NCBI GenBank assembly: GCA_030600605.1
Contig: JAUVLT010000009.1
Location: 1-41,000, forward strand
DNA length: 41,000 bases
Source of the DNA: Mycoplasmatota bacterium
Lineage (GTDB): Bacteria > Bacillota_I > Bacilli_A > Izemoplasmatales > Izemoplasmataceae
Direction of reading: 5' to 3'
The notes under the pieces are model-generated. The model worked only from the letters and a program-made list of their open reading frames with translations, was not told the origin of the DNA and did no database searches. The position numbers and the translations under genes are program-made. Positions 1 through 41,000 of the stretch are shown piece after piece. How positions within the stretch are numbered: position 1 is the stretch's first letter; the number at the start of each line of letters is the position of its first letter.

Positions 1-1
1 A

Positions 2-166
2 GATGCTGAGGGTGTAGCTACACCTGCTGATTGGAGACCAGGAGACGATGTAATTGTTCCACCAGCTGGAAGTTGTGGATTGGCACAAGAAAGAATGGAA
101 AGCGATGATGAGGATACTTATTGTTTAGATTGGTTTATGTGTTTAAGAAAAGATAAAAACAAATAA
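2..166 (+). CDS. peroxiredoxin (AhpC/Prx6-type), C-terminal fragment
   Basis: The window opens inside a gene. Reading from base 2 gives 54 residues and a TAA stop. The segment contains TPADWRPGDDVIVPPAGSCG followed by AQERME and ends YCLDWFMCLRKDKNK. This is the C-terminal signature of thiol peroxiredoxins of the AhpC/Prx6 group in anaerobes (conserved TPADW, VIVPP and YCLDWF blocks). These enzymes reduce peroxides in the cytoplasm using a catalytic Cys in the N-terminal half, which lies outside the window. Subfamily and reductant partner cannot be judged from this piece. No clear terminator follows; the next gene has its own promoter. Confidence 0.85.
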   Translation, partial: DAEGVATPADWRPGDDVIVPPAGSCGLAQERMESDDEDTYCLDWFMCLRKDKNK

Positions 167-244
167 TATAGCATATAAACTTAACATTCATATATGACAA
201 TTTTTATTAAAATGTCTAAACAAGCCGTTTTCTCCTAAAATAAT

Positions 245-273
245 TTGCATTACAGATAAAAATATAATATAAT
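245..273 (+). promoter_or_regulatory. sigma-A type promoter of the cold-shock gene
   Basis: TTGCAT (245-250) and TATAAT (268-273) are 17 bp apart. The predicted start point, near 280, leaves a 5' leader of about 28 nt before the ATG at 308. It also excludes an in-frame ATG at 275 as a start. Confidence 0.65.
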
Positions 274-307
274 TATGAGTGCAAATAATAAAAAAAAGGA
301 GATTTAC

Positions 308-505
308 ATGACAGGAACAGTAAAATGGTTTAATTCAGAAAAAGGTTACGGGTTTATTACTACGGAAGATGAACTGGATATATTTGTTCACTTCAAAGCT
401 ATCACAGGAGAAGGATTTAAAACTTTAGACGAAGGTCAAAAAGTTGAATTTGATGTGGTTGAAGGCGACAGAGGACCACAAGCTGCTAACGTAGTAAAAC
501 TTTAA
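308..505 (+). CDS. cspA: cold-shock protein, CspA family
   Basis: A 65-residue single-domain CSD protein, the normal family size. It begins [17 protein letters not shown] and carries both nucleic-acid binding motifs: RNP1 (KGYGFI) and RNP2 (IFVHF). Family members bind single-stranded RNA and DNA and act as RNA chaperones in the cytoplasm. An upstream in-frame ATG at 275 exists, but the AAAGGAGA ribosome binding site at 296-302 sits correctly for the ATG at 308, and the predicted transcript starts after 275. It is monocistronic, with its own promoter and a strong terminator. Whether it is cold-induced or constitutive cannot be told; the leader is too short to hold the long cold-shock UTR of E. 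coli cspA. Confidence 0.93.
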
Positions 506-514
506 TGAATTAAC

Positions 515-540
515 AAACAGGAGAAATTCTCCTGTTTTTT
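515..540 (+). terminator. intrinsic terminator after cspA
   Basis: An 11-bp inverted repeat, AAACAGGAGAA with TTCTCCTGTTT (515-525/527-537), whose innermost bases form the loop, runs into a T tract. Confidence 0.9.
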
Positions 541-590
541 ATTTTATTTACTATTTCGCTAATTTTAGGTATAATTTAGATATAGTTAAA

Positions 591-619
591 TTGACTAAAA
601 TAGAATTTAATCGTATTGT
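591..619 (+). promoter_or_regulatory. possible promoter of cysS-mrnC
   Basis: TTGACT (591-596), 17 bp, then TATTGT (614-619). The -10 match is weak. A TATAAT at 569-574 has no good -35 partner. Some promoter is expected because the gene upstream ends in a terminator. Confidence 0.35.
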
Positions 620-654
620 ATGATAGTTAATAATATATATTAGGAAGTGATTTT

Positions 655-1989
655 ATGAAAATATTTAATTCTTACACCAACCAACTAGAAGAGTTTATTT
701 CGATTCACAAAGGTATTGTAAATATGTATGTTTGTGGTCCAACGGTATATAACTATATTCATATCGGTAATGCTAGACCGGTAATCTTTTTTGATACTGT
801 TAAAAATTATTTTGAATTTAGAAATTATAAAGTTAAATTTGTGTCAAATTTTACTGATGTGGATGACAAAATAATTACAAAAGCAATTGAATTAAAGACA
901 ACTGAAAAGGAAATCACTGATAAATTTATCGCTGCATTTTTAAAAGATGTTGAAAAAGTAAATTCAAGTACTGATTATATTCAACCTCGTGTTACTGAAT
1001 ATATGGATCATATTATTAAGTATATTGGAATTCTAATTGATAAAGGGTTTGCATATAAAGTAGATGGAGATGTTTATTTTAGAGTTGCAAATGTAAAGAA
1101 TTATGGGGTTTTATCAAATAGGAAAATTGATGATTTAATAGTTGGAGCAAGAGTTGAAGTGAATAGTAAGAAAGAAAATCCTTTAGATTTTACTTTGTGG
1201 AAAACAACAGATGTTGGAATTCAATTTGATTCTCCATTTGGAAAAGGAAGACCAGGATGGCATACGGAATGTGTTGCCATGATAGACGATGTTTTTGGTG
1301 AACAAATAGATATTCATGGTGGAGGAAGTGGGCTTATGTTTCCCCATCATGAAAATGAAATAGCTCAATCTGAAGTGTTGAATAATCACTCTTTAGCAAG
1401 ATACTGGATGCATAATGGATTACTAAATATTGGAGAAAGTAAAATGAGCAAAAGCGAGGGAGAAATAATTTTAGTTAAAGATTTAGATGTCAATCCAAAT
1501 GGATTTAGATTATTTACTCTTTCGACACATTACAGAAGTCCAATTAACTATTCAGATGAAGCTCTTGATGTTTATGTAAAAGAATGGGAAAAGATATTAA
1601 GAACTTATTCAGCACTTTTCTTAAAACTTGATTTAAGTGATAAATTGTATGCAAATGCTAAAATTGATCCTGATTTATTATTGATTTATAAAGATTTCTT
1701 AATTGCGATGGATAATGATTTTAATACCGCTAACGCCATAACTGCTCTTCAAAATCTAAATAAGAAGGCTAATCAATTACTTAGATCAAATGTTGAAGAT
1801 GAAATATTGTTATCAGCTTTAAAACTGTTTGAAGATTTTTTCAAAGTTTTAGGATTAAAAGCTGATAAAAAACCTTTGTCTAATGAAGACAAAGAAATAT
1901 ATTTGCTGTGGAATAAAGCTAGAAATGATAAGGATTTTGATAACGCTGATAAATATCGATTAATATTACAGCAAAAAGGGATTATCTAA
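655..1989 (+). CDS. cysS: cysteinyl-tRNA synthetase
   Basis: A 444-residue class I aminoacyl-tRNA synthetase that charges tRNA-Cys with cysteine in the cytoplasm. The class signatures HIGN (residues 36-39) and KMSKS (263-267) are present. The four expected zinc ligands that recognise the cysteine thiol are C27, C206, H231 and E235, matching the E. coli set with a constant three-residue offset. The protein is slightly short for the family (about 460-470) because the C-terminal anticodon-binding region is trimmed, but it ends in the usual way (DKYRLILQQKGII). The start follows AGGAAGTGA at 642-650. The stop codon directly abuts the mrnC start, so the two are cotranscribed, as in B. subtilis. 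Confidence 0.97.
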   Translation: MKIFNSYTNQLEEFISIHKGIVNMYVCGPTVYNYIHIGNARPVIFFDTVKNYFEFRNYKVKFVSNFTDVDDKIITKAIELKTTEKEITDKFIAAFLKDVEKVNSSTDYIQPRVTEYMDHIIKYIGILIDKGFAYKVDGDVYFRVANVKNYGVLSNRKIDDLIVGARVEVNSKKENPLDFTLWKTTDVGIQFDSPFGKGRPGWHTECVAMIDDVFGEQIDIHGGGSGLMFPHHENEIAQSEVLNNHSLARYWMHNGLLNIGESKMSKSEGEIILVKDLDVNPNGFRLFTLSTHYRSPINYSDEALDVYVKEWEKILRTYSALFLKLDLSDKLYANAKIDPDLLLIYKDFLIAMDNDFNTANAITALQNLNKKANQLLRSNVEDEILLSALKLFEDFFKVLGLKADKKPLSNEDKEIYLLWNKARNDKDFDNADKYRLILQQKGII

Positions 1990-2349
1990 ATGAATCAATT
2001 AAATGGATTAACATTAGCCTATTTAGGTGATTCAATATATGAGGTATATATTAGAGAATCATTATTAGAAAAAGGTTATACAAAAGTAGAAAAACTACAT
2101 AATGAGGCAATAAAATATACTAGTGCTAAAGGTCAAAAAGAAGCATTAGACAAAATATTTGGCGTGCTAACAGAAAGTGAAATACAAGTGTTTAAAAGAG
2201 GACGAAATGCTAATTCAGATCGTAAACCAAAAAATACCAACTTAGCTACTTATAAACAAGCGACTGGATTTGAAGCACTTATTGGCTTTTTATATTTAGA
2301 CAATAAAAAAGCACGATTAGAAGAATTAATACAGATCATAATAAAATGA
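1990..2349 (+). CDS. mrnC: Mini-ribonuclease III
   Basis: A 119-residue protein made only of an RNase III catalytic domain with no dsRNA-binding domain, as in B. subtilis MrnC, which trims the ends of 23S rRNA precursor. The signature LAYLGDSIYEVYIR near the N-terminus holds the metal-binding Asp, and FEALIGFLYL near residues 94-103 supplies the second acidic cluster. The ATG follows the cysS TAA with no gap, so translation is probably coupled; the only visible Shine-Dalgarno-like bases (AAAGGGA) lie within the end of cysS. cysS-mrnC order is conserved in Firmicutes. Confidence 0.95.
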   Translation: MNQLNGLTLAYLGDSIYEVYIRESLLEKGYTKVEKLHNEAIKYTSAKGQKEALDKIFGVLTESEIQVFKRGRNANSDRKPKNTNLATYKQATGFEALIGFLYLDNKKARLEELIQIIIK

Positions 2350-2368
2350 GAACAAACGTTCTCATTTT
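2343..2368. terminator. bidirectional terminator between convergent mrnC and the CyuA-like gene
   Basis: The 11-bp stem AAAATGAGAAC (2343-2353)/GTTCTCATTTT (2358-2368) has a 4-nt loop. It is followed by T-rich sequence on the + strand and, read backwards, on the - strand too. It overlaps the mrnC stop and lies just past the stop of the - strand gene, so it can serve both. Confidence 0.85.
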
Positions 2369-2369
2369 T

Positions 2370-3635
2370 TTATATTAATTCAATTATTCCTCTATTTGCC
2401 GAATTAAGTATTTCATTATTTAATTTACCAAGATTCTTGATTGTTATATCTACATCTATTTTATTTAATCCAGTACCATCACAATATGTTTTATCTTCAA
2501 CTGCCATTTTACCGGCAATCATTCCATTCATTGCAGCAAATGATACTTTATGAGTACAAGATAATTTTGCTCCATCACATATAAACCCCATTGATGTTGA
2601 TAGGTATATATTAATAGATTGTTTTATTTGCTCTCTTGTTCCACCTTTTATATAAGTTGTTACTGCTGCTGCGCTACATCCTGTTGCGTGACCAGTACCA
2701 CATAAAACAGTTACAATATTCATTTCTTGTTTAACATAAACACTTGTAAGAAATGATAAAAGAATTATCTTTTTTCGTTCGAGTTTACTTAGTTCTAAAG
2801 CATCAGCTAAAAACATTGGGGTAATGAGTGTGCCGATTCCTAAATTTCCACTACCCGCAACTCCATAGACTGTATAAATTTCTCCAGCCATTCTTAATCT
2901 TGAGGGTACAGAGATATGCATTCTTAAGAAATTAGATAAATCATACACACAATCTTTTTGAGCTTCTCTTAAATCCTCTACTAAATATTCTCCCCCTTCT
3001 TTAATTATTTCTCTTCTAGCATTTTCATATTGGACTTTCGAAGTTTCAAATAGATAATCTAGGCCTTCGAAATCCTCACTTTCAACAAAATCATATATTT
3101 CATCAAAGTTTGTAATTTTAAATCTATTTACTCTTCCAAGTAATTGTTTAGTTTCATACTCTTCAAGCAACTTTCCATTTCTTACAACCTTAACAACATT
3201 ATCATATGAATCCTTAATAACAATTTTTACTTCATCACCATCGGTAGATGTAATATTTAGTTCTTCGTATAAGACAGTATCTGGAAAATTCTTGTAAGTA
3301 ATTTCTACATCTATTTTATCTAGTATAGCTCCTATTTTTTCAATATCATCATTTGTAACACTTTCAAAAACACTTAATTGCTTTTTGGGATCTTTAAGTA
3401 AAATTCCAAGTGCCAGTGCTTTTTCTAATCCACTTTCTCTTATTCCTGGAATACCAACATTTACACTGTTTTTATATAATTCTTCACTCATTAATAATTT
3501 CACAGATTTAATTTCTTTATTTCGTAAAGTATAAGCTCCAATTGAAGCAATATATCCGACAACACCAATATCTGTACAACCCATTGTTTTTGTAATATTT
3601 GTTTTTAATAATTGTGCTACCTGTATTTTATCCAA
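2370..3635 (-). CDS. CyuA/UPF0597 family L-cysteine desulfidase-type Fe-S lyase
   Basis: 421 residues of the UPF0597/YhaM/CyuA family (serine dehydratase alpha-like fold). Characterised members use an oxygen-sensitive [4Fe-4S] cluster to break L-cysteine into pyruvate, ammonia and sulfide. Family cysteines are in place: C20 in MGCTDIG, C320 in GHATGCSAA and C353 in GFICDGAK, the likely cluster ligands, plus C360. The start is taken as TTG at 3635. GAGGTGAT (3640-3647) is spaced for it, and the ATG at 3656 lies inside the -10 box of the gene's own promoter, so it would not be on the mRNA. It is the only large gene on the - strand here. Substrate could be cysteine or a related amino acid. Confidence 0.85.
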   Translation of the reverse strand: MDKIQVAQLLKTNITKTMGCTDIGVVGYIASIGAYTLRNKEIKSVKLLMSEELYKNSVNVGIPGIRESGLEKALALGILLKDPKKQLSVFESVTNDDIEKIGAILDKIDVEITYKNFPDTVLYEELNITSTDGDEVKIVIKDSYDNVVKVVRNGKLLEEYETKQLLGRVNRFKITNFDEIYDFVESEDFEGLDYLFETSKVQYENARREIIKEGGEYLVEDLREAQKDCVYDLSNFLRMHISVPSRLRMAGEIYTVYGVAGSGNLGIGTLITPMFLADALELSKLERKKIILLSFLTSVYVKQEMNIVTVLCGTGHATGCSAAAVTTYIKGGTREQIKQSINIYLSTSMGFICDGAKLSCTHKVSFAAMNGMIAGKMAVEDKTYCDGTGLNKIDVDITIKNLGKLNNEILNSANRGIIELI

Positions 3636-3654
3636 AATAATCACCTCAAAAATC

Positions 3655-3683
3655 ATTATATCTTTAAAACGCTTTTAGAGCAA
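3655..3683 (-). promoter_or_regulatory. promoter of the CyuA-like gene
   Basis: On the - strand, TTGCTC (3683-3678), a 17-bp spacer, then TATAAT (3660-3655). Predicted start point near 3648, which supports the TTG start at 3635. Confidence 0.7.
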
Positions 3684-3757
3684 TATTTTTCATTTTTTTT
3701 CAATAGTAATGAAGCTTTTTCTATGGTAGAATATAAAAAGAAAAAGGATGTGATTGT

Positions 3758-4465
3758 ATGGCAATAATAATTGTTGGTAAAAACAGTATTTTAGAAGCAA
3801 TAAAAGTAGGCCATAAAATTCATGAAATATATATTTTAAAAGGTTCTAATAATGAATTTTTGTCATTAGCTATGGAAAAACATCTTAAGATAAAGGAACT
3901 TGATAAATATAATCTAAATAAAATTTTGCCACCAAATAATCAAGGTGTTGGAGCTTTAGTTGAAGAATATAAATATCAAACACTTGAAAATGTGATTAAT
4001 AACGACAAGCTAAATAAAGTATTTGTAATGCTTGATTCACTAGAGGATCCTCATAATTTAGGAGCAATTTTAAGAAGTGCAGATGCTTTTAATGTAGATG
4101 CAATAATTATCCCGAAGAATAGAAGTGTAAAATTAAATGCTACAGTTGCAAAAGTATCAGTAGGAGCAATAGAACATGTTGATGTTGTTGAAGTAACTAA
4201 TTTAACTCGAACAATTAAAACCCTTAAAAATAAAGGATTTTGGGTTGTAGGAACTGATGCATCAACAGACAAAACAATACATGATATTGATGTGGACACT
4301 AATCTTTGTGTTGTTATTGGTAACGAAGGAAAAGGAATTAGTAGACTTGTTAAAGAAAACTGTGATTATATCGTTAAAATTCCAATGAATGGACATGTTA
4401 ATAGTTTAAATGCAAGTGTTTCCGCAGCCTTGATCATTTACGAAATATATCATAAGAAGGGGTGA
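3758..4465 (+). CDS. rlmB: 23S rRNA 2'-O-ribose methyltransferase, RlmB/SpoU family
   Basis: A 235-residue SpoU (SPOUT) methyltransferase. The N-terminal substrate-binding part (about residues 1-75) is followed by the knotted domain. SpoU motifs are clear: LDSLEDPHNLGAILRSADAF (motif 1), VVIGNEGKGIS (motif 2) and IPMNGHVNSLNASVSAALII (motif 3). Relatives methylate G2251 of 23S rRNA using S-adenosylmethionine. The start follows AAAAAGGATGTGAT. A TAGAAT at 3727-3732 may be the -10 box; no good -35 is seen. The stop overlaps the Shine-Dalgarno of the sigma factor gene downstream. In B. subtilis, yacP sits between rlmB and sigH; here it is absent. Confidence 0.93.
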   Translation: MAIIIVGKNSILEAIKVGHKIHEIYILKGSNNEFLSLAMEKHLKIKELDKYNLNKILPPNNQGVGALVEEYKYQTLENVINNDKLNKVFVMLDSLEDPHNLGAILRSADAFNVDAIIIPKNRSVKLNATVAKVSVGAIEHVDVVEVTNLTRTIKTLKNKGFWVVGTDASTDKTIHDIDVDTNLCVVIGNEGKGISRLVKENCDYIVKIPMNGHVNSLNASVSAALIIYEIYHKKG

Positions 4466-4470
4466 CATAT

Positions 4471-5013
4471 TTGACTTATCTAAAACATAACGACTATGAA
4501 ATCATTAGCCAAATAAGAGAGGGTAATGATGAAGCCTTAGAGTTAATGTTTGATAAGTACTCCCGTTTTATTTCTAAAAAAATCTTTAAGTTCAACCTAT
4601 ATTTTGAATATGATGATATGTATCAAGAAGGATTGATGATTTTATTTAAATCAATAAAAACTTTTGATGAAATATACTCGAAATCCTTTACTAGATATTT
4701 TGAACTTAATTTAGAGAGAAAATTCATTACTATCATATCGAAAAATTTAAGAAGGAAAGAAATTTTTAAGAAAAATGAAAATTTTATTTATGAAACAAAT
4801 CACAATATAAATCAGAACAGTGTCTATTATGATTTGCTAAAAAAAGAAATTTCAAAAATACTTACAAATAACGAGTATTTAGTATATACTTTAAGAGAAC
4901 TAAATAATTATAGCATCACTTATATTAGGGAAAAACACAGTATGAGTGATAAGGCAATTTATAATTCTTTGCATCGTGCAAAGGTAAAAATTAAAAAACA
5001 TTTTAACAAGTAA
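4471..5013 (+). CDS. sigH: RNA polymerase sigma factor, SigH-like
   Basis: About 180 residues, compared with about 218 for B. subtilis SigH. Region 2 is seen near residues 45-90 (DDMYQEGLMILFKSIKTFD, then a basic helix around SKNLRRKE), and region 4 as a C-terminal helix-turn-helix (YIREKHSMSDKAIYNSLHRA). There is no region 1.1 or full region 3, as in alternative sigma-70 factors. Position between rlmB and rpmG-secE-nusG is that of sigH in Bacillus. GTG at 4462 is in frame, but AAGGGGTGA (4457-4465) is placed for TTG at 4471, five bases away. The Shine-Dalgarno overlaps the rlmB stop, so translation may be coupled. Which genes it controls is unknown; in relatives SigH serves sporulation or competence. 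Confidence 0.8.
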   Translation: MTYLKHNDYEIISQIREGNDEALELMFDKYSRFISKKIFKFNLYFEYDDMYQEGLMILFKSIKTFDEIYSKSFTRYFELNLERKFITIISKNLRRKEIFKKNENFIYETNHNINQNSVYYDLLKKEISKILTNNEYLVYTLRELNNYSITYIREKHSMSDKAIYNSLHRAKVKIKKHFNK

Positions 5014-5014
5014 C

Positions 5015-5043
5015 TTGACAAAAATATAGAAATTTGCTAAATT
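5015..5043 (+). promoter_or_regulatory. promoter of rpmG-secE-nusG
   Basis: TTGACA (5015-5020), immediately after the sigH stop, then 17 bp and TAAATT (5038-5043). Confidence 0.55.
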
Positions 5044-5067
5044 ATATAAATGCAAGAGAGTGATAAT

Positions 5068-5214
5068 ATGAGACAAAAAATAATTTTAATCTGTGAAGTT
5101 TGTTTATCGAGAAACTACACTACTTATAAAAACAAAGATAAAAAAGAGAGATTACAAATTAAAAAATACTGTAAACGATGTGGAGAACACACCATCCACA
5201 AAGAAAGCAAATAG
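5068..5214 (+). CDS. rpmG: 50S ribosomal protein L33 (zinc-binding form)
   Basis: A 48-residue protein with two CxxC pairs (C9/C12 and C35/C38) forming the zinc ribbon of the C+ type of L33. It opens [17 protein letters not shown] and contains [15 protein letters not shown], both typical. L33 sits near the E site of the large subunit. It starts after AGAGAGTGAT. Its TAG stop overlaps the AGGAGAGA that serves secE. Position before secE-nusG is conserved. The C+ form implies zinc supply matters for this paralogue; a C- copy elsewhere in the genome is possible but not visible. Confidence 0.93.
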
Positions 5215-5228
5215 GAGAGAATAGAAAA

Positions 5229-5657
5229 ATGGCAAAAAAAGTTGAAGAAATTAAGAAAAATAAAGTAATAGAAATCCTTCGTAAGGAATATCCTTTTGAA
5301 AAGATATTACTTGGAATATTAGGAGCTATTGTATTAGTTCTAGGTGTTTATTTAGTTGAAGGTTCTGTTTTAGAAATAAGATATACTGATTTTTGGATAT
5401 TTAATAGTGATTTTAAAGTGATGTTCTTTTCAATTTTTGTAATTGTAATTGGAGCCGTTTCATTTTTATTATCAATTTGGCCATTCTTTGTGCCAAGTAT
5501 TGGAGAAATGAAAAAAGTATCTTGGCCAAATAAAGAAATGATTATGAATCATTCAGGTAGAGTATTTGGGTTTATAATGATTATTGGATTATTTTTCGTA
5601 GTAATTGATTTTGGCTTACAGCCTTTGTTTACTTGGCTCGTTAATTTAGGCGCTTAA
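5229..5657 (+). CDS. secE: preprotein translocase subunit SecE (long, three-helix form)
   Basis: 142 residues in the inner membrane, the small essential partner of SecY in the protein-export channel. The family signature EMKKVSWPNKE is at residues 93-103, followed by a membrane helix (about 111-130). Two further hydrophobic segments lie upstream (about 24-43 and 63-88), giving a three-helix layout like E. coli SecE rather than the short one-helix form of Bacillus. The ATG at 5229 is preceded by TAGGAGAGA at 5212-5220; a longer in-frame reading beginning inside rpmG at 5178 has no ribosome binding site. Cotranscribed with rpmG and nusG. Confidence 0.92.
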   Translation: MAKKVEEIKKNKVIEILRKEYPFEKILLGILGAIVLVLGVYLVEGSVLEIRYTDFWIFNSDFKVMFFSIFVIVIGAVSFLLSIWPFFVPSIGEMKKVSWPNKEMIMNHSGRVFGFIMIIGLFFVVIDFGLQPLFTWLVNLGA

Positions 5658-5658
5658 A

Positions 5659-6195
5659 ATGGAAGATAGAAGATGGTATGTTGTTCAAACATATTCTGGA
5701 TTCGAAAACTCTGTTAAATTAAATTTAGAACGCCGTATTGAATCAATGCAAATGGAAGATAAAATTTTTCAAGTTATGATTCCTGAAGAATTGAAAATTG
5801 AAAAAAAAGCTGATGGAACTACGAAAGAAAAAATGGTAAAAACTTTTCCTGGATATGTTTTCTTAGAAATGGAAGTTACTGATGATTCTTGGTTTGTTGT
5901 TCGTAATACACCTGGTGTAACTGGATTTTTAGGATCTAGTGGGGGAGGAACAAAGCCTGTACCACTTCCAGCTGAAGAGATTAATCCGATTCTTAAGAAG
6001 TGTGGATTAATGGAAGCTCCAATAATTAATGTTGAAATTGGTGAAAAAGTTAGAGTTGCAACTGGTCCATTCTTAAATCAAATTGGAACTGTTGATTCAA
6101 TAGATAATGAGAAACAAGAAATTACTGTTTTAGTAGATATGTTTGGAAGACAAACACCTGTTGAACTTGGGTTTGAAGATATCGAAAAACTGTAA
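5659..6195 (+). CDS. nusG: transcription termination/antitermination protein NusG
   Basis: 178 residues. The NGN domain starts RRWYVVQTYSGFE and contains KTFPGYVFLEM and VRNTPGVTGFLG; the C-terminal KOW domain contains GEKVRVATGPFLNQIGTV. It binds the RNA polymerase clamp and affects pausing, termination and coupling to translation. The ATG comes one base after the secE stop, so translation is likely coupled; there is no distinct Shine-Dalgarno. Length matches Bacillus NusG. A terminator-like hairpin at 6236-6267 ends this transcription unit. Confidence 0.97.
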   Translation: MEDRRWYVVQTYSGFENSVKLNLERRIESMQMEDKIFQVMIPEELKIEKKADGTTKEKMVKTFPGYVFLEMEVTDDSWFVVRNTPGVTGFLGSSGGGTKPVPLPAEEINPILKKCGLMEAPIINVEIGEKVRVATGPFLNQIGTVDSIDNEKQEITVLVDMFGRQTPVELGFEDIEKL

Positions 6196-6205
6196 TAATT
6201 ATATC

Positions 6206-6235
6206 TTGACATCATCTGTATTATTATAGTATAAT
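6206..6235 (+). promoter_or_regulatory. promoter of the rplK-rplA operon
   Basis: Consensus TTGACA (6206-6211), an 18-bp spacer and consensus TATAAT (6230-6235). Predicted start point about 6241-6243. Confidence 0.85.
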
Positions 6236-6267
6236 AGCTTGGCATGCAATATGCCATGCTATTTTTT
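6236..6267 (+). terminator. terminator of rpmG-secE-nusG laid over the rplK transcription start
   Basis: A ten-position stem, AGCTTGGCAT (6236-6245)/ATGCCATGCT (6251-6260), has one T-T mismatch and a 5-nt loop and is followed by six T's. Transcripts arriving from nusG contain the whole stem. Those starting at the promoter just upstream (about 6242) lack most of the 5' arm. It could therefore stop read-through without stopping the new promoter. Confidence 0.6.
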
Positions 6268-6269
6268 GA

Positions 6270-6300
6270 GTGGGAGGATTTATAAAAATCTGCTTACCAC
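6270..6300 (+). promoter_or_regulatory. L1-binding-like RNA element in the rplK leader
   Basis: Form: GTGG-GAG-GATTT...AAATC-TGCTTA-CCAC. An outer GTGG/CCAC helix and an inner GATTT/AAATC helix flank an asymmetric loop with GAG on one side and a TTA-containing strand on the other. This resembles the ribosomal protein L1 site in 23S rRNA and its mRNA mimic. It lies just before the rplK Shine-Dalgarno, so bound L1 could block translation. A second copy precedes rplA. Confidence 0.6.
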
Positions 6301-6327
6301 ATCACGAAAAAAGAGGAGGTGTCTTTC

Positions 6328-6753
6328 GTGGCTAAAGAAATTAAGACTCAAGTAAAACTGCAAATTCCAGCGGGTAAAGCTAATCCAGCTCCACCAGTTG
6401 GTCCAGCATTAGGACAAGCAGGAGTAAACATTCAAGATTTTTGTACAAAATTCAATGCAATGACTCGTGACAAAATGGGTTCAATTATTCCGGTTGTTAT
6501 AACTGTTTATGATGACAGAAGTTTTACTTTTATTACTAAAACTCCACCAGCAAGTGATCTATTAAGAAAAGCAGCTGGAATTGAAAAGGGTTCTGGTAAT
6601 GCATTAAGAGATAAAGTTGGTACTGTTACTCGTGATCAATTACGAGAAATCGCAGAGATCAAAATGCCTGACTTGAACGCAAACGACGTTGAAGCAGCAA
6701 TGAAAATTATTGCAGGTTCTGCAAGAAACATGGGAATTATTATAGAAGACTAA
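6328..6753 (+). CDS. rplK: 50S ribosomal protein L11
   Basis: 141 residues, the exact family length. The N-terminal domain carries the Pro-rich [19 protein letters not shown], which is the thiostrepton-site contact region; the C-terminal RNA-binding domain includes [12 protein letters not shown] and [14 protein letters not shown]11 forms the GTPase-associated centre with 23S rRNA. GTG at 6328 is chosen because GAGGAGG (6313-6319) is eight bases upstream; an in-frame GTG at 6319 overlaps that site. First gene of the L11-L1 operon with its own promoter. Confidence 0.96.
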
Positions 6754-6757
6754 GCAC

Positions 6758-6807
6758 TTAGTTGTTGATATACAACTAATTGTGGGAGGGAATCCCGTTA
6801 GACCACA
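6758..6807 (+). promoter_or_regulatory. hairpin plus second L1-binding-like element before rplA
   Basis: A perfect 8-bp hairpin, TTAGTTGT (6758-6765)/ACAACTAA (6772-6779), is followed by TGTGG-GAG-GG...CC-CGTTAGA-CCACA (6781-6807). The latter has the same outer GTGG/CCAC helix, GAG loop strand and TTA on the opposite strand as the element at 6270-6300, but a different inner helix. It ends just upstream of AGGAGG. Likely a site through which L1 represses its own translation. Confidence 0.6.
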
Positions 6808-6825
6808 TTTAGGAGGTAAAAAATT

Positions 6826-7521
6826 ATGGCTAAAAAAGGTAAAAAGTTCTTAGCTGCAGCTGCTCAAGTTGATGTATTAAAAGCTTATCCAGTAGTTGAA
6901 GCAATTGATTTACTTAAAAAAGTATCATTCGAAAAATTTGATGCATCAATTGAATTTGCTATTCGTCTAAACTTAGATCCACGTAAAGCAGAACAAAATT
7001 TACGTGGTGCAGTAGTGTTGCCACATGGTACAGGAAAAACTAAAAAGGTTTTAGTTTTTGCAAAAGGAGAAAAAGCAAAAGAAGCTGAAGAAGCAGGTGC
7101 TGACTTTGTTGGAGATCAAGAATATATTGACAAAGTATTAAAAGGTTGGTTAGGATTTGATACTGTAGTAGCTACACCAGATATGATGGCTCAAGTTGGA
7201 AAACTTGGTCGTACATTAGGACCAAAAGGCTTAATGCCAAATCCAAAAACTGGAACAGTAACTATGGATGTAACAAAAGCAATAAATGAAATTAAAGCTG
7301 GTAAAGTAGAATATAGAGTAGATAAAATAGGAAATATTAATGTAAGCATAGGAAAAGTATCTTTTGATACTAATAAAATCCTAGAAAACTTAAAAACTAT
7401 TTTTGAAACAATAGATAGATTAAGACCAGCAACTGTTAAAGGTGTATATATTGAAAATTTATCAATTGCATCTACAATGGGGCCTGGAATTAAAGTTGAC
7501 ACAGATACAATTTTAGGTTAA
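6826..7521 (+). CDS. rplA: 50S ribosomal protein L1
   Basis: 231 residues, normal length. It begins [16 protein letters not shown], with the domain II signature [20 protein letters not shown] near residues 125-144 and the conserved C-terminal [14 protein letters not shown]1 binds helices 76-78 of 23S rRNA, forms the mobile L1 stalk and in many bacteria represses its own operon by binding an mRNA mimic. AGGAGG stands at 6811-6816. Preceded by an L1-site look-alike, which supports autoregulation here. Confidence 0.97.
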
Positions 7522-7524
7522 CAT
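7496..7524 (+). promoter_or_regulatory. possible promoter of rplJ-rplL, within the end of rplA
   Basis: TTGACA (7496-7501), 17 bp, TAACAT (7519-7524). The -35 box is perfect and the -10 box matches 4 of 6. A start point near 7531 would include the whole L10 leader. Confidence 0.5.
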
Positions 7525-7544
7525 TAAAAACACAATTAAATAAA

Positions 7545-7647
7545 ACTAATGTCAAAGACTTAGGTGCTAATAATGCTTAATATCCTAACGAGATAAAAGA
7601 AAAGATAAGAATACTATCCTCTTTTGTCCAAGACATAAGAGGTTTTT
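7545..7647 (+). promoter_or_regulatory. L10 leader with attenuator-type hairpin (rplJL leader)
   Basis: The leader shows the features of the bacterial L10 leader: CAAAGAC, then a TTAGG (7560-7564)/CCTAA (7584-7588) helix enclosing TGCTAATAATGC, followed by CGAGAT. L10(L12)4 binds such sites to repress rplJL. Downstream is CCTCTT-T-TGTC-CAA-GACA-T-AAGAGG (7618-7642) running into TTTTTATTTATT, a terminator-like hairpin 38 bases before the rplJ start. Together they suggest transcription attenuation controlled by L10, as known in Bacillus. The mechanism here is inferred from structure. Confidence 0.75.
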
Positions 7648-7679
7648 ATTTATTGAAGAAACGTTTTGGAGGTGGAAGA

Positions 7680-8186
7680 GTGTCAAAACAAGCAATCGCT
7701 ATAAAAAGCGAAGAAGTTCAAGTATTAGTTGAAAAAATGCAAAGTGTTAATAGTTTTGTAGTTGTTGATTATAGTGGATTAACAGTTGAACAAGTTACTA
7801 AACTAAGAAGAGAATTAACGGCAAATGGTTGCGAATTAAAAGTAATCAAAAATAATATTACTAGAAGAGCTGCAGAAGCTGCGGGTTATTTAGAACTATC
7901 CAAATTACTTACAGGGCCAAATGCAGTCGCATTTAGTACAGTTGATAGTATATCTGCTGCAAAAGTAATTTATGAATTCTCGAAAAATAATAAAGCACTT
8001 GAATTAAAAGTGGGTGTTGTTGATGGTGAATACATGAACAATGAAAAAATCCTGCAAATTGCAACAATTCCAACAAGAGAAGTATTACTTACAATGATCG
8101 CTGCTGGAATTTTACAACCAATCAAGGAAGTTGCAATAGCAATTAATTTACACATTGAAAATTTAGAAGAAAGTTCACAAGAATAA
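7680..8186 (+). CDS. rplJ: 50S ribosomal protein L10
   Basis: 168 residues, the usual size. The N-terminal rRNA-binding domain includes FVVVDYSGLTVEQVTKLRRE and NNITRRAAE; the C-terminal helix, which carries L7/L12 dimers, ends EVAIAINLHIENLEESSQE. GTG at 7680 is chosen as start because GGAGG (7668-7672) lies seven bases upstream; a TTG at 7653 is in frame but sits in the attenuator's T tract. L10 is the base of the L12 stalk that recruits elongation factors. Cotranscribed with rplL 15 bases downstream. Confidence 0.95.
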   Translation: MSKQAIAIKSEEVQVLVEKMQSVNSFVVVDYSGLTVEQVTKLRRELTANGCELKVIKNNITRRAAEAAGYLELSKLLTGPNAVAFSTVDSISAAKVIYEFSKNNKALELKVGVVDGEYMNNEKILQIATIPTREVLLTMIAAGILQPIKEVAIAINLHIENLEESSQE

Positions 8187-8201
8187 TAGGAGGAATTAAT
8201 C

Positions 8202-8564
8202 ATGGCAAAATTAAATAACGCTGACATTATTGAAGCATTAAAAGAAAAAACATTATTAGAATTAAAAGAATTAGTTGACTTAATGAAAGAAGAATTTGGT
8301 GTAGATCCAAGTGCAGTTGCTGTAGCAGCTCCTGTAGCAGAAGATTCAGGACCAACTGAAGTATCAGTTATATTAGAAAGCCCAGGACAGAAAAAAATTG
8401 CAGTTATCAAAGTGGTTAGAGAATTAACTGGATTAGGTTTAAAAGAAGCTAAAGGTGTAGTAGATGCTGCTCCTACAGCTGTAAAAGAAAACCTTAAACC
8501 TGAAGAAGCTGAAGAAATAAAAGAAAAATTAGAAGAAGCTGGAGCAATAGTAACTATTAAATAA
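8202..8564 (+). CDS. rplL: 50S ribosomal protein L7/L12
   Basis: 120 residues with the N-terminal dimerisation helices, a short Ala-rich hinge ([14 protein letters not shown], about residues 45-58) and the C-terminal factor-binding domain with [20 protein letters not shown]. The dimer binds L10 and recruits EF-Tu, EF-G and release factors. A strong AGGAGG precedes it. The terminator at 8581 probably reduces read-through into rsmC-rpoB and so sets a stoichiometric surplus of L12. Confidence 0.97.
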
Positions 8565-8580
8565 TTACTATGTTCAACAT

Positions 8581-8607
8581 AACCTGAGTGAAAACTCAGG
8601 TTTTTGA
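8581..8607 (+). terminator. intrinsic terminator after rplL
   Basis: A 9-bp perfect stem, AACCTGAGT/ACTCAGGTT, is closed by a GAAA tetraloop (8581-8602) and followed by a short T run. It lies between rplL and rsmC-rpoB, where a partial terminator is common. Confidence 0.8.
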
Positions 8608-8642
8608 CTTTTCACACACTATCGGAAAATGGAGATGATAAT

Positions 8643-9245
8643 ATGGTTCACTATTTTTCTGAAGATAATGATAATCTTAAAAGCAATCCACAAGTGATTG
8701 CTTTTAGTGTTAATAATATATCTTTTAAATTCAATACCGATAGTGGTGTGTTTTCCAAAAATAACTTCGATAGAGGTACTCAAATTCTATTGAAGTATCT
8801 TGTTGTAAATAAATCACATAAGACAGCATTGGACCTAGGTTGTGGCTATGGAGTAATTGGGATTTATTTAAATAAAGTATACAATCTAAAAATTGATATG
8901 GTAGACATAAACAAAAGAGCCGTTCAATTATCAAAATCAAATGTTGAATTAAATGGTACTACTGCAGATGTTTTTATAAGTGATGGATTTGAAAGCATTA
9001 CAAGTAAGTACGATTTAATTGTTACTAATCCACCAATCAGAGCTGGGAAAGAGATCATCTATCGCTTTTTTGAAAATGCAGCTAAATATTTAAACCCTGA
9101 TGGTGAGTTTTATCTTGTTATTAATAAAAAACATGGTGCAGATTCCGCACTAAAAAAACTAAATAGCATATATAGAAGTGTTGAAATAGTTAATAGAAAA
9201 AAAGGATTTCAAGTTATTAAATGTAAAAATCAATTGACTATTTGA
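8643..9245 (+). CDS. YbxB/RsmC-like 16S rRNA (guanine-N2) methyltransferase
   Basis: 200 residues, a class I SAM-dependent methyltransferase domain. The SAM-binding motif is LDLGCGYGVIGIYL (about residues 61-74), followed by DMVDIN, and the catalytic NPP motif is VTNPPIRAGK. This is the layout of RsmC/RlmG guanine-N2 methyltransferases, which methylate small-subunit rRNA (G1207 in E. coli). B. subtilis ybxB occupies the same place between rplL and rpoB. ATG at 8643 is preceded by GGAGATGA; an upstream in-frame start at 8604 overlaps the rplL terminator. Exact target not proved. Confidence 0.88.
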   Translation: MVHYFSEDNDNLKSNPQVIAFSVNNISFKFNTDSGVFSKNNFDRGTQILLKYLVVNKSHKTALDLGCGYGVIGIYLNKVYNLKIDMVDINKRAVQLSKSNVELNGTTADVFISDGFESITSKYDLIVTNPPIRAGKEIIYRFFENAAKYLNPDGEFYLVINKKHGADSALKKLNSIYRSVEIVNRKKGFQVIKCKNQLTI

Positions 9246-9270
9246 CAGAATTATGATATTATATTAAATT
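9242..9270 (+). promoter_or_regulatory. promoter of rpoB-rpoC
   Basis: TTGACA (9242-9247) overlaps the rsmC stop; then 17 bp and TAAATT (9265-9270). The same TAAATT -10 with 17-bp spacing occurs before rpmG. A TTGACT at 9234 is an alternative -35. The leader downstream holds a GC-rich patch, CGCGCGC, before T6. Confidence 0.5.
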
Positions 9271-9333
9271 GCCAAATCGCGCGCTTTTTTGCGTTGTAGG
9301 TATGTTTTTATCAAAAAAAATGGGGTGAAGTTT

Positions 9334-12300
9334 GTGAGTTTCAATTTAGTAAAATACGGTGCAAAAAGAGAGAGACGAAACTATTCGAAAGTTAAGTCTA
9401 ATATTGAGTTACCAGACCTTATTAAGGTCCAAACAGAATCATTTAATTGGTTTGTCCAAAATGGATTAGCAGAATTATTTAGAGATATTTCCCCAATCCA
9501 GAACTTTACAGAGAATATTGAATTATATTTTGAGGATTATATATTTGATGAACCAAAATATAATGTTGCTCAAACTAAAGAGAAAGATATGACTTACTCT
9601 AAACCATTACGTGTTAACGTTAAACTTGTAAACAAAGATACAGGAGAAATTAAGCAACAAAAGATATTTATGGGAGATTTTCCAATTATGTCGTCGACTG
9701 GATCATTTATAGTTAATGGAAGTGAACGCGTAATTGTTTCACAAATAGTAAGAAGTGCTGGTGTTTTCTTTAGTGAAAATATTGATAAGAAAACTTTAAA
9801 AAGTAAATTCTTAGGACAAGTTATTCCAACAAGGGGTGCTTGGTTAGAATATGAAATTGGTTCAAAAGATGTTCTTTTTGTCAAATTGGACCGTAGTAAA
9901 AAAATTGCCCTAACAACTCTTTTAAGAGCGTTAGGTTTTTCTAGTGAAAAACAAATCACTGAAACATATGGAGAATCTGATAACTTAAGTTTAACTTTTG
10001 CTAAAGATCCTACAAGTAATTGTATTGAAGCAATTAAAGAAGTATATTCAAAACTTCGTCAAGGTGAAACAGCTACTGAAGAAGGAGCTAAAGCTTTCTT
10101 AGTGAGTCGTTTATTTGATGCTAAGAGATATGATCTTGCTGAAGTTGGACGTTATAAAATTAATAAGAAACTTGATGTTTTAAATCGTGTATTCGATAAA
10201 GAACTTGTCAATGATTTAGTGGATCCTGAAACTGGAGAAGTAATCATTGAAAAAAATCAAGAAATTACAAAAACAATGATTGAAGTTTTAAAAGAATATC
10301 GTCACTTATTTACATTTAAGGTTCCTGGAGTGGGAGCTTACGATCTTGAATATGCATTTTTAGATCAACAAAGTGTATTTAGAAGCGCCGAAGTAAATGA
10401 TGTGAAATTATTTGATTATATAGCTGATGAAGAATTATTAGAAGATATTAAAAATCAAGAATTTAAGACTGCAAAAGAATACTTTAAAGGGTATTTAAAA
10501 TCAATTGCTAAAACAGAAAAAATATTAACTGAAGAAATGGGTAAAACATTTGTTAAGGAATTGAAAGATGGATATGAAACTACTTTACAAAATGAAAATA
10601 TATATTTTGAATTAGCTGAAATTGAAGTATTAGAAGTGTTTACTAAAAATAGAGATAATGAAATTATTAAAGTGAAGCTTATCGGTAACAATTCTTATGA
10701 AGACAAAGTACATATTGTACCTTCTGATATCATTTCATCTATTTCATATTATTTAAATCTATTTGTTGGTATTGGAAAATTAGATGATATTGATCATTTA
10801 GGAAACAGACGTCTAAGATTAATTGGAGAATTATTAAAAAACCAATTTAGAATTGGACTTACAAAAATGGAAAAAAATGTAAAGGATCGTATGTCAACAA
10901 AAGATCCTGAAGAAATAACTCCACAAAACTTAATTAACATTAGACCACTTACCTCTTCATTAAAAGAGTTTTTTGGAAGTAGCCAGTTATCACAATTCAT
11001 GGCTCAAACAAATCCTCTTGATGAATTAACACATAAACGTCGTATTTCTGCTCTTGGGCCTGGAGGGTTAACTAGAGATCGCGCAGGATTTGAAGTTCGT
11101 GACGTTCATCATTCGCATTATGGTCGAATTTGTCCTATCGAAACACCTGAAGGACAAAACATTGGACTAATCAACAGTTTAGCTTCTTATGTAAGAGTAA
11201 ATAAATATGGGTTTATGGAAACACCATACTTAAAAATTAATCAAACATCTGATGGAATAGCAAAAGTTACTGATGAAATAGTTTATCTATCAGCTGATGA
11301 AGAAGAAAAATACATAATTGGGCAAGGAAATTTAGTTGTTAACGATAATAAAGAAATTGTTTATGAATCAGTAGTTGCTAGATTCCAAGGTGAAACAAAA
11401 ATGCACTATCGTACAACTGTTGAATTAATGGATGTTTCTCCAAAACAAATTGTTTCAATTTCAACTGCTTGTATCCCGTTTTTAGAACACGATGATGCTA
11501 ATCGTGCATTGATGGGTGCAAACATGCAACGACAAGCAATTCCGTTACTTATTCCTGAAGCAGCATATGTTGCTACAGGTATAGAATATAAAGCTGCTCA
11601 TGATTCAGGGTCTTGTGTGATTGCTGAAAATGATGGAGAAGTTCAATATGTAGATGGAAAAACAATCAAAATTAAACAAAAAAATGGTTCAATTGATGAA
11701 TATAAATTAGAAAAATTCAAAAGATCAAACCAAGGTACTTGTATTAATCAGACACCAATTGTAGAAATTGGTGATTCAGTTAATAAAGGAGAGATTATCA
11801 CTGATGGTCCTTCAATGGATGCTGGTGAACTTGCTCTTGGGAGAAATGTTGTAGTTGGGTTTATGACATGGAACGGATATAACTATGAAGATGCAATTAT
11901 CATGTCTGAACGTTTGGTTAAAGAAGATGTTTATACTTCAATTCATATTGAGAAATATGAAATAGAAGCTCGTGATACAAAACTTGGTAAAGAAGAGATT
12001 ACAAGAGAAATTCCTAATGTTGGAGATGAAGGTCGTAAATATTTAGATGACATTGGAATTGTTATTCCTGGTGCTGAAGTATTTGAAGGAGATATCTTAG
12101 TTGGTAAGGTAACACCTAAAGGACAAACAGATCCAACTCCAGAAGATAAATTATTACTAGCTATTTTTGGTGAAAAATCACGTGAAGTTAGAGATACAAG
12201 TTTACGTGTTCCTCATGGTGGTGGTGGAATTGTGCACAGTGTAAAACACTTTAAACGTGCCAATAAAGATGAACTATCTCCAGGAGTAAATGAAGTAGTT

Positions 12301-13098
12301 AGAATTTATATTGTTCAAAAACGCAAAATTAATGAAGGCGATAAAATGGCAGGGCGTCACGGTAATAAAGGAGTTATTTCTAAAATATTACCAATGGAAG
12401 ATATGCCATATATGGAAGATGGAACACCAATTGATATAATGCTTAATCCACTTGGAGTACCTTCACGTATGAATATTGGACAAGTATTAGAATTGCATCT
12501 AGGAATAGCTGCTAAAAAACTTGGAGTGCATATCGCTACTCCAGTATTTGATGGTGTAACAAGTCAAGATTTAAGAGATATTATCAAAGAAGCAAAAATG
12601 CCAGCTGATGGTAAACAAGTTCTTTATTCAGGATTAACTGGAGAATCTTATGATAATCGTATTAGTGTTGGAGTTATGTATATGATTAAATTAGACCACA
12701 TGGTTGATGATAAATTACATGCTCGTTCAGTGGGACCATATACTTTGGTTACACAACAACCAATGGGTGGTAAAGCTCAAAATGGTGGACAACGTTTTGG
12801 AGAAATGGAAGTATGGGCATTAGAAGCATATGGTGCAGCTTACTCATTACAAGAAATGTTAACGGTTAAATCAGATGATATCATTGGAAGAAATAAAGTA
12901 TTTAGAGCTATTGTTGATGGAAAAAGTATTCCTGAACCAAGCTTACCAGAATCATTCAGAGTATTAACCAGAGAATTACAAGCATTAGGTATTTATGTTG
13001 AATTAATTAATAAAAAAACTGGTGTTAATGAAGCAAATAAAAGTTTAGTAGATGAAGATTCAGAAGACTATATTACAAAATATGGCTTTCAATCTTAG
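9334..13098 (+). CDS. rpoB: DNA-directed RNA polymerase beta subunit
   Basis: 1254 residues from the GTG at 9334, which is five bases after GGGGTGA (9322-9328). It contains the fork-loop and rifampicin-pocket segment ([10 protein letters not shown] near residues 547-556, then [20 protein letters not shown]), the core [12 protein letters not shown] block, [15 protein letters not shown] and the C-terminal [20 protein letters not shown]. It forms half of the polymerase active cleft. Oddity: residue 557 is Ala where E. coli has Asp516, a rifampicin contact, and the usual PEGPNIG reads PEGQNIG. A longer in-frame reading from 9289 has no ribosome binding site. rpoC follows 16 bases on. Confidence 0.97.
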
Positions 13099-13114
13099 AA
13101 AGTAGGGTGATTTT

Positions 13115-16100
13115 ATGAGTCAAATATTTTCACATTATAAAATTAGATTAGCCTCTCCAGAAGAAATTAGAGGATGGTCATTTGGTGAAGTAAAAAAACA
13201 CGAAACTATTAATTACCGTACTTTAAAACCTGAGAAAGACGGTTTGTTTTGTGAAGTAATCTTTGGTCCAACCAAAGATTATCAATGTGCATGTAGCAAT
13301 AAATCAAAAAGAAGCTCGCATACAGGAAAAAAATGTCCTGTTTGTGGTGTTGAAATCACAGAAAGTAAAGTCCGCAGAGAAAGAATGGGACATATTGAAT
13401 TAGCAGCTCCTGTTGTTCATACTTGGTATTTAAGAAATTCTCCATCTCGTTTAGCTACTTTACTAGCTATAAAAGCAAAAGACTTAGAAGAAGTTGTTTA
13501 TCTTGCATCATACATCGTAATTGATTCAGGAGATACAGACCTTACATTTAAACAAATTTTAAGTGAAGCAGAATATTCTAAAAAGTATATGGAATACGGT
13601 AACCGTTTCAAAGCTCTAACAGGTGCAGAAGCAGTTAAGGTATTACTAAGAAAATTAGATTTGAAGAAAGAGTCATTACAACTAAGAAGAGATTTACCAA
13701 CTGCTTCAAAACAAAAACGTGAAAAAATTATTAAGAGATTAGAGATTGTTGAAGCGTTTATTCACTCAGATAATAATCCTGAATGGATGGTATTAGATGT
13801 ATTACCTGTAATACCTCCAGAGCTTCGTCCGATGGTTCAATTAGATGGTGGACGTTTTGCAACAACAGATTTAAACGATTTATATCGTCGTATTTTAAAC
13901 CGTAATAATCGTCTTAAAAGACAATTCGAACAAAATGCTCCACATTTAATTACTAAAAATGAGAAACGCATGCTTCAAGAAGCTGTGGATGCATTAATTG
14001 ATAATTCTAAACGCGGTCGTAAAGTAGTTGTTGAAAAGAATAGACCATTAAAATCATTAAGTGATTTATTGCGTGGGAAACAAGGCCGTTTCCGTCAAAA
14101 CCTACTTGGAAAACGTGTTGATTATTCAGGACGCTCAGTAATTGTTGTTGGGCCATCACTTGAAATGTACCAATGTGGATTACCAAAAGAAATGGCAGTA
14201 ACATTATTTAAACCATTTGTAATAAAAGAATTAATCGCACGTGATATAGCTTCAAATATAAGAAGCGCAAAAAGAATGATTGAATCATTAAAAGATGACA
14301 GAATTTGGAATGTTGTAGAAGATGTAATTAGAGAACATCCAGTAATGTTAAATCGTGCTCCTACTCTTCACAGACTAGGTATTCAAGCATTTGAACCGAT
14401 TTTAGTTGAAGGAAAAGCTATTAGACTTCATCCATTAGTTACAACAGCATTTAATGCTGACTTTGATGGAGACCAAATGGCAATTCATGTTCCTTTAAGT
14501 GAAGAAGCTCAAGCAGAAGCAAGAGTGTTAATGTTAGCTTCAAATAATATATTAAATCCAAAAGATGGTAAACCTATCGTTACTCCATCACAAGACATGG
14601 TATTAGGTAATTATTATTTAACACTAGAAGAAAAAGATGGACCTGGAGAAGGAAAAGTATTCTTTGATTATGATGAAGTAACATTAGCTTATGAAAATAA
14701 GATAATTTCTTTACATTCAAGAATAGCTATGAGAGGTAGATCACTAGGAAATGCCCCACTTACCGAAGAACAAAAAAACGGGTATTTAATCACAACTTAT
14801 GGTAAATTAACATTTAATCAAATTTTACCAAGAAGTTTTGCTTATTTGAATGAACCAACATTAGTGAATTTGCAAAAACAAAAAGATTCTGAAACGAATG
14901 AAGAAAGATATATTACTCCAAGTAAGTATTTCGTTCCTAAAGGAACAGATATTAAAGGATACATAAAAAAACAACCGCTTGTATCACCATTTAAAAAAGG
15001 ATTCTTATCACAAGTTATTAGTGAAGTATTTATTCAATTTAAAATTAATGAAACCTCAAAAATGCTAGATAAATTAAAGAACTTAGGATTTAAATATTCA
15101 ACACAAGCTGGTATTACGGTATCTGCTGCAGATGTAAAAGTTTATTCTGGTAAAAAAATAGAAGTTGAAAGAACTGAAAAATTAGTAGAAGAATTATACA
15201 ACCAATATGAAATGGGATTACTTACTGATTATGAACGATATAAATTAGTTGTTAAAGAGTGGGCTGAAGTAAAAGACAGAATCCAAACAGGATTAATAGC
15301 TGAGCTTACAAATGATAATCATATATTCATGATGAGTGATTCTGGTGCTCGTGGTAATGCATCGAACTTTACACAGTTAGCAGGTATTCGTGGTTCAATG
15401 GCAAATACTAAACGTGAAGGATTAAATACTGCATACAACATAAAAGCGGGAATTAAATCAACAATTGAATTACCAGTTAAATCATCGTTTATTGAAGGAT
15501 TAACAATGAGTGAGTTCTTTATATCTACTCATGGGGCTCGTAAAGGTTCTACTGATACAGCCTTAAAAACTGCCGACTCAGGATATTTAACAAGACGCTT
15601 AGTTGATGTAAGTCAAGATTTAGTTATTACTGAAGAAGACTGTCATACGAATAAAGGTACAACAATTAGAGCTATCACTCACGATAGTGATGGGAAAGAG
15701 ATTGTTCCATTCATTGATAGATTAATTGGACGCTATACTATTGAAACAGTTATTCATCCAAAAACAAAAGATGTAATTTTAGAAAATAATGGATATATAA
15801 CTGATGAAATTGCTAAATATATAGTTGATGCCGGAATTAAAGAATTAAAAATTAGAAGTGTTTTAACTTGTGATTCTAAATCAGGTATCTGTAAAAAGTG
15901 TTATGGACAAAACTTATCAACTGGAGATAAAGTTGAAGTTGGAGAAAGTATTGGGATTATCGCTGCTCAATCAATTGGTGAACCAGGAACACAATTAACA
16001 ATGCGTACTTTCCATACTGGAGGAGTAGCAGGTTCGGATATAACTCAAGGACTTCCACGTATTCAAGAATTATTTGAAGCACGTACACCTAAAGGTAAAG

Positions 16101-16819
16101 CTGTAATTAGTGAATATGACGGTATAATTTCCGATATTGAAGTTGTCGAAGAAAGATTTAAAGTTACAGTTGAAAATAAATTAGAAAAAATAGTTTATGA
16201 AACTAATAGTGGTGTTACTTTATTGATTGATGAAGGCCAAAAAGTAGTCGCAGGACAAAAAATTACTGACGGTTCTATTGATCCTAAACAATTATTAAAA
16301 GCCACTGATTCTGAAACTGTACATCAATATATTTTAAAAGAAGTACAAAAAGTATATCGCGCTCAAGGTATTGAAATTTCTGATAAGCATATTGAAGTTA
16401 TTATCCATCAAATGATGAGAAAACTAAATATTATATTAGAGGGAGATACTAAATTATTACCAGGTGCGCAAGTATCAGTAAAAGAATTTATAAGAGAAAA
16501 TGAAGAAATCTTAAAAGCAGGAAAAAGACCAGCAATTGGACGCCCAGTATTACTCGGTATTACAAGATCAAGTTTACGAAGTGATTCATTCTTAAGTGCC
16601 GCTTCGTTCCAAGAAACTACTCGTGTATTAACTGATGCTGCTATTAGAGCTAAGGTTGATGATTTAGTAGGACTTAAAGAAAATGTAATTATTGGTGGAT
16701 TAATACCTGCGGGGACGGGAATCTTAAAAGATACATTCTTTGATTTCGATAAACCTGTTGAAGAAGTTGAAGAAGAGGATGTAAATCCGTTTATTATTGG
16801 TGATTTAGACCTTAAGTAA
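13115..16819 (+). CDS. rpoC: DNA-directed RNA polymerase beta' subunit
   Basis: 1234 residues. The N-terminal zinc ribbon is C58, C60, C74 and C77. The catalytic NADFDGDQM is at residues 447-455, with Asp449, 451 and 453 binding the active-site magnesium. The second zinc site is [13 protein letters not shown], just before the bridge/trigger region ([32 protein letters not shown]). It makes up the other half of the catalytic cleft, the clamp and the secondary channel. It starts after AGGGTGA, is cotranscribed with rpoB, and is ended by a hairpin at 16827. Confidence 0.98.
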
Positions 16820-16826
16820 ATTATTT

Positions 16827-16856
16827 AAGCCTGTCAACTGTGACAGGCTTTTATAT
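16827..16856 (+). terminator. intrinsic terminator after rpoC
   Basis: A perfect 10-bp stem, AAGCCTGTCA (16827-16836)/TGACAGGCTT (16841-16850), with a 4-nt loop, then TTATATT. The T tract is weak. Confidence 0.75.
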
Positions 16857-16914
16857 TGAAAAAAAGTGGTATTTAAACATCGAAAAATAAAAATAAATAA
16901 AATAAACATATTTA

Positions 16915-16943
16915 TTGACACGCCTGCATATGTGGTATATAAT
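16915..16943 (+). promoter_or_regulatory. consensus promoter of the str operon (rpsL-rpsG-fusA)
   Basis: Perfect TTGACA (16915-16920), a 17-bp spacer and perfect TATAAT (16938-16943). The strongest promoter in the window by sequence match. Confidence 0.92.
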
Positions 16944-16949
16944 ATATTT

Positions 16950-17040
16950 GCAATTTAGTAATAGAATACAGGGTTTATCGCTTAAACCTTAGATTTTATA
17001 ACAAAATCGAACCACCTGGTAGTGTGGAACATAAATAGAG
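16950..17040 (+). promoter_or_regulatory. structured 5' leader of the str operon
   Basis: About 105 bases lie between the predicted start point and rpsL. Three small hairpins can be drawn: GGTTTA (16972-16977)/TAAACC (16983-16988), GATTTT (16992-16997)/AAAATC (17003-17008) and CCAC (17012-17015)/GTGG (17024-17027). A ribosomal-protein-responsive leader is plausible, but I do not recognise a named family. Confidence 0.35.
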
Positions 17041-17055
17041 AGGAGGAAACTATTA

Positions 17056-17463
17056 ATGCCTACAATCAATCAGTTAGTAAGAAAAGGAAGAAAAAACAAA
17101 GTTAAAAAGTCTAAATCACGTCATTTAAATGTTGGATATAACTCACTTAAAAAAGAATCAAAATATCAAGCGAGTCCACAAAAACGTGGCGTTTGTACAC
17201 GTGTTGCTACAATGACACCAAAAAAACCTAACTCAGCACTTCGTAAATATGCTCGTGTTAGATTATCAAATGGAATTGAAGTAACTGCGTATATCCCAGG
17301 AATCGGACATAAACTACAAGAACATAGTGTAGTATTAATTCGTGGTGGACGTGTTAAAGATTTACCTGGTGTAAGATATCACATTATTCGTGGTACATTA
17401 GATACTACGGGAGTAGAAAATAGAAAACAAAGTCGCTCTAAGTATGGAGCAAAAAAAGCATAA
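17056..17463 (+). CDS. rpsL: 30S ribosomal protein S12
   Basis: 135 residues, close to the usual 137. It contains [17 protein letters not shown] and [21 protein letters not shown], both universal. S12 lies at the decoding centre. The two lysines whose changes give streptomycin resistance in E. coli (in [11 protein letters not shown] and GRVKDLPG) are the sensitive form. Strong GAGGAGG upstream. First gene of the str operon behind a consensus promoter. Confidence 0.98.
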
Positions 17464-17495
17464 TATAATTTATAGTTTGAAAGGAGGAATTAATT

Positions 17496-17966
17496 ATGCC
17501 TCGTAAAGGTCATATAGCAAAAAGAGATGTATTACCTGATCCAATGTATAATTCAAAATTAGTTACAAAACTAATTAACAATATCATGTTGGATGGAAAA
17601 AAAGGAACTGCTCAAAAAATATTATATGGAGCGTTCAAAAAAGTTGAAGATGTTACTAATCAACCCCCAATTGAAGTATTCGAAGAAGCTTTAAATAATG
17701 TTATGCCAACATTTGAAGTTAAAGGGAGAAGAATTGGTGGACAAAACTATCAAGTACCTGTAGAAGTAAGAGATGAAAGACGTTATACTTTAGGACTTAG
17801 ATGGATGACACAATATGCAAGATTAAGAAATGAGAAAACGATGGAGGAAAGATTAGCCAAAGAAATTATTGATGCAAGCCAAGGAATTGGAGCTTCTGTT
17901 AAGAAGAAAGAAGATATCCATAGAATGGCTGAAGCCAATAAGGCGTTTGCTCATTATCGTTGGTAG
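17496..17966 (+). CDS. rpsG: 30S ribosomal protein S7
   Basis: 156 residues, the standard length. It begins [20 protein letters not shown], contains the conserved [16 protein letters not shown] block, and ends [13 protein letters not shown]7 nucleates assembly of the 30S head and contacts the E-site tRNA. In many bacteria it represses the str operon. AAAGGAGGAA precedes the ATG. It sits 32 bases after rpsL and 15 bases before fusA. Confidence 0.98.
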
Positions 17967-17981
17967 AAAGGAGATATCATA

Positions 17982-20051
17982 ATGGCACGAGAATATAGTT
18001 TAAAAAATACTCGTAATATCGGTATTATGGCGCATATTGATGCGGGTAAAACTACTGCAACTGAACGTATTCTATATCACACAGGAAGAATCCATAAGAT
18101 TGGTGAAACACATGATGGTGCTTCACAAATGGATTGGATGGAACAAGAACAAGAACGTGGGATTACAATTACATCGGCTGCTACTACTGCTTTTTGGGCA
18201 GATCATCGTGTGAATATTATTGATACTCCAGGACATGTAGACTTTACAGTAGAAGTATCAAGATCACTTCGTGTATTAGATGGAAGTGTTGCATTATTAG
18301 ATGCACAAGCAGGTGTTGAACCCCAAACTGAAACAGTTTGGAGACAAGCAAATGATTACAAAGTACCTCGTATTGTTTTTGTAAATAAAATGGATAAAAT
18401 GGGTGCAGATTTCGAAATGAGTGTTACCTCACTTGGAGAAAGATTAGCAGCTCACGTAGCAGCTATTCAATGGCCAATAGGTGCTGAAGCGGAATTTGAT
18501 GGAATTATCGATTTACTATCTATGAAAGCATATCATTATGATGGTGGTGCTTTAGAAGAACCTGTAGAAATTAGTATTCCCGAAGATTTAGAAGAAATGG
18601 CAGAATTAAAAAGAATGGAATTAATCGAAGCAATTGCTGAGGTTGATGACGAATTTATGGAAATTTACTTGGAAGGTGACAATATTACTTCGGAATTGTT
18701 AAAAGCAGCAATTCGTAGAGCAACATTAAATGTAGTATTCTTTCCAGTTATGTGCGGTTCAGCATTTAAAAATAAAGGTGTTAAACTATTATTAGATGCA
18801 ACAATAGATTACTTACCAAGTCCTTTGGATGTAGCTCCTGTATTAGGGTTAGATAAAAGGGAAAATGAAGTAGCTATAATGCCATCAGATGATGAAAAAT
18901 TTGTAGCTTTAGCGTTTAAGGTTATGACAGACCCATTTGTTGGGAAATTAACATTCTTTAGAGTTTATTCTGGACACCTCAAAAAAGGGTCGTATATTAG
19001 AAACGCTACAAAAGATAACAAAGAAAGAATTGGACGTATTCTTCAAATGCATGCAAACTCACGTAGTGAAATTGATCATGTATATGCTGGAGATATTGCC
19101 GCTGCAATCGGACTTAAAAACACAACTACTGGAGACACTTTGTGTGAGGATAAACATCATATAATCTTAGAAAAAATGGTATTTCCTGAACCAGTTATTA
19201 GTGTTGCTATTGAACCTAATAGTAAGGGTGATCAAGACAAAATGGGTATTGCTTTAAATAAACTTGCAGAAGAAGACCCAACATTTAGAACATACACTGA
19301 TGAAGAAACAGGACAAACAATTATCGCTGGTATGGGTGAATTACACTTAGATATACTTGTTGAAAGAATGAGACGTGAATTTAAAGTTAGTGCTAACGTA
19401 GGAGCTCCACAAGTTTCTTATCGTGAAACAATAACACAATCAGCTGAAATTGAAGGGAAATTTGTTAGACAATCTGGTGGACGTGGACAATATGGACATG
19501 TTTGGATAAGATTTGAACCAAATCCAGGAAAAGGATTTGAATTTGCAGATAAAATTGTTGGTGGATCAGTACCTCGTGAATACATTCCAGTTGTAGGAAA
19601 AGGATTAGCAGAATCTTTAGACAACGGAATTGTTGCTGGATATCCATTAATAGATATTAAAGCTACATTATACGATGGATCATATCATGATGTAGATTCA
19701 AGTGAGATGGCATTTAAAGTTGCTGCAGGAATGGCACTTAAAAAAGCAAAAGATTTATGTAAAGCAATTTTACTTGAACCAATTATGTTAGTAGATGTTA
19801 TTGCACCTGATGATTATTTAGGTAATGTAATTGGAGATATCACTAGTCGTCGTGGTAGAATTGAAGGACAATCACAACGTGGTAATGCTCAACAAGTAAG
19901 AGCAAAAGTACCGCTTGCAGAAATGTTTGGATATGCTACAAGCTTAAGATCAAACACTCAAGGACGTGGAAATTACACAATGCAATTCGCAGATTATGAA
20001 ACATGTCCAAAATCAATTGCTGAAGAAGTTATCAAAAAACGTAACGGATAA
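17982..20051 (+). CDS. fusA: elongation factor G
   Basis: 689 residues, full length. GTPase motifs: AHIDAGKTT (residues 17-25), DTPGHVDF and NKMDKMGAD. Switch I region [13 protein letters not shown] is intact. The later domains contain [10 protein letters not shown], and the C-terminus has [20 protein letters not shown] drives translocation and, with RRF, ribosome recycling. Preceded by AAAGGAGA. No sign of a resistance-type or mitochondrial-type paralogue. Confidence 0.98.
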
Positions 20052-20076
20052 TTTTACTTAAAACTTGCATTATAAC

Positions 20077-20095
20077 TTATAATGCGATAAAATTA
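20077..20095 (+). repeat. 8-bp perfect inverted repeat between fusA and tuf
   Basis: GCATTATA (20077-20084), ACT, TATAATGC (20088-20095). No T tract follows, so it is a poor terminator. It could be a processing or stability hairpin, or partial promoter sequence for tuf. The 93-bp gap shows no clear -35/-10 pair. Confidence 0.5.
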
Positions 20096-20144
20096 ATTTG
20101 ATAAAAATATAAGAAAGAGAAAATTTATTAAGGAGGAACAAATA

Positions 20145-21335
20145 ATGGCAAAACAAAAATTTATTAGAAATAAACCACATATGAATATTGGTACTATTGG
20201 TCACGTAGACCATGGTAAAACTACTTTAACTGCTGCAATTGCAACTATATTAGCAAAAAGAGGAATTGGAGATACTGTAGCTGCAGATTTTGATTCAATC
20301 GATAATGCACCAGAAGAGAGAGAAAGAGGAATTACAATCAATACTTCACATGTTGAATATTCAACTGAAAAACGTCACTATGCACATGTTGATTGTCCAG
20401 GTCATGCTGATTACGTTAAAAACATGATTACTGGAGCTGCACAAATGGACGGTGGAATCATCGTTGTTAGTGCATCTGACGGACCTATGCCTCAAACTAG
20501 AGAACATATTTTATTATCTCGCCAAGTAGGTGTACCTAAATTAATCGTATATATGAATAAAGTAGATATGGTTGATGATCCAGAATTATTAGAATTAGTA
20601 GATATGGAAATTCGTGAATTATTAGACGAATACGGTTTCCCAGGAGACGATATTCCAATTATCCAAGGTTCTGCTTTATTAGCATTACAAGGAGATCCAC
20701 ATCATGAAGATACTATTATGGAATTAATGGATGCTGTTGATACTTACTTTGATACTCCAGTTCGTGAAACTGACAAACCATTCTTAATGCCTATTGAAGA
20801 TGTATTCAGTATTACTGGACGTGGAACAGTTGCTACAGGACGTGTTGATCGTGGAACTGTAAAAGTTGGAGACCCAGTTGAAATTATTGGAATTAAAGAT
20901 ACTCAACAATGTATAGTAACAGGAGTAGAAATGTTCCGTAAATTATTAGATCGAGCAGAAGCTGGAGATAATATTGGAGCTTTACTTCGTGGAGTTGCAC
21001 GTGATGAAATCCAACGTGGACAAGTTTTAGCTAAACCTAAATCAGTTACACCACATACAAACTTTAAGGGACAAGTATACGTTCTTTCTAAAGAAGAAGG
21101 TGGACGTCATACTCCATTCTTCAGTAACTATCGTCCTCAATTCTATTTTAGAACTACAGATGTTACAGGTGTTGTTGAATTACCTGCAGGTGTAGAAATG
21201 GTTATGCCTGGTGATGATGTAGAAATGACAGTAGAATTAATTCACCCAATCGCACTTGAACAAGGTACTAAATTCTCTATTAGAGAAGGTGGACGTACTG
21301 TTGGTGCTGGTATTGTTGCTGAAATCATTAAATAA
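20145..21335 (+). CDS. tuf: elongation factor Tu
   Basis: 396 residues. GTPase motifs: GHVDHGKT (residues 19-26), DCPGHADYV and NKVDMVDD. Switch [16 protein letters not shown] is intact, and domains 2 and 3 are complete ([22 protein letters not shown]). It delivers aminoacyl-tRNA to the ribosome. AAGGAGGAA is upstream. Last gene of the str-type cluster, ended by a strong terminator; its abundance may come from read-through from fusA or from an unrecognised promoter in the 93-bp gap. Confidence 0.98.
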
Positions 21336-21361
21336 TTTTAAATAATACTTACAAAAAATAT

Positions 21362-21387
21362 AAAAGAGACTTTGGTCTCTTTTTTAT
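21362..21387 (+). terminator. intrinsic terminator after tuf
   Basis: AAAAGAGAC (21362-21370)/GTCTCTTTT (21375-21383) with a TTTG loop and a T tract. Confidence 0.92.
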
Positions 21388-21409
21388 TTGTTTCTTTCAC
21401 AAAATTTTC

Positions 21410-21438
21410 ATAACAAAATTGTATATTATTGTTATAAT
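21410..21438 (+). promoter_or_regulatory. promoter of tatD and the HtrA-like lipoprotein gene
   Basis: ATAACA (21410-21415), 17 bp, consensus TATAAT (21433-21438), just upstream of the AGGTGAT ribosome site. Confidence 0.5.
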
Positions 21439-21454
21439 GAAATAGGTGATAAAA

Positions 21455-22225
21455 ATGTTAGTAGATACACATGTCCATTTAAACTCAAAAAAATATCGTG
21501 ATAATCTAGAAGAAGTTATTCAAAGAGCTCTAGATAATGATGTTGAAACTATGATAGTTGTCGGGTATGATAAAGAGACAAATCGTCTTGCTATTGAACT
21601 TGCTGAGAAGTATCCTTTTATTTATGCAACGGTAGGATTTCATCCAACTGATGCAAGATATATTAAAGTAGAAGATTATGAACTATTAGTTAAACAGTTA
21701 AAACATAAGAGAGTTGTCGGAATTGGTGAATGTGGGCTTGATTTTTATTGGGACAAAGAATTTATTGATGAACAAATCGAAGTTTTCAAAAGACAAATTG
21801 AGTTGTCAATTCAATACAACAAACCAATTATTATACATATGAGAGAGGCCAGTGAAGCTACTTATAATGTATTAAGTGAGTATAAAAATCTTAAAGGCGT
21901 AATGCATTGTTATTCAGGGAGTCCTGAAATGGCTAAATTCTTTTTAGATTTAGGGTTACATATTTCCCTTGGAGGACCTGTTACTTTTTTGAATGGGCAT
22001 AAGCCAAAAAAGGTAGCTGAAATGGTTCCTCTTGATAGATTATTAATAGAAACTGATGCTCCATATTTGTCGCCTCATCCTTTTAGAGGAAAAACAAATG
22101 AACCTGCAAGGGTGAAATTAGTAGCTGAAGAAATAGCAAGAATCAAAAAACTATCATATAAAGAAATCGCAAAACAAACTGCGAGTAATGCTTATAAACT
22201 ATTTAACATAAAGGAGAAGGTTTAA
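21455..22225 (+). CDS. tatD: TatD family metal-dependent hydrolase (DNase)
   Basis: 256 residues, a TIM-barrel hydrolase with the expected metal and catalytic motifs in order: DTHVHLN, GFHPTDA, GECGLDFYW, IHMREA, HCYSGS and ETDAPYL. TatD proteins are Mg-dependent 3'-5' nucleases linked to DNA repair and turnover; YabD is the Bacillus relative. ATG at 21455 follows AGGTGAT; a GTG at 21446 is part of that site. The stop codon abuts the next gene's ATG, indicating a two-gene operon with the HtrA-like protease. Confidence 0.92.
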   Translation: MLVDTHVHLNSKKYRDNLEEVIQRALDNDVETMIVVGYDKETNRLAIELAEKYPFIYATVGFHPTDARYIKVEDYELLVKQLKHKRVVGIGECGLDFYWDKEFIDEQIEVFKRQIELSIQYNKPIIIHMREASEATYNVLSEYKNLKGVMHCYSGSPEMAKFFLDLGLHISLGGPVTFLNGHKPKKVAEMVPLDRLLIETDAPYLSPHPFRGKTNEPARVKLVAEEIARIKKLSYKEIAKQTASNAYKLFNIKEKV

Positions 22226-23332
22226 ATGAAAAAACTTATATTACTATTAACGGTTGCTCTAACTTTATTACTAACTGGGTGTAATCCTGTGGAGACAGAT
22301 CCTAATGTTACTATGTATACAGAGGATGAACTTAAAGAGTTAATTGAAGAATTGATTCCAGAAGCAAATGTTTCAACAACTTATGATCTTGGATCATTCC
22401 AAACTGCAGTTACTGATATGATTAGTGTTGCGAGAAAAGGTGTGATTGGAATTATTAGTAGTTCAGATTCTGGCACTAGCTCTGGATCTGGAGTGATTTA
22501 TAAACAAGTTGGAAACACATATTATGTTGTAACAAATCATCATGTAATTGAAGATTCAACTTTGATTTCAATAGTATATGAAAAAAACGGAATATTATTT
22601 GAGATAGCTGATGAACATATTGATATACTCGGTTCTGATCCAACAACAGATTTAGGAGTTCTTACATTTACATCAGATGAAGAATTTTCAGTTATCCCAT
22701 TTGCGGATTCATATGACTTGAAAATTGGAGAATTTGTTTTTACAATTGGGAACCCACTTGGATTTGAATATTATGGAACAGTGACAATGGGAATTATTAG
22801 TGGTTTAACAAGATATGTTGAAGATGGAGATTTTAATGCAACATTATTACAACATGATGCAGCCATTAGTCCTGGAAATAGCGGGGGAGCATTACTCAAT
22901 ATTGATGGAGAATTAGTTGGAATTAATAATATGAAACTTGTTGAGGATTATGTTTCTAATATTGGATTTGCAATACCATCAAATACAGTAAGAAGAATAA
23001 CAATGGATTTAGAAGATGATGGAATAATTACTAGACCATTTTTAGGTATTTCAACTTATGCTCAAATCAATGTTTGTGGTACTGATTATGGGGTTTGCAT
23101 TGATGTTCAAGCTGGTGGTGCTGCTGAAGCAGCGGGATTACTTGATGGTGATACAATTATTGGATATAAAAATTCATCGTATGATGAGTTTAGAGATATT
23201 ATGAATTTTAACGATTTAAAAGAAGCAATCTTGAATTCTCAAGTTGGAGAAGAAATACAACTTAAATATATAAGAGATGGAGTAATTTATACTTCGGATG
23301 TAGCAACACTTGGAACACATCCAGATGACTAA
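22226..23332 (+). CDS. HtrA/DegP-like serine protease, predicted lipoprotein, with PDZ domain
   Basis: 368 residues. A lipoprotein signal (MKKLILLLTVALTLLLTGC) has its lipobox Cys at residue 19, so the protein should be tethered to the outer face of the membrane. The trypsin-like domain carries the full triad: H106 (TNHHV), D142 (TTDLGVL) and S219 (GNSGG). A C-terminal PDZ domain (about 271-365) has a Cys pair spaced NVCGTDYGVC. HtrA proteases degrade or refold damaged exported proteins. Bacillus HtrA is anchored by a membrane helix instead. Ser/Gly-rich SSSDSGTSSGSG precedes the active-site strand. AAGGAGAAGG gives strong translation; the ATG directly follows the tatD stop. Confidence 0.9.
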   Translation: MKKLILLLTVALTLLLTGCNPVETDPNVTMYTEDELKELIEELIPEANVSTTYDLGSFQTAVTDMISVARKGVIGIISSSDSGTSSGSGVIYKQVGNTYYVVTNHHVIEDSTLISIVYEKNGILFEIADEHIDILGSDPTTDLGVLTFTSDEEFSVIPFADSYDLKIGEFVFTIGNPLGFEYYGTVTMGIISGLTRYVEDGDFNATLLQHDAAISPGNSGGALLNIDGELVGINNMKLVEDYVSNIGFAIPSNTVRRITMDLEDDGIITRPFLGISTYAQINVCGTDYGVCIDVQAGGAAEAAGLLDGDTIIGYKNSSYDEFRDIMNFNDLKEAILNSQVGEEIQLKYIRDGVIYTSDVATLGTHPDD

Positions 23333-23357
23333 AAGAGGATTTCCTCTTTTTTTCTTG
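23331..23357 (+). terminator. intrinsic terminator after the HtrA-like gene
   Basis: AAAAGAGG (23331-23338)/CCTCTTTT (23343-23350), 4-nt loop, T tract. The stem overlaps the TAA stop of the gene. The rest of the 228-bp gap to ychF holds a promoter and no supported gene. Confidence 0.85.
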
Positions 23358-23504
23358 CTTAGTTATTGATAAAATAAAAATATAAGAAGACGTAATTAGA
23401 TGATAGAAATGATATTAATAAGGTTATTGTTAGAACCTATCAAAAGGTAAATTACCGGAATTAGAGATGAATAAAAATCTTAAATAAACCAAATATTTTT
23501 TTAC

Positions 23505-23533
23505 TTGAAAAACCGAACAAAATAAAGTAAAAT
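23505..23533 (+). promoter_or_regulatory. promoter of ychF
   Basis: TTGAAA (23505-23510), 17 bp, TAAAAT (23528-23533). Each box has one mismatch from consensus. Confidence 0.75.
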
Positions 23534-23560
23534 AATGGAGGCTTAAAAGGAGATGATAAT

Positions 23561-24664
23561 ATGGGTTTAACAGCTGGAATTGTTGGATTACCAAATGTTG
23601 GTAAATCAACACTATTTAACGCAATTACAAAAGCAGGAGCATTAGCTGCAAACTACCCATTCGCAACAATAGATCCAAATGTAGGTGTTGTAGAGGTACC
23701 TGATGAAAGATTAGACAAATTATCCGAATTAGTAAAACCTAAAAAGACAATATCAACTATTTTTGAATTCACAGATATCGCAGGCATTGTAAAAGGTGCT
23801 TCTAGAGGAGAAGGACTTGGTAATAAGTTTTTAAGTCATATTCGAGAAGTTGATGCGATTATTCAAGTTGTTCGTGCGTTTGATGATGATAATGTTACTC
23901 ATATTGATGGTGTAATTGATCCAGTAAGAGACATTGAAACTATTAATTTAGAGTTAATTTTCGCTGATTTAGAGGTAGTTGAAAAGCGAATTCCAAAGAT
24001 TTTGAAAAAAGCGACTCTAAAAACTGACCAGGAGTCTGTAGAAGAATATAAAATTCTCAAATTGATTCATGAAACTTTGATGGATAATAAGCCCATTAGA
24101 ATTTTAAAATTTAATGAAAACGAATTAGCTATAATTAAGAATTTTAACTTCTTAACTCAAAAAACAATGCTTTATGTAGCAAACATTGGTGAAACTGAAA
24201 TTACTGATTACGATAATAATAGCTATGTTAAGGAAATAAAAGAATTTGCCAGAAATGAACATAGTGAAGTAGTTGTTATAAGTGCGAAAATCGAAGCTGA
24301 ATTAGGTGAATTGGATGATGATGAAAGAAATATGTTTTTAGAAGATCTTGGGATCAAAGAATCAGGACTAGATAAACTTATTAAAAGAAGTTACAGTTTA
24401 TTAGGTTTGGAAACGTATTTTACTGCTGGCCCTCAAGAGGTAAGAGCTTGGACTTTTAAAAAAGGAATGAAAGCACCAAAGTGTGCTGGAATAATTCATA
24501 CTGATTTTGAAAGGGGATTTATTAGAGCTGAAACTATTCCTTATAAAGATTTTATTAATTATGGTGGAGAATTAGGAGCTAAAGAAGCTGGTAAATCTCG
24601 TAGTGAAGGAAAAGAGTATATTGTTCAAGATGGAGATGTAATGCATTTTAGATTTAATGTTTAA
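23561..24664 (+). CDS. ychF: Obg-family ATPase/GTPase YchF
   Basis: 367 residues. P-loop GLPNVGKST (residues 9-17), the switch region NYPFATIDPNVG, and DIAGIVKGASRGEGLGN. The G4-like motif is altered (VANIGE in place of NKxD), which is the YchF/OLA1 trait that makes these proteins prefer ATP. The C-terminal TGS domain is seen around FFTAGPQEVRAWTF-like sequence and ends VQDGDVMHFRFNV. It binds ribosomes and acts in stress control. AAAAGGAGATGAT precedes the ATG. Single-gene unit with its own promoter and terminator. Confidence 0.95.
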   Translation: MGLTAGIVGLPNVGKSTLFNAITKAGALAANYPFATIDPNVGVVEVPDERLDKLSELVKPKKTISTIFEFTDIAGIVKGASRGEGLGNKFLSHIREVDAIIQVVRAFDDDNVTHIDGVIDPVRDIETINLELIFADLEVVEKRIPKILKKATLKTDQESVEEYKILKLIHETLMDNKPIRILKFNENELAIIKNFNFLTQKTMLYVANIGETEITDYDNNSYVKEIKEFARNEHSEVVVISAKIEAELGELDDDERNMFLEDLGIKESGLDKLIKRSYSLLGLETYFTAGPQEVRAWTFKKGMKAPKCAGIIHTDFERGFIRAETIPYKDFINYGGELGAKEAGKSRSEGKEYIVQDGDVMHFRFNV

Positions 24665-24690
24665 AAAAAGCACATTTGTGCTTTTTCTTT
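24665..24690 (+). terminator. intrinsic terminator after ychF
   Basis: AAAAAGCACA (24665-24674)/TGTGCTTTTT (24677-24686), directly after the stop, with a T-rich tail. Confidence 0.9.
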
Positions 24691-24694
24691 TAAA

Positions 24695-24724
24695 TTGGCA
24701 CAGATATCAAATATATGATAAAAT
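24695..24724 (+). promoter_or_regulatory. promoter of phzF-cinA
   Basis: TTGGCA (24695-24700), 18 bp, TAAAAT (24719-24724), with TGA forming an extended -10. Confidence 0.65.
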
Positions 24725-24765
24725 TAGGATAGTTTAATAAATCACTTTAGTAAGAAGGTGTTAAA

Positions 24766-25605
24766 ATGAAACTAAAATTGTATCATCTTAGAGCTTTTCC
24801 AAAAGAAGCTCACGGAGGGAATTTAGCAGCAATAGTTATTGATGCAGATTTCTTAAAAACTGAAGAAATGAAATCTTTAGCTAGAAAGATTGGATACTCT
24901 GAAACTGCTTTTGTTTTGAAAAGCTTTGGAGCAGATTTTAAAGTGCGTTTTTTTACACCCCTTAAAGAAATTGGATTATGCGGTCATGCTACAATTGCTA
25001 CATTTAATTTACTGAGAGATTTAGGTGTGATTACAGAAGGATTTTATACTCAAGAAACACAAGTTGGAATATTAAAATTAGAAGTACAAAAGAATATTGT
25101 TTATATGGAACAAATACCTCCTGTATATAGCGATTATATTGATCCTATAGAAATTGAAAGTTGCTTTTCTGCTTCGAATATTATTAATACTTCTTTACCT
25201 ATTAGAGTTTTGTCTACTGGAATGAGAGAAATTTTTGTGCCTATTAAAACTGTTGGTGAATTAAATAAGCTAGTTCCAAATATTCAAGAGATAGAAGAAT
25301 TATCAATGAAATATCAAGTAATTGGAATTCATTGTTTTTCATTAACTGATGAAGAGGATGTTGATGCTTATGGAAGAAATTTTGCTCCAATAGTTGGAAT
25401 AGATGAAGAAAGTGCCACTGGAACAAGCAATGGAGCTCTTGGGTGTTATTTGAATAATTATGTATATAAAGATAAATCAACCTTTGTATTGAGACAAGGA
25501 TATAGTATGAATTTACCATCAGAAATAATAACAAAGCTAACAATTGACAATGGAGATATTCAAACAGTATTTGTTGGTGGAAGTGCAGTAAGAGTTCAGG
25601 AGTGA
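24766..25605 (+). CDS. PhzF family isomerase/epimerase
   Basis: 279 residues with the diaminopimelate-epimerase-like fold of the PhzF family. Family motifs: AHGGNLAAIV near the N-terminus, SETAFV (the Glu is the presumed general acid/base), GLCGHATIAT and EESATGTSNGALG. Members act as isomerases on small acids, but most bacterial copies outside phenazine clusters have no known substrate, and none is suggested here. Its stop is four bases before the cinA start, so the two are cotranscribed. No phenazine genes are nearby. Confidence 0.85.
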   Translation: MKLKLYHLRAFPKEAHGGNLAAIVIDADFLKTEEMKSLARKIGYSETAFVLKSFGADFKVRFFTPLKEIGLCGHATIATFNLLRDLGVITEGFYTQETQVGILKLEVQKNIVYMEQIPPVYSDYIDPIEIESCFSASNIINTSLPIRVLSTGMREIFVPIKTVGELNKLVPNIQEIEELSMKYQVIGIHCFSLTDEEDVDAYGRNFAPIVGIDEESATGTSNGALGCYLNNYVYKDKSTFVLRQGYSMNLPSEIITKLTIDNGDIQTVFVGGSAVRVQE

Positions 25606-25609
25606 TTTT

Positions 25610-26830
25610 ATGAAAACAGCAATTATTACAGTTGGAAAAGAAGTGTTAACTGGAAAAACAATTAATACAAATTTAACAAGTATTGCGGAAAGGTTACATC
25701 AAATAGGAATAGATGTAAACCGTTCTTTTGTAATTGACGATGAAAAGGAAGAATATTATAAAATTCTTGATTTTATAGATGAAGATTTAATTATTTTTAC
25801 TGGCGGACTTGGTCCAACAGTTGATGATATTTCTAGAGAGACAGTGATTAATTATTTTGGAGTTGAAACATACATTGATCAAAATGTCTTAAAAGGCATT
25901 AAAACTTATTTTGACCACATTAATGTTAAAATGAAGGATACTAACAATAAACAAGCATTTTTTCCTAAAAATAGTATCATTTTAAAAAATAATTTAGGGA
26001 CAGCTCCTGGAGTAATATTTAGAGCAAATAAAAAGACAATTGTTTTATTCCCGGGACCTCCACATGAAATGCTGCCAATGTTAGAAAAACTGGTAGAGTA
26101 TTTAGAGAAAAAACAAAAGATCAAACTTTTTTCTAAAGGGTTTAAGTTAGTTGGTACAGGTGAGGCGACAATGGAAAAGAAAATGACGGGATTTTATAAT
26201 TTACACCCTAATGTAAATATTGCACCTTATGCTAGTATTGGAGAAATAAAGTATATCTTTACTTCGAATAATGAGAATGATTTAGATAGTGCTATGGGGG
26301 AATTCTATCTCAAGTTTTCAGATTATATTTATGGTAATTTAGAGGATACGTTAGAAGGAGTAATTGTTGATATGTTAAATCAAGAAAAGATGATTATTTC
26401 AATTGCTGAAAGTTGTACTGGGGGGATGCTAGCAAGTACAATTACTAATGTTAGTGGAGCTTCAGAAGTCTTCAAGGAAAGTTTTGTAACATACAGTAAT
26501 GAAGCCAAAATACAACATCTTGGTGTTTCATTAGATAGCCTCAAGAAGCATGGAGCTGTTAGTGAACAATGTGCATTTGAGATGGCAAATAACTTATATA
26601 AAAAGACAATATCAGATATAACTATTTCAATAACTGGAATTGCTGGACCAACTGGTGGAACGAAAGATAAGCCAATCGGTTTAGTTTATTTTGGGATTAA
26701 TTATAAAGGTGATACAAAAACTTATCAAAAAATGTTTAATGGAAACAGATACATGATAAGAAAAAGAGCTACAATATTCGCATTAAATCTTGTTAGAAAA
26801 GAATTAATCGAAGTAACTAATTATTATTAA
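25610..26830 (+). CDS. cinA: CinA: competence/damage-inducible protein, NMN amidase
   Basis: 406 residues, two domains. The N-terminal MoeA-like (COG1058) domain has FTGGLGPTVDD and LFPGPPHEM, an ADP-ribose-type pyrophosphatase in relatives. The C-terminal PncC-type amidase (from about residue 250) has SIAESCTGGMLAS and SITGIAGPTGGTKDKPIGLV and deamidates nicotinamide mononucleotide, recycling NAD. In Bacillus and streptococci cinA precedes recA and is competence-linked; here recA is not adjacent. GGAGTGATTTT gives the ribosome site, overlapping the end of phzF. Confidence 0.94.
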   Translation: MKTAIITVGKEVLTGKTINTNLTSIAERLHQIGIDVNRSFVIDDEKEEYYKILDFIDEDLIIFTGGLGPTVDDISRETVINYFGVETYIDQNVLKGIKTYFDHINVKMKDTNNKQAFFPKNSIILKNNLGTAPGVIFRANKKTIVLFPGPPHEMLPMLEKLVEYLEKKQKIKLFSKGFKLVGTGEATMEKKMTGFYNLHPNVNIAPYASIGEIKYIFTSNNENDLDSAMGEFYLKFSDYIYGNLEDTLEGVIVDMLNQEKMIISIAESCTGGMLASTITNVSGASEVFKESFVTYSNEAKIQHLGVSLDSLKKHGAVSEQCAFEMANNLYKKTISDITISITGIAGPTGGTKDKPIGLVYFGINYKGDTKTYQKMFNGNRYMIRKRATIFALNLVRKELIEVTNYY

Positions 26831-26847
26831 TAATTATAAGAAAAAAT

Positions 26848-26878
26848 GAAAAAGCGGAATAAAATATTCCGCTTTTTC
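26848..26878. terminator. strong bidirectional terminator after cinA
   Basis: A 14-bp perfect stem, GAAAAAGCGGAATA (26848-26861)/TATTCCGCTTTTTC (26865-26878), loop AAA. Read on the - strand it is also followed by T's (complement of the A run at 26841-26846), so it could end the small - strand gene at 26906-26974. Confidence 0.9.
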
Positions 26879-26905
26879 ACTGCAATTTTTTTCATAGAAA
26901 GAACT

Positions 26906-26974
26906 TTAAATTAGGTAGTTTGCAAATAGAATTATAATTTCAAAAATTAAAACGAGGATAATGATTTTTTTCAT
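26906..26974 (-). CDS. possible 22-residue single-helix membrane peptide
   Basis: On the - strand an ATG at 26974 opens a 22-codon frame: MKKIIILVLIFEIIILFANY plus Leu-Ile. It is two lysines followed by an almost wholly hydrophobic helix with a single Glu, and ends in TAA. A strong Shine-Dalgarno, AGGGGTGGG, lies at 26986-26978, with a suitable gap to the ATG. The cinA terminator, which also works in this direction, lies downstream. Such peptides occur as small membrane regulators or type I toxins. There is no clear promoter within 60 bases. It resembles no family I can name; it could be chance in AT-rich DNA, though the ribosome site argues against that. Confidence 0.4.
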   Translation of the reverse strand: MKKIIILVLIFEIIILFANYLI

Positions 26975-26986
26975 AGACCCACCCCT

Positions 26987-27105
26987 ATTAATAGCTTATC
27001 ATGGAATAAGTGTTTAGTTGTACTTGATTAAGTAGGTTACAAAATAAAGGATGTGTAATGCATTATTAGTATTATATATATAATATATAAAATAATATTA
27101 AATAG
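26987..27105. other. AT-rich intergenic DNA, no supported gene
   Basis: Part of the 370-bp gap between cinA and rpsF. It contains ACTTGATTAAGT (imperfect palindrome near 27022-27033) and an alternating AT stretch near 27070-27100 that can fold (TATTATA/TATAATA). I see no gene or tRNA. A TATAAT-like sequence on the - strand near 27072-27079 could drive the small - strand ORF. Confidence 0.5.
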
Positions 27106-27134
27106 TTTACTTTGAAAAACAACTATGATATAAT
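27106..27134 (+). promoter_or_regulatory. promoter of rpsF-ssb-rpsR
   Basis: TTTACT (27106-27111), 17 bp, TATAAT (27129-27134) preceded by TGA, an extended -10. Confidence 0.75.
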
Positions 27135-27143
27135 AATTCAACG

Positions 27144-27195
27144 TGAGTGAGAACTCATCCTTGCTGTTATGCAGCCAATAGACCAAGAGGAGGTA
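27144..27195 (+). promoter_or_regulatory. structured rpsF leader, candidate S6:S18-responsive element
   Basis: Two hairpins precede the ribosome site: TGAGT-GAGA-ACTCA (27144-27157), with a GNRA loop, and TTGCTG-TTATG-CAG-C-CAA (27161-27178), with a bulged C, followed by AATAGACC. S6 leaders with two helices bound by the S6:S18 pair are known in many bacteria. Assignment to that family is by position and general shape only. Confidence 0.45.
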
Positions 27196-27200
27196 AAAAA

Positions 27201-27488
27201 ATGAGAAAATATGAAATCATGTATATCATTCGACCTACTGTATTAGAAGATGAAAGAAAAGTTTTAATTGAAGAATTAAACACTATATTTACATCTCGTG
27301 GTGCAGAAGTAACTAAAGTTAACGAATGGGGTACAAGAGACCTAGCTTATGAAATTGAAAAGCATAAAAAAGGTTACTATGTCGTATTAGATGTTGTAAC
27401 TAATGATGATGCTAGAATTGAATTTGAGCGTATTGTTAGAATTAAAGAAACAATCATTAGACATTTAATTTTGAAAAATGAAAGATAG
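27201..27488 (+). CDS. rpsF: 30S ribosomal protein S6
   Basis: 95 residues, the Bacillus length. It begins [14 protein letters not shown] and contains [19 protein letters not shown] and the C-terminal [15 protein letters not shown]6 pairs with S18 on the 30S platform. ATG at 27201 follows AGAGGAGGT (27186-27194); a longer in-frame reading from 27147 lies within the leader hairpins. First gene of the conserved rpsF-ssb-rpsR unit. Confidence 0.96.
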
Positions 27489-27499
27489 GGAGTGATTTT

Positions 27500-27955
27500 A
27501 TGATAAATCGTACTGTTTTAGTTGGACGTTTAACTAGAGACCCTGAATTAAGATATACTAATAGTAACATAGCAGTTGTTAAATTTACGCTTGCTGTGAA
27601 CCGTACTTTCGCAGGTCCAACTGGTGAAAGAGAAGCTGATTTTATTCAATGTGTTGTTTGGAGAAAACAAGCAGAAAATTTAGCGCGTTTTGTTAAAAAA
27701 GGTAGCTTAGTTGGAGTAGAGGGTAGAATACAAACAGGTTCATACGAAGACAAAGACGGAATTAGAAAATACACTACTGAAGTTGTTTGCGATAGCGTAC
27801 AATTTTTAGAACCTAAAAATCAAAGTGATGATTCAAACAGAGACTTTGGGACTCAAGAATATTCAAAAAGTTCTCAAAAAAATGATTATAAAAAACCAAA
27901 AAAACAAGAATCAACTCCTACAATTGATGTAGCTGAGGATGATTTACCATTTTAA
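27500..27955 (+). CDS. ssb: single-stranded DNA-binding protein
   Basis: 151 residues. The OB-fold occupies about residues 1-110 ([53 protein letters not shown]). A flexible polar linker is followed by the acidic tip DDLPF, the docking site for replication and repair partners. It coats single-stranded DNA as a tetramer. Being placed between S6 and S18 is the usual Firmicute order and ties its supply to growth rate. Ribosome site GGGAGTGATTTT. Confidence 0.97.
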
Positions 27956-27970
27956 AAGGAGGAAAATTAA

Positions 27971-28204
27971 ATGGCTAGAACTGGAAATTTCCGTAAAAGA
28001 CGTAAAAAAAGATGTTATTTCACAGATAACAAAATATCATATATAGATTACAAAAATGTTGAATTACTAAAAAGATTTATTAGTGATCGTGGTAAAATCT
28101 TACCTAAACGTGTCACAGGAACTAAAGCTAGATATCAATCTGAATTAAGTGTTGCAATTAAACGCGCACGTCATATGGCTTTACTACCATTTGTAAAAGA
28201 ATAA
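27971..28204 (+). CDS. rpsR: 30S ribosomal protein S18
   Basis: 77 residues. It begins [20 protein letters not shown] and contains [19 protein letters not shown] and [20 protein letters not shown], all conserved. It binds S6 and 16S rRNA on the platform. AAAGGAGGAAAA precedes it, overlapping the ssb stop. A strong terminator follows at once, closing the rpsF operon. Confidence 0.97.
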
Positions 28205-28230
28205 GACTCATATTTGAGTCTTTTTTTTCT
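28203..28230 (+). terminator. intrinsic terminator after rpsR
   Basis: AAGACTCA (28203-28210)/TGAGTCTT (28215-28222), loop TATT, then a T8 tract. Confidence 0.93.
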
Positions 28231-28242
28231 ATATTTTAGATT

Positions 28243-28270
28243 TTGAATTAAGTCTCAATTATGATATAAT
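28243..28270 (+). promoter_or_regulatory. promoter of gdpP-rplI-dnaB
   Basis: TTGAAT (28243-28248), 16 bp, TATAAT (28265-28270) with an upstream TGA (extended -10). Confidence 0.75.
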
Positions 28271-28295
28271 TATTAAGACAAAACGAGGTGATTGT

Positions 28296-30722
28296 ATGAA
28301 AGCACTATTCAAAGTTTTAGTTCCCATTTCAATAGCTTTAATCATACTAATAGTTATTATTTTTAGTGATAATGGTGTTTTTATTCTAATATTTTCAGGG
28401 GTTGTAATATTTGTAATGGCTAATGTTTATTTTCAAATTTTTTATTATCGAAGAAAAGATCAAAAGATCTCGTGGTTATCAAAAAAATTAAAAGATACTC
28501 AAAACCTTGTTGTTAGAAAAGATATAGCTGAAAAGAAAGTAATTGCTGAAATGCCACTTGGAATCATTTTATTTGACGAAGCATTAATAATAAAATGGGC
28601 TAATAATTGCGCTAAGGATATTTTTGAAAATGTTCTAGTAAAGAGAAATCTTGAAACTCTTTCAACAGAAATATTTAATAATCTTATTAATAAACAACCT
28701 AATAAGGTGCTTATAATGAAAATATACACTCATGAGTATGAAGTGGAATTTGATTTTGAAAATTTAATTATTTATTTAACACAAGTATCTGAAAGAGAAG
28801 AATTAAAAAGAAAATATGATGATGCTACTGATGTAATTGCTGTTTTAAATCTTGACAATTTAGACGATGCAATAAGTGTTTTAGATGTATCAGAAAGAAG
28901 TTACATTCAAGGGAGTTATTTAAAGGCTTTAGAGGATTGGGGAGAAGAATTTGGATTTTATTTAATTCCAATTGCTAATTCCAAACTTATTGCTGTTATG
29001 AATAAATCAAACTTGATTGATTTAATTGAAAATGAATTTAAAATATTGAATGATATTTCCGAAATATCAAAAGAAAATGATTTACTTGTAACTTTAAGTA
29101 GTGGAATTGCTTGTGCAAATACAAAGTTTAATAAACTAGGAGACATCGCTGAGGATGCTCTTAATTTAGCATTGTCACGTGGTGGAGATCAAATAGTTGT
29201 TAATATTGAAGGTAAGGATTTACGTTATTTTGGGGGTAATACAAATACTGCTGAAAAACGTACAAGGATTACAACGAGAATTAATACTCAGAAACTAGAA
29301 AAATTGTTTGAAGAAAGTCATAGAGTATTTATAATGCCACACATTCATCCTGATACAGATGCTATTGGTGCTGCAATGGGTATCTTAAAACTTGCTCAAA
29401 CATTTAATAAAGAAGCTTACATAATTATAGACTTAGATAATACTGACAAAACTGTTAAGAAGATTCTTCAGTTAATTGAGTATGAATATGTAATATTTTT
29501 AGATTATATTATTTCTCCTTCTTTAGCTTTAGACTATATTAACAGAGAAGATTTGCTTATTTTAGTGGATCATCATTCATTTGGACAAACAATGGAAGAA
29601 AAAGTTATAAAGAAAATAAAAAAACTTGTTATTATTGATCATCATAGAAAATTAGCTGATGCAGTACCTAATGCTTTAATTAGTCATATAGAACCTTATG
29701 CATCAAGCAGTGTTGAACTTGTAACTGAGATGATAGACTTATCTAGTAAAGATGTTGAAATAAATCAGTTTGAGGCAACAGTAATGTTATCTGGTATAAT
29801 GGTTGATACTAATAACTTTATCTATCGAACAGGATCAAGAACATTTGAGGCAGCTGCCATTTTAAGGAAATTTGGAGCTGACACATTTAAAGTTAAGACA
29901 ATATTAAGAGAAGGGTTAGACGAAATTCAATTAAAATCACAATTGCTTTCGCTTGCTGAAGTAATTCATTCAAAGTTTTCAATTGTTATAGTGCCAGAAA
30001 ATATCCCTACTTCAAGGAATTTATTAGCTAAAGTTGCTGATATGTTATTAGAAATTGATGATACAGTAGCATCTTTTGCTATCGGATATTTTGAAGAAGG
30101 AATGGTCGGAATAAGCGCTAGAAGTTTAGAAGGATTTAATGTTCAAATAATTATGGAAAAATTTAGTGGTGGAGGGCATCTAAATAACGCAGGTGCACAA
30201 ATTGAAACCAAAGATATCAAAAAAGTTAAAGCAGAGTTAATTGAATTTATTAATGAAGCTATTATGGAGGAAAAACCAATGAAGGTAATACTAATCAAAG
30301 ATGTAAAAGGGAAAGGGAAGAAAGGTGAGGTTATCGATGTAGCAGCTGGATACGGAAACTACTTGTTATCAAGTAAAAACGCTATTGAAGCAACAACTGA
30401 AAATTTGCTATCAATCGAAACTGAAAAAGCTAAGAAAGAAGAAATAGAACGTAAAAATTATGAGGATATGAAAGTATTAAAAGAAAAAATTGAAGCTGAA
30501 CCAGTAAAGGTTTTTGTTAAAATTGGTGAAAAAGGGAAATTATTTGGTAAAATAAATTCTAAACAAATAGCTCATGAATTCAAAAAACAAAATGGTATTG
30601 AAATAGATAAACGAAAAATTTTATTAAAAGATAATATTTCGGCATTAGGTAATTATACAATAGAAGTAAAACTACATAAAAATGTTCTTGCTAAAATAGA
30701 AGTTTTAGTTGTAGAAGAATAG
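28296..30722 (+). CDS. fused cyclic-di-AMP phosphodiesterase GdpP and ribosomal protein L9
   Basis: 808 residues. Two N-terminal membrane helices (about 7-25 and 28-48), a PAS-like region (about 70-140), a degenerate GGDEF region (about 170-310), then DHH and DHHA1 domains with HIHPDTD (349-355), DHH (425-427), DHH (448-450), DTNNF (504-508) and GGGH (625-628). These are the metal ligands and nucleotide site of GdpP, which breaks c-di-AMP to pApA. Residues 662-808 are a complete L9. In Bacillus gdpP and rplI are adjacent genes; here no stop separates them. Such fusions are annotated in Mollicutes. An internal Shine-Dalgarno suggests L9 is also made separately. dnaB follows 9 bases on. Confidence 0.93.
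30266..30281 (+). promoter_or_regulatory. internal Shine-Dalgarno and ATG for L9 within gdpP-rplI
   Basis: GGAGG (30266-30270), 8-nt gap, ATG (30279-30281), in frame with the long gene at codon 662. The ATG is exactly the normal L9 start ([16 protein letters not shown]). Confidence 0.75.
30279..30722 (+). CDS. rplI: 50S ribosomal protein L9, probable separate product from an internal start
   Basis: 147 residues, the full length of free-standing L9. The N-terminal rRNA-binding domain has [20 protein letters not shown] and [10 protein letters not shown]; then comes the long central helix (about residues 41-75) and the C-terminal domain with [20 protein letters not shown]9 binds domain V of 23S rRNA at the base of the L1 stalk. 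Because the GdpP part is membrane-bound and ribosomes need L9 in far larger amounts, initiation at this internal ATG is the simplest way to supply soluble L9. Proteolytic release from the fusion is the alternative. Confidence 0.65.
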
Positions 30723-30731
30723 AGGTGTATT

Positions 30732-32090
30732 ATGGAAAAAATTAGTCCTAATAATATGGAAGCTGAACAATCAGTTCTAGGTAGTATCTTTGTTGATCCG
30801 GGTACTATCAAAATCTTAATTGATGCTTTAAACTCAGATGACTTTTATACATATCGACATAAAGTTATTTTCACTGCTATGGTGGAATTATTTCAAGATG
30901 GAGTGGAAATAGATTATACAACCTTAACCAATATTCTTGAAACAAAAGATTTATTGAAAGATGCTGGGGGAATTGATTATATTTTGGGATTGATTAATTT
31001 TGTTCCTTCAATACATAATTTGCGTAACTATATAAATATTGTTAAAGATAAATCAATGACAAGAAAAATAATGGATGCTTGTCGAAGAATTATTGAAGAT
31101 GGATATGCTTCGGATGATGCTAAAGAGTTTTCGAATAATTCTGAGAAACTTATTTTTGATATTGTTAAGGACCGACGAACAAGTGATTTTATTCAAATCG
31201 GGAAAGTAATTGAAGAAGTAATTACTAAAGTTGAAAAAACAAATGAAAATAGTGGTAGATTAACAGGGTTAGACACTGGATTTGAAGAATTAAATGAGTA
31301 TACATTAGGATTGCAACCTTCAGAACTAACAATTATTGCCGCTCGTCCTTCGATGGGAAAATCAGCTTTTGCATTAAATATTGCAACCAATGTTGCTAAA
31401 ATGTCCTCAAAACCTAATGTTGCTTTCTTCTCTTTGGAAATGGGGAGTGATCAATTAGTTAGTAGAATGTTAAGCTCTGAATCAAGAATTCATAGTGATA
31501 AAATTCGAACTGGACATATATCTAATACCGAATGGAGCCAGCTAAACGTAGCTAGGGAAAGTTTATCAAAATTAAATATATTGTTTGATGATGCTGGTAC
31601 TGTAAAAATTACTGAAGTAAGACAAAAATGTCGTAAATTGGCTCAAGAGGGAAAATTAGATTTAGCAATCATTGATTACTTACAATTACTTAGTGGATCA
31701 AATCCAAGATCAAACCGCGTTCAAGAGGTTTCAGAGATTTCAAGAGTATTAAAAGAGATTGCTCGCGAATTAAAAATACCTGTAATCGCTTTATCTCAGT
31801 TATCACGTCAAGTTGAAAGAAGAGATGATAGAATACCAGTAATGGCAGACTTACGTGATTCTGGATCGATTGAACAGGATGCTGATGTAATCTTATTCCT
31901 ATATCGCGATGAGTATTATAAACCTAAAACAACAACACGCCCAAATCAAGTTGATATTATAATTTCTAAGAACCGTCAAGGTGCTACAAAACCTGAGGGA
32001 TTTAGATTGATATTTAATAAACAGTGTGGATATTTTGGGAATATAGAAACAAGTTATGATAGTGCAATGGGAGACATTGATTGGAAGTAA
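30732..32090 (+). CDS. dnaB: replicative DNA helicase DnaB
   Basis: 452 residues. The N-terminal domain (MEAEQSVLGSIFVDPG, about residues 9-100) joins by a linker to a RecA-like ATPase domain. Walker A is ARPSMGKS (204-211), Walker B LAIIDYLQLL, and the arginine-finger region DLRDSGSIEQDADVILFLYR is intact. A hexamer unwinds DNA at the replication fork (DnaC in Bacillus naming). It starts after AGAGGTGTATT, nine bases past the gdpP-rplI stop, and is cotranscribed with it, as is usual. No intein is present. Confidence 0.97.
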   Translation: MEKISPNNMEAEQSVLGSIFVDPGTIKILIDALNSDDFYTYRHKVIFTAMVELFQDGVEIDYTTLTNILETKDLLKDAGGIDYILGLINFVPSIHNLRNYINIVKDKSMTRKIMDACRRIIEDGYASDDAKEFSNNSEKLIFDIVKDRRTSDFIQIGKVIEEVITKVEKTNENSGRLTGLDTGFEELNEYTLGLQPSELTIIAARPSMGKSAFALNIATNVAKMSSKPNVAFFSLEMGSDQLVSRMLSSESRIHSDKIRTGHISNTEWSQLNVARESLSKLNILFDDAGTVKITEVRQKCRKLAQEGKLDLAIIDYLQLLSGSNPRSNRVQEVSEISRVLKEIARELKIPVIALSQLSRQVERRDDRIPVMADLRDSGSIEQDADVILFLYRDEYYKPKTTTRPNQVDIIISKNRQGATKPEGFRLIFNKQCGYFGNIETSYDSAMGDIDWK

Positions 32091-32113
32091 AAAAAATATA
32101 TTAAAAAAACAAG

Positions 32114-32144
32114 ACTTTGTAACTTTGGTTACAAGGTTTTTTTA
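32114..32144 (+). terminator. intrinsic terminator after dnaB
   Basis: ACTTTGTAAC (32114-32123)/GTTACAAGGT (32128-32137), one T-G pair, loop TTTG, then a T tract. Confidence 0.88.
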
Positions 32145-32182
32145 ATATTTTTTATATAATATAGATGACTGGGAGTGATGCT

Positions 32183-33307
32183 ATGAATTACATATTTCCA
32201 AAGTTAAAACAAAAATTTAAAAATGATGATTTTATAAGCGAAAAAATCTATTATTTAGTTGATAAACTAACCAATGAAGCCAATCTTGAAAAAGATGAAT
32301 TTTTGTATATTCTAAACAATATTACTAAAAAAGAAATAGAATATTTATTTAAAGCTTCATATAATATTAAGTATACATACTATCAAAATAGAGTATATTT
32401 AAGAGGTCTAATAGAGATATCAAACTACTGCAAAATGGGATGTAAATATTGCGGTATTAATTATAAGATTAAGACAATTAAAAGATACCGTTTATCGGTT
32501 GATGAGATTTTAGAATGTTGTAAACAAGGGTATCATTTAGGATATAAAACATTCGTAATTCAGAGTGGAGAAGATTCATATTATACCGATGATATATTAA
32601 TTGAAATGATTCAAAGAATTAAGAAAGAAATGCCAGATGTTAGAATAACTTTATCACTTGGAGAGAGATCTAAAGAATCTTATCAAAAGCTTTTTGATGC
32701 AGGCACGGATAGGTATTTATTAAGGCATGAAACTGCTTCAAGGAGGTTGTATAATTACTTACACGCTAGTTTTATGAGTTTTGATAATAGAAGAGAGTGT
32801 TTAAAGAACTTAAAAGAAATAGGATATCAAGTAGGAGCTGGGTTTATGGTTGGGTCTCCGACACAAACTAATGAAGACCTAGTTGAAGATCTAATATATC
32901 TAAAAGAACTAGATCCTCATATGATAGGAATAGGTCCTTACCTTTGTCACGAAGATACAGAATTAAGGGGAAACGAGTCGGGAACGCTATCAGAATCATT
33001 AATTATGGTAGCTTTAGTAAGACTAATACTACCTAAAGTGTTATTACCAGCAACAACAGCTCTTGGTAGTTTACATACCATTGGTAGAGAGAAAGCTTTG
33101 AAAACAGGCGCAAATGTTATGATGCCAAATATTAGTCCTACTGAAAATAGGGCAAAGTATGAAATATATCAAAATAAAATTTGTACTGCCGACACATCTA
33201 ATCAATGTAGAAATTGTATTGAAGGAAGAATTGCAGGAGTGGGACATGTAATTGATTTGGGGGTAGGAGATCATATCGACTTAGAAAGGATAACTGACAA
33301 TGATTGA
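32183..33307 (+). CDS. hydE: [FeFe]-hydrogenase maturase HydE (radical SAM)
   Basis: 374 residues. Radical SAM cysteines CX3CX2C are C83, C87 and C90 (CKMGCKYC). The C-terminal CX7CX2C (C334, C342, C345) is the optional second cluster site of HydE and separates it from biotin synthase. HydE acts on the HydG iron-cysteine product in building the two-iron part of the H-cluster. ATG at 32183 follows GGGAGTGATG; an ATG at 32165 overlaps no site. A TATAAT at 32155-32160 may be the -10, with no clear -35. hydG overlaps its last eight bases. Confidence 0.93.
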   Translation: MNYIFPKLKQKFKNDDFISEKIYYLVDKLTNEANLEKDEFLYILNNITKKEIEYLFKASYNIKYTYYQNRVYLRGLIEISNYCKMGCKYCGINYKIKTIKRYRLSVDEILECCKQGYHLGYKTFVIQSGEDSYYTDDILIEMIQRIKKEMPDVRITLSLGERSKESYQKLFDAGTDRYLLRHETASRRLYNYLHASFMSFDNRRECLKNLKEIGYQVGAGFMVGSPTQTNEDLVEDLIYLKELDPHMIGIGPYLCHEDTELRGNESGTLSESLIMVALVRLILPKVLLPATTALGSLHTIGREKALKTGANVMMPNISPTENRAKYEIYQNKICTADTSNQCRNCIEGRIAGVGHVIDLGVGDHIDLERITDND

Positions 33308-34664
33308 TAGAGAATATATTCACAATGTATTACAAGCTGGAAAAAATCCAACTATGGAAGAAATTAAAAGAATATTACAAAAAGCTAAAAAAAGAGAAAA
33401 ACTTACGCATTTAGAAGTAGCTATTTTATTAAATGCTCATGAAAAAGAACAAATAAAAGAGATATATGAAATAGCTGGCCAAATAAAAGATGAAATATAT
33501 GGACAAAGAGTTGTAATATTTGCTCCATTATACATATCAAACTACTGTGTTAACAACTGTAAGTATTGTGGTTATAGAAGAGATAATATATTTCCTCGTT
33601 TAAAATTAACCCAAGAAGAAATCAAACATCAAGCAATAAACTTAGAAAGGTTAGGGCATAAACGCCTTGCTTTAGAAGTAGGAGAATCTCCTACTGAAAC
33701 ACCAATTGAATATGTGCTTGAATCAATAAAAACAATTTATGACAATAGTTCAATTAGAAGAATAAATGTAAATATCGCAGCTACATCAGTGGAAGAATAC
33801 AAAAAATTACATGAAATAGGAATTGGAACATATATATTATTCCAAGAAACATATGATAGACCAACATTTGAAACAATGCATCCTAAAAGTCTTAAGGGTA
33901 ATTATGATTATCATTTAAGCGCTTTTGATAGAGCATTTGAAGCTGGTATTGAAGATGTTGGTGGAGGAGTTTTATTTGGACTTTACAAATATAAAAATGA
34001 AGTATTAGGATTAATAATTCATAATGAATATTTAGAAGAAAAATATGGAGTAGGATTTCATACTATTAGCGTACCTCGTCTTAAAAAAGCTGAGGGAATG
34101 GATTTAAAAGACTTTCCTCATATTATCACAGACGAACAATTTAAAAGACTTGTTACTATTTTAAGATTGGCTGTTCCTTATGTTGGAATAATTTTATCTA
34201 CAAGAGAATCTAAAGAGATTCGTCAAGAATTAATAGAACACGGTATCTCACAAATAAGTGCTGGCAGTAAGACTGATGTTGGCGGATATCATGACGTAGA
34301 GGAAGAAGAATATACTCCTCATCAGTTTGAATTATCAGATGAAAGAAGTGTTAAGGAAATAATGGATGACTTAATAAATCACGGATATATTCCTTCATTT
34401 TGTACTGCTTGCTATCGCAAAGGTAGAGTTGGTGATAGATTTATGGAATTAGCAAAGGGTGGAACTATCGGACTAATATGTGAACCTAACGCTATTATGA
34501 CTTTAACTGAATATTTAATGGATTACGCTGATCAAAAATTAAAAGACAAGGGATTAAAATTTGTTTTTCAACATGCTGAAACAATTAAAAATCAAAATGT
34601 TAAAATTAAACTTATTGAAAATATAAATAAAATTATTGAAGGAGAACGCGACTTATTCTTTTAA
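33300..34664 (+). CDS. hydG: [FeFe]-hydrogenase maturase HydG (radical SAM tyrosine lyase)
   Basis: 454 residues. Radical SAM motif CX3CX2C at C83, C87 and C90. The HydG-specific C-terminal motif CX2CX22C is exact (C368, C371, C394). That motif binds the auxiliary cluster whose dangler iron receives CO and cyanide made from tyrosine. It is close to ThiH but ThiH lacks this C-terminal extension. The start ATG lies inside the end of hydE (8-base overlap), so translation is coupled; GAAAGGATAA is a modest ribosome site. Required for active [FeFe]-hydrogenase, whose structural gene is not in this window. Confidence 0.95.
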   Translation: MIDREYIHNVLQAGKNPTMEEIKRILQKAKKREKLTHLEVAILLNAHEKEQIKEIYEIAGQIKDEIYGQRVVIFAPLYISNYCVNNCKYCGYRRDNIFPRLKLTQEEIKHQAINLERLGHKRLALEVGESPTETPIEYVLESIKTIYDNSSIRRINVNIAATSVEEYKKLHEIGIGTYILFQETYDRPTFETMHPKSLKGNYDYHLSAFDRAFEAGIEDVGGGVLFGLYKYKNEVLGLIIHNEYLEEKYGVGFHTISVPRLKKAEGMDLKDFPHIITDEQFKRLVTILRLAVPYVGIILSTRESKEIRQELIEHGISQISAGSKTDVGGYHDVEEEEYTPHQFELSDERSVKEIMDDLINHGYIPSFCTACYRKGRVGDRFMELAKGGTIGLICEPNAIMTLTEYLMDYADQKLKDKGLKFVFQHAETIKNQNVKIKLIENINKIIEGERDLFF

Positions 34665-34676
34665 AGGAGGAATTAG

Positions 34677-36074
34677 ATGAGAATTGAAATTGATTATTTA
34701 GGAAAGGTAAAACTAGAAGATGGTATTTATTACGGGATATCAACAAGTAGAGCATTAAAGAATTTCAATGTTAGCAATGAAAAAGTGAATATGAAAATAA
34801 TCTATGAGCTTGTTAATATCAAAAGACAAGCAGCTATTACAAATCGAAAATTATTATATTTAGATAGGGTTAAAGCGAAAGCAATTATTACAGCTTGTAA
34901 TAAAATACTTGAGGGAAAATACGATAATTCATTTGTCATTAATCGTTATCAGGGTGGAGCTGGTACTAGCACTAATATGAATGTTAATGAGGTTATTGCC
35001 AATGTAGCCCTTGAAATTTTAGAACATAACTTAGGTGAATATGAAATAATTCATCCTATTAATCATGTCAATCTTCATCAATCAACTAATGATACATTTC
35101 CAACAGCTATCAAAATTGCAGCTATTAAAGTAATAAGAAAACTTGCACTACAATATGCAATGCTGCAAAAAACATTCCAAGAAAAAGAAACAAAGTATGG
35201 AAAAGTGATTAAACTTAGTCGAACGCAATATATGGACGCTGTTCCCATTTTAGCCGGACAAATGTTTGGAGCATACGCTGAAACATTTTCAAGAGATAGA
35301 TGGCGTATTTATAAGGTAGAAGAAAGATTAAGAACAATAAATATTGGGGGAACAGCTATCGGAACGGGATTAAATGCTCCTTTAAAATATACATTTATGA
35401 TGACATCCTTATTACAAGAATCAACAAATATTGGATTATCAAGAGCGGAATCGTTAATTGATAATACTCAAAATCTAGATGCTTTTAACGAGGTATCAGG
35501 GTTATTAAAAGTAGCTGCTTCAACTTTAATAAAGATATGTAATGATTTAAGATTCTTAGCTTCTGGTCCAAACGGTGGTATTGGTGAAGTTATTTTGAAA
35601 GATAATCAAGTTGGATCTTCCATTATGCCAGGTAAGACTAATCCGGTTATACTAGAAATGGTAATTCAAAATGCTTATAAGGTTATTGCTAATGATTCTT
35701 TAATAAATAATTTAGTAACAAGTGGAAGTTTAGAACTTAATGCTTTTTTACCTGGTATTGGAGAGGCTTTACTTGAATCACTAGAACTATTAACTAATAC
35801 AGTAAATATTTTTAATAATAAATGTGCAAAGCATATTGAGATAGATATTAAAAAATGTACTGAAAATCTTGAGAATTCACACACATTGATTACACCTCTT
35901 ATTTCTATAATAGGTTATGATAAAGCTAGTGAAATTGTTAAGAAAGCGAATGCTTATAATAAAACAATTAAAGAAGTGTTATTGACAGAAAGATTATTTA
36001 AGAAAGATGAAATTGAAAAATTATTAGATCCTTTAAATATTACTAAACCAGGTATTATTGAAGGGGGAAAATAA
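34677..36074 (+). CDS. aspartate ammonia-lyase-like protein in the hydrogenase maturation operon
   Basis: 465 residues of the fumarase/aspartase superfamily. Conserved regions: GTSTNMNVNEV, HQSTNDTFPTA and the signature GSSIMPGKTNPV (catalytic Ser loop). The substrate strand reads SRTQYMDAVP; Gln after Thr agrees with aspartase rather than fumarase, which usually has His. Aspartases turn L-aspartate into fumarate and ammonia. It has a strong AAAGGAGG overlapping the hydG stop, and its own stop overlaps the hydF ATG (TAATG). An aspartase-like gene occurs in hyd clusters of other anaerobes. Supply of ammonia for the bridging amine of the H-cluster is a plausible but unproved role. Confidence 0.82.
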   Translation: MRIEIDYLGKVKLEDGIYYGISTSRALKNFNVSNEKVNMKIIYELVNIKRQAAITNRKLLYLDRVKAKAIITACNKILEGKYDNSFVINRYQGGAGTSTNMNVNEVIANVALEILEHNLGEYEIIHPINHVNLHQSTNDTFPTAIKIAAIKVIRKLALQYAMLQKTFQEKETKYGKVIKLSRTQYMDAVPILAGQMFGAYAETFSRDRWRIYKVEERLRTINIGGTAIGTGLNAPLKYTFMMTSLLQESTNIGLSRAESLIDNTQNLDAFNEVSGLLKVAASTLIKICNDLRFLASGPNGGIGEVILKDNQVGSSIMPGKTNPVILEMVIQNAYKVIANDSLINNLVTSGSLELNAFLPGIGEALLESLELLTNTVNIFNNKCAKHIEIDIKKCTENLENSHTLITPLISIIGYDKASEIVKKANAYNKTIKEVLLTERLFKKDEIEKLLDPLNITKPGIIEGGK

Positions 36075-37294
36075 TGAGTATGAATCAAACACCAAGAGCG
36101 TCAAGAACACATATTGCAATATTTGGAAGACGTAATGTTGGTAAATCGAGTGTTATCAATGCTTTAACAAATCAAACAATCTCATTAGTATCTAAAATCG
36201 CTGGTACAACAACGGATCCTGTTTTTAAATCAATGGAAATACTACCATTAGGTCCTGTTGTTTTGATAGACACCGCAGGTATAGATGATACTGGAGAATT
36301 AGGAGAACTTCGTATTCAAAGAACTTATGATGTGATTAATAAAACTGATATTGGAATAATTGTTTTTGATGTGAATCAAAATGATTTTAACTATGAAAAA
36401 GATTTTATTAAAGAATTTACAAAACGACAAAAACCATATCTTATGGTAGCTAATAAAATTGATATCAGCTCAGGTAGCAAAGATTTTTCTAACGTGTTTA
36501 AAGGACAAATATTAGAGGTGTCTGCAGTTACAAAAGAGGGTATTGAAGATTTGAAAAATGAAATAGGGATAACATTAAAAATTGAAGAAGAAAAATTTAT
36601 GATTGTTGGAGATTTATTGAATCCTGGGGATATTGTTGTCTTAGTTACTCCGATTGATAAAGCGGCACCTAAAGGAAGACTTATCTTACCCCAACAACAA
36701 ACAATTAGAGATATTTTAGAAAGTGATGCAATCGCTGTTGTGACTAAAGAATATGAATTAAGAGAAACACTAGATAAACTAGGAACTAAACCTAAATTAG
36801 TAATTACTGATTCTCAAGTATTTTTGAAAGTATCTGCGGATACTCCAAAAGACATTATGCTAACTTCTTTTTCAATTCTATTCGCTAGAAATAAGGGTGA
36901 TTTAGAAGAACTTGTTAAAGGTGCTAAAGCTATCGAAAAACTTGAGAATGGCGATAAAATCTTAGTAAGTGAAGGCTGTACTCATCATCGTCAAAGTGAT
37001 GATATTGGAACTGTGAAAATTCCAAGATGGCTTAGACAATATACTGGTAAAGATTTTGAATTTGTATATAGTTCGGGGTATACTTTTCCAAAAGATATGA
37101 GCGATATTAAATTAGTTATTCATTGTGGAGCTTGTATGCTTAATAAAAGTGAAATGATGTATCGAATATCTCAAGTAGTGGAAAAAGAAATACCAATTGT
37201 TAATTACGGTGTATTAATAGCTTATGTTCAAGGTATCTTTGAAAGAGCTTTAGATCCTTTCCCATTAGCTAAAATGATATATTTAGAAGAATAA
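36074..37294 (+). CDS. hydF: [FeFe]-hydrogenase maturation GTPase HydF
   Basis: 406 residues in three parts: an N-terminal GTPase (P-loop GRRNVGKSS at 18-26, DTAG, NKID), a dimerisation domain, and a C-terminal cluster domain with CTH at 302-304 and HCGAC at 350-354. The CxH-x45-HCxxC pattern is the [4Fe-4S] site of HydF. HydF is the scaffold that receives the two-iron precursor and passes it to apo-hydrogenase. Its ATG overlaps the stop of the aspartase by one base, with AGGGGG six bases upstream. Last gene of the operon, closed by a terminator. Confidence 0.95.
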   Translation: MSMNQTPRASRTHIAIFGRRNVGKSSVINALTNQTISLVSKIAGTTTDPVFKSMEILPLGPVVLIDTAGIDDTGELGELRIQRTYDVINKTDIGIIVFDVNQNDFNYEKDFIKEFTKRQKPYLMVANKIDISSGSKDFSNVFKGQILEVSAVTKEGIEDLKNEIGITLKIEEEKFMIVGDLLNPGDIVVLVTPIDKAAPKGRLILPQQQTIRDILESDAIAVVTKEYELRETLDKLGTKPKLVITDSQVFLKVSADTPKDIMLTSFSILFARNKGDLEELVKGAKAIEKLENGDKILVSEGCTHHRQSDDIGTVKIPRWLRQYTGKDFEFVYSSGYTFPKDMSDIKLVIHCGACMLNKSEMMYRISQVVEKEIPIVNYGVLIAYVQGIFERALDPFPLAKMIYLEE

Positions 37295-37318
37295 AACCTT
37301 GAATTTTCAAGGTTTTTA
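37293..37318 (+). terminator. intrinsic terminator after hydF
   Basis: AAAACCTTGA (37293-37302)/TCAAGGTTTT (37307-37316), loop ATTT, then T's. The stem overlaps the stop codon. Confidence 0.88.
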
Positions 37319-37340
37319 TCGTTTTTGTTCAAAAAGACAC

Positions 37341-37369
37341 CCACTTCAAATGTATATTACATTAAGTGG
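37341..37369 (+). repeat. hairpin upstream of a 14-codon ORF
   Basis: CCACTT (37341-37346)/AAGTGG (37364-37369) extended by AATGTA (37349-37354)/TACATT (37358-37363), with a CA bulge and a 3-nt loop. No T tract, so not a terminator. It sits between the hydF terminator and a GGTGGGAGTGG ribosome-site-like sequence. Confidence 0.55.
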
Positions 37370-37383
37370 TGGGAGTGGTTCAC

Positions 37384-37428
37384 ATGCATAAGTTGAAGAA
37401 ATTGAAATTTTTCTTAGTTGATAATTAA
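37384..37428 (+). CDS. very short ORF (14 codons) before prfA, doubtful
   Basis: ATG at 37384 gives MHKLKKLKFFLVDN and TAA, preceded by GGGAGTGG and a 12-bp hairpin. It is basic then hydrophobic. Its 3' end overlaps the -35 box of the prfA promoter. It may be a leader peptide, a small regulator, or chance; no promoter of its own is clear. Confidence 0.2.
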   Translation: MHKLKKLKFFLVDN

Positions 37429-37446
37429 GAGACCTTGTAATATAAT
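37418..37446 (+). promoter_or_regulatory. promoter of prfA-prmC
   Basis: TTGATA (37418-37423), 17 bp, TATAAT (37441-37446). The predicted leader is only about 12 bases and holds GGCGGAGTGAT. Confidence 0.82.
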
Positions 37447-37464
37447 ATAGGGCGGAGTGATATT

Positions 37465-38526
37465 ATGATAGATAGATTAGAAAGAATGACTAAAAGATAT
37501 AATGAAATTAACACACATCTAATGGATCCTAAAATTCTTCAGGATATAACAAAAATGACTGAGCTTTCTAAAGAACAAAAGTCTTTAGAACCTGTTGTTA
37601 GTCTTTATGCTGAGTATAAGCAAGTGTTAGAAACGATTAGTGATTTAAAAGAAATGTTACTTGAAGATGATAAAGAGATAGTTGAAATGGCTCAAATGGA
37701 GTTGGATGAAGTTAAACCTAAAATTCCTGAAATTGAGGATAAACTTAAGATTTTGTTAATTCCTAAAGATCCTAATGATGAAAAAAATGTAATAGTTGAA
37801 ATTAGAGGTGCAGCTGGAGGAAGCGAAGCAAACATTTTTGCTGGAGATTTATTCCGCATGTACACAAAATTTGCTGAAATAAAAAAATGGGAGATTGAAG
37901 TATCTAATTCTGAAGAATCAAGTGCTGGAGGTTTCTCACAAATTGAATTCACAGTATCTGGAGATAGTGTTTACTCATTTTTAAAATATGAATCAGGAGC
38001 ACATCGTGTTCAACGTGTTCCCCAAACAGAATCTCAGGGAAGAGTTCATACATCAACTGCGACAGTTTTAGTTTTACCTGAAGTTGAAGATGTTGAAGTT
38101 GAATTAAATATGTCTGATGTGAGAATAGATACTTATCGCTCAAGTGGAGCTGGGGGACAAAGTGTTAATACAACAGATTCCGCAGTTAGAGTTACGCACG
38201 TTCCTACTAGTCTTATTGTTACTTGTCAAGATGGAAAAAGTCAGCATAGTAACAAAGCAACAGCGTTAAGAATACTAAAAGCTAGATTATATGATAAGAT
38301 ATTACAAGATCGTTTAGATAAAGAGGGATTGGAACGAAGAAGTAAAATTGGCTCAGGGGATCGCAGTGAAAAAATTAGAACTTATAATTACCCGCAGAAC
38401 CGTGTAACGGATCATCGTGTTGGATTATCGCTTCAACAACTTGATCGAATTATGGAGGGTAAACTAGAACCAGTTATCGAAGTTTTAATCGCAGAAGAAG
38501 TAAAAAGAAAACTTGAAGGAAAATAA
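37465..38526 (+). CDS. prfA: peptide chain release factor 1
   Basis: 353 residues, full length. It contains the catalytic GGQ in SSGAGGQSVNTTDSAV (about residues 228-243), EIRGAAGGSEANIF, and the RF1 anchor GAHRVQRVPQTESQGR. It reads UAA and UAG. Genes in this window end in TAA, TAG and TGA, in line with a normal RF1/RF2 pair. The adjoining prmC encodes the methyltransferase that modifies the GGQ glutamine, a conserved pair. Ribosome site GGCGGAGTGAT. Confidence 0.97.
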   Translation: MIDRLERMTKRYNEINTHLMDPKILQDITKMTELSKEQKSLEPVVSLYAEYKQVLETISDLKEMLLEDDKEIVEMAQMELDEVKPKIPEIEDKLKILLIPKDPNDEKNVIVEIRGAAGGSEANIFAGDLFRMYTKFAEIKKWEIEVSNSEESSAGGFSQIEFTVSGDSVYSFLKYESGAHRVQRVPQTESQGRVHTSTATVLVLPEVEDVEVELNMSDVRIDTYRSSGAGGQSVNTTDSAVRVTHVPTSLIVTCQDGKSQHSNKATALRILKARLYDKILQDRLDKEGLERRSKIGSGDRSEKIRTYNYPQNRVTDHRVGLSLQQLDRIMEGKLEPVIEVLIAEEVKRKLEGK

Positions 38527-38561
38527 CATATAAAGAAGAGCATAGGCTCTTCTTTATATGT
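38526..38561 (+). repeat. 16-bp perfect inverted repeat between prfA and prmC
   Basis: ACATATAAAGAAGAGC (38526-38541), loop ATAG, perfect complement (38546-38561). It fills nearly the whole 52-bp gap and is followed by CTTAAAGAGG, not a T tract. As RNA it is a very stable hairpin ending just before the prmC ribosome site (AAAGAGGTGG). Possible roles: mRNA stability, RNase III cleavage, or partial termination through the T's inside the 3' arm. Confidence 0.8.
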
Positions 38562-38578
38562 CTTAAAGAGGTGGTTTT

Positions 38579-39424
38579 ATGCCAACATATAAAGAAGTAT
38601 TAAAAATTAACGAACAATACGCTTTAGATAATCAAAAAGAGGATTCAGGAGTTAAACTATTAATGCTACACTTTTCAAAAATGGATAGTGCTGAATTATT
38701 ATTATCAATGGATGAGGAAATGCCAGAAGATTTGTATCAAGATTTTTTGTATGGGGTTGATCGCTATATTGCGAAAAATATTCCTGTTCAACATATCATT
38801 GGATATCAAGAGTTTTATGGACATAACTTTATCGTGAATAGTGATGTTTTAATTCCACGATTTGAAACTGAAGAATTACTTGGTAATATTTTAATGTATT
38901 ACGAAGAAGTTTTTGAATCACAAGAAGTTATGGTGGCAGATATTGGAACTGGATCGGGTTGTTTAGCGATAACTTTAGATATTGAAGAAAGTAATATGAC
39001 AGTTATTGCTACAGATATCTCGGATAGAGCTCTTAATGTAGCCAGAAATAATAATAAAGCACTTAATGGAAATGTTAAATTTATACAAGGTGATTTGTTA
39101 GAACCACTTATGGGAATGAAGTTTGATATTTTAGTATCAAATCCACCATATATACCTAATAAAGAATTTGTTGAAAATTTAATTAAAGATAATGAACCTA
39201 ATCTTGCTTTATTTGGAGGAGCAGATGGTTTAGATTTTTATCGTGTAATTATTAAAGATGCAGAAAACATCTTGAATGATAGATATATTATCGCTTTCGA
39301 ACATGCTTTTAACAAAGCAAAAGAATTGAAGAAACTGATTAAGAAACATCTTAAAGACGTTGAAATAATTCAAAAAAAGGATCTTCAAGGAAAAGATAGA
39401 ATGACATTTATTATTAAAAAATAA
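38579..39424 (+). CDS. prmC: release factor glutamine methyltransferase PrmC
   Basis: 281 residues. The N-terminal helical domain includes the conserved VQHIIGYQEFYG and LIPRFETEEL. The SAM-binding domain has ADIGTGSGCLAI and the catalytic NPPY (SNPPYIPNKEF), which holds the target glutamine. It N5-methylates the GGQ glutamine of RF1 and RF2. Placed directly after prfA, whose product it modifies, across a gap filled by a 16-bp hairpin. AAAGAGGTGG precedes the ATG. Confidence 0.95.
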   Translation: MPTYKEVLKINEQYALDNQKEDSGVKLLMLHFSKMDSAELLLSMDEEMPEDLYQDFLYGVDRYIAKNIPVQHIIGYQEFYGHNFIVNSDVLIPRFETEELLGNILMYYEEVFESQEVMVADIGTGSGCLAITLDIEESNMTVIATDISDRALNVARNNNKALNGNVKFIQGDLLEPLMGMKFDILVSNPPYIPNKEFVENLIKDNEPNLALFGGADGLDFYRVIIKDAENILNDRYIIAFEHAFNKAKELKKLIKKHLKDVEIIQKKDLQGKDRMTFIIKK

Positions 39425-39470
39425 AGAAAACTTTTTTATATATATGTATATATATAATGAATATACATGC

Positions 39471-39501
39471 TTGACAACCTCAAAAATAGGGTGTATATAA
39501 T
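39471..39501 (+). promoter_or_regulatory. promoter of topA
   Basis: TTGACA (39471-39476), then TATATA at 17 bp (39494-39499) or TATAAT at 19 bp (39496-39501). An alternating TA tract (about 39437-39457) lies upstream and can fold back on itself. Confidence 0.7.
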
Positions 39502-39525
39502 ATATAGAAAAGAGGAGGCGACTAC

Positions 39526-41000
39526 ATGAAAACAAAATTAGTAATAGTGGAATCACCTAGTAAATCTAAAACAATTGAACAATATCTTGGAGAAGAATAT
39601 ATTGTTTTATCATCAAAGGGACATATTCGTGACCTAGCAATAAGTGGTGTAGGTGGACTTGGATTAGACATTGAAAACAATTTTGCCCCTAAATATGTTG
39701 TTATTAAAGAAAAGAAACAAGTAGTTAAAGAATTAAAAAATGCATTGAAAAATGCTTCGGAAATATATTTGGCTACCGACCCAGATAGAGAGGGAGAAGC
39801 AATTAGTTGGCATTTAAAGGAAGTTCTTGAAATTGAAGGTATTCCATATAAAAGAGTTATTTTTAATGAAATAACAAAAAGTGCTGTTATTAAAGCTTTT
39901 GAAAATCCTCGAGAAATTGATTTGGGGTTAGTTTCATCTCAAGAAACAAGAAGAATATTAGATCGTATTATTGGATTTAAATTATCAAAATTACTTCAAA
40001 ATAAAATTAAATCAAAATCAGCTGGACGTGTACAAAGTGCTACTCTTAAATTAGTTGTTGATAAAGAAAAAGAGATTAAAGCATTTATTGAAGAAGAGTT
40101 TTGGAAAGTAAAGGCAGAGTTTCCTGGATTTACAGCAGATCTTGTTAAATTTAAAAACAAGATTGTTAAACTTGAAAATGAAACAGTTACTGATGAACTA
40201 TTAAAAACTATAAATGATGAGTTCATTATAAGCAGTATTGATATAAGAGAGAGAAAAAGAGAAGCAAAATTACCGTTTACAACTTCAGCATTGCAACAAG
40301 AAGCTTCAATTAGACTGAATTTTAGTTCTCAAAAAACAATGTTGATTGCTCAAAAACTTTATGAAGGTATGGATTTAGAAAATGAAACAGTTGGATTAAT
40401 TACTTATATGCGTACTGATTCTACAAGACTAAGTAATGTTTTTACTTCGCCAGCTATTAAATATATTGAGGAAATATATGGAAAAGATTATGTAGGTAAA
40501 ATCAAGGTATCGACTAAAAAAGGGTTGAACATACAAGACGCACATGAAGCAATAAGACCTACTAATGTGTTTAGAACACCTCAAAGTGTTAAAAGATTTT
40601 TATCAAAGGATGAGTTTGTTTTATATACATTAATATACGAAAGAACAATTTCATCATTAATGAAACCAGCAATAATTAGTACTAAAACTGTAGAACTATT
40701 AAATAATTTATCATTATTTAAAGCAACTGCACAAGATTTAGTATTTGATGGATATTTAAAATTATATGGTAAATATGAAAAAATTGATTTAAGCAAATTA
40801 CCACCACTTACCGAGAAAACTACTATTAAAGCTGAAAGTGTTAATAAATCACAACATTTCACAAAACCTCCTGCAAGATTTTCAGAAGCAAGACTTATCA
40901 AAGAAATGGAAGATCTAGGAATAGGGAGACCATCTACTTATTCACAAACAATTACCACTATTAAAAATAGAAAATATGTGGTAATAAAAGAGAAAAAATT
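39526..41000 (+). CDS. topA: DNA topoisomerase I, N-terminal part (cut by window end)
   Basis: An open frame of 491 codons runs off the window. The TOPRIM domain starts KLVIVESPSKSKTIEQYLG and includes ATDPDREGEAISWHL with the metal-binding acidic residues. The active-site Tyr is Y294 in YMRTDSTR. IQDAHEAIRPT and GIGRPSTYSQTI are also conserved. The enzyme relaxes negative supercoils by a type IA mechanism. GAGGAGGCG precedes the ATG. The C-terminal zinc fingers, if any, are beyond the window. Its promoter next to a TA-rich tract suits supercoil-sensitive control, but that is inference. Confidence 0.96.
   Translation, partial: MKTKLVIVESPSKSKTIEQYLGEEYIVLSSKGHIRDLAISGVGGLGLDIENNFAPKYVVIKEKKQVVKELKNALKNASEIYLATDPDREGEAISWHLKEVLEIEGIPYKRVIFNEITKSAVIKAFENPREIDLGLVSSQETRRILDRIIGFKLSKLLQNKIKSKSAGRVQSATLKLVVDKEKEIKAFIEEEFWKVKAEFPGFTADLVKFKNKIVKLENETVTDELLKTINDEFIISSIDIRERKREAKLPFTTSALQQEASIRLNFSSQKTMLIAQKLYEGMDLENETVGLITYMRTDSTRLSNVFTSPAIKYIEEIYGKDYVGKIKVSTKKGLNIQDAHEAIRPTNVFRTPQSVKRFLSKDEFVLYTLIYERTISSLMKPAIISTKTVELLNNLSLFKATAQDLVFDGYLKLYGKYEKIDLSKLPPLTEKTTIKAESVNKSQHFTKPPARFSEARLIKEMEDLGIGRPSTYSQTITTIKNRKYVVIKEKK

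Follow-up and report, generated by a model that had tools for sequence, protein, structure and literature searches.

Organisation of the fused gene

The DNA considered in the current analysis, referred to as the window, is a stretch of 41,000 nucleotides from the genome of a Mycoplasmatota bacterium of the order Izemoplasmatales. Its forward strand contains a single open frame that begins with an ATG at position 28296, ends with a TAG stop at 30720-30722 and comprises 808 codons with zero internal stops. An earlier note on this DNA had read the membrane-bound phosphodiesterase GdpP and the ribosomal protein L9 as one such frame with no stop between them, and this has been confirmed by translation and by Pfam assignments, which place the domains PAS_GdpP, GGDEF_GdpP, DHH, DHHA1, Ribosomal_L9_N and Ribosomal_L9_C in this order along the product (Table 1). 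A putative replicative helicase gene starts 9 bases past the L9 stop and appears to belong to the same transcription unit.

Table 1. Features of the fused gdpP-rplI gene and its surroundings in the window
Feature	Position	Strand	Basis
Terminator-like hairpin after rpsR, ahead of the fused gene	28203..28222	+	Hairpin search
Promoter-like site TTGAAT-16-TATAAT, TG before -10, upstream of the fused gene	28243..28270	+	Position only; such sites are no commoner in the region than in shuffled sequence
Shine-Dalgarno of the long frame, GAGGTGAT	28285..28292	+	Sequence
Fused gdpP-rplI frame, 808 codons	28296..30722	+	Translation; NF011110 aligned over 56-834 of 838
Membrane helices at the N terminus (residues 2-22, then the first part of helix 27-84), with the helical stalk	28296..28547	+	AlphaFold2 secondary structure; hydrophobic sequence
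PAS domain PF21370 (PAS_GdpP)	28527..28787	+	Pfam
Degenerate GGDEF domain of GdpP, PF24898 (GGDEF_GdpP)	28845..29216	+	Pfam
DHH phosphodiesterase domain PF01368	29322..29798	+	Pfam
DHHA1 domain PF02272	30012..30257	+	Pfam
Internal Shine-Dalgarno GGAGG, within codons ATG GAG GAA of the GdpP tail	30266..30270	+	Sequence; conserved across fused families; unpaired in predicted RNA fold
Internal start codon ATG of free L9	30279..30281	+	Sequence; conserved across fused families
rplI, complete ribosomal protein bL9, 147 aa	30279..30722	+	TIGR00158, PF01281, PF03948
Putative dnaB-like replicative helicase gene, downstream in the unit of the fused gene	30732..32090	+	Sequence and usual synteny
Terminator-like hairpin closing the unit of the fused gene and the dnaB-like gene	32111..32140	+	Hairpin search

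The N-terminal part has the organisation known for GdpP, with transmembrane helices followed by PAS, GGDEF, DHH and DHHA1 domains. The catalytic residues of the DHH domain (H349, D353, D355, D425, D448, H449 and H450) and the GGGH motif of DHHA1 (625-628) are invariant among 30 relatives, and the enzyme part is a putative c-di-AMP phosphodiesterase GdpP. The C-terminal part matches the L9 model TIGR00158 over positions 1-148 with 118.8 bits, for a cut-off of 58.6; both the N and the C domain of bL9 have been found, and all 23 of the 23 near-invariant bL9 residues are present.

AlphaFold2 predicts both the GdpP part and the L9 part to be folded, with a linker of about three residues joining the final helix of DHHA1 (641-657) to the opening strand of L9 (661-666), the relative placing of the domains being uncertain (pTM 0.42). 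Since the predicted link is so short, it is hard to picture how a tethered L9 would be seated in the ribosome.

The internal start site

The claim that GGAGG, eight bases and an in-frame ATG stand exactly at the normal L9 start holds good: the GGAGG at 30266-30270 is separated by the spacer AAAAACCA from the ATG at 30279-30281, which is in frame with the long open frame, and the protein read from this ATG begins as bL9 usually does. The 16S rRNA tail GGATCACCTCCTT, a normal anti-Shine-Dalgarno (anti-SD), has been identified in the genome, so the internal Shine-Dalgarno (SD) has a pairing partner. RNA structure at the gdpP-rplI junction shows nothing unusual (z 0.23 for the predicted fold), and the SD is unpaired in it.

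A second, stand-alone rplI, which the earlier note had named as an observation that would speak against it, was sought in the genome of the window (115 contigs, 99.71% complete) and none was found. A copy hidden elsewhere has been ruled out on the basis of the single L9 match in this nearly complete assembly, and the fused L9 is the sole copy.

Distribution and origin of the fusion

L9 has been detected in 83 of the 90 genomes of the order to which the window belongs, and practically all the uncut matches lie inside open frames of about 735-885 residues. In the sample of the class, fused frames fill the families f1, f2, f3, f7, f12, f16, f18 and f22, the other families having a separate rplI. 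The named near relatives are metagenome-assembled genomes called Mycoplasmatota bacterium and Candidatus Izemoplasma sp. An artefact of sequencing or of the genetic code has been rejected, as an equal open frame is present in almost every genome of the order and in genomes of seven further families. A 397-residue L9 frame in two genomes (G216 and G269) has been dismissed as an ordinary overlap in a higher-GC genome.

The fusion may have arisen once or more than once. On the GdpP tree fused families are intermingled with unfused ones, with at least two changes of state, yet a single fused clade is not rejected (AU p 0.33), and the L9 tree places all fused copies on one side with a support of 85.

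Among unfused relatives the start of rplI ranges from 23 bases inside gdpP to a few bases past its end, the sampled genes overlapping by 23 or 4 bases or else lying a few bases apart, and the SD of rplI is located in or beside the end of gdpP. The simplest origin of the fusion would be loss of the gdpP stop or a shift of the gdpP frame into that of rplI, the start and SD of rplI, already situated at the end of gdpP, being retained by selection. In two genomes (G091, locus L203, and G383, locus L204) gdpP and rplI share one frame with one TAA between them, an arrangement that is the stage just before or just after fusion.

Conservation of the nested start

The comparison set, from 74 genera, comprises 247 distinct fused genes that are not accompanied by a tandem free rplI. 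The first L9 codon is a start codon in 245 of them (225 ATG, 19 GTG and 1 TTG); the two exceptions, L312 and L315, have an ATG one or three codons upstream (three in L315). Inside the long frame GTG and TTG are read as valine and leucine, and it is therefore the start codon rather than methionine that is conserved. All 19 valines at this position are encoded by GTG, which accounts for only 14% of the valine codons in the genes concerned.

The SD is conserved likewise. The mean energy of pairing with the anti-SD is -10.3 kcal/mol at the 247 junctions as against -3.0 kcal/mol at 3,936 in-frame ATGs elsewhere in these genes, and an energy of -6 kcal/mol or lower is reached by 95.1% of the junctions and 9.8% of the other ATGs. 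The junction SD is stronger than that of other in-frame ATGs in 74 of 74 genera (Wilcoxon p 8e-14) and exceeds synonymous shuffles in 62 of 74 (Wilcoxon p 3e-11). The bias is seen in individual codons: glutamate at codon -4 is encoded by GAG in 72 of 82 genes (20% elsewhere), and at codon -5 glutamine by CAG in 32 of 36 (17% elsewhere) and lysine by AAG in 32 of 37 (26% elsewhere). When 368 aligned Glu, Lys and Gln columns are ranked by their use of G-ending codons, the top two are the columns of the SD.

The tail peptide of GdpP varies by family (QEEKP, KEELT, GGDNT and EGGNG, for example) while the SD is constant. In families f3, f12 and f16, which have glycine-rich tails, synonymous shuffles yield SDs nearly as strong, so that in these families the signal lies in the peptide and not in the choice of codons. 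Six genes of genus g144 in family f12 (L257, L298, L303, L276, L260 and L315, the last with its displaced ATG) have a weak SD and keep the ATG. The genomes of this genus are of 0.3-0.9 Mb and its members are probably phytoplasmas, in which initiation may be less dependent on the anti-SD.

The comparison suggested in the earlier note, namely whether GGAGG, eight bases and ATG are kept while synonymous sites around them drift, is thus positive across the 247 fused genes. Both the internal SD and the start codon are conserved beyond the needs of the protein, as in-frame internal initiation would demand, and these alignments indicate that the internal start is under selection.

Lineages with a tandem free rplI

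Five genomes have, 15-70 bases downstream of the fused gene, a free rplI that is equipped with a separate SD and start: G338, G344 and G350 of genus g91 (family f7), and G163 and G575 of genus g88 (family f22). On the L9 tree the free copies group with the fused copies of their own family, which indicates two separate tandem duplications; the argument that follows is thus based on two independent events only, in five genomes.

The internal SD has been lost in all five duplicated genomes (-0.1 to -2.4 kcal/mol), and in the three genomes of g91 the internal start codon has also been replaced, by AAG, AAG and ACT. The fused domain retains 14-16 of the 23 near-invariant L9 residues and the free copy 20-21, while the fused L9 has 23 of 23 in nine of ten sampled single-copy relatives. 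Such joint decay of the nested start and of the ribosomal residues would be expected if the nested start were the source of free L9.

Some of the conserved positions, G24, F90, G91 and K112, are altered in both lineages (loci L194, L196 and L197; L186 and L240), and these residues may be required solely in the ribosome. In a further genome of g91, G168, which is 97% complete, neither L9 nor GdpP was found apart from a match to the DHH family (E 8.8e-7), whereas three of its congeners have the fusion and the tandem free rplI; the whole unit has apparently been lost. In genome G031 a very divergent stand-alone L9 is present as a second copy (L002, on the 3.5-kb contig G031:C172), yet the internal SD of the fused gene is kept. 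As this copy is on a very long branch of the L9 tree and the assembly is 6% contaminated, it is likely to be foreign.

These observations bear on two other explanations of the single frame. According to one, the fusion alone is translated, and L9 is either released by a protease or serves the ribosome while tethered. The long product must indeed be made from an open frame, and AlphaFold2 folds both of its parts with the short linker described above. This explanation is nevertheless very improbable, for it gives no reason why a start codon, GTG and TTG included, and an SD should stand exactly at the first L9 codon, and it leaves the synonymous codon bias and the loss of the site beside a free rplI unexplained. 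It would also tie a ribosomal protein one-to-one to a membrane enzyme, presumably a poor match in amount.

The other takes the internal SD and ATG to be an unused relic of the unfused operon. The site may well be ancestral, as unfused relatives carry the rplI SD in the corresponding stretch. A relic, however, would hardly be retained in eight families and at least 74 genera across GdpP branch lengths near one change per site, nor would it show synonymous bias or disappear promptly from the two lineages that have gained a spare rplI, and we regard this account as scarcely credible.

Probable nested initiation and the expression of free L9

It is highly probable, judging from the conservation of the internal start and SD, that one mRNA with two nested in-frame starts yields both the GdpP-L9 chain and free L9. 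Ribosomes that start at 28296 would produce a membrane-bound chain of about 90 kDa; those that bind the GGAGG at 30266 and start at the ATG at 30279 would produce the ordinary 147-residue L9, the form expected in the ribosome. As no stop separates the two parts, GdpP would be made only with L9 attached, and since gdpP has its own SD and start with no stop after it, the long product would be made whenever gdpP is read through. We infer from the DNA that both proteins are produced, and in what ratio; the strength of the internal SD suggests the surplus of free L9 that had been proposed, and it is presumably the free form that enters ribosomes, exclusively or for the most part.

Free L9 could also be derived mostly from a shorter mRNA that begins inside gdpP and is translated from the same internal SD and ATG. 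Promoter-like matches do occur within the frame, as at 29308-29335, and such an mRNA would decouple the amount of L9 from that of GdpP. The region has 27 promoter-like sites as compared with 25.9 in shuffled sequences, so that these sites carry no weight, and a shorter message appears distinctly unlikely. It would in any case move only the start of the mRNA and leave the nested translation start unaffected. The proposal that free L9 is made by nested initiation is supported by the conservation of the start and the SD, by codon bias and by decay beside a free rplI, and is very likely correct.

The tethered L9 domain

The earlier note had further suggested that L9 tethered to a membrane enzyme links ribosomes to c-di-AMP turnover. 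As a selected function this is not supported, for the fused L9 has lost 7-9 of its 23 near-invariant positions in the genomes that have a separate gene for free L9, which argues that a ribosome-competent tethered L9 is not maintained there.

The fused state could still be under selection in its own right, the L9 domain on GdpP having a role in dimerisation, in placement near ribosomes or in sensing, beside the supply of free L9. The fusion has been kept by almost every genome of the order and by related families, and in the duplicated lineages, where the domain serves as part of the fusion only, it remains full length and constrained, with dN/dS of 0.115 (G163/G575) and 0.33 (G344/G350) as compared with 0.15 for the GdpP part in both pairs. 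Against this, the g91 fused domain changes about twice as fast as the rest of the protein, conserved L9 residues have been lost in both lineages, dN/dS below 1 may reflect foldability or recent divergence, and nested coding by itself would keep the frame together in single-copy genomes. Selection on the fused state is accordingly a possible but doubtful addition to nested initiation.

A more specific form of this suggestion is that, in addition to a supply of free L9 by nested initiation, the tethered copy has become a working regulatory or dimerising domain specific to GdpP. It is based on the finding that the fused copy has shed ribosomal residues and yet stays full length and constrained; with dN/dS below 1 a non-ribosomal role is conceivable, and since the residues lost are the conserved ones of L9, that role would not be to link GdpP to ribosomes. 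We consider such a domain rather unlikely.

Relation to known systems

The fusion as a named family and in-frame internal initiation as a mechanism are already known. As the earlier note had stated, fused annotations exist: the fusion has been catalogued in NCBIfam as NF011110 (PRK14538.1, putative bifunctional signaling protein/50S ribosomal protein L9). The architecture of the window protein is alike, a complete L9 being read in frame after the GdpP domains, although its score of 617.8 bits is under the curated equivalog cut-off of 707 bits. This cut-off is reached in 41 of 392 genomes, and among the matches listed all are of families f12, f16 and f22. The model names one bifunctional product and makes no mention of the nested start.

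In Streptococcus pyogenes gdpP is co-transcribed with rpl9 (PMC3711813). The unfused gdpP-rplI operon of Bacillota has the gene order of the window and an rplI SD in or beside the end of gdpP, but it has a stop between the genes, which the window lacks. In Grosjean et al. 2014, L9 is counted as present in most Mollicutes, fusions being flagged only in a supplementary table.

In-frame internal initiation has been described for cheA, infB and clpB (PMC11005335) and for archaeal Cas8b/Cas11b (PMC11899642). These genes are like the fused gene in having one frame, two starts and a shorter C-terminal product, putative in the window. They differ in that the short product of the window is a core ribosomal protein for which there is no other gene, and its long product carries an unrelated membrane enzyme. 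In Thermus, the L34 gene rpmH is nested in the RNase P protein gene rnpA and both are expressed (Feltens 2003, as related in PMC9841429). A ribosomal protein gene is likewise nested within another gene there, but by that account its frame is not that of rnpA and a single SD serves both starts, whereas in the window there is one frame with separate SDs and the nested gene is C-terminal.

The view that the nested start has been little noted agrees with a literature search, most subscription journals being outside its range, in which no paper connecting GdpP with an L9 fusion or with a nested start was found; the same search revealed no ribosomal protein that depends on in-frame internal initiation across whole families.

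Implications

The annotation of hundreds of genomes lists a GdpP-L9 fusion but lacks an rplI; the evidence presented here points to a fusion with a hidden, selected rplI inside it. The evolutionary evidence for this nested rplI is unusually clear, and the decay of the site where a spare rplI has appeared serves as a natural knock-out control. Whole families would then rely on in-frame internal initiation for the free form of a core ribosomal protein, and the fused gene would be a clear example of such dependence. This reading would correct the annotation and explain how a ribosomal protein has survived fusion with a membrane enzyme, and it offers a clean system for asking whether the tethered copy matters to the control of c-di-AMP.

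Follow-up and report, generated by a model that had tools for sequence, protein, structure and literature searches.

A hydE-hydG-aspA-hydF operon in an Izemoplasmatales genome, and [FeFe]-hydrogenases without recognised maturases in its order

An aspartase gene among the hydrogenase maturases

The window, by which we mean the whole stretch of 41,000 nucleotides analysed here (contig C51 of the genome), carries a genuine operon in the order hydE-hydG-aspA-hydF, with all four genes running in the same direction, the maturase genes intact and aspA adjoining hydF. The operon opens with hydE (32183..33307, plus strand), whose product is a radical SAM maturase with a CX3CX2C motif and a score of 481 bits against TIGR03956 (cut-off 254.6). 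An alternative start is the first possible ATG at 32165; the start at 32183 is likelier, being closely preceded by a GGGAGTG stretch. The next gene, hydG (33300..34664, plus strand), encodes the radical SAM tyrosine lyase maturase (TIGR03955, 599 bits, cut-off 312) and contains both cysteine motifs, CX3CX2C and the C-terminal CX2CX22C. It is followed by aspA (34677..36074, plus strand), an aspartate ammonia-lyase gene of a hyd-associated clade (PRK12273, 574 bits, cut-off 510), and by hydF (36074..37294, plus strand) for the GTPase scaffold maturase (TIGR03918, 578 bits, cut-off 326), in which the Walker A sequence GRRNVGKS, CxH and HCxxC are all present. The models for HydE, HydG and HydF are NCBIfam equivalogs and each is passed by a wide margin. 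The motifs were read directly in the sequence, and we take them to serve cluster binding and the GTPase function. A sequence-only reading of this DNA had described the cluster-binding cysteines of the three maturases as intact and the genes as tightly packed; both descriptions hold, with an 8-base overlap, a 12-base gap and a 1-base overlap between successive genes.

Terminator-like hairpins on the plus strand lie upstream of the operon, after dnaB (32111..32140), and at its end (37293..37316), where the hairpin closes the operon. The region contains five such hairpins compared with a mean of 1.4 in shuffled sequences. The surrounding genes, named from their Pfam domains, are gdpP-rplI, dnaB and prfA-like and prmC-like genes. 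The placement of aspA is not a matter of chance, since the gene directly follows hydG in relatives from the same order and adjoins hyd genes in several phyla.

The genome comprises 1,509,217 bases (1.51 Mb) on 115 contigs and is 99.7% complete. It encodes two HydA proteins, on contigs C15 and C18, and these are the only PF02906 matches, so the earlier statements that no hydrogenase lies near the operon and that one should be found elsewhere in the genome are both confirmed. One protein of the pair has TSCSAGW in L1; the H-cluster motifs are otherwise complete. HydA1 (C15) precedes Rnf-type genes, whose names were partly read from the sequence, and HydA2 (C18) belongs to a hydC...hydB-hydA cluster of the electron-bifurcating type. 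The search for a second aspartase, which had been proposed as a check, returned a single aspartase in this 99.7% complete genome. GcvT is present once together with one full GcvH, both on C66, beside a lipoyl-synthase-like radical SAM protein and part of GcvP (names read from the sequence); a further GCV_H match is weak and, judged by its neighbours, belongs to a biotinyl-type domain. The sole SDH_alpha protein (window 2370-3656, minus strand) matched no NCBIfam model at E 1e-20. Three of the five PALP proteins were scanned: one lies over the threonine synthase model, one is OrtB, and the third is over no cut-off, with cysteine synthase as its nearest model. None of these scanned proteins (SDH_alpha and three of five PALP) passed an ilvA or sdaA cut-off.

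The hyd-associated aspartases

The window aspartase scores over the subfamily model PRK12273 and under the aspA equivalog TIGR00839 (459, cut-off 681). Its best solved relative is the aspartase 1j3u (359 bits), and its nearest named relative, among the best 80 of 587 stretches, belongs to a Candidatus Izemoplasma MAG (82% identity). Like the Bacillus-type aspartases (1j3u, 3r6q, 3r6v), it is homologous over its full length and keeps the substrate and SS-loop positions; unlike them, it has Gln at one His position and clade-specific residues at 208-219. The sequence-only reading had allowed for a changed substrate, and an aspartase-like lyase whose substrate is a different amino acid or a maturation intermediate might account for the score below the curated cut-off of the strict TIGR00839 model and for the signature R208 W209 K213 E215 R217 R219, which is absent or rare outside the clade described below. 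We consider this highly improbable. Mapping of the substrate and catalytic positions on 1j3u shows that T97, S136, T137, N138, T183, S314, K320 and N322 are kept in 100% of 20 clade rows, and Q184, which replaces His in the clade, is also Gln in 13 of 61 rows outside it. A changed substrate was rejected on account of this conserved active site.

We placed the window protein in a tree of 81 aspartases, the other 80 being the best of 587 confirmed stretches from a pattern-based search. Rows were labelled as hyd-associated by us from tblastn matches in flanks of up to 6 kb, some of which were cut by contig ends. All 16 labelled rows fall within one clade of 20 with 100/100 support, and the label changes five times on the tree compared with a mean of 14.9 after shuffling. 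The clade keeps its hyd neighbourhood across several phyla. Four clade rows lack hyd genes in the flank (L011, L018, L024 and L035), and their genomes nevertheless have HydG over the cut-off. HydG passes in 18 of the 19 genomes behind clade members other than the window protein, the exception (L017) being a record that is incomplete and has a piece of hydF adjoining aspA; outside the clade it passes in one of 11 genomes examined (11 of 61 non-clade rows). The co-occurrence check advised by the sequence-only reading thus came out in favour of an aspartase subfamily that tracks HydEFG. What is new here, by the tree and the HydG model, is a single supported clade that includes the window aspartase and whose members, as sampled, come from predicted HydEFG genomes.

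Within the order we surveyed 90 genomes, 18 of which have HydG over the cut-off. A full-length hyd-type aspartase (67-100% identity) occurs in 11 of the 90, all among these 18, and in each of the 11 its gene adjoins hydG or hydF. Three more genomes have incomplete or interrupted copies: the G091 gene lies in two frames, while contig ends leave just the beginning of aspA in G089 and in G111, the G111 piece also containing an in-frame stop. Among the 18, the hyd-type aspartase is absent from G110, G076, G108 and G068. The maturase genes of G076 and G108 read hydE-hydG-hydF with nothing between hydG and hydF. G110, a single contig that is 99% complete, has intact hydE, hydG and hydF with 77 bases between hydG and hydF, HydA and GcvT are present, and this single-contig genome gave no AspA match at all. 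Because an intact operon aspA is missing in several relatives with HydEFG, AspA looks auxiliary; judged by gene content, it is dispensable for the retention of the maturases.

Maturation and catabolism as possible roles for AspA

The arrangement has a published precedent. In the sections of their paper available to us, Pagnier et al. (2024, J Biol Chem, PMC11736057) report aspA, sdaA or ilvA near 701 of 887 hydF genes, with aspA standing closest to hydF among these lyase genes, and show by ENDOR, using E. coli AspA, that the 15N of aspartate enters the dithiomethylamine (DTMA) bridge of the H-cluster. The proposal in the sequence-only reading that the aspartase serves as an ammonia source is therefore not new, having been published in 2024 (PMC11736057). 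It agrees with the E. coli biochemistry; HydEGF operons in close relatives that lack aspA or carry a damaged copy speak against a strict requirement. For a cultured Izemoplasma strain, zrk13, the available text of another study reports raised hydEFG transcripts in rich medium (PMC8397711).

On balance we favour an ordinary aspA-containing hyd maturation operon in which ammonium from AspA feeds the DTMA bridge, AspA probably being a helper and not an obligatory maturase. AspA would convert aspartate to fumarate and ammonium, and the ammonium would pass via the T- and H-proteins of glycine cleavage to become the nitrogen of the bridge. HydG and HydE would build the Fe(CO)2(CN) part, HydF would help to assemble the bridge, and the matured subcluster would be delivered to the two HydA proteins encoded elsewhere. 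As a useful helper, AspA could be lost while HydEGF stay. The single aspartase, the two HydA, GcvT and GcvH, and the association with HydEFG at the level of the clade support a role in maturation, and by analogy we infer nitrogen transfer by the window AspA in its host organism. Genomes that have HydG but no intact aspA in the operon (G110, G076, G108, G091 and G111) speak against such a role. Ammonium also diffuses freely, which makes the need for a dedicated source less than obvious.

Aspartate catabolism offers another account, which we regard as possible but doubtful: AspA, class I fumarase and malic enzyme would form a route from aspartate to pyruvate whose electrons are disposed of as H2, and joint transcription of aspA and the maturase genes would reflect a shared need for hydrogenase and aspartate fermentation. 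Contig C18 of the window genome indeed carries hydB-hydA2 followed by genes for fumarase alpha, fumarase beta and malic enzyme (names partly from the sequence), and this order downstream of hydA2 recurs in G082, G083, G079, G109, G075, G110, G111 and G076, as well as in G091, whose fetched stretch breaks off at the start of the malic enzyme gene. In the window genome, however, an in-frame stop interrupts the malic enzyme gene, the stretches from G077 and G081 show no such module behind hydA2, and HydA1 (C15) has Rnf genes beside it instead. Another, distant type of aspartase (43-45% identical, or 47% and 35% over the two pieces present in G065) follows fumA-fumB-mae in five of five genomes (G065, G066, G067, G076 and G092), giving the string hydB-hydA2-fumA-fumB-mae-aspA in G076, and none of the 90 genomes surveyed combines the two aspartase types. 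Where the hyd-type aspartase is present, the fumarase-malic enzyme module often follows hydA2, without aspA. Against a catabolic link, G110 keeps fumA-fumB-mae and has no aspartase, and fumarase and malic enzyme genes are missing from the fetched flanks of clade members outside the order, several of which are truncated. Fumarate must go somewhere under either role, and both roles may hold; the fumarate-using neighbourhood in the order suggests that AspA has a catabolic role as well.

Historical hitch-hiking would mean that horizontal transfer brought aspA along with the maturase genes without any particular tie to maturation, and it would fit the repeated loss of aspA with HydEGF retained. We think it very unlikely, given that the hyd neighbourhood is conserved over several phyla in a single clade with strong support and that the published biochemistry and neighbourhood counts, as far as that paper was available, point the other way (PMC11736057). 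With maturation as the favoured role, the window operon is a further case of the published arrangement, to which our data add a phylogenetic test, resolving one hyd-associated aspartase clade, and natural losses of aspA; as HydEGF are kept in these cases, the losses argue against AspA being essential.

[FeFe]-hydrogenases without recognised maturases

The window operon itself is ordinary; the surprise, and the bolder point, is the missing maturases elsewhere in the order. PF02906, the H domain of [FeFe]-hydrogenase, is over the cut-off in 79 of the 90 genomes. HydA accompanies HydG in all 18 HydG genomes, and HydF is over its cut-off in 16 of the 90, all of them among the 18. The remaining 61 of the 79 HydA genomes have no HydG over the cut-off, and HydF passes in none of the 61. 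HydE, gauged by cross-matches alone, gives values of about 1e-17 to 1e-23 in most HydG genomes and 7e-5 or weaker at best in HydG-less ones. Restricting the count to the 33 genomes with completeness of 90% or more and contamination of no more than 5% leaves, by hand count, 31 with HydA, nine with HydG and 22 with HydA without HydG. The HydG-less genomes G036 and G038 are single contigs.

We aligned 32 HydA-like sequences, 28 of group A and four short sensory-type proteins from G036 and G038, the latter being left out of the tree. The motifs L1 (TSC[CS]P), L2 (MPCxAKK) and L3 (ExMxCxGGCxxGGGQP) are kept in all 22 group A sequences from HydG-less genomes. In the group A tree, HydG-less and HydG-bearing sequences interleave, with four label changes for six HydG-bearing rows. 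The best-matching HydA from HydG-less genomes are 63-69% identical to the G112 and G110 proteins, and one G036 protein matches the bifurcating HydA1 (8a6t) over its whole length with 632 bits. Separately, HydA L134 from G109, a HydG-bearing genome, has an altered L3.

Several explanations could apply. The [2Fe] subcluster could be made by an unknown route, the enzyme could work without [2Fe], or the maturases could be too diverged for the models; import or scavenging of the subcluster is a weak idea. The conserved H-cluster motifs include residues thought to matter only with [2Fe], which disfavours an enzyme working without it. Our tentative suggestion, put forward as less probable than not, is that these motif-complete HydA, which are orthologues of the HydA in relatives with HydEFG, receive a [2Fe] subcluster that the organisms make or acquire in some unknown way independent of HydEFG, import being one possibility.

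Beside hydA in HydG-less genomes we found no recurrent replacement maturase; apart from the hydC/hydB/hydA families, an ABC importer pair (lipoprotein and permease) and a Crp-type regulator recur in at least five of them. The pair is no more than about 6 kb from hydA in 18 of 56 HydG-less genomes (63 loci) compared with 0 of 17 HydG genomes (44 loci), a contrast with a Fisher p of 0.008 in which related genomes are treated as independent. The sample covers the 56 of 61 and 17 of 18 genomes with HydA in the fetched stretches, HydG-less genomes mostly contributing one locus each. Among solved structures the importer profile matches a single entry, 3hn0, named 'nitrate transport protein', and it matches nothing in NCBIfam. 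The import idea stays weak because the comparison of importer and hydA covers this order alone.

To our knowledge, [FeFe]-hydrogenase is regarded as requiring HydEFG. An order with well-conserved HydABC and no HydEFG would either reveal a new maturation or scavenging route or show what function the enzyme has without its [2Fe] centre.

Compared with known systems, the window operon resembles those of Pagnier et al. (PMC11736057), as aspA stands beside hydF and hydG and the genome has a glycine cleavage system (GcvT, GcvH); the role proposed here likewise takes aspartate as the source of the DTMA nitrogen via that system. It differs in that organisms with aspA in the operon invariably carry sdaA or ilvA as well, according to the available sections of that paper, whereas no scanned protein here (SDH_alpha, three of five PALP) is over such a cut-off. 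For HydA without HydEFG, and for HydA beside a transporter, the portions of the literature available to us contained no such bacterial order and gave Giardia, other protists and Rhodospirillum rubrum as precedents. Giardia (PMC11437800) and Rhodospirillum rubrum (PMC4967309), as described in the accessible parts of these sources, are like the HydG-less members of the order in having an [FeFe]-hydrogenase gene and no HydEFG. In contrast to both, HydA without HydEFG is the majority state of a bacterial order here, and the hydrogenases examined are mostly of the bifurcating HydABC type, with complete motifs.

Hydrogenase and maturases across the order

An [FeFe]-hydrogenase H domain scored over the cut-off in 79 of the 90 genomes searched in the window's order, while matches over the cut-off to the maturases HydG and HydF were found in only 18 and 16 of the 90, respectively. 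Among the high-quality genomes of the order (at least 90% complete, at most 5% contaminated), 22 of 33 encode HydA without HydG. H-cluster motifs are complete in all group A HydA sequences aligned from HydG-less genomes (22/22).

Transport genes beside hydA

Within about 6 kb of hydA, an ABC importer pair composed of a substrate-binding lipoprotein and a permease was observed in 18 of 56 HydG-less genomes compared with none of 17 HydG-bearing genomes, counting those whose fetched stretches held HydA. Such loci include L136, L146, L147, L149, L152, L187 and L188, among others, and in some cases a Crp-type regulator accompanies the pair.

Additional genes in the window and its genome

Behind fumarase and hydA2 on contig C18 of the window's genome, the malic enzyme gene (L109:11588-12787) is interrupted by an in-frame stop; in the relative G083 the frame is open. 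The genome's only SDH_alpha-family protein is encoded within the window itself (2370-3656, minus strand). No NCBIfam model matched it at E 1e-20, and it may be of the cysteine desulfidase type. A GdpP-type cyclic-di-AMP phosphodiesterase and ribosomal protein L9 share a single open frame of 808 residues (window 28296-30722).

Second hydE-hydG loci

Two genomes carry a second hydE behind which only roughly the N-terminal 100 residues of hydG are left (L105 and L106, on G108 C45 and G109 C1 near 82 kb). This is an extra maturase pair that has degraded, sharing about 60% identity with the window genes.
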